From: Modestobacter sp. Leaf380
Lineage (GTDB): Bacteria > Actinomycetota > Actinomycetes > Mycobacteriales > Geodermatophilaceae
DNA: 64,000 bases
Direction: 5' to 3'
Assembly (NCBI RefSeq): GCF_001424485.1
Contig: NZ_LMQC01000001.1
Span: 563,755-627,754, forward strand
In this document: positions 1 through 64,000 of the stretch, piece after piece
Numbering within the stretch: position 1 is the first letter of the stretch
Layout: each line of letters starts with the position of its first letter
Position numbers and translations under genes: made by a program
The notes under the pieces: model-generated
Databases searched by the model: none
The model's input: the letters and a program-made list of their open reading frames with translations, nothing else
What the model was told of the DNA's origin: nothing

Positions 1-867
1 GATCCTCACCGTCGTCGTGGAGCCCCAGATGGCCAGGGACAGGAACAGGTCGATGACCATCACGGCCACGATCGAGAAGCGCACGGCACGACCGACGGCC
101 AGGCCGACGCCGGCGGGCCCGCCGCCGGCCCGGTAGCCGTAGTAGCAGTGGCTCAGGATGATCACGACGCTGAAGACGAGCACCTTGAGGAAGGACCACA
201 GCACGTCCTGCGGGGGCAGGAAGAGGTTGAAGTAGTGGTCGTAGGTGCCCGCCGACTGGCCGTAGACCGTCGTGGTGATGGTGCGGGTGGCGAAGTAGCT
301 GGTCAGCAGCCCGATCACGTAGAGCGGGATGACGGCGACGAAGCCGGCGACGATGCGGGTGGTCACCAGGAACGGCAGCGAGGGCACGCCCATGACCTCC
401 AGGGCGTCGATCTCCTCGTTGATCCGCATGGCACCGATCTGGGCGGTGAAGCCGCAGCCGACGGTGGCCGACAGGGCGAGCCCGGCGACCAGCGGCGCGA
501 TCTCCCGGGTGTTGAAGTAGGCCGAGAGGAACCCGGTGAACGCCGAGGTGCCCAGCTGGTCCAGCGCCGCGTAGCCCTGCAGGCCGACCTCGGTGCCGGT
601 GAAGAAGGACAGGAACGCGATGACGCCGACGGTGCCGCCGATGACGGCCAGCGCGCCGGTGCCGAAGCTGACCTCGGCCAGCAGCCGGAGCGTCTCCCGC
701 TTGTAGCGCTTGAGCGTGCGCGGGGTCCAGGCCAGCGCGCGCCCGTAGAAGCCGAGCTGGTCCCCGAGGTCGTCGAGCACCGTGAGCGGACGGCGGTAGA
801 CGGTCGCCACGATCCGGCGGGTGCGGACCTTGACCCGGTCGACGGGTGAGAGGAGGGCCACGGTCAC
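1..867 (-). CDS. MlaE/YrbE-family lipid ABC transporter permease (second permease of a Mce locus), C-terminus cut by window edge
   Basis: Integral membrane permease of a Mce/Mla-type transporter that moves lipids or sterols across the envelope. I translated 289 codons from a GTG whose bases overlap the TGA of the preceding permease gene (GTGA overlap), which fixes the start. The EQ-loop signature of the family is clear (GFTAQIGAMRINEEIDALEVM), followed by hydrophobic helices. The reading frame is still open at base 1, but family length (about 280-290 residues) suggests only a few residues are missing. Mce substrate-binding subunits normally follow this gene and would lie outside the window. 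Confidence 0.9.
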   Translation of the reverse strand, partial: MTVALLSPVDRVKVRTRRIVATVYRRPLTVLDDLGDQLGFYGRALAWTPRTLKRYKRETLRLLAEVSFGTGALAVIGGTVGVIAFLSFFTGTEVGLQGYAALDQLGTSAFTGFLSAYFNTREIAPLVAGLALSATVGCGFTAQIGAMRINEEIDALEVMGVPSLPFLVTTRIVAGFVAVIPLYVIGLLTSYFATRTITTTVYGQSAGTYDHYFNLFLPPQDVLWSFLKVLVFSVVIILSHCYYGYRAGGGPAGVGLAVGRAVRFSIVAVMVIDLFLSLAIWGSTTTVRI

Positions 868-1682
868 TGGCCCTTCGGCGGCACGAGCTGGAAGTAGATC
901 GCGGTGATCACGAAGTTCACCGCGAACAGCAGCAGGAACGTGATGACCACGGCCTGGTTCACCGCGTCCCCCACGCCCTTGGGGCCACCACCGGCGCGCA
1001 GCCCCTTGTAGGAGGCGACGATCCCGGCTATCAGGCCGAAGACCAGGGCCTTGATCTCCCCGGACCAGAAGTCCGCGACCTGCGCCAGAGCGCTGAAGGA
1101 GGCCAGGTAGGCCCCCGGCGTCCCGCCCTGCAGGATGACGTTGAAGAAGTACCCGCCGACGACGCCGACGACCGAGACCAGGCCGTTGAGCAGCACCGCG
1201 ACCAGCATCGAGGCCAGCACGCGCGGCACCACCAGTCGCTGGATCGGCGAGATGCCCAGCACCTCCATGGCGTCGATCTCGTCGCGGATCTTGCGGGCAC
1301 CCAGGTCGGCGCAGATCGCCGAGCCGCCGGCCCCGGCGATGAGCAGCGCGGTGACGATCGGGCTGGCCTCGCGCAGCACGGCGAGCACCGAAGCCGACCC
1401 GGTGAAGGACTGGGCGCCCAGCTGGCGGGTCAGCGACCCCAGCTGCAGGGCGATGACCGCGCCGAAGGGGATGGCCACCAGCGCGGTCGGCAGGATCGTC
1501 ACCGAGGCCACGAACCAGGTCTGCTGGATGAACTCACGCAGCTGGAAGGGCCGCCGGAACACCGCCCGGACGACGTCCAGGGCGAAGGCGAACAGGTTGC
1601 CGCTGGCCTTGAGCGGGCGCAGCGGCGACAGCTTCCCGTCCAGCAGACCCGGCGCCGTCGGCTTCTCGCCGGGTGCGCTCAC
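864..1682 (-). CDS. MlaE/YrbE-family lipid ABC transporter permease (first permease of a Mce locus)
   Basis: A 272-residue permease, paralogous to the next gene downstream. The GTG start at 1682 overlaps the TGA of the ATPase gene, so the much longer upstream reading frame is not coding. The EQ-loop motif (DLGARKIRDEIDAMEVLG) lies near residues 126-143, between predicted membrane helices. With its partner permease it should form the membrane core that the Mkl-type ATPase powers. The protein ends in PPKGQ, and its stop overlaps the start of the second permease, so the three genes are translationally coupled. Confidence 0.92.
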   Translation of the reverse strand: MSAPGEKPTAPGLLDGKLSPLRPLKASGNLFAFALDVVRAVFRRPFQLREFIQQTWFVASVTILPTALVAIPFGAVIALQLGSLTRQLGAQSFTGSASVLAVLREASPIVTALLIAGAGGSAICADLGARKIRDEIDAMEVLGISPIQRLVVPRVLASMLVAVLLNGLVSVVGVVGGYFFNVILQGGTPGAYLASFSALAQVADFWSGEIKALVFGLIAGIVASYKGLRAGGGPKGVGDAVNQAVVITFLLLFAVNFVITAIYFQLVPPKGQ

Positions 1683-2791
1683 GGACGGCCCCGCGGGTCG
1701 GGCACGACGAGGTCGGCGCCGTCCTCGGTGCGCCACTCGCGGCTGCCGACCGTCGTGGGCCGGTAGCTGCCGGAGTCGGCCAGCGCGAGCAGGTCGGCGG
1801 GCAGGCTGGCCCGGATGGCGTCGGCGGTGGTCGGGTCGTAGGTGTGCAGCATCCGGGCCACCCGCTCCTGCCGGCGGCGGACGGCCTTGCGCTCGGGCAG
1901 GCCCGGGGAGGGTTCCAGCTGCGGGGGCACGGCCTCGCCGCCCGAGGCGCCCTTGGGTCCGACGCCGTTGTGCTGGTCGCCCCCGCGCGCCTCCAGGGCG
2001 GCCATCTCGGCCTCCACCTGGGCGACGTCCTTCTCCTCGCTCATCCCGATCGGCCCCTCGCGGCGGCCGTTGAGGAACTGGCGGACGACGGGCTCCTGGC
2101 TGGTGAGCAGCTGCTCGCGCGGGCCGAACATGGCCAGGTGCCGGCGGAAGAGCAGGCCCAGGTTGTCCGGCACGGTCCGGGCGGTGCCGATGTCGTGGGT
2201 GACGATCAGGAAGGTGGCGTCGATCTGGGCGTTCAGGTCGACGATCAGCTGGTTGAGGTAGGCGACGCGGACCGGGTCCAGGCCGGAGTCCGGCTCGTCG
2301 AAGAGGATGACCTCGGGGTCCAGGACCAGGGCGCGGGCGATGCCGGCGCGCTTGCGCATGCCGCCGGAGATCTCCCCGGGCAGCTTCCCCTCGGTGCCGG
2401 ACAGGCCGACCATGTCCATCTTCTCGCGCACGATCGCGCGCACCTCGGACTCGCTCTTCTTCGTGTGCTCCCGCAGCGGGAACGCGACGTTGTCGTAGAG
2501 GTTCATCGACCCGAAGAGCGCGCCGTCCTGGAACAGCACCCCGAACAGCCGCCGCACGTCGTAGAGCTGCCGCTCGGAGCAGGTGACGATGTCGGTGTCG
2601 CTCATGACGATCGAGCCGCGCTCGGGCTTGAGCAGACCCACCAGCGACTTCAGGAAGACCGACTTGCCGGTGCCGGAGGGGCCGAGCATCACCGAGATCT
2701 CCCCGGGCGGGAGCGTCAGCGTGACGTCGGACCAGATGTTCTGGCTGCCGAAGGACTTGGTGAGCCCCTCCACGTGCACGGCGACACCCAC
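1679..2791 (-). CDS. mkl: Mce-type ABC transporter ATP-binding protein (Mkl/MlaF family)
   Basis: ATPase that energises Mce lipid import. Visible motifs are Walker A GPSGTGKS (residues about 37-44), the ABC signature in GEISGGMRKRAGIARAL, Walker B ILFDEPDSGLDP and the H-loop in FLIVTHD. A tail of more than 100 residues follows the ATPase core; it is charged, probably disordered, and typical of actinobacterial Mkl proteins. I chose GTG 2791 because an AGGAGG sits 6 bases upstream; the ATG 13 codons further up lacks such a site. The gene follows rplJ-rplL on the same strand, as mkl does in M. tuberculosis, but here the two permeases are attached directly. Confidence 0.92.
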   Translation of the reverse strand: MGVAVHVEGLTKSFGSQNIWSDVTLTLPPGEISVMLGPSGTGKSVFLKSLVGLLKPERGSIVMSDTDIVTCSERQLYDVRRLFGVLFQDGALFGSMNLYDNVAFPLREHTKKSESEVRAIVREKMDMVGLSGTEGKLPGEISGGMRKRAGIARALVLDPEVILFDEPDSGLDPVRVAYLNQLIVDLNAQIDATFLIVTHDIGTARTVPDNLGLLFRRHLAMFGPREQLLTSQEPVVRQFLNGRREGPIGMSEEKDVAQVEAEMAALEARGGDQHNGVGPKGASGGEAVPPQLEPSPGLPERKAVRRRQERVARMLHTYDPTTADAIRASLPADLLALADSGSYRPTTVGSREWRTEDGADLVVPDPRGRP

Positions 2792-2910
2792 GACCGACCT
2801 CCTCCACCGACCCACACCGGTCCACGTCACCCCCGCTCCAGTGCGGGGCCCCGGCAGCGCGCGGCCACCTGGGCGGTGACGCGCGTCCTACTGAGGAGCA
2901 ACGACGCAGG

Positions 2911-2939
2911 AGGTTAGTGGTTACGTGGGTCACGCCTAA
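2911..2939 (-). promoter_or_regulatory. Candidate promoter of the Mce-type transporter operon
   Basis: On the minus strand, TTAGGC (2939-2934) and TAACCT (2916-2911) are separated by 17 bases and lie about 120 bases upstream of the ATPase start. The -10 box fits the actinobacterial TANNNT pattern; the -35 box is weak. Assigned by pattern only. Confidence 0.4.
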
Positions 2940-2986
2940 CGCGTGGCCCCCGTCTCACCGACGCGCGCCGTCCCGGAGACGCCAGA

Positions 2987-3016
2987 GGGGCCGTCCTCCA
3001 GGTGGAGGACGGCCCC
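2987..3016 (-). terminator. Hairpin terminator downstream of rplL
   Basis: A perfect 13-bp stem (GGGGCCGTCCTCC and its complement) with a 4-base loop lies about 70 bases after the rplL stop. There is no U tract, as is usual in high-GC actinobacteria. Confidence 0.75.
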
Positions 3017-3082
3017 TGCGGGTCGTGCGGTGGTGCAGGTGTCACCCGTGGGTGACGTGCCCGGCGAGCGCCGGGCGGGGTG

Positions 3083-3466
3083 TCACTTGACGGTGACGGT
3101 GGCGCCGGCGCCCTCGAGAGCGGCCTTGGCCTTCTCGGCAGCGTCCTTGGCGACCTTCTCCAGCACCGGCTTCGGCGCGCCGTCGACCAGGTCCTTGGCC
3201 TCCTTGAGGCCCAGGGAGGTGAGACCGCGCACCTCCTTGATGACCTGGATCTTCTTGTCGCCGGCAGCCTCGAGGATGACGTCGAACTCGTCCTGCTCGG
3301 CCGGGGCCTCAGCAGCGGCACCGGCGGCGGCCGGGGCAGCGGCGGCCACGGGGGCGGCGGCGGTGACGTCGAAGGTGGTCTCGAACTCCTTCACGAAGTC
3401 CGACAGCTCCAGGAGCGTCATCTCCTTGAAAGCGTCGAGCAGCTCCGTGGTGGACAGCTTGGCCAT
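3083..3466 (-). CDS. rplL: 50S ribosomal protein L7/L12
   Basis: The acidic ribosomal stalk protein that recruits translation GTPases to the ribosome; 127 residues, normal length. The N-terminal dimerisation domain ([13 protein letters not shown]...) is followed by an Ala/Pro-rich hinge (residues about 36-58) and the C-terminal factor-binding domain with the conserved KIQVIKEVR and [14 protein letters not shown] segments. AGAAGGAG precedes the ATG. It lies 15 bases after rplJ, forming the usual rplJ-rplL pair, and a strong hairpin follows. Confidence 0.98.
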
Positions 3467-3481
3467 GGTGTCTCCTTCTGG

Positions 3482-4108
3482 TCAGTCGTCGCTGGCCGCA
3501 GGCGCGGCGTCAGCGTCGGTGGTGTCGGGGGTGGTGGGTGCAGCAGCGGTCTCGTCCGCGGCGGGAGCGTCGGCGGCGGGCAGGGTCTCCCCGGCCGCCT
3601 CCTTCTTCTCCTGCAGTGCGGCGGCCAGGCGGGCGACCTGCGACAGCGGGGCCTGGAACAGGCCGGCGGCCTTGGTCAGGTTGCCCTTCATCGCGCCGGC
3701 CAGCTTGGCCAGCAGGACCTCACGGGACTCGACGTCGGCGAGGCGGGTGACCTCGGCGGCATCGACCGTGCGGCCCTCGACGACGCCGCCCTTGACGACC
3801 AGGGCCGGGTTGGCCTTGGCGAAGTCGCGGATGGCCTTAGCGGCCTCCACCGGGTCACCGGAGATGAACGCGATGGCGGTCGGGCCGTTGAGCAGCGGCG
3901 CCAGGTCGGAGTGACCGACCTGGTCCGCGGCCCGCTTCGTCAGGGTGTTCTTGACGACGGCGTAGCTGCTGCCCGCACCGAGGGAACGACGCAGCTGGGT
4001 CAGCTGCGCCACGGTCAGCCCGCGGTACTCGGTGAGCACCGCCGCACTCGAGTCCTGGAACCGAGTGGTGATCTCAGCGATCGCCTCGGCTTTGGCCTGC
4101 GTGGGCAT
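3482..4108 (-). CDS. rplJ: 50S ribosomal protein L10
   Basis: Anchors the L7/L12 dimers at the stalk base and, in bacteria generally, represses its own operon. The core ([17 protein letters not shown]..., [26 protein letters not shown]) is canonical. The ATG follows a GAGAGGAGG ribosome binding site. At 208 residues it is longer than the common 165-180: after the L7/L12-binding helices there is an extra acidic Ala/Asp/Pro-rich tail of about 35 residues ([20 protein letters not shown]...), probably disordered. Confidence 0.97.
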
Positions 4109-4149
4109 GGGCCTCCTCTCTCAGTCGGGGCGACCACCGGAGGAGGCAC

Positions 4150-4290
4150 GGGGCGCAGACGATCGAGAGGGCCTGGACCTCGTCAGAGACGACAGACGCC
4201 CCGGCGCAGGGCGCACGGGGCGAGAGAGCAGGCGTAGGACGCCTGTCGACCGGACCGTCCACCTGCGCGGGTCGCCCGGGGATCCGGGAC
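4150..4290 (-). promoter_or_regulatory. Probable L10 leader (autoregulatory 5' UTR of rplJ-rplL)
   Basis: The roughly 345-base gap upstream of rplJ has no good ORF but contains compact stems on the rplJ-sense strand, including AGGCGT-CCT-ACGCCT (plus positions about 4233-4247) flanked by GACAG and GCTC elements that resemble L10-binding leaders. L10 leaders are known upstream of rplJ in many bacteria. I could not fold or score this; boundaries are approximate. Confidence 0.4.
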
Positions 4291-4343
4291 CTTCGATCAC
4301 ACGCGCACGTGCGACGACCAGCGGTCTGGGGGGAACTCCGGCA

Positions 4344-4349
4344 AGAGTA
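4344..4349 (-). promoter_or_regulatory. Candidate -10 box for rplJ-rplL
   Basis: TACTCT on the minus strand fits TANNNT and would give a leader of about 230 bases, long enough to contain an L10-binding structure. No convincing -35 box is visible, so this is tentative. The rest of the 4109-4453 gap must also carry the promoter of the divergent methyltransferase gene. Confidence 0.3.
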
Positions 4350-4453
4350 CGCCATCGGCGACACGGGCGGCGGCCGGGCCCATCCGCCGGGACCGCCCGC
4401 CGCGAACCCGGGAGGATCTCGGCCAGTCCCCCGCACGACAGGAGCACCGACGC

Positions 4454-5782
4454 ATGTCCAGCACCACCTCCCCCGACCGGTCCGTCGCCGGGCGGCTCGC
4501 CGCCCTGGTCGGCGAGGTCCTCGGCGGCCGCGTCCCGGTCCGCATCCGCGCCTGGGACGGCAGCGAGGCCGGCCCGCTCGACGCCCCCGTGGTCGTGCTC
4601 CGCAGCCGCACCGCGCTGCGCCGGCTGCTGTGGGACCCCAACGAGCTGGGTCTGGCCCGCGCCTACGTGGCCGGCGAGATCGACGTCGAGGGCGACCTGG
4701 CCGAGGGGTTGTCCCGGGTGTGGTCGCTGGTCCGCGAGCGCCCGCCGGCGCTGCCCACGCTGCGCGACCAGCTCCGCTGGGGCCGGACGGCGCTGCGGCT
4801 GGGCATCGTGGGCCCGCGTCCGCCCGCCCCTCCGGAGGAGGCGGTGCTGTCGGGTGAGAAGCACTCGACCGACCGGGACAGCGACGCGATCAGCTACCAC
4901 TACGACCAGAGCAACGACGTCTACCAGGCACTGCTGGACGAGCACATGGCCTACTCGTGCGCCTACTTCCGCGAGGACCCGGCCACCGACCCCGGCGCCG
5001 CCGACGGCAGCTACACCGTGACCGACGCGCAGCGGGACAAGCTCGAGCTGGTCTGCCGCAAGCTGGGTCTGCAGCCGGGGATGCGGCTGCTGGACGTGGG
5101 CTGCGGGTGGGGCTCGATGCTGCTCTACGCCGCTCAGCACCACGGCGTGCACGCCACGGGCGTCACCATCTCCGCCCAGCAGCGCGACCACATCGAGAAG
5201 CTCGTCGCCGAGCGCGGGCTGGCCGACCGGGTCACCGTGCGGCTGCAGGACTACCGCGACGTGCCGATGCCCGCCGAGGGGCCCTACGACGCGATCAGCT
5301 CGATCGAGATGAGCGAGCACGTCGGCCAGGAGCAGTACCCGGTCTACGCCGAGACGCTGCACCGGCTGGTCAAGCCCGGCGGCCGGGTGCTGGTGCAGGC
5401 CATGAGCCACCCCAGCGCCCCCGGCGGCGGCGCGTTCATCGAGCGCTACGTGGCCCCCGACATGCACATGCGGCCCACCTGGGGGACGGCGGAGATGCTG
5501 GCCCGGCCCGGCCTGGAGCTGCGCGACGTGGAGAGCATCCGCGAGCACTACGACTGGACCGTGCGTGCCTGGGCGCAGCGCCTGGAGGACCGCTGGGACG
5601 AGGTCGTCGCCATCATCGGCGTCGCCGGTGCCCGGATCTGGCGGCTCTACCTGGCCGGCGGTGGGCTCACCTTCGCCGAGAACCGGATGGGGGTGGACCA
5701 GCTGCTCTTCGTCAAGCCCCGCCCCGACGGGCGCAGCGGGATGCCCGCCACCCGTCGCGGCTGGGACGTCACCCCGGGCTGA
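4454..5782 (+). CDS. Cyclopropane-fatty-acyl-phospholipid synthase family SAM-dependent methyltransferase
   Basis: Predicted to transfer a methyl or methylene group from S-adenosylmethionine to unsaturated phospholipid acyl chains, giving cyclopropane or methyl-branched products at the membrane. It has 442 residues: an N-terminal CFA-specific domain (about 1-130), YHYDQSNDVYQALLDEHMAYSCAYF (split motif, about 148-172) typical of the family, SAM motif I LLDVGCGWGS at about 212-221, and SSIEMSEHVG further on. An AGGAG lies before the ATG. The neighbouring DUF1295 protein probably acts on the same lipids. The gene sits between rplA and rplJ, where M. tuberculosis has the mmaA mycolate methyltransferases of the same superfamily. 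Exact product unknown. Confidence 0.88.
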   Translation: MSSTTSPDRSVAGRLAALVGEVLGGRVPVRIRAWDGSEAGPLDAPVVVLRSRTALRRLLWDPNELGLARAYVAGEIDVEGDLAEGLSRVWSLVRERPPALPTLRDQLRWGRTALRLGIVGPRPPAPPEEAVLSGEKHSTDRDSDAISYHYDQSNDVYQALLDEHMAYSCAYFREDPATDPGAADGSYTVTDAQRDKLELVCRKLGLQPGMRLLDVGCGWGSMLLYAAQHHGVHATGVTISAQQRDHIEKLVAERGLADRVTVRLQDYRDVPMPAEGPYDAISSIEMSEHVGQEQYPVYAETLHRLVKPGGRVLVQAMSHPSAPGGGAFIERYVAPDMHMRPTWGTAEMLARPGLELRDVESIREHYDWTVRAWAQRLEDRWDEVVAIIGVAGARIWRLYLAGGGLTFAENRMGVDQLLFVKPRPDGRSGMPATRRGWDVTPG

Positions 5783-5823
5783 CCGCCCCACCCGCGACGA
5801 CCCGCACCACCTGATCGACCGCG

Positions 5824-5865
5824 ACCGCCGGTCGGCCACCCCCTCCGGGGTGTCCGGCCGGCGGT
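5824..5865 (+). terminator. Hairpin after the CFA-type methyltransferase gene
   Basis: Nineteen-base arms (17 of 19 positions complementary) around a 4-base loop lie 40 bases after the stop codon. The hairpin may limit, but not necessarily abolish, readthrough into the DUF1295 gene. Confidence 0.55.
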
Positions 5866-5942
5866 GACGCGTGCACGCACACCCGGCAGGACATGCTGGA
5901 GGGACGGGTCAGCCACGGCCCGAGGACGAGGAGCACACACGG

Positions 5943-6767
5943 ATGGACGTCGGGGTCGACTGGGGCGCGTTGGGCGTCAACGCGCTGATCACGCTGGGCG
6001 TGCTGCTGGCGGTGTTCACCGGCACCTGGCTGCTGGCACTGCGGCTGGGCCGGCACTCGGTGATCGACGTCGTCTGGGGGCTGGGCTTCGTCGTCGTGTC
6101 CCTGGTGGGGCTGCTGGTCGCGCAGGCCGGTGACCACGGCGACGCCGGCCGGCAGCTGCTGGCCCTGGCGCTGACGACGGCGTGGGGCGTGCGACTGGCG
6201 GTGCACATCGGCCGGCGCAACGGGTCGAAGGAGGACCCGCGCTACGTGGACATCCTGGCCCGGGCGAAGGGCTCGCCGGCGGCGCACATCTACCGCCGGG
6301 TCTACCTGAGCCAGGTCGCGGTGCTCTTCGTGGTCTCCCTGCCGCTGCAGGTCGCCGCCTACCAGGAGGGCCCGGCGACGTCGGGCTGGCCGCTGGTGGT
6401 CGCGCTGCTGGGGGTCGTCGTCTGGTCGGTCGGCTTCACCTTCGAGACGGTCGGTGACTGGCAGCTCGAGCGCTTCAAGGCCGACCCCGCCAACGCGGGC
6501 GAGGTGAACGACCGTGGGCTGTGGAAGTACACCCGTCACCCCAACTACTTCGGGGACGCCGCGGTCATGTGGGGCCTGTGGCTGCTCACCGCCGGGCACT
6601 GGTCCGGGCTGGTCTTCGTCCTCTGCCCGGTGCTCATGACCCTCAACCTGGTGAAGGGCTCCGGCGCGGCCATGACCGACAAGCGGATGAAGAGCTCCCG
6701 CCGCGGCTTCGCCGAGTACGTGGAGCGCACCAGTGGGTTCTTCCCACTCCCCCCGAAGAAGCACTGA
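5943..6767 (+). CDS. DUF1295 domain membrane protein (steroid 5-alpha-reductase-like fold)
   Basis: Polytopic membrane protein of 274 residues, whose family is related to steroid 5-alpha-reductases and isoprenylcysteine methyltransferase-like proteins. The signature GLWKYTRHPNYFGDAAVMWG lies in the C-terminal third, and several hydrophobic segments precede it. I chose ATG 5943, preceded by GAGGACGAGGAG, over the upstream in-frame starts, which encode a non-conserved stretch. It follows the CFA-type methyltransferase on the same strand, a pairing seen in other bacteria, so a role in reducing or modifying a methylated lipid is plausible but inferred. Confidence 0.85.
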   Translation: MDVGVDWGALGVNALITLGVLLAVFTGTWLLALRLGRHSVIDVVWGLGFVVVSLVGLLVAQAGDHGDAGRQLLALALTTAWGVRLAVHIGRRNGSKEDPRYVDILARAKGSPAAHIYRRVYLSQVAVLFVVSLPLQVAAYQEGPATSGWPLVVALLGVVVWSVGFTFETVGDWQLERFKADPANAGEVNDRGLWKYTRHPNYFGDAAVMWGLWLLTAGHWSGLVFVLCPVLMTLNLVKGSGAAMTDKRMKSSRRGFAEYVERTSGFFPLPPKKH

Positions 6768-6772
6768 GACGC

Positions 6773-6810
6773 AGGAAGGGCCCCGCAGCGTCAGCTGCGG
6801 GGCCCTTCCT
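6773..6810. terminator. Perfect bidirectional terminator hairpin between DUF1295 gene and rplA
   Basis: Perfect 17-bp stem (AGGAAGGGCCCCGCAGC and complement) with a GTCA loop. It starts 6 bases after the DUF1295 stop and lies between convergent genes, so it can serve both. Confidence 0.85.
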
Positions 6811-6872
6811 GTCGGCCCCCTCGCAGGGCCCCTGGTCGCGCGGAGCGTGACCAGGGGGGCGAGGGGGCCGAC
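6811..6872. repeat. Second intergenic inverted repeat with GCGCGGAGCGT loop
   Basis: Long arms (6811-6837 and 6846-6872) enclose the loop GCGCGGAGCGT. The inner stem is CTGGTC/GACCAG and the outer stem GTCGGCCCCCTCGC pairs with its complement. The same loop with a different inner stem occurs at 8294-8339, so the two look like members of one hairpin family. It abuts the terminator at 6773-6810, downstream of rplA. Confidence 0.7.
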
Positions 6873-6884
6873 AGGGTCCGTCGA

Positions 6885-7604
6885 CTACTGGGTGGGCTCG
6901 TCCACCAGCAGGTTGCGCGTGCGGTTCGGGTCGACCTGGATGCCCGGGCCCATCGTCGTGGAGACGGTGACCTTGCGGACGTAACGGCCCTTGGCGGCCG
7001 ACGGCTTGGCGCGGAGCACCTCGTCCAGGGCTGCGGCGTAGTTCTCCACCAGCTTGGCCTCGTCGAAGGAGACCTTGCCGATCACCAGGTGCAGGTTGGA
7101 CTGCTTGTCGACGCGGAAGTTGATCTTCCCGCCCTTGATGTCGTTGACGGCCTTGGTGACGTCGGGGGTCACGGTGCCCGTCTTCGGGTTCGGCATCAGG
7201 CCACGGGGGCCGAGGATGCGGGCGATGCGACCGACCTTGGCCATCTGGTCCGGGGTGGCGATCGCGGCGTCGAAGTCCAGGAAACCGCCCTGGATGCGCT
7301 CGATCAGGTCGTCGGAGCCCACGACGTCGGCGCCGGCGGCCTCGGCCTCGGCGGCCTTGTCACCGGTCGCGAAGACGATGACGCGGGCGGTCTTGCCGGT
7401 GCCGTGGGGCAGGTTGACCGTGCCGCGGACCATCTGGTCTGCCTTGCGCGGGTCGACGCCCAGGCGCATGGCGACCTCGACGGTGGCGTCGTAGGACGTG
7501 GTCGACGTCTGCTTGGCCAGACCTGCAGCCTGCAGCGGGCTGTACAGGTGGTCGCCGTCGACGAGCTCGGCTGCCTTGCGGTAGCCCTTTCCGTGCTTGG
7601 CCAT
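6885..7604 (-). CDS. rplA: 50S ribosomal protein L1
   Basis: Large-subunit protein of the L1 stalk, which helps release deacylated tRNA and, in many bacteria, represses the L11 operon. It has 239 residues starting [16 protein letters not shown], and ATG 7604 is preceded by AGGGGA; the longer upstream frame is not L1-like. The diagnostic segment [12 protein letters not shown] and the end [13 protein letters not shown] are present. It lies downstream of rplK with an unusually long 205-base gap that contains a tandem repeat. Confidence 0.98.
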
Positions 7605-7740
7605 TCGAGGATCCCCTCGTTCGGGTCGCGCCCGGGGCGCGACTGCGTGGTGTGCGGGCCTGGCTGGGCCCTCCCACAAGAGCTCTGGTGCAGGTGCGGG
7701 GGTGGTGCCGGTCGTGCAGTCGGGCCCGTGAGGTGGTGCC

Positions 7741-7785
7741 CGTGCCGTGTCGCTCCGTGCCGTGTCGCTCCGTGCGGTGTCGCGG
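7741..7785. repeat. 15-bp tandem repeat (three units) between rplK and rplA
   Basis: CGTGCCGTGTCGCTC occurs twice exactly (7741-7755, 7756-7770), with a third diverged unit (CGTGCGGTGTCGCGG, 7771-7785). It is in the untranslated spacer of a ribosomal protein operon, so copy number could vary without affecting a protein. Confidence 0.85.
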
Positions 7786-7809
7786 GGCCGCCCGCCGGGC
7801 GGCCCGACG

Positions 7810-8238
7810 TCACGCGACGGTGATGCCCATCGACCGGGCGGTGCCGGCGATGATCTTCTCGGCCTCGTCGAGGTCGTTGGCGTTCAGGTCGGCCATCTTG
7901 GTCTGCGCGATCTCGCGGACCTGGTCACGGGTGACCGTGGCGACCTTGGTCTTGTGCGGCTCGCCCGAGCCCTTCTCGACACCGGCGGCCTTGAGCAGCA
8001 TGCGCGCGGCCGGCGGGGTCTTGGTGATGAAGGTGAACGAGCGGTCCTCGAAGACGGAGATCTCGACGGGGACGACGTCGCCACGCTGAGACTCGGTCTC
8101 GGCGTTGTACGCCTTGCAGAACTCCATGATGTTGACGCCGTGCTGGCCGAGCGCCGGACCGACGGGCGGTGCGGGGGTGGCCGCGCCGGCCTTGATCTGG
8201 AGCTTGATGACCGCGGTCAACCGCTTCCTGGGGGGCAT
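7810..8238 (-). CDS. rplK: 50S ribosomal protein L11
   Basis: Binds 23S rRNA at the GTPase-associated centre and is required for the stringent response in bacteria generally. It has 142 residues, normal length. The N-terminal [20 protein letters not shown] (split motif) and the C-terminal [20 protein letters not shown] are canonical. AGAAGGAAG lies before the ATG. It is downstream of nusG in the standard secE-nusG-rplK-rplA order. Confidence 0.98.
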
Positions 8239-8293
8239 GACTTCCTTCTTCTGTCTGGCGACCGGAACTGCATGGTCTGGGATGGAACGGCTT

Positions 8294-8339
8294 CGGAGCA
8301 GGGGCCCAGCCCGCGCGGAGCGTGGGCTGGGGGGCTCCG
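8294..8339. repeat. Intergenic hairpin with GCGCGGAGCGT loop, nusG-rplK gap
   Basis: The inner stem CAGCCC/GGGCTG encloses the same GCGCGGAGCGT loop as the element at 6811-6872, and an outer stem CGGAGC/GCTCCG closes it. The inner stems differ between the two copies yet both remain fully paired, which is compensatory change. It lies 12 bases after the nusG stop. Confidence 0.7.
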
Positions 8340-8350
8340 AGGTCCTTCAG

Positions 8351-9277
8351 CTACAACTTCTGGACCTGGCTGAAGGACAGCTCGACCGGGGTCTCGCGGC
8401 CGAAGATCGAGACCAGCACCTGCAGCTTCTGCTGCTCGGCGTTGATCTCGTTGATGGTCGCGGGCAGGGTCGCGAACGGCCCGTCCATGACCGTGACCGA
8501 CTCCCCGACCTCGAAGTCGACGAGGGGCGTGGTGGCCGAGCCACCAGGCGTCGACGGCGTCTCGGGGGAGGCGGCCTGCTTGTGGGTGGTCGCGGGGACC
8601 AGGAGCTTGACGACCTCGTCGATGCTCAGCGGGCTGGGCCGGGAGGTGGCGCCGACGAAGCCGGTGACGCCGGGGGTGTTGCGGACCGCGCCCCACGAGT
8701 CGTCGGTGAGGTCCATCCGGACCAGCAGGTAGCCGGGCAGCACCTTGCGGTTGACCTGCACCCGCTTGCCGTTCTTGATCTCGGTGACCTCTTCGGTCGG
8801 CACCTCGATCTGGAAGATGTAGTCCTCCATGTCCAGGCTGGTGATCCGGGACTCGAGGTTGGTCTTCACCTTGTTCTCGTAGCCGGCGTAGGAGTGGATG
8901 ACGTACCAGTCACCGAACGCCCGGGTCAGCGCCTTGCGCATCGCCTCGGCGGGGTCCTCGTCCTCCTCCTCGGCGGTCTCGAGGACCTCCTCGGTGAGCG
9001 GGTCGTGGTCCGGCGCCGGCTCGGTGTCGGCCCCGACGAGCGCGTCGTCCACGGCACCACGGGCGTTGCCGCTGCCGCCGGCGACCGCGTCGGCCATCGG
9101 GTTGTCGGCGGTCAGGTCGCCGGTGTCGACGGAGCCCTCGGCAGCGCCCGTCTCACGCACGCCGGTCTCGGCGTCGACGGCACCGGTGGCGTCCTCGACG
9201 GCGGCGTCGTCGGCCTGCTCGTCGAGCGTCGCGTCGGTGGCCTCGAGGGCCTCGTCGGTCTCGCGGGGGTCGGTCAC
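8351..9277 (-). CDS. nusG: Transcription termination/antitermination protein NusG
   Basis: Binds RNA polymerase and couples it to Rho or to ribosomal S10. In its 308 residues the NGN domain starts near residue 121 ([20 protein letters not shown]) and the C-terminal KOW domain ends SQVQKL, with [14 protein letters not shown] typical of KOW. The first 120 residues are an acidic, low-complexity extension (many D, E, A, T), longer than in M. tuberculosis NusG. The start is a GTG at 9277 without a strong ribosome binding site, so the exact N-terminus is less sure. It lies between secE and rplK. Confidence 0.96.
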
Positions 9278-9332
9278 GGGGAGGGTCTCTTTCCTGTGCG
9301 TCGGTGGTGCGTCGAGCGTCGGTGGTGGTGGC

Positions 9333-10025
9333 TCAGCCGAAGACGGCGAGCACGCCCTGGGCGAAGAGGATGTCCAGGCCGGCCACGAGCGCGACCATGA
9401 AGGCCACGAAGACGATCACCACGGTGGTGTAGGTGATGAGCTCCTTGCGCCCGGGCCAGATGACCTTGCGGAGCTCGGCGACGACCTCGCGCAGGAACCG
9501 GCCGATGGAGCGCTTGTCCCGCAGCTCCTCGGCCCGGGCCTTCTCCGCTGCCGCCCGCGAGCGGGTGCCCTCACCGTCAGCGGCCTTCGAGCCGGTGTTC
9601 TTCCCGCCGGCGGGCCGCGTGGTGCGAGCCTCGCTGGCCGGACGGCCACCGGGCCGGTCACGGCGCCGGACCCGCGGAGCGGCCCCGGTGGCGTCGTCGG
9701 TGTCCTCGTCGTCGGCGTCGTCGGCGGTGATCGCGCCACGACGACGCCGGGCCGGGGTGGCCACGACCTTGTCCTCGTCCTGCGCGGCCTCGGCGGCGAT
9801 CTCGTCCTCGGCCGCCTCGAGCTCGGCGGCGTCGTCGACCCCGGGGGTCTCGGCGTCGATCTGCTCGTCGGTCAGCTCGCCGTCCGCGGCGGCCGGCGTG
9901 GCGTCGGCGGGGGTGCTGTCCCCGGCGCCGGAGGCGGAGCTGCCCGTGGCGGTGGCGTCGTCGGCGGCACCGCCGGAGGCCCGGCGTGCACGGCCGTCCT
10001 CGGTGCCCGGCTCCTCGTCGCTCAC
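9333..10025 (-). CDS. secE: Preprotein translocase subunit SecE with long acidic N-terminal extension
   Basis: Essential subunit of the SecYEG channel. The functional core is only the last 60 residues: the amphipathic segment [20 protein letters not shown] and one membrane helix ([18 protein letters not shown]). About 170 residues of Asp/Glu/Ala/Thr-rich then Arg-rich sequence come before it, compared with total lengths of about 90-160 in other actinobacteria. The GTG start ([11 protein letters not shown]) is in frame throughout. Position next to tRNA-Trp and nusG confirms identity. Confidence 0.94.
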
Positions 10026-10130
10026 TGCGCCTCGCCTCGTCGTCGGTGGTCGGTGGCCGGGTCTGTTCCCGGCCCTGACGGTCCGGTCGACCCGACCGTG
10101 GTCCTGCGCCGCGCGGGGCGGGTCGTGCAG

Positions 10131-10150
10131 GCCGCCGGCTGGCCGGCGGC
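10131..10150 (-). terminator. Hairpin between tRNA-Trp and secE
   Basis: A perfect 9-bp stem GCCGCCGGC/GCCGGCGGC with a 2-base loop lies 6 bases after the 3' end of tRNA-Trp on the minus strand. It could be a terminator, a partial attenuator or a processing signal before secE. Confidence 0.5.
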
Positions 10151-10155
10151 ACGAG

Positions 10156-10228
<73 letters not shown>

Positions 10229-10540
10229 AGGTGCCCGACCGGGGTCGGACACCGGGACCCCCGCCTCGCCGCCGGGGCGGTCCAGGGCACCCTCGGACTG
10301 CTCGATGAGGTGGCCCCGGGGCACGCCGGTGGCGGGGTCGCGAGCCCCAGGACGAGAAGTGTACGGGACCCGGGACACCGGTTGCCGACACACCGTCCCC
10401 GGACCCCCCGGGAGGGTCTCCGCCCAGGTCGGGGACCGTGCCGCCACCCGGTCCACGCCCAGGCCGCCCCCGGGCCGCCGGCGACCCCGCTGACGACCGG
10501 GTCGTGACCGCACCGTGACCGGGCTGACACGATGGTGCCC
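10229..10540. other. 312-base non-coding divergent region
   Basis: Lies between tRNA-Trp (minus) and the aminotransferase gene (plus). I see no credible gene. On the minus strand TACACT (10363-10358) is a candidate -10 box for the tRNA-Trp/secE/nusG transcript; no good -35 box accompanies it. Upstream of the aminotransferase there is no strong ribosome binding site. Confidence 0.6.
10358..10363 (-). promoter_or_regulatory. Candidate -10 box for tRNA-Trp-secE-nusG
   Basis: TACACT on the minus strand matches TANNNT and lies about 130 bases upstream of the tRNA-Trp 5' end. The -35 region is not recognisable. Confidence 0.35.
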
Positions 10541-11821
10541 ATGACCGCCCTGTCGTCCCCGGGGCCCGCCGCGTCGGAGCCCGCTCCCGCTGCAGCCTCC
10601 CCCGCCGCCCCCTCCCCCGCCGACCGCCGTGTCTCGCGCCGGATCGCCGCGATCGCGGAGTCCGCGACCCTGGCCGTCGACGCCAAGGCCAAGGCGCTCA
10701 AGGCCGCGGGCAAGCCGGTCATCGGCTTCGGGGCCGGCGAGCCGGACTTCCCGACGCCGGACTACGTCGTCGAGGCCGCGGTGGCCGCCGCGAAGGACCC
10801 CAAGTACCACCGCTACACCCCCGCCGGCGGGCTGCCCGCGCTCAAGGAGGCCATCGTCGCCAAGACGCTGCGCGACTCCGGCGTCCAGGCGACCCCCGCG
10901 GACGTGCTGGTGACCAACGGCGGCAAGCAGGCCGTCTACGAGGCGCTGGCGACCATGCTGGACCCCGGTGACGAGGTGCTGCTGCCCGCGCCGTACTGGA
11001 CCACCTACCCCGAGGCGATCCGGCTGGCCGGCGGCGTCCCCGTTCCGGTGGTCGCCGACGAGCAGTCCGGCTACCTGGTCTCGGTCCGCCAGCTGGAGGC
11101 CGCGCGCACCCCGCGCACCAAGGTGCTGTTGTTCTGCTCGCCGTCCAACCCCACCGGCGCCGTCTACCCGCCCGAGCAGGTCGAGGAGATCGGCCGCTGG
11201 GCTCTGGAGACCGGCCTCTGGGTGCTCACCGACGAGATCTACGAGCACCTGACCTACGGCGGGGTCACCGCCCCCTCGATGCCCGCGGTCGTGCCCGAGC
11301 TGCAGTCGCGCTGCGTCATCGTCAACGGGGTCGCCAAGACCTACGCCATGACCGGATGGCGGGTGGGCTGGATCCTCGGCCCCTCCGACGTCGTCAAGGC
11401 CGCCACCAACCTGCAGTCGCACGCCACGTCCAACGTGGCCAACGTGTCCCAGGTGGCCGCCATCGCCGCCCTGACCGGCGACCTGTCGGCCGTCGAGGTG
11501 ATGAAGACCGCCTTCGACCGCCGCCGGCACACCATCGTGGACATGCTGCGCCAGATCCCCGGCGTGGCCTGCCCCGAGCCGCAGGGCGCGTTCTACGTCT
11601 ACCCCTCGGTGAAGGCCCTGCTGGGCCGCGAGATCGCCGGCCGCACGCCGCAGACCAGCGTGGAGCTGGCGGAGCTGGTCCTGGAGGAGGCCGAGGTGGC
11701 CGTCGTCCCGGGCGAGGCCTTCGGCACCCCGGGCTACCTGCGGCTGTCCTACGCCCTCGGGGACGACGACCTGGTCGAGGGGATCACCCGGATGCAGCGG
11801 CTGCTGGGCTCCGCCGGCTGA
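10541..11821 (+). CDS. Pyridoxal phosphate-dependent class I aminotransferase (aspartate aminotransferase type)
   Basis: Cytosolic aminotransferase, 426 residues from ATG 10541 (an alternative ATG at 10532 adds three residues). The first 30 residues are Ala/Pro-rich and not conserved. The core shows [35 protein letters not shown] (split), [14 protein letters not shown], and the PLP-lysine segment [18 protein letters not shown]. These fit the AspC/AatB-type family acting on aspartate and related acids; substrate is not provable from sequence. The gene lies alone on the plus strand and a bidirectional terminator follows it. Confidence 0.92.
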
Positions 11822-11835
11822 CCCGACCGACCCGT

Positions 11836-11867
11836 GCGGGCCGTCTCCCCCCGGGGAGGCGGCCCGC
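11836..11867. terminator. Bidirectional terminator hairpin
   Basis: Fifteen-base arms (GCGGGCCGTCTCCCC and complement, one G-T wobble) with a 2-base loop lie between the convergent aminotransferase and M1 peptidase genes. Confidence 0.8.
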
Positions 11868-11881
11868 GGTGCGTCCGGGGG

Positions 11882-13297
11882 TCAGTCCGGGAGGTCCTCG
11901 TCGTCCAGCGCGCCGGCGTCGAGCAGCACGCGGGTGGCGGCCGGCAGGTCCTGCAGGGCCAGCGCCAGGTCGGCCGGCGTCGCCGTCGTCCAGGCGGCGG
12001 CCTCGACGTAGCAGCGCAGGGCGGCGTCGAAGGCCGCCGGCCCGGCTGCGGCCCGCGCAGCCAGCAGCGCCGCCGCGCCCTTGCCGTACACGGCCTGGAC
12101 GTACTGCCGGTCGTCGGCGTAGTCGGTCATCGCACCCCCGACCGGGACGTCCGAGCGCAGCCGGGCCTGCAGCTGGGCCTCGGTGAGCGGTGCGTCCTGC
12201 ACCGACTCGGCGTAGCTGGCGAAGGCCTCGTCCAGCCAGGGGTCGCGGGCCTGGTCGTCCCCGACCATCCCGTAGAACCACATGTGCGCGACCTCGTGCA
12301 GCAGGACGACGGGGTCCGGGCTGGCCATCAGGATGGAGCTCGGGTACTCGATCCCACCGCCGAAGTCGGGCAGCACCGGCACGGTGAGCGTCGCGTAGGG
12401 GAAGTCCCCGAACCGGGCGGCCAGGTCGGCGATGTCGGCCACCGTGGCGTCCGCGACGGCCTGCGGGTCGGTGGCGTCGGCGGGGAGCACCCCCGCGGTC
12501 ACCTGGACGCCGTCGACCTCCGCGGTGGCGGTGCGGAACTCCCCGACGGCGACGCTGACGTCGCGCGCCACCGGCTCGTGCGAGGTCCAGACCCGTCGGC
12601 CGTCACCGGCGTCCACGGGCTCGTCCTGGTCGCCGGTCATCAGCACGGTCAGAGCGGCCGACGCCTCGACCGACACCCGGGTGTCGGCGACCGGGCTGGA
12701 GGCCGTCTCGCCCAGCAGCTCCACGAAGGGCGCCCGGGACCAGCCCACACCGGGCTCCCAGGCCAGCAGCGGGGCGCCGCTGGCCCACCAGGACACCTCG
12801 TCGTCGGCACCGAACCGGTCGAACCCGCCGACGCCCAGCGCCAAGGTGAAGTCCAGCTCCACCTCGGTGGTGTCCCCGGCCGCGAGCTCACCTGCCAGCT
12901 CCACCACGTACAGGCCGCCGGGCCCGACCGCACCGGCGGACTCGTACCCGCCGCGCTCGACGTCGTCCCCGCGGACGTCGTCGACGGTGAGGCCGGAGCC
13001 CGCCTCGACCGAGCCGGGGCCGTTGGGCACCAGCCGGAACACCAGCTCCTCGGTGTCCAGGTCGGGGGCGAAGGAGACCGTCTCGGTGCCGGTGACGGTG
13101 CGCCCGTCCTCGGCGAGGGAGAACTCCAGATCCACCCGCGGCCGGTCCGGGTCGGGCTCGGCCCGCTCGGCGGGGCAGGCCCCGGGCTCGGTGGTGGGTG
13201 CCGGGGTCGACGGCACTGCGCCCGGCGTGGTGCCGTCGGCGGCGGTGCAGCCGGCCAGCAGGAGGACACCGGCGAGCAGCACCGCTGCCCGGCGCAC
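11882..13297 (-). CDS. M1 family zinc metallopeptidase, lipoprotein
   Basis: Predicted surface-anchored aminopeptidase. The protein (471 residues) begins with a lipoprotein signal (VRRAAVLLAGVLLLAGC, lipobox LAGC), so it should be anchored outside the membrane. The zinc site HEVAH (residues 334-338) is followed after 18 residues by the third ligand Glu in DEAFASYAES. GGIEYPS takes the place of the GAMEN exopeptidase motif, as in many bacterial M1 homologues. GTG 13297 gives an intact signal peptide and lies 2 bases past the hadB stop, so it belongs to the rpmG-had operon. Confidence 0.9.
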   Translation of the reverse strand: MRRAAVLLAGVLLLAGCTAADGTTPGAVPSTPAPTTEPGACPAERAEPDPDRPRVDLEFSLAEDGRTVTGTETVSFAPDLDTEELVFRLVPNGPGSVEAGSGLTVDDVRGDDVERGGYESAGAVGPGGLYVVELAGELAAGDTTEVELDFTLALGVGGFDRFGADDEVSWWASGAPLLAWEPGVGWSRAPFVELLGETASSPVADTRVSVEASAALTVLMTGDQDEPVDAGDGRRVWTSHEPVARDVSVAVGEFRTATAEVDGVQVTAGVLPADATDPQAVADATVADIADLAARFGDFPYATLTVPVLPDFGGGIEYPSSILMASPDPVVLLHEVAHMWFYGMVGDDQARDPWLDEAFASYAESVQDAPLTEAQLQARLRSDVPVGGAMTDYADDRQYVQAVYGKGAAALLAARAAAGPAAFDAALRCYVEAAAWTTATPADLALALQDLPAATRVLLDAGALDDEDLPD

Positions 13298-13299
13298 GG

Positions 13300-13728
13300 T
13301 CAGCTCAGCGCGACGACGGCGCGGGCGAGGGAGAGGACCTTCTCGCCGCCGCTGGTGACGGTGAGGTCGACGCGCACGCGGCCGTCCTCCAGCACGGCCG
13401 CGACCCGGCCACGCACGACGAGCTCGGCGCCGACGCCGTCGTCGGGGACGACGACCGGGCGGCTGAAGCGGACCGAGTACTCGACGAGGGCTCCCGGGTC
13501 GCCGGCCCACGCGGTGACGGCGCGGGCGGCCAGTCCGGCGGTGAGCATGCCGTGGGCGATGACGCCGGGCAGGCCGACCTCGGTGGCGACCCGTTCGTTC
13601 CAGTGGATGACGTTGAAGTCACCCGAGGCCCCGGCGTAGCGGACCAGGTCGGCGCGGGTGACCGGGGTGACCTGCTCGGGGAGCTCGGTGCCGACCTCGA
13701 CGTCGGCGGACCGGACGACGGCGGCCAT
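13300..13728 (-). CDS. hadB: MaoC-like (3R)-hydroxyacyl dehydratase subunit HadB
   Basis: Hot-dog fold dehydratase subunit of 142 residues. The hydratase signature GDFNVIHWNERVA with the catalytic Asp/His pair, then GVIAHGMLTAGLAARAV, are present, so this is the catalytic member. ATG 13728 overlaps the TGA of hadA (ATGA). In mycobacteria HadAB dehydrates acyl carrier protein-bound intermediates of FAS-II. Gene order rpmG-hadA-hadB is the same here, but hadC is absent and replaced by the M1 peptidase. The substrate in this organism is not shown. Confidence 0.9.
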   Translation of the reverse strand: MAAVVRSADVEVGTELPEQVTPVTRADLVRYAGASGDFNVIHWNERVATEVGLPGVIAHGMLTAGLAARAVTAWAGDPGALVEYSVRFSRPVVVPDDGVGAELVVRGRVAAVLEDGRVRVDLTVTSGGEKVLSLARAVVALS

Positions 13729-14174
13729 CAGGCGGTGCCCCGCGCGACGAGCATCGAGCTGGTGCGGCACACCGGCTCACCGTCCTCGGTGGCCAGGTCG
13801 ACGCGGGTGGTCAGCATGTCGTTGCCGGCCACGCTGCGCACGGCCTCGACGGAGGCGGTGGCGACCAGCCGGTCCCCGGCGCGGATGGGGCGGTGGTGCA
13901 CGAACTTCTGCTCCCCGTGCACGACCCGGCTGTAGTCGATGGCGACGTCGGGGTCCTCCAGGACCACGTTCCCGGCACCCAGGCTCAGCACGATGGCGAA
14001 CGTGGGCGGGGCGATGACGTCGGGGTGGCCGGCCGCGCGGGCGGCGGCGGGGTCCCGGTAGACCGGGTCGGGGTCACCGATCGCGGTGGCGAACTCGGCG
14101 ATCTTCTCGCGACCCACCTCGTACACGACGGAGGGCGGGTAGCTGCGCCCGACCAGTCCTGCGTCCAGCGCCAT
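13728..14174 (-). CDS. hadA: MaoC-like (3R)-hydroxyacyl dehydratase subunit HadA
   Basis: Partner subunit of HadB; 148 residues starting MALDAGLVGRSYPPSVVYEV. It carries the hot-dog segment AIGDPDPVYRDPAAARAAGH followed by APPTFAIVLSL, and lacks the catalytic DxxxxH arrangement of HadB, as expected for the substrate-binding subunit. It follows rpmG by 39 bases and overlaps hadB. In M. tuberculosis the same neighbours flank hadA, which supports orthology more strongly than sequence similarity alone. Confidence 0.9.
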   Translation of the reverse strand: MALDAGLVGRSYPPSVVYEVGREKIAEFATAIGDPDPVYRDPAAARAAGHPDVIAPPTFAIVLSLGAGNVVLEDPDVAIDYSRVVHGEQKFVHHRPIRAGDRLVATASVEAVRSVAGNDMLTTRVDLATEDGEPVCRTSSMLVARGTA

Positions 14175-14213
14175 GCTCCCCGCCCTCCGTCGTGTCTCGC
14201 GGTCCTGCTGGGG

Positions 14214-14378
14214 TCAGCGGGTCTCGCGGTGGACAGTGTGCTTCTTGTCCTTGGGGCAGTACTTCTTCAGCTCGAGCCGGTCGGGGTCGTTCCGACGGTT
14301 CTTGCGGGTGATGTAGTTGCGGTTCTTGCACTCCTGGCAAGCCAGGGTGATCTTCGGGCGTACGTCGGTGGCTGCCAT
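14214..14378 (-). CDS. rpmG: 50S ribosomal protein L33
   Basis: Translated by hand: 54 residues, [19 protein letters not shown] to THVHRETR-type ending (TVHRETR). L33 is a small large-subunit protein near the E site. The N-terminal CQEC pair is present, but the second zinc pair is incomplete: the segment reads YCPKDKKHT, with Asp where CxxC would have its second Cys. A GACAC spacer leads to the ATG. It is followed by hadA and lies next to tRNA-Met and tRNA-Thr, as rpmG2 does in mycobacteria. Confidence 0.95.
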
Positions 14379-14433
14379 GAGCGTGTCCTCGCCTTGTGCT
14401 GGGTGGGTGGAGTGTGGGAGGTCCCCACACGCC

Positions 14434-14458
14434 GACGGACCCCGCGAGGGGGTCCGTC
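14434..14458 (-). terminator. Hairpin between tRNA-Met and rpmG
   Basis: A 10-bp perfect stem GACGGACCCC/GGGGTCCGTC with a 5-base loop lies 6 bases after the tRNA-Met 3' end; terminator or processing signal. Confidence 0.6.
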
Positions 14459-14463
14459 ATGGG

Positions 14464-14537
14464 TAGCGGCGACCGGACTTGAACCGGTGACACAACGATT
14501 ATGAGCCGTTTGCTCTACCAGGCTGAGCTACGCCGCC
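14464..14537 (-). tRNA. tRNA-Met (anticodon CAT), elongator type
   Basis: A 74-nt cloverleaf: acceptor GGCGGCG/CGCCGCT (first pair G-U), D stem GCTC/GAGC, anticodon loop CTCATAA, T arm ACCGG-TTCAAGT-CCGGT. It lacks the initiator hallmarks (C1-A72 mismatch, GGG/CCC anticodon stem), so an elongator tRNA is likely. Confidence 0.93.
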
Positions 14538-14580
14538 GCGATCGTCAGGCCCGGTCTGGCGACCGGCCCGGGCTGATCGG

Positions 14581-14653
14581 AGCCCCTTTACGGAATCGAA
14601 CCGTAGACCTTCTCCTTACCATGGAGACGCTCTGCCGACTGAGCTAAAGGGGC
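14581..14653 (-). tRNA. tRNA-Thr (anticodon GGT)
   Basis: A 73-nt cloverleaf: acceptor GCCCCTT/AAGGGGC, anticodon stem TCTCC/GGAGA enclosing ATGGTAA (GGT), T arm TACGG-TTCGATT-CCGTA. It lies 43 bases upstream of tRNA-Met on the same strand, probably co-transcribed. Confidence 0.96.
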
Positions 14654-14776
14654 CTGCTTGCTCCCGGAGACCTTACCCCCGGCCCTCTCGGGCGGGTGCT
14701 CGGCCCCTCTCGGAGCGTGCCCGGAGACTCTAACAAACGCCCCGGAGGTCGTGTCGCAGGGTGTCCCGTGCGCGTC

Positions 14777-17329
14777 TCAGGAGCGCACGAAGAGCCGACG
14801 GTGCGCGGCCCCGGGTGCGGCGGAGCGGATGCCGGTGCGGGCCAACAGCCAGTTCTCCAGCCGGTCGTCGGGCAGCGGACGGCTCACCAGGAAGCCCTGG
14901 AGCTTGTCGCAGCCCATCTCGGCCAGCAGGTCCCGGGTGACCTCGTCCTCGACGCCCTCGGCGACCACGCGCAGGCCCAGGTTGTGCGCCAGCTCGACGA
15001 TCGACCGGGCGATGAAGGACTCGCTCTGACTGGTCGACATGCCCAGCACGAAGGACTTGTCGATCTTGAGCTCGTCGATGGGCAGCTGGCGCAGCTGGGA
15101 CAGCGAGGAGTAGCCGGTGCCGAAGTCGTCCATCGACAGCCGCAGACCCAGCGAGTGCAGGTCGGCCAACACGGTGGAGTTGCGCACCGAGTCGTCGACG
15201 ACACTGCCCTCGGTCAGCTCCAGGGTCAGCAGCTCGCCCGGCACGCCGTGGTGGCGCAGGGCGGCGCGCACCCGGTCGACCAGGTCCACCTCGGCCAGGC
15301 AGCGCGCGGACAGGTTCACCGCCACCGACAGTGCGATGTCCTGGTCCAGCCACTTGCGGCAGCGGGCCAGCGCGAGGTCGAGCACGTAGTCGGTGACCAT
15401 GCCGATCCGGCCGATCTGCTCGGCCAGGCCGATGAAGTCGTCCGGGGGCACGTTGCCGTACCGCGGGTGGGCCCAGCGGACCAGCGTCTCCACCGAGAGG
15501 ATGTCGGAGGTCACCGCGTCGACGATGGGCTGGAAGACCACGGTGATCTGCTTCTCGGCCATCGCGGACTCGAGTTCGGTGCCCAGCTGCAGACGGCGCA
15601 GGCTCTGCTGGTCCAGCACCGGGTGGTAGCTGGCCACGCCGCCCGAGCTGTGGCCGGCCAGCAGGGCGACGTCGGCACGCTGCATGAGCGTGCCGGACTC
15701 GTCCCCGTGCACCGGGGAGGCGGCCACGCCCAGGGTCAACGAGATCTCCAGGTCCAGCCCGGCGACCCGGGCCCGGGTGCTCGCGGCGTCCCGGAGCCGG
15801 CGGGCCGCGCGCTCGGTCGCCGGCAGGCTCAGCCCCGGCAGCATGACGGCGAACTGGCCACCCTCCATCCGGGCGACCAGCGCGGTCGGCGGCGCGTGCT
15901 CGCGCAACAGGCCGGCGGTCACCAGCAGCAGCTCGTCGCTGGCGGCGTGCCCCAGGGTGTCGGTGACCTCGGTGTAGTTGTCCAGCAGGGCGAAGACCAG
16001 CCCGACCCGGGCGTTCCCGGCGTCGACGGCGAGCAGGGCGTCGACCTCGGCGGCCAGCCGCTGGCGGTTGGGCAGCCCGGTGAGCCGGTCGTGGTCGGCG
16101 TCGTAGCGGATCCGGGTGAGCAGCTGCTGCTGGCGGATCGCGGCGTTGACGTGGGTGAGCATGGAGTCCAGCGCCGCCCGGTCGCCGGAGGCGAAGGAGA
16201 CGACGTCGCTCTGCCGGTCGCAGACCTCCAGGTAGCCCGGCTCGCCGGCCGCGGTCATCACCGGCGCACCGAGGACCTCCGCGGCACCGCGACGGGACAG
16301 CGCCACGAGCTCCTCGGGCGTCGCCCGGGCGGTCGACAGCAGGACCGGCCCCCCGCGCTCGGGGTCGACCGCACGCCGGCGGACGAGGTCGTCGGGGTCG
16401 CTGGGGCCGTCGTACCAGGCCTCACCGTCCCCGGCCTGGTCGACGACCAGGCGGGGTTCCTCGTCGAGGTAGGGCGGCAGCCACAGGGCCACGCGCTCGG
16501 CGTTGAGGAGCTCCCGGACGGCGGTGACGATCTGCCGGGTGCCCTCCTCGTCGGGGCTGACCTCCTCCACGCGGCGGGCGAAGTCGTAGACCCGCTGGAC
16601 GTCCCGGCGCTCGCGGGAGGCGCGGGCGGCCTGCCGGAATGTCAGCACGACCGCGGCGACCAGCGGCAGGGTCAGGACCGGGGACCACGCGGTCTGCTCG
16701 TTGAGCAGCAGCACGACGATCCCGACCGCCACGCTCAGCGGGCTGATCGCGGCCTGCGACCCCAGCGTGGTGACGACGAAGGACCACCCCGGCCACGAGC
16801 TGCTCAGGGTGATGGCGCAGGCGACCATGCAGGCGCCGATGACCCCGGAGGACCCGACCGCCAGCAGGAGCGAGGCCCAGGCCAGCGGGTCGGCGAGGTC
16901 CTGCACGGGGAGCACGGACAGCACCAGCGTGGCGGTGGCCACCTCGACGACCGCCTGACCCAGGTTGAACAGGGCCTTGCCGACCGGGTAGCGCTCGCGG
17001 ACCAGCACCAGGGCCAGCGCGGTGACGCGGGCGGCCAGGGTCCAGAGCCCGCCGATCTCGACCAGGGCGACGACGAGGGCCACCTCGGTGAGGGTGATCG
17101 TGAACGTCTGTCGCCGGAACTCCACGTGCAGCGTGACCGAGTCGGTGACCAGGAAGGCCAGGAAGACCACCAGCACGAACCACGACGGCGCGGACGGCGC
17201 GACCTGGGAGAAGACGGGCAGGCCGAGGGCCGCCGCGAGCGACAACGCCAGCACGGCGATGCCCCAGGGCGTCCGGAGCAGGCGCACCGCTCGGCGCGGT
17301 GTGCCCCACTGAGACTCGGCCAACGTCAC
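14777..17329 (-). CDS. Membrane-bound GGDEF-EAL protein (c-di-GMP phosphodiesterase with degenerate cyclase domain)
   Basis: Large signalling protein (850 residues). The first 240 residues hold a run of hydrophobic helices (a membrane sensor region), followed by a GAF-like segment (about 265-385), a GGDEF domain (about 395-570) and an EAL domain (about 575-825). The cyclase motif is degraded to MEGGQF near residue 488, so diguanylate cyclase activity is unlikely. The EAL domain keeps ETLVRW (about 614), VNLSAR, DDFGTGYSSL (about 734) and LKIDKSFV, so phosphodiesterase activity is likely. GTG 17329 is the start; a TAGCCT box lies 28 bases upstream. YajQ, a c-di-GMP-binding family, is encoded nearby. 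Confidence 0.92.
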   Translation of the reverse strand: MTLAESQWGTPRRAVRLLRTPWGIAVLALSLAAALGLPVFSQVAPSAPSWFVLVVFLAFLVTDSVTLHVEFRRQTFTITLTEVALVVALVEIGGLWTLAARVTALALVLVRERYPVGKALFNLGQAVVEVATATLVLSVLPVQDLADPLAWASLLLAVGSSGVIGACMVACAITLSSSWPGWSFVVTTLGSQAAISPLSVAVGIVVLLLNEQTAWSPVLTLPLVAAVVLTFRQAARASRERRDVQRVYDFARRVEEVSPDEEGTRQIVTAVRELLNAERVALWLPPYLDEEPRLVVDQAGDGEAWYDGPSDPDDLVRRRAVDPERGGPVLLSTARATPEELVALSRRGAAEVLGAPVMTAAGEPGYLEVCDRQSDVVSFASGDRAALDSMLTHVNAAIRQQQLLTRIRYDADHDRLTGLPNRQRLAAEVDALLAVDAGNARVGLVFALLDNYTEVTDTLGHAASDELLLVTAGLLREHAPPTALVARMEGGQFAVMLPGLSLPATERAARRLRDAASTRARVAGLDLEISLTLGVAASPVHGDESGTLMQRADVALLAGHSSGGVASYHPVLDQQSLRRLQLGTELESAMAEKQITVVFQPIVDAVTSDILSVETLVRWAHPRYGNVPPDDFIGLAEQIGRIGMVTDYVLDLALARCRKWLDQDIALSVAVNLSARCLAEVDLVDRVRAALRHHGVPGELLTLELTEGSVVDDSVRNSTVLADLHSLGLRLSMDDFGTGYSSLSQLRQLPIDELKIDKSFVLGMSTSQSESFIARSIVELAHNLGLRVVAEGVEDEVTRDLLAEMGCDKLQGFLVSRPLPDDRLENWLLARTGIRSAAPGAAHRRLFVRS

Positions 17330-17356
17330 CCTGTCTGTCGGGAAGCGCGTCGGCCG

Positions 17357-17362
17357 AGGCTA
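17357..17362 (-). promoter_or_regulatory. Candidate -10 box for the GGDEF-EAL gene
   Basis: TAGCCT on the minus strand (TANNNT), 27 bases before the GTG start and just after the hairpins that end the upstream small gene. Confidence 0.4.
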
Positions 17363-17402
17363 ACAGCGGGTGAGCACCCCCAGGGGGCACCTCACCCGCA
17401 CG

Positions 17403-17444
17403 GGGCACGGCCGCGTCGCCGGAGCGGCGACGTCGGCCGTGCCC
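17403..17444 (-). terminator. Strong hairpin terminator of the small repeat peptide gene
   Basis: Arms 17403-17421 and 17425-17444 are complementary throughout with one unpaired base and a GAG loop. It starts 15 bases after the stop of the 32-residue ORF. A second weaker stem (GGGTGAG...CTCACCC, about 17368-17398) follows. Confidence 0.8.
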
Positions 17445-17459
17445 GCGGGGTGCTGGAGA

Positions 17460-17558
17460 TCAGCTCCAGCGGGAGCCACGGCTCCAGCGGGAGCCACGGC
17501 TCCAGCGCGAACCGCGGGCGGAGGTGCTGGTGCTGGACATGGCGGTGGTGCTGGACAT
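17460..17558 (-). CDS. Small peptide with tandem RGSRWS repeats (32 residues), not recognised
   Basis: Hand translation from ATG 17558 gives an N-terminus MSSTTAMSSTSTSA followed by three copies of RGSRWS and the stop. The ribosome binding site is a perfect AGGAGG 4 bases before the ATG, and a TGA closes the frame just upstream, so the start is unambiguous. A strong terminator follows, making this a self-contained unit. The peptide is basic, Ser/Arg/Trp-rich, with no Cys and no hydrophobic helix. The repeat is encoded by an 18-bp DNA tandem repeat. I know no family that matches; RNA-binding, membrane-active or precursor peptide roles are all only guesses. Confidence 0.7.
   Translation of the reverse strand: MSSTTAMSSTSTSARGSRWSRGSRWSRGSRWS
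17463..17507. repeat. 18-bp tandem repeat encoding RGSRWS units
   Basis: GCTCCAGCGGGAGCCACG occurs at 17463-17480 and 17481-17498, with a partial third copy to 17507. Eighteen bases equal six codons, so gain or loss of units keeps the peptide in frame. Confidence 0.9.
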
Positions 17559-17646
17559 GACGCCTCCTCAGGCATGGCAGGACTGCTCGTTGTGCGGCAG
17601 CCGCCCACGCGGGGGCAGAGCAAGGTCGGCAAGGACCGCTGTGAGC

Positions 17647-17675
17647 AGATTGCGGCGGCTCACCCGTTCGGGCAA
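17647..17675 (-). promoter_or_regulatory. Candidate promoter of the small repeat peptide gene
   Basis: TTGCCC (17675-17670), a 17-base spacer and CAATCT (17652-17647) on the minus strand would give a leader of about 80 bases before the ATG at 17558. Confidence 0.35.
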
Positions 17676-17724
17676 GCCAGGACGCGCACGTTCGGGTGAT
17701 CATCTGGGGCGTCATCACCCACCG

Positions 17725-17747
17725 TGAGGTCAGATGACCTCAGGTCA
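17725..17747. promoter_or_regulatory. Overlapping palindromes of TGAGGTCA half sites (operator candidate)
   Basis: TGAGGTCAGATGACCTCA (17725-17742) is a perfect 18-bp palindrome. Its right half also forms TGACCT-C-AGGTCA (17735-17747), so three half sites alternate in orientation. It lies 50-77 bases upstream of the candidate -35 of the small peptide gene. The binding protein is unknown. Confidence 0.6.
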
Positions 17748-17902
17748 CCGATCGTGTGACACCCGAGGCGGGTGGTGCGACACGCCGCCCCGGTGGACAC
17801 CTGGGTGTGACCGCTCACTGACCGACAGGTGTGACCGGGATGCCCCGGGCGGCCGTCCACACGTCGTGCGGCGGGCGCCGCCCCACGGCGCCGCACCCGC
17901 CC

Positions 17903-17908
17903 TAACCT
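17903..17908 (+). promoter_or_regulatory. -10 box of a leaderless promoter for the TadG-like gene
   Basis: TAACCT ends 6 bases before the GTG start codon and no ribosome binding site is present, the usual layout of actinobacterial leaderless transcripts. Confidence 0.55.
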
Positions 17909-17914
17909 GTCGCC

Positions 17915-18343
17915 GTGCACACCCGGCGACGCGGCTCCGAGGACGGCTCGACGCTGCCCTTCGTGCTGGTCTGCTGGCTGGTGGCGGCCCTGATGGCCTT
18001 CGGTGCCATCGCCGCCTCTGACGCCTTCCTGGAGCAGCAGCGCGTCCAGTCGGTCTGCGACGGCGCCGCCCTCGCCGCGGCCAACCAGACCGACGAGGGC
18101 ACCGTCTACTCCCAGGGGGTGGGCGCGGCCCTGCCGCTGAGCCGGGCCGGGGCGGAGGCCGCGGTCGCCGACCAGCTGCGCGACGGCGGGAGCCGGCTGG
18201 ACTCCTGGTCGGCCAGCACCGACGGGGTCGAGGTCACCGTGCGGTGCACGCGCACCGTGGACATCGCCTTCGGCTGGCTGTTCCTGGCCGGCCGGTCGCT
18301 GGAGCGCACCGCCGTGGCCAGCGCCCGGGCCCCCACGGCCTGA
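17915..18343 (+). CDS. TadG/TadE-like pilus-associated membrane protein
   Basis: A 142-residue protein starting VHTRRRGSEDGSTLPFVLV. The pattern (short basic N-terminus, G-S-x-LPF, one membrane helix to about residue 38, then a region with QQRVQSVCDGAALAAAN) is typical of Tad pilus pseudopilin-like proteins of the TadE/TadG group in actinobacteria, which support Flp pilus assembly or secretion. It is isolated here: no tadA-C or other pilus genes are in the window. The two Cys residues (in SVCDG and VRCTR) could form a disulphide outside the cell. Confidence 0.65.
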   Translation: MHTRRRGSEDGSTLPFVLVCWLVAALMAFGAIAASDAFLEQQRVQSVCDGAALAAANQTDEGTVYSQGVGAALPLSRAGAEAAVADQLRDGGSRLDSWSASTDGVEVTVRCTRTVDIAFGWLFLAGRSLERTAVASARAPTA

Positions 18344-18364
18344 CGGGCCGACCACCCGGGTACG

Positions 18365-18400
18365 ACGACGGCCCCCGACCTGGTGGTCGGGGGCCGTCGT
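18365..18400. terminator. Bidirectional terminator hairpin
   Basis: Perfect 16-bp stem (ACGACGGCCCCCGACC and complement) with a TGGT loop between the TadG-like gene and the convergent tRNA-Tyr. Confidence 0.85.
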
Positions 18401-18411
18401 ACCGGAGTGCG

Positions 18412-18493
18412 TGGCGGGTGAAGGATTCGAACCTTCGAAGGCTAAGCCGACGGATTTACAGTCCGCTCCCATTGGCCACTCGGGCAACCCGCC
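18412..18493 (-). tRNA. tRNA-Tyr (anticodon GTA)
   Basis: An 82-nt class II tRNA: acceptor GGCGGGT/ACCCGCC, anticodon loop CTGTAAA (GTA), a long variable arm, and T arm with GGTTCGAATCC. CCA is not encoded. Confidence 0.96.
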
Positions 18494-18574
18494 CCGGTGT
18501 GGTGCCCGACGAGCGTACAAGATGCAGGCGGACCCCTTCAGCAGTGGTCCACCCACGACAGAGAGGAGCCAGAC

Positions 18575-19066
18575 ATGGCCGATGCGTCCTTCGACGTCGT
18601 CAGCAAGGTCGACCGCCAGGAGGTCGACAACGCCCTGAACCAGGCGGGCAAGGAGCTGTCCCAGCGCTTCGACTTCCGCGGCACCAACGCCGCGATCGCC
18701 TGGGCCGGCGAGGAGGGCGTCACGCTCACCGCCGACACCGAGGAGCGGGTCGCGGCGGCCCTGGAGGTCTTCAAGGAGAAGCTGGTCAAGCGCGGCATCT
18801 CGATGAAGGCGATCGACGCCGGCGAGCCGCAGGCCTCGGGCAAGAGCTACAAGATCGCCGCGACCATCCAGCAGGGCATCGCCTCGGACAAGGCCAAGCA
18901 GATCGCCAAGGCCATCCGGGACGAGGGTCCCAAGGGCGTGCAGGCCCAGATCCAGGGCGACTCGCTGCGGGTCAGCGGCAAGAAGCGCGACGACCTGCAG
19001 GCCGTCCAGGCCCTGCTCAAGGGCAAGGACTTCGAGATCGCCCTGCAGTTCGACAACTACCGCTGA
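18575..19066 (+). CDS. YajQ family protein (c-di-GMP/nucleotide-binding)
   Basis: A 163-residue cytosolic protein of the YajQ family; XC_3703 of Xanthomonas, a member, binds c-di-GMP and relays it to transcription. The hallmark N-terminus [20 protein letters not shown], then [11 protein letters not shown] and the C-terminal [12 protein letters not shown] are present. GAGAGGAG precedes ATG 18575. It lies 1.2 kb from the GGDEF-EAL gene, suggesting a shared second messenger. Nucleotide binding has not been shown for actinobacterial members as far as I know. Confidence 0.93.
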
Positions 19067-19070
19067 GCGT

Positions 19071-19097
19071 CTGCGGCGCCCCGTCGGGGCGCCGCAG
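19071..19097. terminator. Bidirectional terminator hairpin
   Basis: Perfect 12-bp stem CTGCGGCGCCCC/GGGGCGCCGCAG with a GTC loop between YajQ and the convergent htpX. Confidence 0.85.
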
Positions 19098-19103
19098 CGC
19101 CGG

Positions 19104-19979
19104 TCAGCGCTGCTCGAGCCGGCGGGCCATCTCCTCCAACCGGGTGATCCGCTCCGCCATCGGCGGGTGGGTCCGGAACATCGACGCCATCCCGGCACCG
19201 CGGAACGGGTTGGCGATCATCAGGTGGCTCTGGGTCACCAGCCGCTGGTCCTGTGGCAGCGGGCGCATCGCGACCCCGGACTCCAGCTTGGCCAGAGCCG
19301 AGGCCAGCGCCAGCGGGTCCTGGCTGAGCCGGGCCCCCGACGCGTCGGCCTGGAACTCCCGGCTCCGGCTGACCGCCATCTGCACGACGCCGGCCGCCAC
19401 CGGACCCAGCACGACCAGCAGCAGGCCGCCCAGCGCGTTGCCCCCACCGCGCTCCCCCGACCTGCCGCCGAAGAGGTTCGCGAACGCCGCCAGCTGGGCC
19501 AGGTACGTCACGACGGTGGCCATCGCCCCGGCCACCGAGCCGATCAGGATGTCGCGGTTGTAGACGTGGGACAGCTCGTGGGCGAGCACCCCGCGCAGCT
19601 CGCGGCGGTCCAGCAGCTCCAGGATCCCCTGCGTGCAGCACACTGCGGCGTTGCGCGGGTTGCGACCGGTGGCGAACGCGTTGGGCTGGTTGGTCGGGCT
19701 GACGTAGAGCCGGGGCATGGGCTGGCGGGCCTCGGTGGCCAGCTCGCGCACGATCGCGTAGACCTGCGGCGCCTGGGTCTCGGTCACCGGGAACGCCCGC
19801 ATCGACCGCAGCGCCAGCTGCGCGCTGTTGAACCACGCGTAGCCGTTCACGCCCAGGGCGACCACCAGGGCGACCAGCAGTCCGCCCCGGCCACCGATGG
19901 CCGCACCGGCGAGCAGGAGGAGCCCGGCCATGAGGCCGAGCAGCAGCGCGGTCTTCAGACCGTTGTTCCAGCGGTGCAC
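19104..19979 (-). CDS. htpX: Membrane zinc metalloprotease HtpX (M48B)
   Basis: Membrane-embedded protease for quality control of membrane proteins. It has 291 residues: two N-terminal hydrophobic helices (about 10-55), the zinc motif HELSH at 134-138 with [12 protein letters not shown] after it, two further helices, and the downstream Glu ligand in [14 protein letters not shown]. The GTG start ([14 protein letters not shown]) matches HtpX N-termini. It ends close to the terminator shared with the YajQ gene. Proximity to menaquinone genes and YajQ mirrors the mycobacterial order. Confidence 0.96.
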
Positions 19980-20053
19980 GCCCGCTCAACGCCGGGGCCG
20001 GGACCGCCGTTCCCCCACCTGGGAGCTGGCCAGGACCCTTCATCAGGACCCCT

Positions 20054-20059
20054 TATGCT
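20054..20059 (+). promoter_or_regulatory. Candidate -10 box for the GAF-ANTAR gene
   Basis: TATGCT (TANNNT) lies 75 bases upstream of the ATG; no clear -35 box. The leader contains no obvious ORF. Confidence 0.35.
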
Positions 20060-20134
20060 GACTCCCCTGAGCGCCGTCCCCGGCGCCACGGGTCACCTCC
20101 CCCGTCCCCCAGGAGCCGGGAGCGCGCGGCGACC

Positions 20135-20947
20135 ATGAGCACCGACACCAGCCCCACGAGCACCGGCGAGCAGCCCGCCGTCGCCCTGCCGAACCGGTCC
20201 TCGGGCCGTGACGTCGCCGCCCTGGTGTCGGCGGTGTCGGTCGCCCGCCCGGGTGCCGTGGCGCAGGTGGTGGAGACGCTCACCGGACCCCAGGTGCACG
20301 GCAAGGACATCACCGAGCTGCTGCAGCGGATCGCCGACCTCGCCAAGGCCGTCATCGACGACTGCGACTCGGCCGGGGTCACCGCCCTGCAGGACGGGAC
20401 GCCGTTCACCTCGGCCTTCACCGACGAGCGCACGCTCGCCGTCGACCGGGACCAGTACGACGTGGACGAGGGCCCCTGCCTGCACGCTGCCCGCGAGGGC
20501 GTCGTCGTCCGGGTGACGGTGTCCGAGAGCGCGCAGGCGTGGCCGGAGTTCACCCGGGCCGCCGTCGCCGACGGGATGCGCGCCTTCCTGGCCTGCCCAC
20601 TGCAGGTCGACGGGGTGGGCTTCGGCGCCCTGAACGTCTACAGCCACTCCCTGGACGGCTTCAGCGACGACGACGAGGCCCTCGCCGTGCTGATCAGCCG
20701 GATCGGCACCGGCCTGGTGGCCGGGCAGCTGCAGCACCACCGGTCGGCGACGCTGATCAGCCAGCTGGAGGAGGCGATCGCCTCCCGGGCGGTCATCGAG
20801 CAGGCCAAGGGAGCCGTCGCCGTGGTCCGGCGGATCACCCCGGACGACGCCTTCGGGGTGCTGCGCAAGGTCTCCCAGGAGAGCAACGTGAAGCTGCGCG
20901 AGGTCGCCGTCCGCACGCTGGCGGAGTTCGGCGCGCTCACGAACTGA
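20135..20947 (+). CDS. GAF and ANTAR domain-containing regulator
   Basis: Signal-responsive RNA-binding antiterminator of 270 residues. After a low-complexity N-terminus, a GAF domain (about 50-200; DEGPCLHAAREGVVVRV and the following strand segments) probably senses a small ligand. A C-terminal ANTAR domain follows (about 205-265) with IASRAVIEQAKGAVAV and the three-helix pattern. ANTAR proteins bind dual-hairpin RNA leaders to prevent termination. The target is not evident; the downstream korA leader is too short to hold a dual hairpin. It is probably monocistronic. Confidence 0.92.
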   Translation: MSTDTSPTSTGEQPAVALPNRSSGRDVAALVSAVSVARPGAVAQVVETLTGPQVHGKDITELLQRIADLAKAVIDDCDSAGVTALQDGTPFTSAFTDERTLAVDRDQYDVDEGPCLHAAREGVVVRVTVSESAQAWPEFTRAAVADGMRAFLACPLQVDGVGFGALNVYSHSLDGFSDDDEALAVLISRIGTGLVAGQLQHHRSATLISQLEEAIASRAVIEQAKGAVAVVRRITPDDAFGVLRKVSQESNVKLREVAVRTLAEFGALTN

Positions 20948-21023
20948 CCCCTCCGGTGAGGGCACCCTGTGTGCTCTCCACCACTGCACGGTCCTGAGCG
21001 CTCGGCCGGTGCCCCCCGCGACG

Positions 21024-21029
21024 TAACCT
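21024..21029 (+). promoter_or_regulatory. -10 box of the korAB promoter
   Basis: TAACCT matches TANNNT. It would start transcription about 15 bases before the ATG, with GGAGG at 21038-21042 serving as ribosome binding site. Confidence 0.5.
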
Positions 21030-21052
21030 CGGTCGGTGGAGGTACACCCCTG

Positions 21053-23001
<1,949 letters not shown>

Positions 23002-23005
<4 letters not shown>

Positions 23006-24114
23006 CCACACCCATCGACGCGCACGTCCACGAGCTGGGCATGCCCGCGTTCGACCAGCGCATCGCCGACGCCGTCGCCCGCTCCGTGGAGCTGGGCGGT
23101 GAGAAGCAGACGACGCTCAAGGCCAAGGACCTCAAGACCGACCAGGAGGTCCGCTGGTGCCCCGGTTGCGGGGACTACGTGATCCTCAACGCCGTCCAGT
23201 CGTTCCTGCCCAGCCTGGGCATCGCCCGCGAGGACATGGTCATCGTGTCCGGGATCGGCTGCTCCTCGCGCTTCCCGTACTACATGAACACCTACGGGAT
23301 GCACTCGATCCACGGCCGCGCCCCGGCCATCGCGACCGGGCTGGCCGCCTCTCGGCCGGAGCTGTCGGTGTGGGTCGTCACCGGGGACGGCGACGCGCTG
23401 TCCATCGGCGGCAACCACCTGATCCACACGCTGCGCCGCAACGTGAACCTGACGATCCTGCTGTTCAACAACCGGATCTACGGTCTCACCAAGGGCCAGT
23501 ACTCCCCCACCTCGGAGATCGGCAAGGTCACCAAGTCCACCCCGATGGGCTCGCTGGACCACCCGTTCAACCCGGTGAGTCTCGCCCTGGGGGCCGATGC
23601 GACGTTCGTGGGCCGGGCGATGGACTCCGACCGCAAGGGGCTCACCGACGTGCTGCGGCAGGCTGCCGAGCACCAGGGCACCGCGCTGGTGGAGATCTAC
23701 CAGAACTGCAACATCTTCAACGACGGTGCCTTCGAGCTGCTCAAGGACCCGTTGACCGGCACCCAGTGGACGATCCCGCTGGTGCACGGGGAGAAGCTGG
23801 TCTTCGGCCCGGACGGCGCCTCGTGCGTCGTCGCCGACGGGGCCGGCGGGCTGCGGATCGCCGAGACCAACCAGGTCGAGGAGTCCCAGATCGTGGTGCA
23901 CGACGCGCACCGGACCGACCCGTCCTACGCGTTCGCGCTGTCCCGGCTGTCCAGCCAGGACCTGCGGTACACCCCGATGGGCGTCTTCCGCTCGATCCAG
24001 AAGCCGACCTACGAGGCGATGATGGCCGACCAGCTTGAGGACGCCCGGTCCGGGCAGCCTGCGGACCTGGCGGGGTTGCTCGCCGGGAACGACTCGTGGA
24101 CAGTCGAGGCGTGA
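23002..24114 (+). CDS. korB: 2-oxoacid:ferredoxin oxidoreductase subunit beta (KorB)
   Basis: Thiamine diphosphate and [4Fe-4S] subunit paired with KorA; 370 residues. WCPGCGDYVIL contains the cluster Cys pair, GIGCSSRFPYY another Cys, and GDGDALSIGGNHLIH with the following NNRIYGLTKGQ is the ThDP/Mg motif region. GTG 23002 overlaps the korA TGA and GGAGGCC lies 8 bases upstream, so the longer upstream frame is rejected. The ferredoxin partner is not encoded next to it. Confidence 0.95.
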
Positions 24115-24154
24115 CTCGCGGACACACGTACTCCCTCGCCGGCCACCAGCGCCG

Positions 24155-25480
24155 GTGAGCACCGGGACCGACAGCGTCGTCCGTCCCGGTGAGCCCAGGA
24201 CGGCGATCGGCCGGCTCACCGCCGACGCCGCCCTGGGCCTGCGGATCGGTGCACTGCGCGCCGGCGGCCTGGCCCTGGCTCTGCGCGGGGACCGGGTGGC
24301 CCGGCTGCTGCACCGGCCGTGGCGGCTGGACCCCTACCCGGTCTACGCCCAGCTGCGCGCCGCCCAGCTGGCCGGCGGCCCGGTCCGCTCGGGCACCGGG
24401 CTGACGGCGCTGGCCACGCACGCCTCGGTGGAGGCGGTGCTGCGCGACCGGCGGTTCGGCGTCCGGCTCTCCGACGGCGGCGACCGGCTCGGCGGCGGCG
24501 AGGACTCGCTCCTGGAGCCGGTGGACCTGTCGCTGCTCACCCTGGACGCACCGGAGCACACCCGGCTGCGCCGGCTGGCCCAGCCGGCGTTCGCCCCGCG
24601 GCGGCTGGCGCACTACCGGGAGGTGGCCGAGCGGGTCACCGCACAGCTGCTGGACACCGCACTGGCCCGCCGCGGCCCGTTCGACCTGGTCACCGAGCTG
24701 GCATCCCCGCTGCCGATCACCGTCATCGCCGCCCTGCTGGACGTGCCCGACGTGGACAGCGAGCGGTTCGCCCGCTGGGGCCGCGCGCTGGGCTCGGCCC
24801 TGGACGGCGTGAAGAGCCCCGCGCACGCCCGGGAGCTGGCCCGGGCCACCGCGGACCTGCGGGCACTGTTCGCCCAGCTGCTGGAGCAGCGCCGCCTCGA
24901 CCCGGGCGAGGACGTCGTCTCCACGCTGGCGACCGCCGTCGACGGCGGGACCGCCACCGCCGACGAGGTGCTGGCCCTGGCCCAGCTGCTGCTGGTGGCC
25001 GGGTTCGAGACGACCACGAACCTGATCGGCAACGCCGTGCAGGCGCTGCAGCGCACGCCGGGCGAGTGGGCGGCACTGGTGGCCGACCCCGGCCTGGCGG
25101 GCGCGGCGGTCGAGGAGACCCTGCGCTTCGACCCGCCGGTGCAGCTGACCGCCCGGTTCGCCCACTCCGACGTGGAGATCGAGGGGCGGGCGGTGCGCCG
25201 GGACAGCGGCGTGCTGCTGCTGCTGGCCAGCGCGAACCGCGACCCGGCGGTGCACACCGACCCGGACCGGTTCGACCTGCACCGCGTGCAGGCCGCCCCG
25301 CACCTGGCGTTCTCCGGGGGCGCGCACTACTGCCTGGGTGCCCCGCTGGCCCGGCTGGAGGGCGAGGTGGCGCTGCGGGTGCTGGCCGAGCGGGCCCCGG
25401 GGATGCGGCTGGCCGGCGCGCCGACCCCGCGGGTGGCGACCGTGCTGCGCGGTCCGCTGGCCCTCCCCGTCAGGGTCTGA
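24155..25480 (+). CDS. Cytochrome P450
   Basis: Haem monooxygenase of 441 residues; substrate unknown. The haem-ligand loop FSGGAHYCLGAPLARLE has its Cys at about residue 393. The I-helix oxygen-activation motif AGFETTTN is near residue 282, the ExxR helix reads EETLRFDPP, and LLTLDAPEHTRLRRL is typical of the family. GTG 24155 is the best start but has no clear ribosome binding site; the frame is open upstream into korB. It begins 40 bases after korB, so co-transcription (and ferredoxin-derived electrons) is possible but unproven. Its 3' end overlaps the convergent MocR gene by 11 bases. Confidence 0.9.
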   Translation: MSTGTDSVVRPGEPRTAIGRLTADAALGLRIGALRAGGLALALRGDRVARLLHRPWRLDPYPVYAQLRAAQLAGGPVRSGTGLTALATHASVEAVLRDRRFGVRLSDGGDRLGGGEDSLLEPVDLSLLTLDAPEHTRLRRLAQPAFAPRRLAHYREVAERVTAQLLDTALARRGPFDLVTELASPLPITVIAALLDVPDVDSERFARWGRALGSALDGVKSPAHARELARATADLRALFAQLLEQRRLDPGEDVVSTLATAVDGGTATADEVLALAQLLLVAGFETTTNLIGNAVQALQRTPGEWAALVADPGLAGAAVEETLRFDPPVQLTARFAHSDVEIEGRAVRRDSGVLLLLASANRDPAVHTDPDRFDLHRVQAAPHLAFSGGAHYCLGAPLARLEGEVALRVLAERAPGMRLAGAPTPRVATVLRGPLALPVRV

Positions 25481-26822
25481 CGCCCCGCAGGGCCCCGGTC
25501 AGCACGGCGAGGGCGTCGACCAGCTCCGCCCGGGTGGGCGCTGCCCAGCCGACGACGAGCCCGGCCGGCCCCCCTGCTGCCGTGGTGTGCCGGGCCAGCC
25601 CGTCCACCGCCACCCCACCGGCCAGCGCGTCCGCACGGACCCGCTCCTCGGTGGCCCGGTCGGCCAGCGGCACCACCAGGTGGGCCCCGGCGGCGTCGCC
25701 GACCGTGCGGTGCCCGGCGTCGGCGACGGCCCCGCGGACCAGGTCGCGGCGGGCGGCCAGCTCGCGGCGGAGCCGGCGCAGGTGCCGGGACAGGTCGCCG
25801 TGCCCGGCCAGCGCGGCGAGGACCCGCTGCCCGGCCCGGGCCGGCCGGGTGCCGGTCGCGGTGCGGGCTTCCACCAGCCGGTCCCGCAGTGGCCGTGGGG
25901 CGACCAGCCAGCCGACGCCCAGGGTCGGGCTGAGCACCTTGGACGTCGTGCCGAGGTGGACGACGACGTCGGGTGCCAGCGAGGCCAGCAACGGGAGCGG
26001 GGCGACGTCGTAGCGCAGCTCGCCGTCGTAGTCGTCCTCCAGCACCAGGGTGCCCTCCGCGCGGGCCCACTCCACCAGCGCGACCCGGCGGGCGGCGGGC
26101 AGCCGACCGCCGAGCGGGAACTGGTGGGCCGGCGTGCAGTAGACCGCGGCCAGCCCGGCGGGGACCTCGTCGACGACCAGGCCGTCGTGGTCGACCCGCA
26201 GCGGGACGACCGTGACGCCGGTGGCCAGCAGCGCACCGACCGCCCTGCCGTATCCGGGGTCCTCCACGCCGACCCGGGAGCCGGGCGGCAGCAGCCGGGC
26301 CACCTCGGCGACGCCGGCGGAGGTGCCGCTGGTGCCCAGCACGTCGTCCGGGTCGGCGGGCAGGCCGCGGTGGCGCAGCAGGTGCTCGACGACGGCCGTG
26401 CGGAAGGCGGGGGTGCCGATCGGGTCCCAGCCGACGTCGGGCGGCTCGTCCCCCGCGGCGCGCCAGGCCCGGCGCCAGGCGGCCCGGTCCAGGACCTCCA
26501 GGCACGGTGCCCCGGGTCGCAGGTCCACCGCGACCGAGGGCGTCGGGTCGGGGCGGGACCGCCGGTCGACCGGTGCAGCCGGGGGCGTCCCGACGACGAA
26601 GGAGCCCACCCCACGGCGGCCCTCCAGCCAGCCCTCGGCGAGCAGCTGGTCGTAGGCGGCCGCGGTCACCGTGCGGCTGACGCCGAGGGTGCTCGCCAGC
26701 TGCCGGGTGGAGGGCAGCCGGTCCCCGACGCGGAGCACCGGGGAGGAGCGCAGGCCGTCGGCGAGCTGGACGGCCAGCGGCACGCCGCTGCGCCGGTCCA
26801 GCAGGACGGGCGGCTCGGTCAT
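25470..26822 (-). CDS. MocR family regulator (GntR-type HTH fused to aminotransferase-like domain)
   Basis: Transcription factor of 450 residues. An N-terminal winged helix (about 10-80; RVGDRLPSTRQLASTLGVSRTV split around residue 45) is followed by a fold-type I aminotransferase-like domain containing the PLP-lysine segment LGTTSKVLSPTLGVGW. MocR proteins use PLP or pyridoxal as effector; PdxR members regulate vitamin B6 synthesis. ATG 26822 has GGAGCG upstream. It is divergent from a PPOX-like protein gene with only 76 bases between, so autoregulation and control of that neighbour is likely. Confidence 0.92.
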   Translation of the reverse strand: MTEPPVLLDRRSGVPLAVQLADGLRSSPVLRVGDRLPSTRQLASTLGVSRTVTAAAYDQLLAEGWLEGRRGVGSFVVGTPPAAPVDRRSRPDPTPSVAVDLRPGAPCLEVLDRAAWRRAWRAAGDEPPDVGWDPIGTPAFRTAVVEHLLRHRGLPADPDDVLGTSGTSAGVAEVARLLPPGSRVGVEDPGYGRAVGALLATGVTVVPLRVDHDGLVVDEVPAGLAAVYCTPAHQFPLGGRLPAARRVALVEWARAEGTLVLEDDYDGELRYDVAPLPLLASLAPDVVVHLGTTSKVLSPTLGVGWLVAPRPLRDRLVEARTATGTRPARAGQRVLAALAGHGDLSRHLRRLRRELAARRDLVRGAVADAGHRTVGDAAGAHLVVPLADRATEERVRADALAGGVAVDGLARHTTAAGGPAGLVVGWAAPTRAELVDALAVLTGALRGVRP

Positions 26823-26898
26823 CGTCGCTCCGGTGGACTGGTGGGATCGGTGCGGATTGGCCCTGGGAGGATGCCACGCCGGCGGCCACCCTGGGACC

Positions 26899-27558
26899 GT
26901 GACCAACCTGCCGCTCTCCCCCACCCCCCGGTCCACCGTGCGCCGCAACGCCGTGCGGGCCCGGACCGACCGCGCCGAGCTGTACGCCGTGCTCGACGCC
27001 GGCCTGGTGGGGCACCTGGGCATGACACTGCCGACCGGCCCGCTGGTGCTGCCCACCGGCTACGGCCGGGACGGCGAGACGCTGTACCTGCACGGCTCCA
27101 CCGGGGCGGCCACGCTGCGCGCGGCGGCATCGGGCGTGCCGGTCTGCTTCACCGTCACCCACGTCGACGGGATCGTCTACGCCCGGTCCTCCTTCCACCA
27201 CTCGATGAACCACCGCAGCGCCGTCGTGCAGGGCGTGGCCCGGCTGGTCACCGACCCGGACGAGCGGTGGCACGGCCTCGGCGTCCTCACCGAGCACCTG
27301 GCGCCGGGCTCGTGGACGGCGTCCCGACAGCCCGACCGCAAGGAGCTCGCCGCGACGTCGGTGCTGGCGCTGGACCTCACCGAGGCCAGCGTCAAGACCC
27401 GGACCGGCCCACCCGGGGAGGACGAGCGCGACCTCGCCGACCCCGTGGCGGACTGGGCCGGGGTGCTGCCGCTGCGGACCGCGTGGGGCACCCCGGAGCC
27501 TTGCCCGCTGTTGCCGGCGGGCACCCCGGTGCCCGCCCGGGTCAGCTCGCGGGGGTGA
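26899..27558 (+). CDS. Pyridoxamine 5'-phosphate oxidase (PPOX/FMN split-barrel) family protein
   Basis: A 219-residue flavin split-barrel protein. Segments VGHLGMTLPTGPLVLPTGYG, ETLYLHGSTGA, CFTVTHVDGIVYARSSFHHSMN (split) and YRSAVVQG-like NHRSAVVQGVARLV are those of the NimA/PPOX-like branch rather than true PdxH. GTG 26899 is the likely start; no strong ribosome binding site. Divergence from a MocR regulator suggests a link to B6 or amine metabolism. Its last 17 bases overlap the convergent sugar dehydrogenase gene. Confidence 0.82.
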   Translation: MTNLPLSPTPRSTVRRNAVRARTDRAELYAVLDAGLVGHLGMTLPTGPLVLPTGYGRDGETLYLHGSTGAATLRAAASGVPVCFTVTHVDGIVYARSSFHHSMNHRSAVVQGVARLVTDPDERWHGLGVLTEHLAPGSWTASRQPDRKELAATSVLALDLTEASVKTRTGPPGEDERDLADPVADWAGVLPLRTAWGTPEPCPLLPAGTPVPARVSSRG

Positions 27559-28738
27559 CCCGGAGCAGCTGGTCCTCGCCGTCGCCGTTGTCGGTGGTCA
27601 GGTACAGCGCGCCGTCGGCGCCCAGCTGCGGGCTGCGCACCCGGCCGTAGGTGCCCTCGAGCTCGGGGACGCGGAACTGCTCGACCAGCGAGCCGTCCTC
27701 GCCCAGCCGCAGGGCCAGCACGCCGGTGTCCTTCTGCACGCCCAGCAGCAGCAGCCCGTCGTAGGCGCCCCACTCCTCGCCGTCGAGGAAGGTGATGCCC
27801 GAGACCGCGATCGTGGGGTCCCCGGAGGACCAGACGGCCTCGATCGCGCCGGGGATCTCGGTGTCGGTCATCGGCACCGACTCGTCGTAGTCGCCCGCAC
27901 CGACCGGGTCCCAGCCGTAGTTTCCGCCGTCGGTGGCCAGGTTGACCTCGTCGTCGACCTGGCTGCCCTGCTCGGCGGTGAAGACGGCGCCGGTGCCCGG
28001 CCGGACGGCGAGGCCCTGCACGTTGCGGTGCCCGTAGCCGACGATCGCGTGCGAGGTGGGGTCGGTCAGCTCCAGGAACGGGTTGCCCGCCGAGGGCTGC
28101 CCGGTCTGCGGGTCCACCCGGAGCACCTTGCCGGCCAGCGTGGACAGGTCCTGGGCGTTGGTGCCGACGGCGTTGTCCCCGGTGCCGACCAGCAGCTGTC
28201 CGGCGTCGTCGAAGCGCAGCCGGCAGCCGCCGTGCCGGCCGGAGTCTGCGTTGACCGGGATGCCACCGACCAGCGGGTCGGCGACCCGGGTGGCCGCGGT
28301 CCAGCCCTCGTCCACGGTCCAGGCGGTGACCTCGATGCCGGGCCCGCCGTCGGCGCCGCCGTCGGTGATGCCCGAGCAGGTGTAGAACCGGCGGCTGTCG
28401 TCGAAGGCCGGGTCGAGCACGAGGCCCATCAGACCGGTCTCGCCCTCGGCCCACACGTCGTCGAGGTCGGCGTCGAGCGCACGGGAGGTGCCGTCGGGCA
28501 GGACGACGGTCAGCCGGCCGTCCCGCTCGTCGAGCAGCAGCGTGCCGTCGGGGGCCTGCGCGACGTCCCAGGGGTGGTCCAGGCCGTCCAGGACCGTCTC
28601 CACCTGCAGCGCGGGGGCTCCGGCGGGCGGTTCGGCGGCGGCGTCGGCCGCGTCGGCGGAGTCGGCGGCGCTGCACCCGGCGAGCAGCACCGCACCGGCC
28701 AGCAGAGCGGTCAGTCGAGCGGTACGTGGGTTCCCCAT
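27542..28738 (-). CDS. PQQ-dependent sugar dehydrogenase family lipoprotein (glucose/sorbosone dehydrogenase fold)
   Basis: Exported six-bladed beta-propeller of 398 residues. It has a lipoprotein signal with lipobox LAGC near residue 22, then GLDHPWDVAQAPDGTLLLDE, GETGLMGLVLDPAF, GRHGGCRLRFDDAGQLLVGTG (split) and YGHRNVQGLAVRPGTGAVFTAEQG (split), all Gdh-B/YliI-type motifs. It would sit on the outer face of the membrane and oxidise sugars if PQQ or an analogue is available; no pqq genes are visible here. ATG 28738 follows GGGGGGC; GTG 28747 is an alternative. Confidence 0.88.
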   Translation of the reverse strand: MGNPRTARLTALLAGAVLLAGCSAADSADAADAAAEPPAGAPALQVETVLDGLDHPWDVAQAPDGTLLLDERDGRLTVVLPDGTSRALDADLDDVWAEGETGLMGLVLDPAFDDSRRFYTCSGITDGGADGGPGIEVTAWTVDEGWTAATRVADPLVGGIPVNADSGRHGGCRLRFDDAGQLLVGTGDNAVGTNAQDLSTLAGKVLRVDPQTGQPSAGNPFLELTDPTSHAIVGYGHRNVQGLAVRPGTGAVFTAEQGSQVDDEVNLATDGGNYGWDPVGAGDYDESVPMTDTEIPGAIEAVWSSGDPTIAVSGITFLDGEEWGAYDGLLLLGVQKDTGVLALRLGEDGSLVEQFRVPELEGTYGRVRSPQLGADGALYLTTDNGDGEDQLLRVTPAS

Positions 28739-28820
28739 GCCCCCCACTGTCCCTGCCGTCCGGCCACGCTGCAGGGGCCCGCCGCGGGCCCTCGAGCGGT
28801 GGGGGCGGCGTGACCCTCGT

Positions 28821-29882
28821 TCAGGCGCTGCGGGTGACGACGTACGCGCACAACGCGGACAGCGCCTCGCGGACCTCGCCGTCGGGCACGCTGCCCAGCC
28901 GGGCGCGGGCCCGGTCGGCGTACTGCTCGAGCACCTCGGTGGCGCGGGCCAGCGAGGCCGAGGAACGCAGCAGGGCCAGCGCCTCGGCGTGCTCGGCGTC
29001 GTCGGTGACGGGGCCGGCCACCAGCTCGCGCAGCCGGGCCTCGGCCGGGTCGTCGCCGGCCAGCGCCAGCAGCACCGGCAGGGTGGCGATGCCCTCGCGC
29101 AGGTCCGTGCCCGGGGACTTCCCCGAGGTGCCGGACTCGCTGACGATGTCGATGAGGTCGTCGGAGAGCTGGAAGGCCACCCCGACCTCCTCGGCGTAGG
29201 CGGTGAGGTCGGCCACGACGGCCGGGTCGACGCCGGCGAAGGTGGCCCCGAAGCGGGCCGAGGTGGCGACCAGGGACCCGGTCTTGTCCGCCAGCACCGA
29301 CAGGTGGTGGGCGATCGGGTCCTCGCCGGGTGCCGGGCCGACGGTCTCCCGGATCTGGCCGGTGACCAGCCGCTCGAAGGTGCGGGCCTGCACCCGGACG
29401 GCGTCGGGGCCGAGGTCGGCGAGCAGGTCCGAGGCCCGGGCGAAGAGGAAGTCGCCGGTCAGGATGGCGATGCTGTTGCTCCACCGGCTGTTGGCGCTCG
29501 CCGCGCCCCGGCGGACGGCGGCCTCGTCCATGACGTCGTCGTGGTACAGCGTGGCCAGGTGGGTCAGCTCGCAGACCACCGCGGCGGTGGCGACCTGGGG
29601 GTCCTCGGCGTCGCCCAGGTGGGCGGCCAGCAGGGCCAGCACCGGGCGGAAGCGCTTGCCACCGGCGGTCATCAGGTGCGCGGCTGCCTCGCCGACGAAC
29701 TCGTGCTCGCTGACGACGGCGGCCTGCAGTTCGCTCTCGACGCGGGCCAGGCCCGCCGCGAGGGACTCCCCCAGCTCACCCTCGGGCAGCCAGGCCCCGA
29801 TCGTGGACGCCGGGGTGGCAGACCGGTTCCACAGCTGCGTCTGGCTCCCGCCCCCGGGGGTGGCGGTGCTGGCTCCGGTCAT
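28821..29882 (-). CDS. All-trans polyprenyl diphosphate synthase (menaquinone side chain)
   Basis: Prenyl chain elongation enzyme, 353 residues. Both aspartate-rich motifs are present: LYHDDVMD (first) and QLSDDLIDI (second), with GGKRFRPVLALLAA and the KTGSLVATSARFG segment. It likely makes the tail attached by MenA; the location beside nuo and men genes supports that, and M. tuberculosis has grcC1 beside menJ. The start is ATG 29882, or TTG 29885 directly before it; a TATCTT box lies 9 bases upstream, suggesting a leaderless or near-leaderless message. Confidence 0.92.
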   Translation of the reverse strand: MTGASTATPGGGSQTQLWNRSATPASTIGAWLPEGELGESLAAGLARVESELQAAVVSEHEFVGEAAAHLMTAGGKRFRPVLALLAAHLGDAEDPQVATAAVVCELTHLATLYHDDVMDEAAVRRGAASANSRWSNSIAILTGDFLFARASDLLADLGPDAVRVQARTFERLVTGQIRETVGPAPGEDPIAHHLSVLADKTGSLVATSARFGATFAGVDPAVVADLTAYAEEVGVAFQLSDDLIDIVSESGTSGKSPGTDLREGIATLPVLLALAGDDPAEARLRELVAGPVTDDAEHAEALALLRSSASLARATEVLEQYADRARARLGSVPDGEVREALSALCAYVVTRSA

Positions 29883-29891
29883 CAACGGTCG

Positions 29892-29897
29892 AAGATA
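29892..29897 (-). promoter_or_regulatory. -10 box for the polyprenyl diphosphate synthase gene
   Basis: TATCTT (TANNNT) lies 9 bases before ATG 29882 and 6 bases before TTG 29885. No ribosome binding site is visible, so the transcript is probably leaderless. It allows expression apart from the upstream nuo operon. Confidence 0.5.
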
Positions 29898-29940
29898 GAC
29901 GGCCTGGCTGGACGCCCGGTGGGCGGCTCCACCGGCCCGC

Positions 29941-31488
29941 TCACCCGACCAGCGTCGCGGCGCGGTCGGCCAGGTCCAGCACCGAGCCGGGGACCACCCC
30001 GAGGACCAGGGTGGCGGCCACCGTCACGGCCAGCACGATGGTCGTGGGCAGGCCGGGGACGCCGACCGTGGCCCCGTCGACGGCCGGGTCGGAGAAGTAC
30101 ATGAGCACGATCAGCCGCAGGTAGAAGAACGCGGCGACCGCGCTGGCGACCAGCGCGATGACCGCCAGCGGCCAGGCGCCGACCTCGATGGCGGCCCGGA
30201 AGACCGCGAACTTCCCGGTGAACCCGCTGGTCAGCGGGATGCCGGCCAGGGCCAGCAGCAGGAACGCCATGATCCCCGCGGTCAGCGGGGACCGCGTGGC
30301 CAGGCCGGCCCACTGGGACAGGTGGGTGGCCTCGCCGTCGCCGTCGCGGACCAGGGTGACCACGGCGAACGCGCCCAGCGTGGTGAGCCCGTAGGCCAGC
30401 AGGTAGAACAGCGTCGCCGCCAGGCCCGAGCCGGTCCCCCCGCCCAGGCCGATGACGCCGGTGAGCAGGAACCCGGCGTGCGCGATGGAGGAGTAGGCCA
30501 GCATCCGCTTGACGTCGGTCTGGGTGAGCCCCAGCACCGCGCCGACCAGCATGGAGACGATGGCGATGCCGTAGACGATCGGGCGCCAGGTCCAGTCCGC
30601 CGTGCCGAAGGCGACGTAGAGCAGCCGCAGGATCGCGCCGAAGGCGGCGACCTTGGTGCAGGCGGCCATGAACGCGGTGACCGGGGTGGGGGCGCCCTGG
30701 TAGACGTCCGGCGTCCAGGTGTGGAAGGGCGCGACGGAGGCCTTGAACAGCAGGCCGACGACGAGCAGCCCGAGACCCAGGACCAGCAGCGTGCCGGTGC
30801 CCTCGGTGGTGACGGACTCGCGGATCCCGGAGAGCCGGATGGTGCCGGTGGCTCCGTAGACCAGCGCCAGGCCGTAGAGGAAGAACGCGGAGGCGAAGGC
30901 ACCGAGCAGGAAGTACTTGACCGCCGCCTCCTGGCTCAGCAGCCGGCGCCGGCGGGCCAGTCCGGAGATCAGGTACAGCGGCAGGCTGAGCACCTCGAGG
31001 GCGATGAACATGACCAGCAGGTCGTTCGCGGTGACGAAGAGCATCATCCCGCCGACGGCGAAGACGGCCAGCGGGTAGACCTCGGTCTGCACCCGCTCGC
31101 TGGTGAGCAGCTCGCGGTCGCGCGGGCTGCCGGCGGGGACGGCGGCCGCGGCCACGAAGGAGGACCGGGCCGGGTCCAGCCCGCGCTCGGCGAACAGCAG
31201 GACCGACAGCGCGCCCAGGCCGGCGATGGTGGCCTGCAGGAAGAGCCCGGCGCCGTCGACGGCGAGGGCGCCGGCGGCGGTGACCTCCTCGGTGCCGTCC
31301 ACGGCCAGCAGCAGCGTGGCGAGGAACGCCCCGACGGTGCCGACCAGGGCGAGGGCGACCTGGACGGGGTGCCGGACGGCGCGGGGGGCGAACGCCTCGA
31401 CGAGCACGCCGATCGCGGCCGCCCCGAAGACGAGGAGCAGCGGGGCGAGCGCGGCCAGCGACAGCGACGGCGCCTGGATCGGACCCAT
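29941..31488 (-). CDS. nuoN: NADH-quinone oxidoreductase subunit N
   Basis: Antiporter-like proton-pumping subunit of complex I, 515 residues with many membrane helices. The typical segments ALEVLSLPLYLISGLARR, KYFLLGAFASAFFLYG, FHTWTPDVYQGAPTPVTAF and the Lys-containing helices are present. The ATG overlaps the nuoM stop (ATGA). It is the last gene of the operon; the polyprenyl synthase follows after 58 bases with its own promoter. Confidence 0.97.
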   Translation of the reverse strand: MGPIQAPSLSLAALAPLLLVFGAAAIGVLVEAFAPRAVRHPVQVALALVGTVGAFLATLLLAVDGTEEVTAAGALAVDGAGLFLQATIAGLGALSVLLFAERGLDPARSSFVAAAAVPAGSPRDRELLTSERVQTEVYPLAVFAVGGMMLFVTANDLLVMFIALEVLSLPLYLISGLARRRRLLSQEAAVKYFLLGAFASAFFLYGLALVYGATGTIRLSGIRESVTTEGTGTLLVLGLGLLVVGLLFKASVAPFHTWTPDVYQGAPTPVTAFMAACTKVAAFGAILRLLYVAFGTADWTWRPIVYGIAIVSMLVGAVLGLTQTDVKRMLAYSSIAHAGFLLTGVIGLGGGTGSGLAATLFYLLAYGLTTLGAFAVVTLVRDGDGEATHLSQWAGLATRSPLTAGIMAFLLLALAGIPLTSGFTGKFAVFRAAIEVGAWPLAVIALVASAVAAFFYLRLIVLMYFSDPAVDGATVGVPGLPTTIVLAVTVAATLVLGVVPGSVLDLADRAATLVG

Positions 31489-33047
31489 CAGTCGGCTCCC
31501 TGCTCAGAGGTGGGTTCGGCGGTGACCGGCTCGGTGCCCGCCGGGTCGGAGCCGACGTCGACCATGGTGGCGGCGACGGCGGGGTCGATCAGCGCCAGCA
31601 GCGGCTGCGGGTAGACGCCCAGCCCGATGACCAGCGCGATCAGCGGCGCGACGACGACCAGCTCGCGGCGGCCCAGGTCGCGGAACGCACCCGGCTTCTC
31701 CAGCACCAGGCCGCGAGCCGGGCCGTGCATGGTGCGCTGGACCATCAGCAGCACGTACAGCGCGGCGAGCACGATGCCGACGGTCGCGAGCACGGTGGCG
31801 ACCGGCCAGGTCGGGAACGACCCGATGAGCACCAGGAACTCGGACACGAAGCTGTTGGTGCCCGGCAGCGCGAGGCTGGCCAGGCCCGCCACCAGCAGCA
31901 CCCCGGCGAGCAGCGGGGCCTTCGTGGCGACGCCGCCGTAGTCGCCGATCTGCCGGGACCCGCCGCGGGCGATCAGCATGCCGACGACCAGGAAGAGCAG
32001 CCCGGTCGAGATGCCGTGGTTGACCATGTAGAGCACCGCGCCGGTGCCGCCCTCGGTGGTGAAGGCGAAGACGCCCAGCGCGATGAAGCCGAAGTGCGCG
32101 ATCGACGTGTAGGTGACCAGCCGCTTGAGGTCGGACTGGCCCATCGCCAGCAGCGCGGCGTAGCCGATGCCCAGGACCGCGAGCACCAGCACGTACGGCG
32201 CGAAGTCGCGGGCGGCGTCGGGGAACAGCGGCAGGCAGTACCGGATGAAGCCGAACGTGCCCACCTTGTCCAGCACGCCGACCAGCAGCACGCCGCCGCC
32301 GATCGGGGCCTCGGCACCGGAGTCGGGCAGCCAGGTGTGGAAGGGCACCAGCGGGGCCTTGATGGCGAAGGCGATGAAGAAGCCGAGGAAGAGCAGCTTC
32401 TGCACGCCCGGGTCGATCTCCAGCTGGCGCAGCGCGTCGAAGGCGAACGTGCCCTCGCCGAGCTGGCTGTTGCTCACCACGTACAGCCCGATGACCGAGG
32501 CCAGCATGACCAGCCCGCCGAGCAGGCTGTAGAGGAAGAACTTCACCGCGGCGTACTGCCGGCGGGGTCCGCCGAAGCTGCCGATGATGAAGTACATCGG
32601 GACGAGCATCGCCTCGAAGAAGACGTAGAACAGGAACACGTCGGTGGCCACGAAGACCCCGACCATCATCGCCTCGAGCACCAGCAGCCAGGCGAAGTAG
32701 GCCTTCATCGGCCGCCCGCCGGGCCCGGTGTCCCGCCAGGACGCGACGACGACGACCGGCACCAGCACCCCGATGAGCAGCAGCATCACCAGCGCGATGC
32801 CGTCGACGCCCAGGGCGAAGTCGACGCCGAACGCCGGGATCCAGGAGACCGACGTCGCCAGCTGGAACCGCTCGCCGCCGACGTCGAAGGCGACGGTGGC
32901 CAGCACCGCCAGGACCAGCACGACCAGGCTGACGGCCAGCGCCACGACCTTGGCCTGGGCGTCCCGGCCCCTGGGCAGGGCGGCGACGACGGCGCCACCC
33001 ACCGCGGGCACCGCGATCATCGTGAGCAGCCACGGGAAGTCGCTCAC
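31488..33047 (-). CDS. nuoM: NADH-quinone oxidoreductase subunit M
   Basis: Antiporter-like subunit, 519 residues. It shows FYVFFEAMLVPMYFIIGSFGG, KFFLYSLLGGLVML, FHTWLPDSGAEAPIGG and KRLVTYTSIAHFGFIALG, all characteristic of NuoM. GTG 33047 has GGAG 9 bases upstream. About 25 acidic residues after the last helix (VGSDPAGTEPVTAEPTSEQGAD) form a short cytosolic tail. It lies 52 bases downstream of nuoL. Confidence 0.97.
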   Translation of the reverse strand: MSDFPWLLTMIAVPAVGGAVVAALPRGRDAQAKVVALAVSLVVLVLAVLATVAFDVGGERFQLATSVSWIPAFGVDFALGVDGIALVMLLLIGVLVPVVVVASWRDTGPGGRPMKAYFAWLLVLEAMMVGVFVATDVFLFYVFFEAMLVPMYFIIGSFGGPRRQYAAVKFFLYSLLGGLVMLASVIGLYVVSNSQLGEGTFAFDALRQLEIDPGVQKLLFLGFFIAFAIKAPLVPFHTWLPDSGAEAPIGGGVLLVGVLDKVGTFGFIRYCLPLFPDAARDFAPYVLVLAVLGIGYAALLAMGQSDLKRLVTYTSIAHFGFIALGVFAFTTEGGTGAVLYMVNHGISTGLLFLVVGMLIARGGSRQIGDYGGVATKAPLLAGVLLVAGLASLALPGTNSFVSEFLVLIGSFPTWPVATVLATVGIVLAALYVLLMVQRTMHGPARGLVLEKPGAFRDLGRRELVVVAPLIALVIGLGVYPQPLLALIDPAVAATMVDVGSDPAGTEPVTAEPTSEQGAD

Positions 33048-33099
33048 GGGGTGTGCTCCCTGGGTCCGGAGGAGGTGTGGGCGGGCACGGGGACGGGCC

Positions 33100-35004
33100 T
33101 CACGAGGCCACCGCCAGCAGGGCGGCGGCGACGAGCACGGCGCCGCCGAGCATGCCCAGGGCGTAGGAGCGGACGAAGCCGGTCTGGGTGCGGCCCAGCC
33201 GGGACGAGGACCCGCCGAGGCCGGCGCCGATGCCGTTGACCAGGCCGTCGACGCCGCGGTTGTCGACGTAGACCAGGGCCCGGGTGAGCCACATCCCCGG
33301 CCGCATGAAGACCGTCTCGTTGACGGTGTCGGCGTAGAGGGCGTTGCGGGCCGCGCGCACCGGCAGCGACACGCGCTCGGGCGCGACGACGGGCACCTCT
33401 CGGCGGCCGACGAACAGCCAGGCCACCAGCACCCCGACCGCGACGACGAGGGTCACCAGCACGCTGACCGCCAGCGGCGGGACCACGTGCGCGGTCGCCT
33501 CCTCCGGCGCCCCGAACACCGGGGCCAGCCAGTCGGCGAGCGGGAACACCTCGACCAGCAGGAAGCCCGCGGCCACCGACCCGACGGCCAGCACCACCAT
33601 CGGCGCCGTCATCACCGCGGGCGACTCGTGCGGGTGCACGCCGTCCTCCCAGCGGGGGCGGCCGGCGAACGTCATCAGCATCAGCCGGGTCATGTAGAAC
33701 GCGGTCAGCCCGGCCCCCAGCACGGCGACCCCGCCCAGCAGGTACCCGGACACCCCGCCCCGGTCGAAGGCGGCCTCGATGATCGCGTCCTTGGTCCAGT
33801 AGCCGGACAGGAACGGGAAGCCGATCAGGGCGAGGTAGCCCAGCCCGAAGGTGACGAACGTGGTCTTCATCCGCCCGGCCAGTCCGCCGAAGCGGCGCAT
33901 GTCGGTCTGGTCGCCCATGCCGTGCATGACCGATCCCGCGCCCAGGAACAGCCCGGCCTTGAAGAAGCCGTGGGTGAGCAGGTGCGCGATGGCGGCCACG
34001 TAGCCGACCGGGCCCAGCCCGACGGCCAGGAACATGTAGCCGATCTGGCTGACCGTGGACCAGGCCAGCACCTTCTTGATGTCGTCGAAGGCGCAGCCCG
34101 CGACCGCGCCGATCAGGATCGTGATCGCACCGACCACCAGCACGACGGTGCGGGCGGTGGGGCTGGCGTCGAAGACCGGGGCACTGCGGGCGATCAGGTA
34201 GACCCCGGCGGTGACCATGGTGGCCGCGTGGATGAGCGCCGAGACCGGGGTCGGGCCCTCCATGGCGTCGGGCAGCCAGGCCTGCAGCGGGAACTGCCCG
34301 GACTTGCCGCACGCGCCCAGCAGGAGCAGCAGGCCCAGCGCGGTGACCGTGCCGCCGGCCAGCAGGCCGACCGAGCCGAGGACACCCGCGTAGGACGTCG
34401 TCCCCAACTGCACGAACATCACGAAGACCGCCAGGGCCAGGCCGACGTCCCCGACCCGGTTCATGACGAACGCCTTCTTGGCGGCGGTGGCCGCGGCCGG
34501 GCGCTGGTACCAGAACGCGATCAGCAGGTAGGAGGCGAGACCGACGCCCTCCCAGCCGACGTAGAGCGCCACGAAGCTGTCGCCCAGGACCAGCAGCAGC
34601 ATCGCGGCGACGAAGAGGTTCAGGTAGGCGAAGAACCGGCGGCGGGCCGGGTCGTGAGCCATGTAGCCGACCGAGTACACGTGGATGAGCGCGCCGACCC
34701 CGGTGATCAGCAGCACGAAGACCGCCGACAGCGGGTCGTAGAGCAGCCCCGCGGTCACGTCCAGCTGCCCGGTGGAGATGAAGGTGAACAGCTCCACGCC
34801 GACGCTCTTCGTGGTGAGCCCGGACAGCTGCACGGTGCTCGCGACAGCGAGGACGAACGCGGCGACGACGGTGCCGATGGCCAGCAGGTGGCCCCACCGG
34901 TCGGTGCGCTTCCCGCCCAGCAGCAGCACGGCCGCGCCGGCCAGCGGCAGCGCGATCAGCAGCCAGGACGCAGCGAGCAGGCCCGTCGCGGGCACGGTTT
35001 CCAC
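33100..35004 (-). CDS. nuoL: NADH-quinone oxidoreductase subunit L
   Basis: The distal antiporter-like subunit with the long lateral helix, 634 residues. It has [40 protein letters not shown] (split), [20 protein letters not shown] and [23 protein letters not shown] 35004 starts [18 protein letters not shown] lies 8-11 bases upstream. It follows nuoK after 13 bases. The C-terminal helices (residues about 490-634) match the length expected for the piston helix plus anchor. Confidence 0.97.
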
Positions 35005-35017
35005 GAGTCTGCTCCGC

Positions 35018-35317
35018 TCAGTACTTCAGCAGGTTGGCGTCGTCGACCGACGCCGATCGGCGGGTGCGGTAGATCGACATGATGATCGCGAGACCGACCA
35101 CGACCTCGGCCGCGGCGACGACCATCACGAAGAACGCGATGACCTGCCCGTCGAGGGTGCCGGTGGCCCGGGCGAAGGTGACCAGCGTCAGGTTCACCGA
35201 GTTGAGCATCAGCTCGATGCACATGAAGACCACGATGGCGTTGCGTCGCACCAGCACGCCGACCGCGCCGATGGTGAACAGCACCGCGGCCAGCACCAGG
35301 TAGTTCGTCAGGCTCAT
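35018..35317 (-). CDS. nuoK: NADH-quinone oxidoreductase subunit K
   Basis: Small three-helix proton-channel subunit, 99 residues. It starts [20 protein letters not shown] at ATG 35317, which overlaps the nuoJ stop (ATGA). The conserved [11 protein letters not shown] contains the essential membrane Glu, and [11 protein letters not shown] has the second Glu. The upstream extension of the open frame is not real. Confidence 0.97.
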
Positions 35318-36171
35318 CGGAGCTCTCCCCCGGTCCCGCGGGTGGTCCCCAGCGCGCCGTCGGGGCCATCGCCCCGCCCTGCCCCCGGACCCCACCCGCC
35401 ACCGCTGTGGCCGCCCGGCGGCAGCTCGTCGACCACCTGGGGCTCGACCCCGGTGGCGAAGCTGGCCTCGGACGGGCTGCCGTCGGGCAGCCGGCCGGGG
35501 GCGGCGATCGAGTTGGCCCGGGCGTAGATGCCGGGGCCGGGCAGGGTCTGCGGGTGCTCGGAGGTGAGGAACCGGGCGCGGGACAGCTCCTTCTGGGTCT
35601 GCCGGCTGCCGGGTTCGCGCTCGATGTGCGCCAGCACCATCGCCCCGACCGCGGCGGTGATCAGCAGCGCGCTGGTGACCTCGAAGGCCGGCAGGTAGCG
35701 GGTGAACAGCAGCCGGGCGATCGCCTCGATGTTGCCGTCTGCCGCTCCCCCGGCGCCGCCCTGCACGGCCTCCAGGCCCGCGACCGGGAGGTCCTGGGTC
35801 GCCCGGGCGATGCCGGCCCCGACCAGGCCGGCGAAGCCGACGCCCAGCACGGTGGCCGCGACCCGCTGGCCCCGCAGGGTCTCCACCACGGAGTCCGAGG
35901 AGTCCCGGCCGACCAGCATCAGCACGAAGAGGAACAGGATCATGATCGCGCCGGTGTAGACGATGATCTGCACCGCGCCGAGGAACGGTGCCTCCTGGAC
36001 GACGTAGAAGACGCCGAGTGCCAGCATCGTGTTGACCAGGAACAGCGCCGAGTGCACGGCGTTGCGGGCGAAGACCATGCCCAGCGCCCCGGCCAGCGCG
36101 ATCGGGCCCAGCACCCAGAACGTGACGGCCTCGCCGGTGCCGATCTCGACGGCGGCCAGCACGTCGGTCAC
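35314..36171 (-). CDS. nuoJ: NADH-quinone oxidoreductase subunit J with C-terminal tail
   Basis: Membrane subunit next to NuoK/NuoA, 285 residues from GTG 36171, which overlaps the nuoI stop. Motifs: [39 protein letters not shown], then a helix [16 protein letters not shown]. About 90 residues after the last helix are Gly/Pro/Ser-rich with no helix ([17 protein letters not shown] and similar), so the protein is longer than E. coli NuoJ (184). The tail is presumably cytosolic and disordered. Confidence 0.95.
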
Positions 36172-36761
36172 GAGCCCGCCCCCGGCACCCGCAGGTAGTA
36201 GTCCTTCTCGTCGTCCCCCAGGCGCATCGGGTGCGGGGGCTGCTCCATGCCGGGCAGCAGCGGGGCCATCAGCTGCTCCTTGGTGTAGATCAGCGACGCG
36301 CGGTCGTCGTCGGCCAGCTCGAAGTCGTTGCTCATCGTCAGGGAGCGGGTGGGGCAGGCCTCGATGCACAGCCCGCAGAAGATGCAGCGCAGGTAGTTGA
36401 TCTGGTAGACCGCGCCGTACCGCTCCCCCGGGGAGAACCGCTGCTCCTCGGTGTTGGTGCCGCCCTCGACGTAGATGGCGTCGGCCGGGCAGGCCCAGGC
36501 GCAGAGCTCGCAGCCCACGCACTTCTCCAGGCCGTCCGGGTGCCGGTTGAGCACGTGCCGGCCGTGGTAGCGCGGCTTGGTGACCTTGGGGGTCTCCGGG
36601 TACTGCTCGGTGGTCACCTTCGTGAACATCGTGGCGAAGGTGACGCCGAAGCCCTGGGCCGGTGCCGGCAGCCAGCTGGTCCGCTTGGCCGGCGCGGACG
36701 CCGTCCCCCCGGACTGCTCGACCTCACCGCCGGAGCGCCGGGCGGGGGTCTGCTCAGGCAT
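36168..36761 (-). CDS. nuoI: NADH-quinone oxidoreductase subunit I (2x [4Fe-4S])
   Basis: Ferredoxin-like subunit carrying clusters N6a and N6b; 197 residues. [16 protein letters not shown] and [16 protein letters not shown] are two full CxxCxxCxxxCP motifs. The first 30 residues are a polar extension ([19 protein letters not shown]). ATG 36761 lies within the end of nuoH (8-base overlap) with GGAGGAACC upstream. It sits on the peripheral arm above NuoH. Confidence 0.97.
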
Positions 36762-38232
36762 CGGGTTCCTCCGTGGCGGGGGTCGGGCGGGAACGGCGGC
36801 CGGTGCTGACGACGGACCCGGCGGCGACCGGTTCGCCGTCGCCCAGGCGGGGCGAGGGCGGGACGACGAGGTCCATCGGCGGGATGGGGAACCCGCCCTC
36901 GGCGCGGGCCGGGCCGGAGCGCTGCGCGGGCCGGCGGCGGGCCCCCGCGGTGCGCACCGGGGGCAGCACCTCGGGCTCGGTCGGGTTGATCGACCCGGCC
37001 GCGGCGTTGAGCGCGGCGATCCGGGTGTCCCGGTTGGCCCGCCGGGAGGCCACCAGCAGCACCCCGAGCACGACCGCCGCGATCGGGACGCCGACGTAGA
37101 GCGCGACCTCGCCGCTGGACAGGTCGTACTCCCGGGAGACGGTGCGCATGGTGGCCACCGCGAGGATCCACACCAGCGCGGTGGGGACCAGCACCTTCCA
37201 GCCGAAGCGCATGAACTGGTCGTAGCGCAGCCGGGGCAGGGTGCCGCGCAGCCAGATGAAGACGAACAGCGCGGCGACGACCTTGCCGGCGAACCACAGC
37301 AGCGGCCACCAACCGGTGTTCGCGCCGTCCCAGACCGAGATCGGCCAGGGCGCCCGCCAGCCGCCCAGGAACAGCGTCGCGGCCAGCGCGGAGACGGTGA
37401 CCATGTTGACGTACTCGGCGAGGAAGAAGAGCGCGAACTTCAGCGAGGAGTACTCGGTGTGGAACCCGCCGACCAGCTCGGACTCGGCCTCGGGCAGGTC
37501 GAAGGGCGCCCGGTTGGTCTCCCCGACGACGGCGATGACGTAGATGACGAAGGACACCGGCAGCAGGACGGCGTACCAGGACGGGCCCTGGAAGGTGAGC
37601 CCGAAGAAGTCCAGCTCGTTGCCCCCGGCCTGGGCCGCGACGATCTCGGAGGTGCTCATCGTGCCGGCGTAGAGGAACACCGCGACGATGGAGAGCCCCA
37701 TGGCGATCTCGTAGCTGACCATCTGGGCAGCGCTGCGCAGGCCGCCCAGCAGCGGGTACGTCGACCCCGACGCCCAGCCGCCGAGCACGATCCCGTAGAC
37801 GCCCATCGCCGAGCAGGCCAGCACGATGAGCACCCCGATCGGGGCGTCGATGAGCTGCAGCGGCGTCTGCTGGCCGAAGATCGACACCTCGGGGCCCAGC
37901 GGGATGACCGAGAAGGCCAGGAACGCCGGGATCGTGGCGACGACCGGGGCGATGAAGTAGACCGGCTTGTCCGCCATCGCCGGCATGACGTCCTCCTTGA
38001 ACGCCAGCTTCAGCCCGTCGGCCAGGCTCTGCAGGTAGCCGCGCGGGCCGACCCGGTTGGGCCCCGAGCGCTGCTGCATCCGGGCGACGACCTTGCGCTC
38101 GAAGACGATCGCGAACAGCGTCATGACCACCAGCACGCCGAAGACGCCGACGACCTTGATGACGACGATCCACCAGACGTCGGTGCCGAAGTCCTCCAGC
38201 GTGGGCTGGTCGGTGGCGGCCAGGACGCTCAC
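36754..38232 (-). CDS. nuoH: NADH-quinone oxidoreductase subunit H with long C-terminal extension
   Basis: Quinone-site membrane subunit. Motifs: [41 protein letters not shown] (split) and [18 protein letters not shown]. The GTG start at 38232 overlaps the nuoG stop. At 492 residues it exceeds the usual 320-340: roughly 100 residues after the last helix are Arg/Pro/Gly-rich ([18 protein letters not shown]..., PATEEPDA at the end). Such tails occur in other actinobacterial NuoH but this one is long. Confidence 0.96.
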
Positions 38233-40691
38233 GCGGCGCTCCCCGGGGTGAGCCGGACGACGGCGCCGGGGCCGGCACCCAGGCCGGTGCGGACGTGGCT
38301 GCCCGGTGAGCGCATCGGCACCCACACCACCCGGTCGGTCATCTCGGTGACCTGCACCGGCAGGGTGATCGACCCGGCCGGGCCGGTCAGGGTGACCGGG
38401 TCCCCGTCGGCGACGCCCAGGCGCAGCGCGGTCTCCTTGCCCAGCCGGGCGACCGGCGGGCGGGCGGTGCCGGCCATCGCCGGCTCGTCGCGCTGCAGGG
38501 TGCCGTCGTCCAGCAGCTGGTGCCAGGAGGCGAGGACGGCGTCGTCGGGGCTCAGCCGGGGACTGGCGGCGGGGGCGACGTCCAAGCCACGGACCTCGCG
38601 GGTCCGCCCGGCGCCGCCCAGCTCCACCAGCTCGCGGCGGGCCGCGTCCACCCCGGCCAGCCCGAGGCGGACGCCGAGGGCGTCGGCCAGCCCGGTGAGC
38701 ACCCGGGCGTCGGTCAGCGCGCCGGTGCCGTGCAGGGTCGCGTCGAAGGGGCGGACCCGGCCCTCCCAGTCCAGGTAGCTGCCGGCCTTCTCCGGGGCGG
38801 CGGCCACCGGCAGGACGACGTCGGCGTGGTCGGTGACCGCGGTCGGGAAGAGCTCGAGGCTGACCACGAACCCGGCGGCGGCCAGCGCGGCCTCGGCGAG
38901 CGCGGGGTCGGGCAGGTCGGCGGGGTCGACACCGCCGACGAGCAGGCCACCGAGCCGGCCCTCGCGGGCGGCGGTGAGGATGCCGGTGGTGTCCCGGCCG
39001 GGCTTCACCGGCAGCTCGGCGCCCCACAGCGCGCCGACCTCCTCGCGGGCCACCCGGTCCTCCACCGCCCGGCCGCCGGGCAGCAGCGCGGGCAGCGCGC
39101 CGACCTCGACGGCACCGCGCTCCCCGGCCCGCCGGGGCACCCAGCCGATCCGGGCGCCGGTGACGCGGGCCAGGGCGGACAGCGCCGACAGCGCGCCCGG
39201 GGTCTCGGCCAGCCGCTCACCGGCCAGCACGACGGCACCCTCCAGCCGCAGCGCCGCCGCGGCCGCGGCGCCCACACCACCGGCCGAGTCGGCGGCCAGC
39301 GCGCGCAGCACCGCCCCCTCCAGCCCGGGCGGGGTGGCCAGCAGGGTGGCGTCCAGCTTCTCGTCGGCCCGGGTGGCGAACGGGGCGACGTCGAAGACCG
39401 GCAGGGCCCGCTCGCGGACCGCCCGACGCAGCCGGAGGAAGACGATCGGCGACTCCTCCTCGGGCTCGAAGCCGACCATCAGCACCGCGGGGGCGGCGAC
39501 CAGCTCGTCGTAGGTGACCGCCCCGGCGCCGGGCGCGGTGCCGGCGACGTGCGCGGCCAGGAAGGACAGCTCCTCCGCGGAGTGCGCGCGGGCCCGGGCG
39601 TCGACGTCGTTGGTGCCCAGGGCGACCCGGGCGAACTTGGCGTAGGCGTAGGCGTCCTCGACGGTGAGCCGGCCGCCGGGCAGCACCCCGACCCCGCCGT
39701 CCGCACGGGCGGCGGCCAGGCCGGCGGCCGCGGCGGCCCAGGCCTCGGGCCAGGACGCCGGCTGGAGCACGCCGTCCCGGCGGACCAGCGGGGTGGTGAG
39801 CCGCTCGTTGGCCGCGGCGTAACGGAAGGCGAACCGGCCCTTGTCGCAGTTCCACTCGGTGTTGACCGCCGGGTCGTCGCCGGCCAGCCGGCGCATCACG
39901 GTGCCGCGCCGGTAGTCGGTGCGCTGGGCGCAGCCCGAGGCGCAGTGCTCGCAGACGCTGGGCTCGCTGCGCAGGTCGAAGGGGCGCGATCGGAACCGGT
40001 AGGCCGCGCTGGTCAGCGCACCGACCGGGCAGATCTGCACCGTGTTGCCGGAGAAGTAGGACTCGAAGGGCTCGCCCTCGCTGACCGACACCTGCTGCAG
40101 CGCGCCGCGCTCGAAGAGCTCGATGAACGGGTCGCCGGCGACCTGCTGGGAGAACCGGGTGCAGCGGGCGCAGAGCACGCAGCGCTCCCGGTCCAGCAGC
40201 ACCTGGGAGCTGATCGGCAGCGGCTTGGGGTAGGTCCGCTTGGTCTCGACGAACCGGCTCTCCGAGCGCCCGTTGCTCATCGCCTGGTTCTGCAGCGGGC
40301 ATTCCCCGCCCTTGTCGCAGACCGGGCAGTCCAGCGGGTGGTTGACCAGCAGCAGCTCCAGGGTGCCCTGCTGGGCCTTCTCGGCGACCTCGCTGGTCAG
40401 CTGGGTCCTCACCACCATGTCCGGGCTGACCGGCACCGTGCAGCTGGCGACCGGCTTGCGCTGGCCCTCCACCTCCACCAGGCACTGCCGGCACGCCCCG
40501 ACCGGCTCCAGCAGCGGGTGGTCGCAGAACCGCGGGATCTGCACCCCGATCTGCTCGGCGGCCCGGATGATCAGCGTGCCCGCGGGCACGGCGACGTCGA
40601 AGCCGTCGATGGTGCAGCGGACGTGGTCGGCCGGGGTGTGCGGTCCGGGGACCGCGGGCGCCTGGGCGGGGGCGGGTTCGGGGGTGGTCAT
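38229..40691 (-). CDS. nuoG: NADH-quinone oxidoreductase subunit G
   Basis: Largest peripheral-arm subunit, carrying a [2Fe-2S] and several [4Fe-4S] clusters; 820 residues. Motifs: [59 protein letters not shown] with [13 protein letters not shown], and [17 protein letters not shown] (extra N7-type cluster) before the molybdopterin-oxidoreductase-like C-terminal half. ATG 40691 overlaps the nuoF stop, so the 1571-residue open frame around it is an artefact of GC-rich sequence. Confidence 0.96.
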
Positions 40692-42016
40692 GCCTTCGCT
40701 CCCACGGGCTCGAGACGCAGCGAGCGGCCCAGCCGGCCCTGCTCGTCGGGGGGCAGCAGCGCGACGTAGTCGTCGCGGAAGTACTTCAGGCTCGAGGCGA
40801 TGCAGCTGGTCGCGCCGTCGCCCAGGGCGCAGAAGGAGCGGCCCAGGATGTTGTCGCAGGTGTCGGTGAGCAGGTCCAGGTCGGTGGCCCGGCCGTGCCC
40901 GGCGACCAGCCGCTCCAGGATCTGGGTCAGCCAGTACGTGCCCTCCCGGCAGGGGGTGCACTTGCCGCAGCTCTCGTGGGCGTAGAACTCGGTGAAGCGC
41001 ATCGTGGCCTCGACGATCGAGTCGGTCTCGTCGAAGACCATCAGCGCCGTCGTCCCCAGCATGGAGCCGGCCGCCGCGACCGAGTCGAAGTCCAGCGGGA
41101 CGTCGAGGTGGTCGGCGGTGAAGTACGGGGTGGAGGAACCGCCCGGCGTCCAGAACTTGAGCTGGTGCCCGGGCCGGACGCCGCCGGCCATCTCCAGCAG
41201 CTCGCGCATCGTGGTGCCCATCGGCGCCTCGTACTGCCCGGGGTGCACCACCCGGCCCGACAGCGAGTAGATCTTGGGCCCGGGCGACTTCTCCGGCCCG
41301 AAGGCCTTGAACCAGGCCGACCCGCCGCGCACCACGAACGGCACGCTGGCCAGGGTCTCCACGTTGTTGACCACCGTCGGGGCGCCGTAGAGCCCGGCGA
41401 CGGCGGGGAAGGGCGGCTTGAGCCGCGGCTGCCCGCGCATGCCCTCCAGGGAGTCCAGCAGCGCCGTCTCCTCCCCGCAGATGTAGGCGCCGGCCCCCGC
41501 GTGCACGACGACGTCGAGGTCGAAGCCCGAGCCGTGCACGTCCCTGCCGAGGTGGCCGGCGGCGTAGGCCTCGGCGACGGCGGCGACCAGCCGGCGGTGG
41601 GCGTGCACGGCCTCGCCGCGGACGTAGACGACCGCGTAGTGGCAGCGGATGGCGTACGAGGCGATGGCCACGCCCTCCACCAGGGAGTGCGGGTCGGCCA
41701 TCATCAGCGGGACGTCCTTGCAGGTCCCGGGCTCGCCCTCGTCGGCGTTGACCACCAGGTACTTGGGCTTGGCGGCCGGTCCGGTCGGGGTCTCCCCCGG
41801 CTTGGGCTGCGGGATGAACGACCACTTCATCCCGGTCGGGAACCCGGCGCCGCCGCGGCCGCGCAGGCCGGAGTCCTTCACCAGGGTCACCAGCTCGTCG
41901 GGCGTCATGCCCAGCGCCTCCCGCCAGGCCACGTAGCCCTCGGTGCGCTCGTAGGTCTCGATGGTCCAGGACCGGTCCTCGGCGTAGCGCGTGGTGAGGA
42001 CGGGGGTGAGCGGCAT
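40688..42016 (-). CDS. nuoF: NADH-quinone oxidoreductase subunit F (NADH and FMN binding)
   Basis: Site of NADH oxidation; 442 residues. It has the NADH-binding [18 protein letters not shown], the FMN segment [34 protein letters not shown] and the N3 cluster motif [18 protein letters not shown] 42016 is 3 bases after the nuoE stop. Nothing unusual. Confidence 0.98.
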
Positions 42017-42019
42017 GGC

Positions 42020-43050
42020 TCAGACCTCTCGCTCGATCGAGGTGCCGGACCCGGACTGGGCCTGCTCGGCGGGGTGCTCGACGCCGGCGTCCCGGTCGGC
42101 CGCGGCACGGCCGGCCGGTTCGGGGCGGTCGGGGTGGTTGGACAGCGCGCCGGCCCGCTCCGCCGGGTTGTCCGCGGCGGCGACCTCGGCGTCGGCGGCC
42201 TGCTCGCCGGGCGTCCCGCCGTCCCCCGCCCCGCCCTGGCGTGGGATCCCCTGCACATCGCTGGCACCGTCTGCCGTGTGCGAGGGATCCCATGCCGCGG
42301 CGGCGGGGGTGGGCATCAGGGGTGCCGACTCGCCGCGCTCGGCGGCCAGCCGCACCCCGCGCAGGGTGGGGACGCCGGCCGAGGGCCCGTCGACGGCGGC
42401 CTGCGCGGCCACGGCGTCGGCGTGCTGGGACAGCCCGGCCAGCTGCCGGGAGACGCCGCGGAAGTCGGTCAGCGGGGCACCGCGGGTGGGCGGCGGCTTC
42501 TCGCCCCGGCGCAGCGCGGCGACCAGCTCGAGGGCGGACTCGACGTCCTGCTGGTCGTAGAACTCGTAGTCCACCGTGACGACGGGGGCGTAGTCGCAGG
42601 CCGCCAGGCACTCGGCGTGCTCCAGGGTGACCGAGCCGTCGGCGGTCGTCTGGTCGTGGCCCACGCCCAGCTCGGCCGACAGCCGGTCGTAGACCCGCTG
42701 GCCGCCGAGCACCGCGCACAGCGTGTTGGTGCAGACGCTGACCAGGTGCCGGCCGGTGGGACGGCGCTTGTACATCGTGTAGAACGTCGCGACCGCGCCC
42801 ACCTCGGCCTTGGTCAGGCCCAGCTCCTGCGCGCACAGCGCGATGCCCTCGGGCGAGACGTACCCCTGCACCGACTGGACCAGGTGCAGCATCGGCAGCA
42901 GCGCCGAGCGGGGCACCGGGTAGCGGGCCATCAGCTCCCGGCACTCGGCGCGGGTGGTGTCGGTGAGCGGCGGGAGGTCCGCACGCACCTCGGTCGGGCT
43001 GGAGTCCAGCCCGGTCACCGCCGTCCCCTCCGCGGATCCCGGCAACGCGG

Positions 43051-43054
<4 letters not shown>
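42020..43054 (-). CDS. nuoE: NADH-quinone oxidoreductase subunit E with long C-terminal extension
   Basis: Thioredoxin-like [2Fe-2S] subunit (N1a). The core (about 30-205) has [34 protein letters not shown] and [16 protein letters not shown] with the four ligand Cys. At 344 residues it is about twice the E. coli length: from about residue 210 the chain is Ala/Gly/Pro-rich and acidic. Within this tail a palindromic DNA element (42242-42292) is translated. The ATG overlaps the nuoD stop. Confidence 0.96.
42242..42292. repeat. Palindromic element inside the nuoE coding sequence
   Basis: Arms 42242-42257 (TGGGATCCCCTGCACA) and 42277-42292 (TGTGCGAGGGATCCCA) match inversely at 14 of 16 positions, around a 19-base centre. 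It is read in frame in the non-conserved C-terminal tail of NuoE, as the segment [16 protein letters not shown]. Confidence 0.65.
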
Positions 43055-44366
<1,312 letters not shown>

Positions 44367-44370
<4 letters not shown>

Positions 44371-45035
44371 CGGTAGGACCGCCTCTCGTCCGGGGGCGGG
44401 ATCGTCGCGCCGTGGTACTCCACGGGGACGCCGCCGAGCGGGTAGTCCTTGCGCTGCGGGTGCCCGTCCCAGTCGTCGGGCATGAGGATCCGGGTCAGCG
44501 CCGGGTGGCCGTCGAAGACGACGCCGAACATGTCGAAAGCCTCCCGCTCGTGCCAGTCAGCCGTCGGGTACACCCGGGTCACGCTGGGCACGTGTGGGTC
44601 CTCCGCGGTGACGGCGACCTCCAGCCGGACCCGGCGCCGGTAGGTCATCGACGTCAGGTGGTAGACGACGTGCAGCCGCTTGCCGGCCGGGCCGCCGGCG
44701 TCCAGGTAGTCCACGCCGGACACCGAGGAGCACAGCTCGAAGCGCAGCGCGTCGTCGTCCCGGAGGGCCTGGACGAGGGCCAGCAGGTGCTCGCGCTCGA
44801 CGAAGTAGGTGATCTCGCCGCGGTCGACGAGCACCCGCGGCACGGCGGCGTCGTAGGTGGCCTGCCCGACGGCGTCCACCAGGGCGTCGGTGACCTCGTC
44901 GAACCAGCCGCCGTAGGGCCGCTCGGTGGAGTGCAGCGCGACCGCACCGCCGGGCTCGACCCGGACCAGGCCGCCGAAGCCGGAGGTGTCACCGCTGCCG
45001 CTGACGCCGAAGGCGCCGGTGCGGAAGCCGGTCAC
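44367..45035 (-). CDS. nuoC: NADH-quinone oxidoreductase subunit C
   Basis: 30-kDa-type peripheral subunit, 222 residues. The conserved [37 protein letters not shown] and [20 protein letters not shown] segments are present; the first 30 residues are a Gly/Ser-rich extension. GTG 45035 overlaps the nuoB stop (GTGA). Confidence 0.97.
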
Positions 45036-45700
45036 GACCGCTCACCCGGCAGCAGGACGGCGTTGCCCCCGCGCTGCTCGATGGCGAACTGGCCGGTGCG
45101 GCCGCGGGCGGCGGCGTCCTCGTAGGCCTTCTTCGCCGCCTTGTCCACGCGCACCGTGGAGGGCATCGCGACGTGCAGGTCGGGGGCGGTGCCGTCGGCC
45201 CGGGCAGCGGCGAGCGCCGCCGCCCGCTTGGGGCCCAGCGGCTCGTGCTGGATCTTGTGGTGCAGCTTGAGGATGGCGTCCATCAGCATCTCCGGCCGCG
45301 GCGGGCAGCCGGGCAGGTACATGTCCACCGGGACGATGTGGTCGACGCCCTGGACGATCGCGTAGTTGTTGAACATCCCGCCCGAGCTGGCGCAGACGCC
45401 CATCGACAGCACCCAGCGCGGCTCGGGCATCTGGTCGTAGATCTGGCGCAGGACCGGCGCCATCTTCTGGCTCACCCGCCCGGCCACGATCATCAGGTCC
45501 GCCTGTCGCGGGGAGGCCCGGAAGACCTCCATGCCGAAGCGGGCCAGGTCGTAGCGCCCGGCGCCCGAGGCCATCATCTCGATCGCGCAGCAGGCCAGGC
45601 CGAAGGTGGCCGGCCACAGCGAGGACTTCCGGGTCCAGTTGACCAGCTTCTCGACGCTGGTCAGCAGGACGCCGCTGGGGAGCTTCTCTTCCAGGCCCAT
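45032..45700 (-). CDS. nuoB: NADH-quinone oxidoreductase subunit B
   Basis: Carries the terminal cluster N2. It has 222 residues; [43 protein letters not shown] (split) and [11 protein letters not shown] contain the four Cys ligands. ATG 45700 ([13 protein letters not shown]) lies 4 bases after the nuoA stop; the frame's upstream extension is not used. The C-terminal 45 residues ([18 protein letters not shown]...) go beyond E. coli NuoB in sequence but resemble actinobacterial ones. Confidence 0.98.
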
Positions 45701-45704
45701 GTGC

Positions 45705-46067
45705 TCAGTCCCATTCCAGTCCACCGCGACGCCAGACGTAGGCGTAGGCGATGAACACGGTGGCGATGAAGACGGCCATCTCGACCAGGCCGAAGACCCC
45801 GAGCTGGTCGTTGGCGACCGCCCAGGGGTAGAGGAAGACGATCTCGATGTCGAAGACGATGAACAACATCGCGGTCAGGTAGTACTTGATCGGGAAGCGG
45901 CCGCCGGTGAGCGGCTGGTCGACCGGCTCGATGCCGCACTCGTAGGCCTCGAGTTTGGCGCGGTTGTAGCGCCGGGGGCCGATGAAGGGCGCCGCGGTCA
46001 CCGAGAACAGCGCGAACCCCGCCGCCAGCACGAACAGCCCGACGAGCGGGACGTAGGTCGCGAGCAC
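45705..46067 (-). CDS. nuoA: NADH-quinone oxidoreductase subunit A
   Basis: First gene of the nuo operon: a three-helix subunit, 120 residues. [34 protein letters not shown] (split) and [13 protein letters not shown] are conserved. I place the start at GTG 46067, with GGGGGAGG 8 bases upstream. The upstream GTG at 46115 lies inside the Rex operator, lacks a ribosome binding site, and would add 16 residues absent from typical NuoA (about 119 residues). Confidence 0.95.
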
Positions 46068-46099
46068 CGCTGCTGCCTCCCCCGGGGTCCTCGACGAGC

Positions 46100-46117
46100 T
46101 TGTGAATTGGTTCACAA
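46100..46117. promoter_or_regulatory. Rex operator (ROP box) of the nuo operon
   Basis: TTGTGAATTGGTTCACAA is an exact match to the Rex consensus TTGTGAANNNNTTCACAA; flanking bases extend it to a perfect 9-bp inverted repeat (46098-46119). It lies 15-32 bases downstream of a TAGGGT -10 box and 33 bases before the nuoA start, a position that blocks transcription. Rex is a redox-sensing repressor released by high NADH/NAD+; in Streptomyces it controls nuo and cyd genes. The rex gene is not in this window. Confidence 0.9.
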
Positions 46118-46131
46118 GCCGTTCTGGTTCG

Positions 46132-46137
46132 ACCCTA
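46132..46137 (-). promoter_or_regulatory. -10 box of the nuo operon promoter
   Basis: TAGGGT on the minus strand (TANNNT), just upstream of the Rex site, giving a leader of about 60 bases. No clear -35 box. Confidence 0.5.
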
Positions 46138-46237
46138 TGTCGGAGATCACACCGGAGGGAAGAGACCCCCCGACGGCGTGGCGGAACTGAGGGTGCCCTT
46201 CCCTGCTCGCGGGCAGGTCACGGGCGGGGTCCCGCGG

Positions 46238-47509
46238 TCAGGCGGCGGGCAGCACCCGGGTCAGGACGGCGAGGGTCCGGTCCAGGGCGTCGCCGTCCCG
46301 GCCATCGTGCAGGTTGCCCATCAACCGCAGCGCGGCGCGCACCAGTGCGGGGCGTTTGAGACCGTGCGCCAGGGCGAACCGGGTGAAGTCGGGGCGGGCG
46401 AGCATCGCCAGGAAGCCCGCGCCCAGCCGGTGGTGCCCGCCGTACTGCTCGGCCAGCCGCACCGGGTAGCGGCGCAGCGCGGCCTCCCGGGCCGGGCCCT
46501 CGGGCAGCGCCAGCGCCTCCACGGCCACCGCGGCGGCGGTCGCCGCGGTCTCCATGGCGTAGCTGATGCCCTCCCCGTTGAACGGGTTGACCGACCCGGC
46601 GGTGTCCCCGACCAGCAGCAGACCGCGGGTGTAGGCCGGCCGGCGGGACAGCGACGTGGGCAGCCCCGCACCGCGCAGCGGGGTGGCCGCCTCGACGTCG
46701 AGCTCCCACTCCGGGGGAAGGGTCGCCAGCCAGCGGCGGTAGACCGTGCGGGCGTCGTCGTCGGCGGTGCGGCGGGTGTCCAGGAAGCCGAAGCCGACGT
46801 TCGCCGTCCCGTCGCCCATCGGGAACAGCCAGCCGTAGCCGGGCATCGACGCGGCATCGGGCCCGCGGTCGGTCAGGTCGAAGGAGATGTCCAGGTACGG
46901 GTCGGCGCCCCGCGGCGTCGGCACGTACTGCCGGACGGCGACCCCCAGCGGCAGGTCGGTGCGCCGGTTGAGGCCCAGCGCCTTGGCCAGCCGGCCGGAC
47001 AGGCCCTCGGCGGAGACGACCAGCGGCGCCCGCCAGGTGACCGGTTCCTTGTCCGGGCCGACCTGGGCCCGCACGCCGCAGACCCGGCCGGCGTCGTCGA
47101 GCAGCGGGTCGGTGACGGTGACGCCGTGGTGCACCTGCGCGCCGGCGGCCTCCGCGTGCCGCGCGAGCTGGTCGTCCAGGTCGGCGCGGGTGCGGATCAG
47201 CCCGTACCCCGGCCACCGCGACAGCTCCGGCCAGTCGACCTCGGTGACCTGCCCGCCGCCGAAGACCCGAAGGCCGCGGTGCCGGACCCAGCCCTGCGAG
47301 GTGTCCACGCCCATCGCGTGCAGCGCGGCGACCCCGCGCGGGGTGAGGCCGTCGCCGCAGACCTTCTCCCGCGGGAAGTGCGCCTTCTCCAGCACCACCA
47401 CGTCGAGCCCGGCGGCGGCCAGCCAGTACGCGGCGCTCGACCCGGCCGGCCCGGCGCCCACGACCACGACGTCCGCGGACCGACCGGTGGGCTGGGGTGC
47501 GCTCGTCAC
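46238..47509 (-). CDS. menJ: Geranylgeranyl reductase family FAD protein (menaquinone reductase MenJ type)
   Basis: FAD-dependent reductase that saturates a double bond of the menaquinone side chain; 423 residues. N-terminal VVVGAGPAGSSAAYWLAAAG (dinucleotide-binding), EKVCGDGLTPRG (family signature), and LLLVGDTAGSVNPFNGEGIS in the C-terminal half. GTG 47509 starts the protein. It follows menG and a small proline-rich ORF on the same strand, so one transcript likely covers all three. Orthology to M. tuberculosis menJ rests on family and context. Confidence 0.9.
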   Translation of the reverse strand: MTSAPQPTGRSADVVVVGAGPAGSSAAYWLAAAGLDVVVLEKAHFPREKVCGDGLTPRGVAALHAMGVDTSQGWVRHRGLRVFGGGQVTEVDWPELSRWPGYGLIRTRADLDDQLARHAEAAGAQVHHGVTVTDPLLDDAGRVCGVRAQVGPDKEPVTWRAPLVVSAEGLSGRLAKALGLNRRTDLPLGVAVRQYVPTPRGADPYLDISFDLTDRGPDAASMPGYGWLFPMGDGTANVGFGFLDTRRTADDDARTVYRRWLATLPPEWELDVEAATPLRGAGLPTSLSRRPAYTRGLLLVGDTAGSVNPFNGEGISYAMETAATAAAVAVEALALPEGPAREAALRRYPVRLAEQYGGHHRLGAGFLAMLARPDFTRFALAHGLKRPALVRAALRLMGNLHDGRDGDALDRTLAVLTRVLPAA

Positions 47510-47528
47510 CGGCCGATCCTACGGACGC

Positions 47529-47702
47529 TCAGCTGGGCGGCGGCGCGATCGGGTCGGTCGGGCTGGGCACCGGGGACGTCGGCGGGGACGTCGGCGGGGT
47601 GGGCTCGGACGGGACCGGGTCCACCGGGGTGGGCGGGAGGCCGTCGGGACCGGGGTCGGGTGTCGCGGGGAACGTCATGCCCGGGGGTGCCCCGGCCGGC
47701 AC
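47529..47702 (-). CDS. Small proline-rich ORF between menG and menJ
   Basis: Read by hand: 57 residues from GTG 47702 (MPAGAPPGMTF...) or 49 from ATG 47678. Composition is dominated by Pro, Thr, Ser and Asp (VDPVPSEPTPPTSPP and similar), with no Cys, no helix and no signal peptide. The frame fills the menG-menJ gap almost exactly, 13 bases after menG and 19 before menJ. Not recognised; it may be a coding sequence or a GC-driven open frame. GGCGG lies before the GTG. Confidence 0.4.
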   Translation of the reverse strand: MPAGAPPGMTFPATPDPGPDGLPPTPVDPVPSEPTPPTSPPTSPVPSPTDPIAPPPS

Positions 47703-47715
47703 CCGCCCAACCGCC

Positions 47716-48432
47716 TCAGACCCGGGTGCCCCGGTGCAGCGCCACGATGCCGCCGGTCAGGTCCCGCCAGGCCACGTCGGCCCAGCCGGCGGCCTGCAGC
47801 TTCGCCGCCATCGCCGGCTGCGCTGGCCAGGCCCGGATCGACTCGGCCAGGTACACGTAGGCCTCGGGGTTGCTGCTGACCGCGGTGGCGATCTTCGGCA
47901 GCGCCTTCATCAGGTACTCGGTGTAGACGGTGCGGAACGGCGTCCAGACCGGGCTGGAGAACTCGCACACCACCAGCGTGCCGCCTGGGCGGGTGACCCG
48001 GCGGAACTCGCGCAACGCGGCGTCGGGGTCCGCGACGTTGCGCAGCCCGAAGGAGATGACGACGCCGTCGACGCTCTCGTCGGCCAGCGGCAGCGCCATC
48101 GCGTCCCCGGCGACCATCGGCACCGGCCGGTGGGACCCGGCACGCAGCATCCCCTGGGAGAAGTCACAGGCGATGGCGGTGACCCCACCCGAGGCCAGCT
48201 CGACGGTGGAGACCCCGGTGCCGGCGGCGACGTCCAGCACGGTCTGCCCGGGGCGGGCGCCCAGCGCCTCGCGGGTGGCCCGCCGCCAGCCGGCGTCCAG
48301 CCCGCCGGAGAGCACCGTGTTGGTCAGGTCGTACTTGCCCGCGACCCGGTCGAACATCGCGGCGACCTCGGCGGGGCGCTTGTCCAGCGTCGCGCGGTAG
48401 CCCGTGCCCTGTGTCGGATCTCCTGAGCTCAC
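47716..48432 (-). CDS. menG: Demethylmenaquinone methyltransferase
   Basis: Last ring step of menaquinone synthesis, methylating demethylmenaquinone with SAM; 238 residues. It has [23 protein letters not shown] (split), [16 protein letters not shown] (SAM motif I), and [23 protein letters not shown] 48432 has no ribosome binding site but a TATCGT box 8 bases upstream, so the message is probably leaderless. It is divergent from menF with 39 bases between start codons. Confidence 0.95.
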
Positions 48433-48440
48433 GCCCGACG

Positions 48441-48464
48441 ACGATACGGCGGTGCTCCTACTCT
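48441..48464. promoter_or_regulatory. Back-to-back leaderless promoters of menG and menF
   Basis: TATCGT on the minus strand (48446-48441) serves menG and TACTCT on the plus strand (48459-48464) serves menF. Each ends 7-8 bases before its GTG start codon. The -35 regions must overlap the opposing promoter, so the two genes may compete. Confidence 0.55.
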
Positions 48465-48471
48465 GGAGCAG

Positions 48472-49740
48472 GTGAGCACGGTGGCCCTGGGCACTCCCCC
48501 AGCGACGGACGCCGTGGTCACGACCCCGCTCGGCACCCGCCGGACCCCCCTGCTCAACCTGCTCCCGGTCCAGGGCGCGGTCTCCTGGGTCCGCCGCGGC
48601 GAGGGCCTGGTCGGCTGGGGCGAGGCTGACCGGCTCGAGGTCAGCGGCCCCGGTGCGCTCGCCGAGGCCTCGGCCTGGTGGGCCGACCGCTGTGCCCGCA
48701 CCGACGTCACCGACCCGCTCGGCGTCCCCGGCTCGGGGCCGGTCGTGTTCGCCTCGGTCGCCTTCGACCCCGCCGTCGGGACGTCGGTCTTCGTCGTCCC
48801 CGAGGTCGTGGTCGGACGACGGGGCGGGCAGACCTGGGTGACGACGACCGGCGACGCCGCCGACCGCCCGGTGCTGGAGACCTCCGGCGAGGAGGCCGAC
48901 ACCTCCATCGGCCAGCTGGCCTACGCCGACGGCGCCCTGGACCCGGTGACCTGGTGCGGTGCCGTGGCCCGGGCCGTGGAGCGCATCGACGCCGGTGAGC
49001 TGGCGAAGGTGGTGCTGGCCCGGGACCTGCTGGTCACCGCCGACCACCCGCTGGACCCGCGCCGGCTGCTGCTGCGCCTGGCCAGCCGGTTCCCCGACTG
49101 CTGGACCTTCGCCGTCGACGGGTTGCTGGGCGCCACCCCCGAGCTGCTGCTGCGCCGCACCGGCCGGGAGCTGTCCTCCCGGGTGCTGGCCGGCACCGCC
49201 GCCCGCGGTGCCGACGCCGAGGACGCCCGGCTCGCCGACGCCCTGGTGCACTCGGCCAAGGACCTCGCCGAGCACGAGTACGCGGTGGCCTCCCTCGCGC
49301 AGGCGCTGCGCCCGTTCTGCGCGACGCTGGACGTGCCGTCGTCCCCACAGCTGCTGACGCTGCCCAACGTGCGGCACCTGTCCACCGACGTGCGCGGCAC
49401 CCAGCGCCGGGACTCCACCGCCGGCCTGCTCGACCTGGTCGACGCGGTGCACCCGACCGCCGCCGTCTGCGGCACCCCCACCCCGGCCGCGGCCCGGGTG
49501 ATCGCCGAGCTCGAGGGCATGGACCGCGGCCGGTACGCCGGCCCGGTCGGCTGGCTGGACGCCCGCGGCGACGGCGAGTTCGGCCTGGCCCTGCGCTGCG
49601 CCCAGCTCACCGGTGGCGACGGCGGCGCCCAGGCCCGGCTCTTCGCCGGCTGCGGCATCGTCGCGGGCTCGGACCCGGAGGCCGAGCTGGTGGAGACCAA
49701 GAACAAGCTCGCCGCCTTCCAAGCCGCCCTGGAGGACTGA
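48472..49740 (+). CDS. menF: Isochorismate synthase
   Basis: Converts chorismate to isochorismate, the first committed step to menaquinone; 422 residues. The chorismate-binding domain shows [51 protein letters not shown] (split), [24 protein letters not shown] and [21 protein letters not shown] (split). GTG 48472 is preceded by a TACTCT box and no ribosome binding site (leaderless). MenF and EntC-type enzymes are alike; men neighbours decide for MenF. Confidence 0.92.
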
Positions 49741-49746
49741 CCCCCC

Positions 49747-49774
49747 AGCGTCGGCATCCCAGCGTCGGCATCCC
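49747..49774. repeat. 14-bp direct tandem repeat
   Basis: AGCGTCGGCATCCC occurs twice in succession after the menF stop, right before the large inverted repeat. Non-coding. Confidence 0.8.
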
Positions 49775-49776
49775 CG

Positions 49777-49839
49777 CGTCGAGTGCGGAGCCATGCCGGT
49801 CACCGGCAGCGGATGACCGGCATGACTGCGCACTCGACG
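49777..49839. repeat. Large inverted repeat between menF and a phosphotransferase gene
   Basis: Arms 49777-49802 and 49814-49839 are complementary at 24 of 26 positions, with an 11-base loop. It fills the gap between convergent genes and can act as terminator; its length and near-perfect arms also fit a dispersed palindromic repeat. Confidence 0.8.
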
Positions 49840-49842
49840 GGC

Positions 49843-50688
49843 TCACGCGAGGACGGCGGCGAGGGTGGTGCGGGCGGCCGCACCGTTGTCGGGATCTGCC
49901 AGGGTGATCACGGCCTTCCAGAGCGCCCAGCCGCGGCCGCGGGCCCAGGTGTCGTCGTCCACGGCCAGTCGCTCCCGGTAGACAGCGCGGGCCTCCCCCT
50001 CGAACACCGTCCACGCCGGGACGACGTCGCACGCGGGGTCGCCGACGCCGGCGCAGCCCCAGTCCAGCAGGGCCGTGAACCGGCCGTCGCGGACCAGGAC
50101 GTTGTCCGCCGCGACGTCGCCGTGGAACCAGACGGGTGGGCCCTCCCAGCGGGTCGCCACCGCTGCGTCGAGCACCCGGTCGGCACGCTCGCGGTCCGCC
50201 GCGGGCAGCGCACCCACCGCCGTCCGGGCCTCCGCCTCGTAGTGCCGGAGGGACGCACCACGGTGGGCGCTGTGCTGCCCGGGCGGTGGCCCGTCGGCGG
50301 CGGGGACGGCGCGCAGCGCGACCAGGGCGTCCGCCAGGTCGCCGGCCAGTGTCAGCGGGTCGCCGTCCGCCCGGGACGCGACCTCACCGGGCAGCCAGCG
50401 GCGCACCGACCAGGGCAACGGGAAGACCTCGTCCGGCTCGACCACGGCCACGACCTCGGGCACCGGGTGTGCCAGGTGCGCGGCCAGGTGCGGCAGCCAC
50501 CGCACCTCCTTCACCAGCTGCGGCACGTACCCGCCGGCGGTGGGCAGCCGGACGGCGAGGGCGTCGCCCAGCCGGTACGTGCGGTGGTCGTGGCCCTGCG
50601 GGTCGACGGCCCGCAGCGGCAGCCCGGCCCACGCCGGTAAGGCCCGCGCCACCACCCGGGCGGCGAGGTCGAGGTCGGGGTGTGTCAC
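49843..50688 (-). CDS. Aminoglycoside phosphotransferase (APH) family protein
   Basis: Kinase-like protein of 281 residues. The catalytic loop reads WFHGDVAADNVLVRDG and the metal-binding segment LLDWGCAGVGDPACD, the HGD...N and D motifs of APH kinases; the upstream KEVRWLPHLAAHLAHPVPEV fits the N-lobe. The family phosphorylates small molecules (antibiotics, sugars, amines); the substrate here is unknown and resistance should not be assumed. GTG 50688 is the start. It lies downstream of the menD-DUF2975-HTH genes on the same strand. Confidence 0.88.
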   Translation of the reverse strand: MTHPDLDLAARVVARALPAWAGLPLRAVDPQGHDHRTYRLGDALAVRLPTAGGYVPQLVKEVRWLPHLAAHLAHPVPEVVAVVEPDEVFPLPWSVRRWLPGEVASRADGDPLTLAGDLADALVALRAVPAADGPPPGQHSAHRGASLRHYEAEARTAVGALPAADRERADRVLDAAVATRWEGPPVWFHGDVAADNVLVRDGRFTALLDWGCAGVGDPACDVVPAWTVFEGEARAVYRERLAVDDDTWARGRGWALWKAVITLADPDNGAAARTTLAAVLA

Positions 50689-50723
50689 GGGACGATCCTG
50701 GCCGCCCCGTCCAGCGGGTTCCC

Positions 50724-50780
50724 CGGGGTCAGGGCGTCCCGGGGTCAGGGCGTCTCGGGGTCAGGGCGTCTCGGGGTCGG
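50724..50780. repeat. 16-bp tandem repeat spanning the stop codon of the HTH gene
   Basis: CGGGGTCAGGGCGTCT-type units occur at 50724, 50740 and 50756, with a partial fourth from 50772. Each full unit contains a TGA on the minus strand; the HTH gene stops in the third unit (50763-50761). Confidence 0.85.
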
Positions 50781-50979
50781 GCTCCCACTCCAGGAGGTCG
50801 CCGGGCTGGCAGTCCAGCACCCGGCACATGGCCTCCAGGGTGCTGAACCGGACGGCCTTGGCGCGCCCGTTCTTGAGCACCGCGACGTTGGCCGGGGTGA
50901 GGCCGACGCGTTCGGCGAACTCCCCGACGCTCATCTTGCGGCGGGCCAGCTCGACGTCGATCCGCACGACGATGGGCAT
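50761..50979 (-). CDS. Small Cro/CI-type helix-turn-helix regulator
   Basis: A 72-residue DNA-binding protein. The HTH runs through MSVGEFAERVGLTPANVAVLKNG (split) and is followed by STLEAMCRVLDCQPGDLLEWEP, as in the YozG/XRE group often encoded beside DUF2975 membrane proteins. ATG 50979 overlaps the stop of the DUF2975 gene (ATGA). Its C-terminus PDPETP is encoded by the tandem repeat array. Function probably is to control its own operon. Confidence 0.9.
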   Translation of the reverse strand: MPIVVRIDVELARRKMSVGEFAERVGLTPANVAVLKNGRAKAVRFSTLEAMCRVLDCQPGDLLEWEPDPETP

Positions 50980-51503
50980 CAGATGACCTCGTCGAGGTCG
51001 CTGCGCAGCACGGTGGCCTGCTTGAGCAGCGACCGCATGACGACGACGACCAGCCCGAGGACGGCGACGCCGGTGGCCACGAGCAGCACCAGCAGCAGGA
51101 AACCGGGGTCGTCGGCGGTGGCGCCGACGAGCACGAGCAGGCACAGCAGCAGCAGCTCGGCCCCGGCGACCGCGTAGACGATGGTGTCGACCCAGCGGAT
51201 GGAGGCCGTGGTGAAGATCTGGTCGCGCTGCACCAGGGTCAGCAGCCGCCACGTGCAGACCAGCACGACCTGCACGCAGAGGACGCCCAACACCGCCCCG
51301 ACGGTGAGCGGCCAGCGCAGCCAGGCCGACCCGGGGTCCTGCTCGGCCATGTGCCTGAACTGGCCGGGCAGCGACATCACCTGCAGCAGCAGGAGCACCG
51401 CGAAGAGCACCACCAGGCCGGCCCGGAGGAGCGGCACCACACGTCGGGTCGTCAACACCCATCGATCGTCGATGGGAAACGATCGGGTGTCAACCACCGT
51501 CAC
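50979..51503 (-). CDS. DUF2975 membrane protein
   Basis: A 174-residue protein with about four membrane helices (roughly 28-45, 66-85, 108-128 and 134-157) and a cytosolic end with LLKQATVLRSDLDEVI. DUF2975 proteins are regularly paired with the small HTH regulator found next to it, possibly as sensor and regulator. GTG 51503 overlaps the menD stop; a second GTG two codons downstream is an alternative. Confidence 0.85.
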   Translation of the reverse strand: MTVVDTRSFPIDDRWVLTTRRVVPLLRAGLVVLFAVLLLLQVMSLPGQFRHMAEQDPGSAWLRWPLTVGAVLGVLCVQVVLVCTWRLLTLVQRDQIFTTASIRWVDTIVYAVAGAELLLLCLLVLVGATADDPGFLLLVLLVATGVAVLGLVVVVMRSLLKQATVLRSDLDEVI

Positions 51504-53263
51504 CCGAGCGCGTCGGCAGCCAGCCGCCCCAGCCGCACGGCGAGCTCGGCCTCGGCCCGCTGGTCGGTCCGCACCACGACCACCCGGGGTCCCCCGGCCC
51601 GCAGCGCCGCCACCAGCTGGCCCGGCTCACCGACCGCGGTCGCCGCCCAGCCCAGCGACCGGGCCACCGCCACCAGGTCCCGGCCGTGCGGGGTGCCGAA
51701 CACCCGGCGGTAGGACGCCGCGTGCTCCGAGCGGCCCGGCTCCAGCTGGGCGAAGATCCCGCCGCCGTCGTTGTCCGGGACGACGACGGTCAGGTCGGGC
51801 ACCGGCTCGCCGTCCCCGGTGAGCAGGCCGGTGAGGTCGTGCAGGAACGTCAGGTCGCCCATCAGCGCGAACGCCGGACCCCCGCCGGCGCCCTGGTGGG
51901 CCAGGGCGGCGCCGATCGCGGTGGAGATCGTGCCGTCGATGCCGGCGACCCCGCGGTTGGCCAGCACGGTGAGCCCGGCCCGCGGCACGGCCAACCGGTC
52001 GACGTCCCGGATCGGGTTCGAGGACCCGACCACCAGCAGCGCCCCGGCCGGCAGCGCGGCGACCAGGTCGCGGGCCAGCCGGGCGGCGGTGAGCCGGGGG
52101 GCGGCGTCCAGCTCGGCGTCCAGGGCCGCACCCACGCGCTGCGACGCCGTCGCCCACGCCTGCACCCAGCCCTCGGCGGGCCGGTGCCCGGAGGAGTCCA
52201 GGCCACCCAGGGCCGCGCCCGGGTCGGGCAGCACGCCGCTGACCGAGGCCGACCCGCGGCCGGCGTCGGCCCAGTGCGGGTGCGGCGTGAAGGTCTCCAC
52301 GACGACGTCGGGGTCGGCCAGCAGCGCGCTCACCGGCCGGGTCAGCGTGGGCCGGCCGACGACCAGCACCCGGTCGGGCCTGTGCTCCGCGGCCCAGGCG
52401 CCCGACCCCAGCAGCAGAGCACCCGCCCGGACGGCGCCCGCGGCACCCCAGGCGCCGCTGCTGGGCTCGGCGACCACCGGCCAGCCGCGCTGGTCGGCGA
52501 CGACGGAGGTGCTGCGGCCGACGGCCGACGGGGCGTCCCCGGCGACGACGAGGGTGCGTCGCTGGCGGGGCCGGGTGGTGGTGGCGCTCGGCGGCAGCGG
52601 CGTGGTGGTCATCGGACCGGTGCCCGGGGCGGCCGTGGTCCAGGCCGCGCCGTCGGGACGGCCGGCCCACGGGCCCTCGGGCACGGCCGGGCGCGGGTCG
52701 GCGCCCTCGGGCATCAGCGGCTCGCGCAGCGCCAGGTTCAGGTGCACCGGGCCGGGGTCGCCGGACAGCGACCCCCGGGCCACCAGCAGCGCGCGGGCCA
52801 CCAGCGAACGCCAGTACCGGTTCTGCTGGGCCTCCCGGCCCACCTCCGGCGTCCCGAGGTCGGCGGCCAGCCGGACGGCGCCGCCGTACAGCCCGACCTG
52901 GTCGATCGTCTGGTTCGCCCCGGTGCCGCGCAGCTCCGGCGGGCGGTCCGCGGTCAGCGCCAGCAGCGGCACCCCGCTGTGCGAGGCCTCCAGCACGGCG
53001 GCGTGCAGGTGCGCGGTCGCCGTCCCCGAGGTGGTGAGGACCGGCACCGGCCGGCCCGAGGCCTTGGCCAGCCCGAGGGCCAGGAACGCCCCGGTGCGCT
53101 CGTCGATGCGCACGTGCAGCCGCAACCGGCCGGACAGCTCGGCCTGGTGCAGCGCGAGGGCCACCGGCGCCGAACGCGACCCCGGGCAGACGACGGCGTC
53201 GGTCACCCCACCGCGGACCAGCTCGTCGACCAGGACCCGGGCGAAGGCGGTGGAGGGGTTCAC
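51500..53263 (-). CDS. menD: 2-succinyl-5-enolpyruvyl-6-hydroxy-3-cyclohexene-1-carboxylate synthase
   Basis: ThDP enzyme joining isochorismate and 2-oxoglutarate in menaquinone synthesis; 587 residues. Start VNPSTAFARVLVDELVRGGV; VVCPGSRSAPVALALH and DERTGAFLALGLAKASGRPV are MenD signatures, and the ThDP motif runs from MGDLTFLHD to PDNDGGGIFAQLE. GTG 53263 overlaps the menC stop; the 1343-residue open frame reaching further upstream is spurious. Its 2-oxoglutarate need is of note beside the korAB enzyme in the window. Confidence 0.96.
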   Translation of the reverse strand: MNPSTAFARVLVDELVRGGVTDAVVCPGSRSAPVALALHQAELSGRLRLHVRIDERTGAFLALGLAKASGRPVPVLTTSGTATAHLHAAVLEASHSGVPLLALTADRPPELRGTGANQTIDQVGLYGGAVRLAADLGTPEVGREAQQNRYWRSLVARALLVARGSLSGDPGPVHLNLALREPLMPEGADPRPAVPEGPWAGRPDGAAWTTAAPGTGPMTTTPLPPSATTTRPRQRRTLVVAGDAPSAVGRSTSVVADQRGWPVVAEPSSGAWGAAGAVRAGALLLGSGAWAAEHRPDRVLVVGRPTLTRPVSALLADPDVVVETFTPHPHWADAGRGSASVSGVLPDPGAALGGLDSSGHRPAEGWVQAWATASQRVGAALDAELDAAPRLTAARLARDLVAALPAGALLVVGSSNPIRDVDRLAVPRAGLTVLANRGVAGIDGTISTAIGAALAHQGAGGGPAFALMGDLTFLHDLTGLLTGDGEPVPDLTVVVPDNDGGGIFAQLEPGRSEHAASYRRVFGTPHGRDLVAVARSLGWAATAVGEPGQLVAALRAGGPRVVVVRTDQRAEAELAVRLGRLAADALG

Positions 53264-54198
53264 GCGGCGACCCGCTCGAGCCGCTCGCGCCAGCGGCGGT
53301 CGGTGTCCGCGTCGGCGGCGACGTCGTCGACCCGGTCGGGGACGACGGCGCCCACCGGCAGCGCACCGTCCACCGCGAGCAGCGGCGTGGAGCTCACGTC
53401 GGCGGTGAACAACGCCAGCGAGCCCAGCCCGCACGCGAAGGGCAGCTCCGGCAGCGCCGCGGCCAGCGCGACCCCGGCGGCCAGGCCGACCGAGGACTCC
53501 AGGGCCGAGGACACCACGCACGGCAGCCCGTGCGCCTGGGCGACCGCCAGCGCCGCGCGGACGCCGCCCAGGGGCTGCACCTTGAGCACGACCACGTCGC
53601 AGGCCTCCCGCAGGTCCACGCCCAGCGGATCGGCCGCGCGGCGGACCACCTCGTCGGCGGCGACCCGGACGTCGATCCGGCGGCGCAGCGCGACCAGCTC
53701 CTCGACGGTGGCCACCGGCTGCTCGACGTACTCCAGGCCGAACCGGTCCAGCACGGCGATCCGGGCGACGGCGGTGTCGACGTCCCAGGCGGCGTTGGCG
53801 TCCACCCGGAGGCCACCGGAGGGGCCCAGGGCGTCCCGGACGGCCTCGACCCGGGCCTCGTCGTCGGCGGCGATCTGGCCGGGCTCGGCGACCTTGACCT
53901 TCGCCGTCCCGCAGCCCGAGGCGGTCACGATCGCGTGCGCCTGCTCGGGGCCGACCGCCGGCACGATGCAGTTGACCGGGACCGAGGACCGCACCGGGTC
54001 CGGCCAGCCCACGGTCGCGGCCTCCACGGCACTGGCCCACCAGCGGCGGCTCTCGACGTCGTCGTAGTCCCAGAACGGGGAGAACTCGCCCCAGCCGGCC
54101 GGCCCGCGCACCAGGACGCCGTCCCGGACGTCGATGCGGCGGAACCGGGTGCGCAGCGGGGTGCTGTAGACCCGCACGTCGGACAGGCCCTCGATCAC
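53260..54198 (-). CDS. menC: o-Succinylbenzoate synthase
   Basis: Enolase-superfamily dehydratase, 312 residues. It shows GWGEFSPFWDYD, TAKVKVAEPGQ (catalytic KxK), RVDANAAWDVDTA, LEYVEQPVATVEELVALRR (split), AADEVVRR and VVLKVQPLGGVRAAL. GTG 54198 is preceded by a TACCCT box 6 bases upstream, pointing to a leaderless message. Overlaps menD (GTGA), so the two are coupled. Confidence 0.95.
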   Translation of the reverse strand: MIEGLSDVRVYSTPLRTRFRRIDVRDGVLVRGPAGWGEFSPFWDYDDVESRRWWASAVEAATVGWPDPVRSSVPVNCIVPAVGPEQAHAIVTASGCGTAKVKVAEPGQIAADDEARVEAVRDALGPSGGLRVDANAAWDVDTAVARIAVLDRFGLEYVEQPVATVEELVALRRRIDVRVAADEVVRRAADPLGVDLREACDVVVLKVQPLGGVRAALAVAQAHGLPCVVSSALESSVGLAAGVALAAALPELPFACGLGSLALFTADVSSTPLLAVDGALPVGAVVPDRVDDVAADADTDRRWRERLERVAA

Positions 54199-54204
54199 CG
54201 GCCC

Positions 54205-54230
54205 AGGGTATGCGGGCACCGCCGTACCCT
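54205..54230. promoter_or_regulatory. Back-to-back leaderless promoters of menC and menE
   Basis: TACCCT occurs on the minus strand (54210-54205) 6 bases before the menC GTG and on the plus strand (54225-54230) 8 bases before the menE GTG. The two boxes form an inverted repeat 14 bases apart. Confidence 0.55.
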
Positions 54231-54238
54231 GGTCCCTC

Positions 54239-55396
54239 GTGGCCCGGCAGCTCTCCCTGGTGCCCGCGCCGCCCCTGGGCCCCGCGGTGCTCGACGACGT
54301 CTGGCCGGCCCTGCGCGCGGCCCTGGACGGCGCCGCCCCGCTGGCCGTGCTCCCCGCCGGCGACGGCCCGGCCGCGGCCGCCCGTGCCGCGCTGCGCGCC
54401 GACGAGCCGCTCGAGGACGGCGCCGACCTCGTCGTCGTCACCTCCGGGTCCACCGGGACGCCGCGCGGGGTGCTGCTGTCCGCCGACGCCGTCCGGGCCA
54501 GCGCGACCGCCACCCTGGACCGCCTCGGCGGACCCGGCGACTGGCTGCTCGCCCTGCCGGTCAGCGCCGTCGCCGGGCTGCAGGTGCTGGCCCGCTCCGC
54601 GCTCGCCGGCCGCACCCCCACCGTGCTGGCCGCCGGCGGCTCGCTGACCGACGCGGTCGCCACGATGCCCGCCGGACGCCGCTACACGGCCCTGGTGCCC
54701 ACCCAGCTCCGCCGCGCCCTCGCCGCCGAGCCCGACGCACTGCGCGCCTTCGACGCGGTGCTGGTCGGCGGCGCCGCCACCGACCCCGACCTGCTCGCTG
54801 CCGCCCGCGCCGCCGGGGTCGCGGTGGTGACGACGTACGGCATGAGCGAGACCGCCGGCGGCTGCGTCTACGACGGCGTCCCGCTGGACGGCGTCGCCGT
54901 GCGGGTCACCGACCACGGCATCGAGTTGTCGGGCCCGCAGCTGGCGCTGGGCTACCGACTCGACCCGGCCGGCACCGCCGGCACCTTCACCCGCGACGCC
55001 GACGGCGCGCGCTGGTTCCGCACCCGGGACGCCGGCGCCCGGGAGCCGGACGGCGAGCGACGACTGCGGGTCCTGGGCCGGCTCGACGACGTCGTCGTCT
55101 CCGGCGGCGTCAACGTCTCCCCGCAGGCCGTCGAGGCCGCGCTGCGCGCGCACCCTGCCGTCGCCGACGCCGTCGTCACCGGTCTGCCCGACCCCGAGTG
55201 GGGGCAGCGGGTGGTGGCTGCCGTCGTCCCGGCGCCCGGGGAGACCCCCTTGCTGACCGCCCTGCGCCCGTGGGTGACCGAGCGGCTGGGTGCGGCGTCC
55301 GCCCCGCGCGAGCTGCACCTGGTCGCCGCCGTCCCCCTGCTGCACTCCGGCAAGCCCGACCGCCGGGCCGTCGCCCGGCTCATCGAAGGAGCCTGA
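54239..55396 (+). CDS. menE: o-Succinylbenzoate-CoA ligase (AMP-binding)
   Basis: Acyl-CoA synthetase activating o-succinylbenzoate; 385 residues, on the short side as in other actinobacterial MenE. The P-loop reads VVVTSGSTGTPRGVLLS, then TTYGMSETAGGCVYDG, LRVLGRLDDVVVSGGVNVSP (split) and the C-terminal HSGKPDRRAVARL with the adenylation Lys. GTG 54239 has no ribosome binding site but a TACCCT box upstream (leaderless). It is followed by menA after 2 bases. Confidence 0.94.
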   Translation: MARQLSLVPAPPLGPAVLDDVWPALRAALDGAAPLAVLPAGDGPAAAARAALRADEPLEDGADLVVVTSGSTGTPRGVLLSADAVRASATATLDRLGGPGDWLLALPVSAVAGLQVLARSALAGRTPTVLAAGGSLTDAVATMPAGRRYTALVPTQLRRALAAEPDALRAFDAVLVGGAATDPDLLAAARAAGVAVVTTYGMSETAGGCVYDGVPLDGVAVRVTDHGIELSGPQLALGYRLDPAGTAGTFTRDADGARWFRTRDAGAREPDGERRLRVLGRLDDVVVSGGVNVSPQAVEAALRAHPAVADAVVTGLPDPEWGQRVVAAVVPAPGETPLLTALRPWVTERLGAASAPRELHLVAAVPLLHSGKPDRRAVARLIEGA

Positions 55397-55398
55397 CC

Positions 55399-56268
55399 AT
55401 GGCCACCCCCGCGCAGTGGGTCGCCGGCGCGCGACCCAGGACGCTGCCCGCCGCCCTCGCCCCGGTCCTCGTGGGGTCCGGCGTCGCGCAGGCCCTGGAC
55501 GGCTTCCGGCTGGTGCCCGCCCTGCTGGCACTGGTCGTCGCGCTGGCCCTGCAGGTCGGGGTCAACTACGCCAACGACCACTCCGACGGCAAGCGCGGCA
55601 CCGACGCCGACCGGGTCGGCCCGATGCGGCTGGTCGGCTCCGGGGCGGCCAGCGCGTCCGCCGTCCTGGTGGCCGCACTGCTGGCCTTCGCCGTCGCCGG
55701 CGTCGCCGGGATCGCCTTGGCCGCGCTGTCGAGCTGGTGGTTGGTCGCCGTCGGCGCGGTGAGCATCGTGGCTGCCTGGACCTACACCGGCGGCCCGATC
55801 CCCTACGGCTACCGGGCGCTGGGCGAGGTCTTCGTGTTCGTCTTCTTCGGCCTGGTCGCAGTCGTCGGGACGACGTTCGCCCAGACCCGGACCGTCGAGG
55901 GCCTGGCGTTCGCCGCCGCCGTCCCGGTCGGGCTGCTCATCACCGCGATCCTGGTGGTGAACAACCTGCGCGACGTGCACGGCGACGCCGCCGTCGGCAA
56001 GCGGACGCTGGCCGTGCTGCTGGGTGAGCAGGCCACCCGGTACGCCTTCACCGGGCTGATCGTGGGCGCCTTCGTGGTGGTGGCGCTCATCGGGCTCAGC
56101 CACCCGTGGGCCCTGCTGGGGCTGCTGGCGGTGCCCCTGGCGGTCCCGCCGGTGCGCACGGTGCTGCGCGGCGGCGTGGGCCCGGCGCTGATCACCGCAC
56201 TGTCGGGCACCGGGCGGCTGACGCTGGTCGCCGGGGTCGTCCTCGCCGTGGGGCTCGCCCTCAGCTGA
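55399..56268 (+). CDS. menA: 1,4-dihydroxy-2-naphthoate polyprenyltransferase
   Basis: Membrane UbiA-family prenyltransferase that attaches the polyprenyl tail to the ring; 289 residues with eight or nine helices. The first Asp motif is VNYANDHSDGKRGTD and the second NNLRDVHGDAAVGKRTLAV; ARPRTLPAALAPVLVG opens the protein. ATG 55399 has GAAGGAGCC upstream, and lies 2 bases after the menE stop. The in-frame open stretch far upstream is not coding. Confidence 0.96.
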   Translation: MATPAQWVAGARPRTLPAALAPVLVGSGVAQALDGFRLVPALLALVVALALQVGVNYANDHSDGKRGTDADRVGPMRLVGSGAASASAVLVAALLAFAVAGVAGIALAALSSWWLVAVGAVSIVAAWTYTGGPIPYGYRALGEVFVFVFFGLVAVVGTTFAQTRTVEGLAFAAAVPVGLLITAILVVNNLRDVHGDAAVGKRTLAVLLGEQATRYAFTGLIVGAFVVVALIGLSHPWALLGLLAVPLAVPPVRTVLRGGVGPALITALSGTGRLTLVAGVVLAVGLALS

Positions 56269-56288
56269 TCCGTGCGTGTCCGGTCGGC

Positions 56289-56612
56289 TCAGCCGATCGG
56301 GTCGTCGGTGCCCTTCAGCCGGGCCCGCAGGTCTTCCTTGCCGGCCTTGCGCGTGGAGGACCGGGCTGCCATGGCCTCGGTGAGCCGCTCGCGGATCGGC
56401 TTGAGCAGCACGAAGGACAGCGGCATGGACAGCAGCAGGCCGAACAGCAGCCCGGGGAAGCTGCCCAGGCCCAGCACCCACAACAGCGCCACGAGCGCGG
56501 CGGCCAGCGCCAGCCGGCCCAGCGTGTAGAGCGCCAGCAGCGGCCAGACCGACGGCGGCTGGGCCGGGCCCCCGGTCGGGCTCACGGGACGGTTCTCACT
56601 CGGTGCGGCCAT
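56289..56612 (-). CDS. DUF4229 membrane protein
   Basis: A 107-residue protein with two hydrophobic helices (about 22-48 and 51-70) and a basic cytosolic tail (RSSTRKAGKEDLRARLKG). DUF4229 proteins are restricted to actinobacteria and often lie near menA; function unknown. The ATG overlaps the end of the upstream Lrp/AsnC regulator gene by 17 bases, and the gene is convergent with menA. Confidence 0.82.
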   Translation of the reverse strand: MAAPSENRPVSPTGGPAQPPSVWPLLALYTLGRLALAAALVALLWVLGLGSFPGLLFGLLLSMPLSFVLLKPIRERLTEAMAARSSTRKAGKEDLRARLKGTDDPIG

Positions 56613-57120
56613 GACGGCCCTCCCACTTGGTCGACAGCACGACGGTCGTCCGGGTGCGTGCGACGCCCCGGATCCGGTTCAACGCGCTGATGGTGTCCTC
56701 CAGTGCCGGGATGTCGGTCACCCGGACCTTGAGCACGTAGCCCTCGGAGCCCGCGGTGCGCCAGCAGTCCTCGACCGAGGGCAGCGCGGACATCGCCTCC
56801 TCCAGGCCGACGTCGTCGACCTGGTCGCTCTCGATGACCCCGACCAGCGCCGTCACGCCCAGCCCCACCTTGGGCGGGTCCACCAGGGCCGTGTAGCCGG
56901 TGATCACCCCGCTGCCCTCGAGCTTGCCGACCCGCTCGTGCACGGCGGGTGCGGACAGGCCGACCTGCCGGGCGAGCTCGGCGTAGCTGGCCCGCCCGTT
57001 GGCCCGCAGCAGGTCGATCAGCTGCTCGTCGACGGCGTCGATGGGGGGCCTCCAGGGGCGTGGATCGGTCGGCGTGTGCGGGTCGGCGCGCGGGCGACCG
57101 GGGACGGGGTGCGTGATCAC
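56596..57120 (-). CDS. Lrp/AsnC family transcriptional regulator
   Basis: A 174-residue regulator. The HTH (DAVDEQLIDLLRANGRASYA, ELARQVGLSAPAVHERVGKL) occupies about residues 29-75, followed by the RAM ligand-binding domain with ALVGVIESDQ and GSEGYVLKVRVTD. The first 25 residues from GTG 57120 are polar and may be non-native; other starts are not obvious. These proteins respond to amino acids and bind as octamers. It lies upstream of, and overlaps, the DUF4229 gene. Confidence 0.92.
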   Translation of the reverse strand: MITHPVPGRPRADPHTPTDPRPWRPPIDAVDEQLIDLLRANGRASYAELARQVGLSAPAVHERVGKLEGSGVITGYTALVDPPKVGLGVTALVGVIESDQVDDVGLEEAMSALPSVEDCWRTAGSEGYVLKVRVTDIPALEDTISALNRIRGVARTRTTVVLSTKWEGRHGRTE

Positions 57121-57205
57121 CCGACCCGAGTATCGCCGCGGTCGTACATTGGGTGCAGAGCGGGTCGGTGCACGCAGGACGCAGGTCGGGGAAGAGGGTG
57201 GCCCA

Positions 57206-57442
57206 GTGGTCTTTCTGGTGATGCTGGTGATCGCGATCGGCGTGGTGGTGCTGGTGATGCGCGCTGCCGCCGTGCAGGGCGGGGGTCCCGGCGGCTCCGA
57301 CGGGCGCGGCGGCACCCGGGCACCGCGGCCGCCGCGTGGGCCCAAGCCGCCGCAGCGCTTCCTGGCCCCGGACGACGACCCGGACTTCCTGCGCGAGCTG
57401 GACCGTCGCACCAAGCGCGACGACGGCACGCCCAGCGCCTGA
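57206..57442 (+). CDS. Small single-helix membrane protein, not recognised
   Basis: A 78-residue protein starting VVFLVMLVIAIGVVVLVM at GTG 57206, with GAGG 9-12 bases upstream. One N-terminal helix (1-18), then a Gly/Arg/Pro-rich stretch (GGPGGSDGRGGTRAPRPPRG) and a charged end FLAPDDDPDFLRELDRRTKRDD. The last motif resembles those of small actinobacterial membrane proteins of unknown role. Divergent from the Lrp gene; a strong terminator follows. Confidence 0.7.
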   Translation: MVFLVMLVIAIGVVVLVMRAAAVQGGGPGGSDGRGGTRAPRPPRGPKPPQRFLAPDDDPDFLRELDRRTKRDDGTPSA

Positions 57443-57457
57443 CCCACGGCCGGCACC

Positions 57458-57493
57458 ACGGAGGCCCCACCCGCACGCGGGTGGGGCCTCCGT
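57458..57493. terminator. Bidirectional terminator hairpin
   Basis: Perfect 16-bp stem (ACGGAGGCCCCACCCG and complement) with a CACG loop between convergent small genes. Confidence 0.85.
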
Positions 57494-57509
57494 CGTCTGC
57501 AGGGGGGCG

Positions 57510-57914
57510 TCAGGCGGCGCTGGTGCCCGACCGCGCCGAGGTGTGACCGCCGCCGAAGAACCGGCGCCAGCCCGCCCGCCGGGGCGTCTCGGACTCCGCT
57601 GCGGTGGACTGCCCGGCGACGTCCGCGGCCTCGAGGGCGGCGATCACCGAACCGTCGTCGGCGGCGTCCCGGGCGGGGTCGGTGGCCGGCTCGGGCTCAG
57701 CGGGCCAGCCCAGGCCCTCGCCACGACCCGGGGCCTCGGGCCAGCCGACCGCCGAGGCGACCGGGCCGGTCGGGGGCAGTGCGGCCACGACGTTGGGCGC
57801 GCCGGGCCGGTGCGTGCCGGTCCCGGGCGCGGCCCGACGCTGGAGGGCCTGGGCCACCAGGGGGTGCACGACGGCCTCGTCGAGGGCGGTGTGCTTACCC
57901 ACGGTGGGGTCCAC
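57510..57914 (-). CDS. Hypothetical protein, not recognised
   Basis: A 134-residue ORF from GTG 57914 (MDPTVGKHTALDEAVVHPLV). No membrane helix or signal peptide; the middle is Ala/Pro/Gly/Glu-rich and probably disordered, and the end is basic (RRAGWRRFFGGGHTSARS). The frame ends 17 bases before a strong terminator, which supports it being a real gene. It is alone between that terminator and ccsB. Confidence 0.5.
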   Translation of the reverse strand: MDPTVGKHTALDEAVVHPLVAQALQRRAAPGTGTHRPGAPNVVAALPPTGPVASAVGWPEAPGRGEGLGWPAEPEPATDPARDAADDGSVIAALEAADVAGQSTAAESETPRRAGWRRFFGGGHTSARSGTSAA

Positions 57915-58019
57915 AGAGCTCGCTCATGCGTGCAGCGTCGCACGACATGCGCGTTCGAGCACGTGTTCCCGGTGCGACACCCCTCGCAGGAGTGACGCTG
58001 TGTCAGCACCGGGAGTCGG

Positions 58020-58988
58020 TCAGCTCACCCCACCGTAGGAGTGCAGGCCGGTGGAGACCATGTTCACGTACAGCAGGTTGAAGACCATGACGCCCAGGCC
58101 CACCACGTTGACCCATGCCGAAGGACGCCCCCGCCAGCCGGCGGTCGTGCGGGCGTGCAGGTAGGCGGCGTAGACGACCCACGCGATGAACGCCCAGGTC
58201 TCCTTGGGGTCCCAGCCCCAGAACCGGCCCCAGGCGCTCTCTGCCCAGATGGCGCCGGCGATGACGGCGAAGGTCCAGATCGGGAAGCCGAAGACAGCGG
58301 TGCGGTGCGCGGTGCGGTCCAGCGCGGCAGCGCTGGGCAGCCGGTGCACGATCCGGGACAGCGGGCGCTCACCGGCGGCGATCTTGGCCTCGTAGCGGGA
58401 GCGCACCAGGTACATGACGCTGGCGATGCCGGAGACGAAGAAGATGCCGAAGCCCAGGATCGCGGTGCTCACGTGCACGGCGAGCCAGCTCGAGCGCAGC
58501 GCGGCGACCAGCGGGCCGGCCGAGGCGTAGAGGAACAGGCCGATGCCGACCATGGACAGCACGACCGGGGCCAGCACGAAGACGCCGATGTGCCGCAGCG
58601 CCGGCGTGCGCAGCGCGAGCACCACGTAGACGACGACGGCGACCAGCACCACGGCGGTGCCGAACTCGTACATGTTGCCCCAGGGCAGCCGGTCGGTGGC
58701 CACCCCGCGGGTGACCAGCACCCCGGCGTGCACGACCGCGCCCAGCAGCGTCAGCCCCATCGCGACGGCGCCGACCCGACGGGCCTTGACCGGCTCCTCG
58801 TCCACGGGCGGGAGGCTCGCCGCGGTGGTCGACCCACCACCGGCGCCGACCAGCTCACGGGACACCGCGGGGGCCTTCTTGCCGCCGAAGGCCAGTTCGG
58901 CGCAGAACGCGACGACCGCCACCGAGTACAGCGCCACGGCGATGGAGAACAGGGTGTCCGACAGGGCGGCGAGCGAGGGGTCTGTCAC
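58020..58988 (-). CDS. ccsB: Cytochrome c biogenesis protein CcsB (System II haem handling)
   Basis: Polytopic membrane protein of 322 residues that with ResB carries haem out and attaches it to apocytochromes c. Conserved: LPWGNMYEFG, WLAVHVSTAILGFGIFFVSG (split), and the haem-binding WGWDPKETWAFIAWVVYAAYLHA (split). The GTG start at 58988 overlaps the resB stop (GTGA). Last gene of the hemL operon. Confidence 0.94.
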   Translation of the reverse strand: MTDPSLAALSDTLFSIAVALYSVAVVAFCAELAFGGKKAPAVSRELVGAGGGSTTAASLPPVDEEPVKARRVGAVAMGLTLLGAVVHAGVLVTRGVATDRLPWGNMYEFGTAVVLVAVVVYVVLALRTPALRHIGVFVLAPVVLSMVGIGLFLYASAGPLVAALRSSWLAVHVSTAILGFGIFFVSGIASVMYLVRSRYEAKIAAGERPLSRIVHRLPSAAALDRTAHRTAVFGFPIWTFAVIAGAIWAESAWGRFWGWDPKETWAFIAWVVYAAYLHARTTAGWRGRPSAWVNVVGLGVMVFNLLYVNMVSTGLHSYGGVS

Positions 58989-60589
58989 GAGCTGGGGTTC
59001 TCCTTGGCCGTGGCCCGGCGGCGCAGCGCCGCCGAGACGTCGTCGGTGAGTGCGGTGAAACGTGGAGCGGTCTCGGCGCTGCCCCGGGTGAGGGAGCCGA
59101 CGCTCAGGACGGTACCCGCGTCGCCGGGGCCCGGGCCGACACGGGCGAAGACCCGCTCCCGGCGCAGCAGCAGCATCCCCAGCAGCCCGACCAGGACCGC
59201 GACGGCAGCACCCAGCACGTAGACCTGCCCCGGGTCGTGGGACAGCTGCATGGCCGCGAACTCCTTGAGCCCGGAGAACGTGACGACCGTCCCGTCGGCC
59301 AGCGTGGTGGACTCCCCGATCGCCAGGTTGGCCCGGCCGACCTCGGTGAGGCTGCCGCGGTCGATCTGGGTCTGGTCGACCGAGTACACCGACTGCGGCA
59401 GCCCGGAGTCCAGGCCCAGGTAACCCGAGTAGACGAAGAGGGCGACCTGCGGGTCCAGCGGGCGCGGGTCGATCGAGGTGAGGACCCCGCCCTGGGTGGA
59501 GCCGGTGGGGGCGAAGAAGCCCTCCAGCGCGAGCTGCTCGTCCGACCCGGGGACGTCGGGCAGCTTGAGCGCGCCCTGGCTGGCCATCGTGGTCGTGTCC
59601 GAGGGCAGGAACGGCGCACTGACGTCGGTGAAGCTCTGCCCGCCCGGGAACGTCACGGTGAAGACCGGGGAGAAGCCGTGGCCGGTGACGTAGACCCGGT
59701 CGCCGTCCACCCGCAGCGGGGAGTTGACCCCGATGGTCGCGTTGCGGCTGGCGGCACCGGCCAGCCCGTAGCCGATGTCGGCGGTGAAGGAGGCCGCGGT
59801 CAGGTTCTCCTCGTACTCGGCCTTGAAGTCCTCCAGCGTCACGCACAGCGGCGTCATGTCCGAGGCGTCGACCAGGGCCCCGGACCGCGAGGTGTCGTAC
59901 TGCTGGAAGGTGTTGCAGAACCGGTCGCCCTCGGTGACCAGGATGCTGCCCTCGTAGCCCCAGAGCTTGCCGCCGGCCAGGCCCAGCAGCAGCGCCAGCA
60001 GGGCCAGGTGGAACACGACGTTGCCGGTCTCCTTGAGGAAGCCCTTCTCCGCCGACAGCTCGGGACCGTGACGGCCGTCGCGGCGGACCACCCGGAAGCG
60101 GCGGACCCGCAGCTCCTCCTCGACCACGTCCAGGGTGGCCGCGGCGTCCAGCTCGGAGTCCAGCGTCGCGCTGTCGGGCAGCCGGTGCAGGTGCCGCGGC
60201 GCCGGCGGCGGCTGGGCCAGCACGGCACGGCCGTGCTCGATCGCCCGCGGGACGACGCAGCCGATCAGCGAGATGAACAGCAGCAGGTAGATCGCGGCGA
60301 ACCACGGCGAGCTGAAGACGTCGAAGAGGTAGAACGCGTCCAGGACCGGGGCCAGCGTCTCGTGCTCGCGGAAGTAGCCGGTGACCTGGCTCTGGGACAG
60401 CGACCGCTGCGGGAGCAGGGACCCCGGGATCGCGGCGAGCGCGAGCAGGAACAGCAGGATCAGCGCGGTGCGCATCGCGGTCAGCTGCCGCCACCAGCGC
60501 AGCAGCGTCGTCCCGACCCGGCGCAGCGGCGAGGGGGCCGGCGGCGGGCCGGGGGCGGCGGCCGCGGGCCGCTCGACGGTGGTGGTCAC
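58985..60589 (-). CDS. resB: Cytochrome c biogenesis protein ResB
   Basis: Partner of CcsB; 534 residues. Three N-terminal helices (about 40-60, 90-113 and 188-207) enclose PQRSLSQSQVTGYF and SSPWFAAIYLLLFISLIGC; a large extracytoplasmic domain (about 210-450) and a last helix near 460-480 follow. The segment FSGLKEFAAMQLSHDPGQ is a ResB hallmark. GTG 60589 overlaps the ccdA stop. A C-terminal tail of about 50 residues is cytosolic. Confidence 0.94.
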   Translation of the reverse strand: MTTTVERPAAAAPGPPPAPSPLRRVGTTLLRWWRQLTAMRTALILLFLLALAAIPGSLLPQRSLSQSQVTGYFREHETLAPVLDAFYLFDVFSSPWFAAIYLLLFISLIGCVVPRAIEHGRAVLAQPPPAPRHLHRLPDSATLDSELDAAATLDVVEEELRVRRFRVVRRDGRHGPELSAEKGFLKETGNVVFHLALLALLLGLAGGKLWGYEGSILVTEGDRFCNTFQQYDTSRSGALVDASDMTPLCVTLEDFKAEYEENLTAASFTADIGYGLAGAASRNATIGVNSPLRVDGDRVYVTGHGFSPVFTVTFPGGQSFTDVSAPFLPSDTTTMASQGALKLPDVPGSDEQLALEGFFAPTGSTQGGVLTSIDPRPLDPQVALFVYSGYLGLDSGLPQSVYSVDQTQIDRGSLTEVGRANLAIGESTTLADGTVVTFSGLKEFAAMQLSHDPGQVYVLGAAVAVLVGLLGMLLLRRERVFARVGPGPGDAGTVLSVGSLTRGSAETAPRFTALTDDVSAALRRRATAKENPSS

Positions 60590-61416
60590 AGCAGGCCCTC
60601 CCCGAAGCCGGTGGCAGCCAGCCAGGAGCGGAACCAGAGCATCATCTCCGTCCAGGCACCGGTCAGCAGGAGCAGTCCGACGACGACCAGCACGACCCCG
60701 CCGAAGCGGGTGACGGCGGCGGCGTGCCGGCGCAGGAACGAGGTGGCCCCGACCGCCCAGCGGGCGCCGAGCGCCACCAGCACGAACGGCACGCCCAGGC
60801 CCAGGCAGTAGGCGACGCCCAGCAGGGCCCCGCGACCGGCGGTGGCCTCGGAGAAGGCCAGGTTCTGCACGGCGGCCAGCGTCGGGCCCAGGCAGGGCGT
60901 CCAGCCCAGCCCGAAGACGACGCCCAGCAGCGGCGCGCCGGCCAGCCCGGCGGCGGGGCGCACGGTCATCCGCTTGGTGCGCTGCAGCAGCGGGAGCCAG
61001 CCCAGGAAGCCCAGGCCGACCAGCACGGTCACCCCGCCCATGACCCGGGTGATCTCCTCGTTGTAGACCAGCAGCAGCCGGCCCAGCCCGCCCACGGCGG
61101 TGCTGATCGCCACGAAGACGGCGGTGAAGCCCAGCACGAAGAGGAACGCGCCCAGCACCATCCGCCCGCGCGGGGAGCGCTCGTCCACCGCGGGCCGGAC
61201 GGCGGTGGCCACCGACCCGTCACCGGCGGGGCCGGCAGCAGCCGGGGTCGTCGTCCGGGCGCCGCTGCCGACCAGGCCGGTGACGTAGGACAGGTAGCCG
61301 GGCACCAGCGGCAGCACGCAGGGCGAGGCGAAGCTGATCAGGCCCACGAGCGCCGACACCGCGGCGGCCACGAGCAGCGGGCCGTCGGTGACCAGGCCGG
61401 CGAAGGTCTCCCCCAC
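60586..61416 (-). CDS. ccdA: Thiol-disulphide electron transporter CcdA
   Basis: Six-helix membrane protein (276 residues) that passes reducing equivalents outward to keep apocytochrome c cysteines reduced. FASPCVLPLVPGYLSYVTG in helix 1 and GWTPCLGPTLAAV in helix 4 provide the redox Cys pair. A 30-residue Ala/Pro-rich loop between helices 1 and 2 is longer than usual. GTG 61416 lies 1 base after the preceding stop with GGAGG upstream. Confidence 0.95.
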   Translation of the reverse strand: MGETFAGLVTDGPLLVAAAVSALVGLISFASPCVLPLVPGYLSYVTGLVGSGARTTTPAAAGPAGDGSVATAVRPAVDERSPRGRMVLGAFLFVLGFTAVFVAISTAVGGLGRLLLVYNEEITRVMGGVTVLVGLGFLGWLPLLQRTKRMTVRPAAGLAGAPLLGVVFGLGWTPCLGPTLAAVQNLAFSEATAGRGALLGVAYCLGLGVPFVLVALGARWAVGATSFLRRHAAAVTRFGGVVLVVVGLLLLTGAWTEMMLWFRSWLAATGFGEGLL

Positions 61417-61417
61417 G

Positions 61418-61993
61418 TCAGTCCTCCTCGCCCAGGACGCGCTCGAGGACGGCGCGCAGGTCCTCCTGGCTCACCGTGCCGGTGTAGACCGCCGCCACCC
61501 GGTAGTCGCCGTCCAGCACGATCGTGCTGGGGATCGCCGAGGCCGGGTAGTCGCGGAAGGCGAGGGCGACCTCGCTGGCCGGGTCGTACAGGGAGGGGAA
61601 GGTGATGTCGGCGTCGGTGACGAAGGCGTCGGCGAACTGCTGGTCGGTCTCCTTGACGTTGATGCCGAGGAACTGGACCCCCTGGCTCTCGACCTCCTCG
61701 TAGACCTCCTGGAACTCCGGGGTCTCGACGCGGCACGGCGGGCACCAGGAGCCCCAGAAGTTGAGCACCGCGACGTCGCCGGACAGCTCGCGGGACTCGA
61801 AGTCCTCCCCGGACAGCAGCGTCCCGGCGAACTCGGGCGCCAGCGCGCGGTCGGCGACGTCGATGACCTCGCCGGCCGGGGTCGCCTCGACGAACCGGAA
61901 CTGCCCGCCGTTGTTGACGTCCACGGCCCCCGACCCGGTGCTGCAGCCGGTGAGCGCGACCGCGGCCAGGGCCGTCACCAGTGCCTTCCTCAT
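61418..61993 (-). CDS. TlpA/ResA-like thioredoxin lipoprotein
   Basis: Extracytoplasmic thiol-disulphide reductase of 191 residues. It has a lipoprotein signal with lipobox LTGC, and the redox motif NFWGSWCPPCRVETPEF, followed by VQFLGINVKETDQQ and the cis-Pro segment AIPSTIVLD. It should take electrons from CcdA and reduce apocytochrome c. ATG 61993 overlaps the previous gene's stop (ATGA). Confidence 0.93.
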   Translation of the reverse strand: MRKALVTALAAVALTGCSTGSGAVDVNNGGQFRFVEATPAGEVIDVADRALAPEFAGTLLSGEDFESRELSGDVAVLNFWGSWCPPCRVETPEFQEVYEEVESQGVQFLGINVKETDQQFADAFVTDADITFPSLYDPASEVALAFRDYPASAIPSTIVLDGDYRVAAVYTGTVSQEDLRAVLERVLGEED

Positions 61994-62634
61994 GCGCCAC
62001 CCACCGTGCCCCGGCCGGCCGGGCCGGCGGGCTCGGCGTAGTCCACCCGGGTCAGCTCGTCGCCGGCGTAGGTCAGCGAGGTGACGCTGGCCAGGCCGCA
62101 CTGCCGCTTGCGGGGGTCGTGCAGGTAGCGGCGGCCCTCCACGTGCAGGCGCAGCGTCCAGATCGGCAGCTGGTGGCTCACGCAGACCGCGGCGCTCCCC
62201 CGGGCGGCGTCCCGGGCGGTGTGCACGGCAGCCAGCATCCGGGCGGCGATCTCGTCGTAGGGCTCGCCCCAGCTGGGCTTCCACGGGTTGCGCAGCCGCC
62301 ACCAGTTGGCCGGGTGCTTGAGCGCGCCGTCCCCGACGCCGAAGGTCTGCCCCTCGAAGTCGTTGCCGGCCTCGATCAGCCGGTCGTCGGTGGCGATCGG
62401 CAGGTCCAGGGTCTCGGCGATCGGGGCCGCGGTCTGCTGCGCCCGGACCAGCGGCGAGGCCACCAGGTGGGTGATCGGCCGGCGGGTGCCGAAGAACCCC
62501 GCGGCGGCGCGGGCCATGCCGTGCCCGGCGTCGGACAGCTCGAAGCCGGGCAGCCGCCCGTAGAGCACACCCGTGGGGTTGAAGACCTCGCCGTGGCGCA
62601 GCAGGTGGACGACGGTGGTCTCGGGGGCGGTCAC
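61990..62634 (-). CDS. Histidine phosphatase family protein
   Basis: A 214-residue phosphoglycerate mutase-like phosphatase. The catalytic [17 protein letters not shown] is near the N-terminus, [13 protein letters not shown] follows, and the second His is in [12 protein letters not shown]. Substrate unknown. It is placed between hemL and the tlpA-like gene, exactly as Rv0525 is in M. tuberculosis. GTG 62634 overlaps the hemL stop. Confidence 0.92.
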
Positions 62635-63995
62635 GGCTGCAGCGCCTGGGCGTCGTGGGAGACCGCCGGGGCGGTGCCCGGGGTCGCGGCGGCCGCGGCG
62701 CGGGCCGCCGCCGGCAGCGCCTGCAGCACGTGACCGACGGCGTCGTCGTCCATCGCGGCGTTGACGAACCAGGACTCGAAGGCCGAGGGCGGTAGGTAGA
62801 CCCCGGAGGCCAGCATCGAGTGGAAGAAGGCGGTGTGCCGGGCGGTCTCCTGGGTGCGCGCGTCGTCGTAGTCGCGGACGCGGCGCTCGTCGGGCACGAA
62901 GAACACCGAGAACATCGACCCGGCCTGCTGGACCCGGTGGGCGACGCCGGCGGCCATCAGCTCGGCCGACACCGCCCCGCGCAGGGTGGCGGCGACGGTG
63001 TCGCAGCGGTCGTAGACGTCGGGGGTGCAGTGCCTCAGCGTGGTGAGCCCGGCCGCGACGGCGACGGGGTTCCCGGCCAGCGTGCCGGCCTGGTAGACCG
63101 GGCCCAGCGGGGCCAGCTGGTCCATCAGGTGTGCCTTGCCGCCGAAGGCCGCGGCCGGCAGTCCGCCGCCCATGACCTTGCCGAAGGTGAACAGGTCGGC
63201 GTCGACGGGGTCCAGGCCCTGCCAGCCGGCGCGGGTGACCCGGAAGCCGGTCATCACCTCGTCGATGACCAGCAGCGCCCCGTGGGCGGCGGTGATCCGG
63301 CGCAGGTGGGCGTTGAACCCGTCCAGTGGCGGGACGACGCCCATGTTGCCGGCGGCGCCCTCGGTGATGACGCAGGCGATCTCGCTGCCGCGCTCGGCGA
63401 AGACGGCCTCGACGGCGGCCACGTCGTTGTAGGGCAGCACCACGGTGTCCGCGGCGGCCCCGGTGGTGACGCCGGGGGTGTCGGGCAGGCCCAGGGTGGC
63501 GACGCCGGAGCCGGCCGCGGCCAGCAGCGCGTCGACGTGGCCGTGGTAGCAGCCGGCGAACTTGACCACGACGGGGCGGCCGGTGGCGCCGCGGGCCAGC
63601 CGGATCGCCGACAGCACGGCCTCGGTGCCGGAGTTGACCAGCCGGACCTTCTCCACCGCGGGGACGCGGTCCACGATCTCGGCGGCCAGCTCGACCTCGC
63701 CGGCGGTGGGGGTGCCGAAGGAGAACCCGCGGGAGGCGGCCTCGACGACGGCCTCCACGACGGCCGGGTGCGCGTGGCCCAGGATCATCGGGCCCCAGCT
63801 GCTGACCAGGTCGACGTAGCGGCGGCCGTCGACGTCGGTGATCCACGGGCCGGACCCGGACGCCATGAAGCGCGGGGTCCCGCCGACGGCGCGGAACGCG
63901 CGGACCGGGGAGTTCACCCCGCCCGGGGTGACCTGGGCGGCGCGGTCGAACAGCGCCGCCGACGTCGGGGCCTCGTAGGGGTACGGGGTGTTCAC
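62631..63995 (-). CDS. hemL: Glutamate-1-semialdehyde 2,1-aminomutase
   Basis: PLP enzyme making 5-aminolevulinate for haem; 454 residues, normal length. It has [55 protein letters not shown], and the PLP-lysine segment [21 protein letters not shown] 63995 is only 5 bases from the window end, so promoter and ribosome binding site are not visible. It is the first visible gene of the hemL-to-ccsB operon. Confidence 0.97.
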
Positions 63996-64000
63996 GGCTC

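Follow-up and report, generated by a model that had tools for sequence, protein, structure and literature searches.

The window, by which we mean the whole stretch of 64,000 nucleotides of the Modestobacter sp. Leaf380 genome that was analysed, carries on its minus strand a gene for a small repetitive peptide and, next downstream, a gene for a membrane-anchored GAF-GGDEF-EAL protein. The peptide open reading frame (17558-17460, minus strand) has 33 codons and a product of 32 residues, MSSTTAMSSTSTSARGSRWSRGSRWSRGSRWS. An 18-bp tandem repeat within it (score 90, 100% match, 2.5 copies) encodes three RGSRWS units, and an in-frame TGA (17570-17568) lies just 5' of the frame. A preliminary description of the sequence had listed the 33-codon frame, its ATG, the AGGAGG, the upstream in-frame stop and the 18-bp repeat, and all of these were found, on the minus strand. 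The general features of the locus are shown in Table 1.

Table 1. Features of the peptide locus and the adjoining gene in the window.
Feature	Positions	Strand	Basis or remark
Membrane part-GAF-GGDEF-EAL protein, 850 aa, proposed receptor and c-di-GMP phosphodiesterase	14777..17329	-	Domain matches, hydropathy
Extended -10 TGTTAGCCT, probable promoter of the GGDEF-EAL gene	17357..17365	-	Family motif TGNTANNNT
GC-rich hairpin, 42-nt near-perfect stem-loop	17403..17444	-	Begins 15 bases past the peptide stop
Peptide gene, 32 aa, ATG start, TGA stop	17460..17558	-	ORF in 65/65 true family loci counted
Three RGSRWS units, C-terminal end of the peptide	17463..17516	-	Unit identity under purifying selection
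Conserved 5' UTR (GCGG...CTCTGCCCCCGCG...), ~80 nt	17559..17640	-	5' end inferred from the promoter-like site
Shine-Dalgarno AGGAGG, 4 bases 5' of the ATG	17563..17568	-	Kept in the family alignment
Promoter-like TTGCCC (17675-17670), 17-nt spacer, CAATCT (17652-17647)	17647..17675	-	Family pattern

Searches at the DNA level recovered the peptide locus from all nine genomes of the genus, the window's own genome included, and from 81 of 112 genomes of the family. We oriented 67 loci, two of which (L109 and L110) are spurious; the 65 true loci all gave the open reading frame, and they represent 65 of the 81 matching family genomes, the other 16 standing outside the count. Seven further family loci (L150-L156) all contain the peptide. 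A covariance model of the 5' UTR matched 82 of 397 genomes of the order, 75 of them in the own family and seven outside it; the seven were inspected one by one, and the peptide is in none of them. A fixed pattern run over 84,980 species genomes returned 46 contigs, 45 of which are titled Klenkia, Geodermatophilus, Blastococcus or Modestobacter. As far as these DNA, covariance-model and pattern searches reach, the peptide gene with its conserved leader is therefore known from Geodermatophilaceae only. The remaining pattern contig (L250) is titled 'UNVERIFIED_ORG: Bacillus sp. AZ43' and is probably a mislabelled member of the Geodermatophilaceae. Plasmid records gave no tblastn match to the peptide.

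The window peptide matched no Pfam family at E values up to 1 and no NCBIfam model, which agrees with the earlier remark that no matching family was known; the peptides of two relatives gave no Pfam model above cut-off, and Rfam gave no family at gathering scores over the peptide locus. Two sub-threshold Rfam matches, malK-III and CcsR1, score far below gathering and were set aside. No paper on this gene or on its pairing with the enzyme was found by title or abstract in the open-licence PMC literature.

Tandem repeats that contain tryptophan are concentrated at the peptide. The sole other one in the window (units of 5-10 residues) is another frame of the same RGSRWS repeat, and across the 67 loci (380,221 bases) 66 lie at the peptide, where one locus can score in more than one frame, and six elsewhere, four of the latter no more than about 100 bases away on the other strand. 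Together with the recovery of the locus from all nine genomes of the genus, this confirms the peptide gene as a real finding, beyond chance.

Across the 65 loci the ATG, the Shine-Dalgarno sequence and the hairpin are conserved and the frame is free of disrupting indels, the hairpin being weak in 13 loci (z above -1); the losses that the preliminary description had named as evidence against the gene did not occur. That description had also placed a near-perfect terminator 15 bases past the stop. The hairpin is there, but the T-run is absent from its 3' side, and a generic scanner called neither a promoter nor a terminator at the locus; a canonical terminator scan finds nothing here because the hairpin lacks a T-run. 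We regard the hairpin as a probable terminator without a U-run. In the window, the 221-nt stretch 17380-17600 around the gene folds at -126.1 kcal/mol (z -5.0 against shuffles), and over the 65 loci the 85 nt past the peptide stop fold with a mean z of -2.90 (40 below -2, 52 below -1), against a mean of -0.35 and 3/65 below -2 in the coding control.

Upstream, a promoter-like pattern TTGnnn-N16-19-nAnnnT is present in 64/64 loci with enough sequence, compared with 1.5% per locus in shuffles, by a rule that was formulated after the loci had been seen. Conserved half-sites, GTCACCC...GGGTGAC and TCAC-N6-GTGA-like, surround the promoter-like site (17640-17760 in the window, and in relatives) and could be an operator. 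The 5' UTR contains near-invariant blocks across the family loci and a helix of GGCTGC (17602-17597) with GCAGTC (17586-17581), in which 92.1% of cells are paired and covariation is 0.223, compared with 0.141 in shuffled and at most 0.047 in slid controls. RNAalifold on the 5' UTR returned only a nearly invariant five-pair helix with no covariation, the GGCTGC/GCAGTC helix having been tested separately. An upstream 35-codon open reading frame ending at the TGA was ruled out because gaps in the 5' UTR between species change its length. The promoter and 5' UTR element occurs a second time, in each case with no W-repeat peptide, at L148 (5001-5095, minus strand), before a 77-aa membrane-like ORF, and at L149 (6001-6079, minus strand), where the copy is truncated and lies beside a second Tad-like gene; both are probably decayed duplications.

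On the downstream side, the motif TGNTANNNT occurs within 300 nt past the peptide stop in 64/65 loci, against 2% in shuffles, and in the window this extended -10 sits 27 nt before the GGDEF-EAL start. Because each of the two genes has a promoter-like site and a hairpin lies between them, they look separately transcribed, and the peptide gene is likely a transcription unit of its own.

The pairing of the two genes is constant, the gene next downstream of the peptide being the orthologue of 14777-17329 in 65/65 true loci, with the two spurious loci excluded. The membrane part of the enzyme spans about residues 1-235 by hydropathy. Its EAL domain (PF00563, E 1.9e-66) retains the motifs ETLVRW, DDFGTGYSS, KIDKSF and EGVE, within which we take the catalytic residues to lie, whereas the GGDEF motif is degenerate (EGGQF), and this combination suggests that the enzyme is a c-di-GMP phosphodiesterase. 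The window's own genome encodes one full-length GGDEF-EAL orthologue. The identified neighbours of the peptide gene are GGDEF-EAL, Tad-like, YajQ (DUF520), HtpX and ANTAR genes; no exporter, modifying or maturation enzyme is among them, as the preliminary description had said of maturation enzymes. HtpX, a metalloprotease gene close by in the window, was found in only 17/67 loci, many loci having too little flank to show it. The upstream side is variable, and the start of the Tad-like gene lies about 0.3-1.0 kb or about 2.7-2.9 kb from the peptide, depending on the locus. In L095, L103, L054 and L066, an extra ~2.3 kb between the Tad-like gene and the peptide consists of a small ORF (MTIEVPPEQLYALADAL...), which we take to resemble a WXG100-type protein, and an open frame of 750-930 residues.

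The peptides of the 65 loci are 18-42 residues long and are built of units R-x-x-[KR]-W-x. Units starting with R number one in 8 peptides, two in 13, three in 24, four in 17 and five in 3; in such units position 4 is K or R in 64/67 unit instances and S in three, the last position is G, S, N, T or A, and 13 different residues occur at position 3. Without the R filter, 64/65 peptides have at least two Trp units and the spacing is six residues in 130/133 cases; 54/65 peptides then contain a single unit string and 11/65 contain two, with 58 strings in total.

In 123 pairs of adjacent R-start units we counted 187 synonymous and 4 nonsynonymous codon differences. Since this filter is blind to nonsynonymous change at the first position of the unit, the count was also made without it, giving 193 synonymous and 11 nonsynonymous differences in 130 pairs, with seven of the 11 at the R position; the synonymous share expected from mutational opportunity is 23% in both counts. 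At the variable third position the unfiltered count is 1 nonsynonymous to 30 synonymous. Arg codons differ synonymously in 60 adjacent-unit pairs, so the unit copies are no recent duplicates. Within a gene the protein sequence of the units is held near-identical, and between species it diverges; the self-contained gene that had been proposed is thereby supported as one under selection as protein. Several identical units held by selection are one mark of multi-copy peptide signals, a working class and not a sequence family; in such a signal the released peptide would also act on the receptor. Even without signalling, these ORFs of 18-42 codons are a clear case of unit identity held by selection within the gene and changing between species. 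A role of the RGSRWS repeat as RNA hairpins was rejected by reading the sequences, the repeat being self-complementary in the window but not in several relatives.

We compared the divergence of the units with that of the enzyme in 55 loci (the 65 less ten, of which seven were short and three had no start in reach). Protein distances average 0.581 in the membrane part, 0.283 in GAF and 0.117 in the catalytic part, making the membrane part ~5x as divergent as the catalytic part. In a matrix regression of unit distance on four other distances, the membrane part has a beta of 0.277 (p 0.002) and the 5' UTR 0.241 (p 0.006), with GAF at -0.018 and the catalytic part at -0.075; the membrane effect persists when Tad (n=55, 0.287) or YajQ (n=31, 0.48) serves as the clock gene. 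Partial correlations with unit distance are 0.263 (p 0.001) for the membrane part and 0.089 (p 0.043) for GAF. Measured by these distances, peptide divergence tracks that of the enzyme's membrane part. Shared history may account for part of the signal, because 5' UTR distance also has an effect and GAF shows a small partial correlation; rapid change of the membrane part is common among sensors, and contact does not follow from a correlation of distances.

Relatives of the enzyme are found well beyond the family, in 358/397 genomes of the order at E 1e-60 and 53/296 of the class at 1e-90, some matches spanning the catalytic part alone. From these we collected 60 upstream regions (L158-L217), mostly of the best full-length matches; because 26 come from one family (f16), the tally does not amount to 60 independent cases, and one region (L177) belongs to a paralogue from the own family. 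A fixed rule, drawn up after the data had been viewed, called an ORF carrying Trp no more than 16 residues from its end in 41/60. As controls, the same rule called 6/57 when these 400 nt were read on the reverse strand and, 600-1000 nt upstream, 11/56 on the same strand and 5/56 on the reverse strand. Four of the 41 positive ORFs (L170, L187, L192 and L197) look accidental. A Trp tract is visible by eye in 13 of the 19 rule misses, and no W-motif ORF was seen in six of the 60 (L179, L189, L190, L191, L195 and L196, the last with only 143 nt of sequence).

These outgroup ORFs take several forms. There are bare repeats (DGGSWT x4, DGNTWT x5, GALWG x2), small peptides in which an N-terminal hydrophobic segment accompanies motifs such as DVVWG (up to five copies), DIVWT, EVEWT and DFDWN, and long ORFs that end in GLRWN, WRGSS, WRGAG, WSGAT, WSGSQ or WAGRT repeats. 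Among 13 W-tail ORFs listed, the ten long ones submitted are all Peptidase_S8. Of six outgroup precursors tested, four have an N-terminal hydrophobic segment, and more were seen by eye; six outgroup small peptides gave no Pfam or NCBIfam family above cut-off. Unit identity, scored as synonymous to nonsynonymous differences in 11 tracts, is very strict in L186 (34:1) and L178 (35:3) and looser in L188 (15:17), L172 (23:17), L167 (5:9) and L158 (3:4); in several of the 11, nonsynonymous differences equal or outnumber the synonymous ones, which speaks against the ligand reading set out below. The unit period also varies between families (5, 6, 8 and others), so that only position and Trp speak for the same function everywhere.

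Taken together, the sequences argue for a likely separate transcription unit, selected unit identity, units that change from species to species, an enzyme partner that is constant in the family, tracking of the enzyme's membrane part, and Trp ORFs beside many of its relatives. The constant GGDEF-EAL pairing, the species-specific near-identical units and the Trp-motif ORFs of other actinobacterial families had escaped the preliminary description, whose interpretation is partly supported: the self-contained gene holds, the suggested RNA or membrane binding is conjectural, and a modified precursor is one of the less likely readings. Unit identity within a gene combined with divergence between species is the trace expected of a multi-copy ligand with a co-changing receptor. 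We therefore favor, tentatively and as a reading that we would stop short of calling probable, a multi-copy peptide ligand of the adjacent phosphodiesterase, working like ComX/ComP or the multi-copy RRNPPA systems and unrelated to either in sequence. The gene product would be a precursor that holds a short ligand several times over in near-identical form, the precursor would be processed into hexapeptides, and these would be delivered to the receptor, where they may bind the neighbouring GAF-GGDEF-EAL protein at its membrane part and set c-di-GMP breakdown in a species-specific manner. Delivery is the weak point of the ligand reading, since the family peptides have no export signal. We know of no ligand for most membrane-bound GGDEF-EAL proteins, and if the ligand reading is true, a whole clade of them gains one that is genetically encoded and predictable.

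The main rival draws on the same weak point. It supposes that the whole repeat peptide stays inside the cell as a small multivalent partner, which serves the GGDEF-EAL protein as subunit or anti-factor or binds nearby membrane or nucleic acid, and acts by avidity with neither processing nor export. No hydrophobic 15-residue segment capable of export was found in any of the 65 family peptides, their net charge is +3 to +9 (mean +6.6), and the gene pairing is constant, all of which suit such a partner. Avidity in itself, however, needs no identity at the variable third position, and the N-terminal hydrophobic segments or S8 subtilase tails of the relatives would put the Trp motif outside the cell; we consider this intracellular role unlikely, though to be taken seriously. 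A RiPP-like peptide, in which Trp would be the modification site of several cores, the enzyme would be encoded elsewhere and the product would be a signal or antimicrobial, could explain why Trp adjoins Lys or Arg between variable flanks in several near-identical cores. It fits less well with the N-terminal parts, which are 3 to >20 variable residues with no conserved leader, with the lack of a maturation gene among the identified neighbours and with the lack of any matching family model, and we judge it quite unlikely.

Less probable again is a cis-acting leader ORF, whose translation or stalling would control the GGDEF-EAL gene. Its position directly upstream of that gene in 65/65 loci, the structured 5' UTR helix and the invariance of Trp within the unit are what a leader might show, but a hairpin and a separate conserved promoter-like site stand between the genes, a leader has no need of the same third residue in every unit, and in relatives a full subtilase occupies the same place. 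A chance ORF over a conserved regulatory RNA, with the repeat produced by slippage, would account for the 5' UTR being better conserved than the coding part; the 193 synonymous to 11 nonsynonymous differences and a frame open in 65/65 loci make this extremely improbable, and we strongly disfavor it.

The ligand reading has parallels in known systems. ComX is extremely variable and yet carries Trp in its last 5-10 residues, and it is encoded beside ComP, which has a variable membrane domain (PMC4008528). The Geodermatophilaceae locus resembles ComX/ComP of Bacillus in combining a short variable precursor and a Trp near the C terminus with an adjacent receptor, here a proposed one, whose multi-helix membrane domain is variable and whose cytoplasmic part is conserved (PMC4008528). 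It differs in having several near-identical units and a GGDEF-EAL partner instead of a histidine kinase, and no sequence relation was found; the window peptide does not match the ComX model PF05952, and no ComQ isoprenyl transferase is among the identified neighbours. RRNPPA propeptides contain up to six identical pheromone copies and, like the peptide here, are encoded next to the gene of the receptor (here a proposed one) with several identical short copies per precursor (PMC9765709). As described there, their receptors are cytoplasmic TPR regulators of Firmicutes, whereas here the partner is a membrane c-di-GMP enzyme, and their propeptides carry export signals, unlike those of the Geodermatophilaceae (PMC9765709). 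No RRNPPA-type TPR receptor adjoins the peptide gene, the domains of the adjacent gene being GAF, GGDEF and EAL only. Given the lack of a sequence match and of a ComQ or TPR gene among the identified neighbours, we file the peptide gene, on present matches, under neither ComX nor RRNPPA. Fungal Kex2-processed repeat proteins, including alpha-factor, likewise have tandem cores per precursor that are highly diverse between species, although they depend on eukaryotic secretion and Kex2 processing; there is no relation (PMC7329392).

A wider form of the ligand reading is possible but on balance rather doubtful. It would hold that a widespread actinobacterial system exists in which a short Trp-centred peptide (delivered bare as a multi-copy precursor, as a small secreted peptide or as a subtilase's own tail) is read directly by a membrane c-di-GMP phosphodiesterase, ligand and sensor co-diversifying into a private code for each species. 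If true, this would give a peptide language for Actinobacteria that is readable from genomes.

The S8 subtilases with W-repeat tails upstream of GGDEF-EAL genes in other actinobacteria occupy the same genomic place as the Geodermatophilaceae peptide and likewise end in tandem Trp units, but the tail units are of other length and sequence and are joined to a protease domain. A single W-tail subtilase used as a query against the window's own genome gave no match at E 1e-5, which says nothing on absence. For the W-tail subtilases of L180, L186 and L188 the closest model is TIGR03921 (type VII secretion mycosin), with E values of 1e-39 to 1e-45 but below its cut-off. In the family genome G037, a second enzyme copy (36% identity) is preceded by an S8 subtilase with a W-repeat tail (L177, 354-2081, minus strand), so the W-tail subtilase and peptide forms can coexist in one genome.
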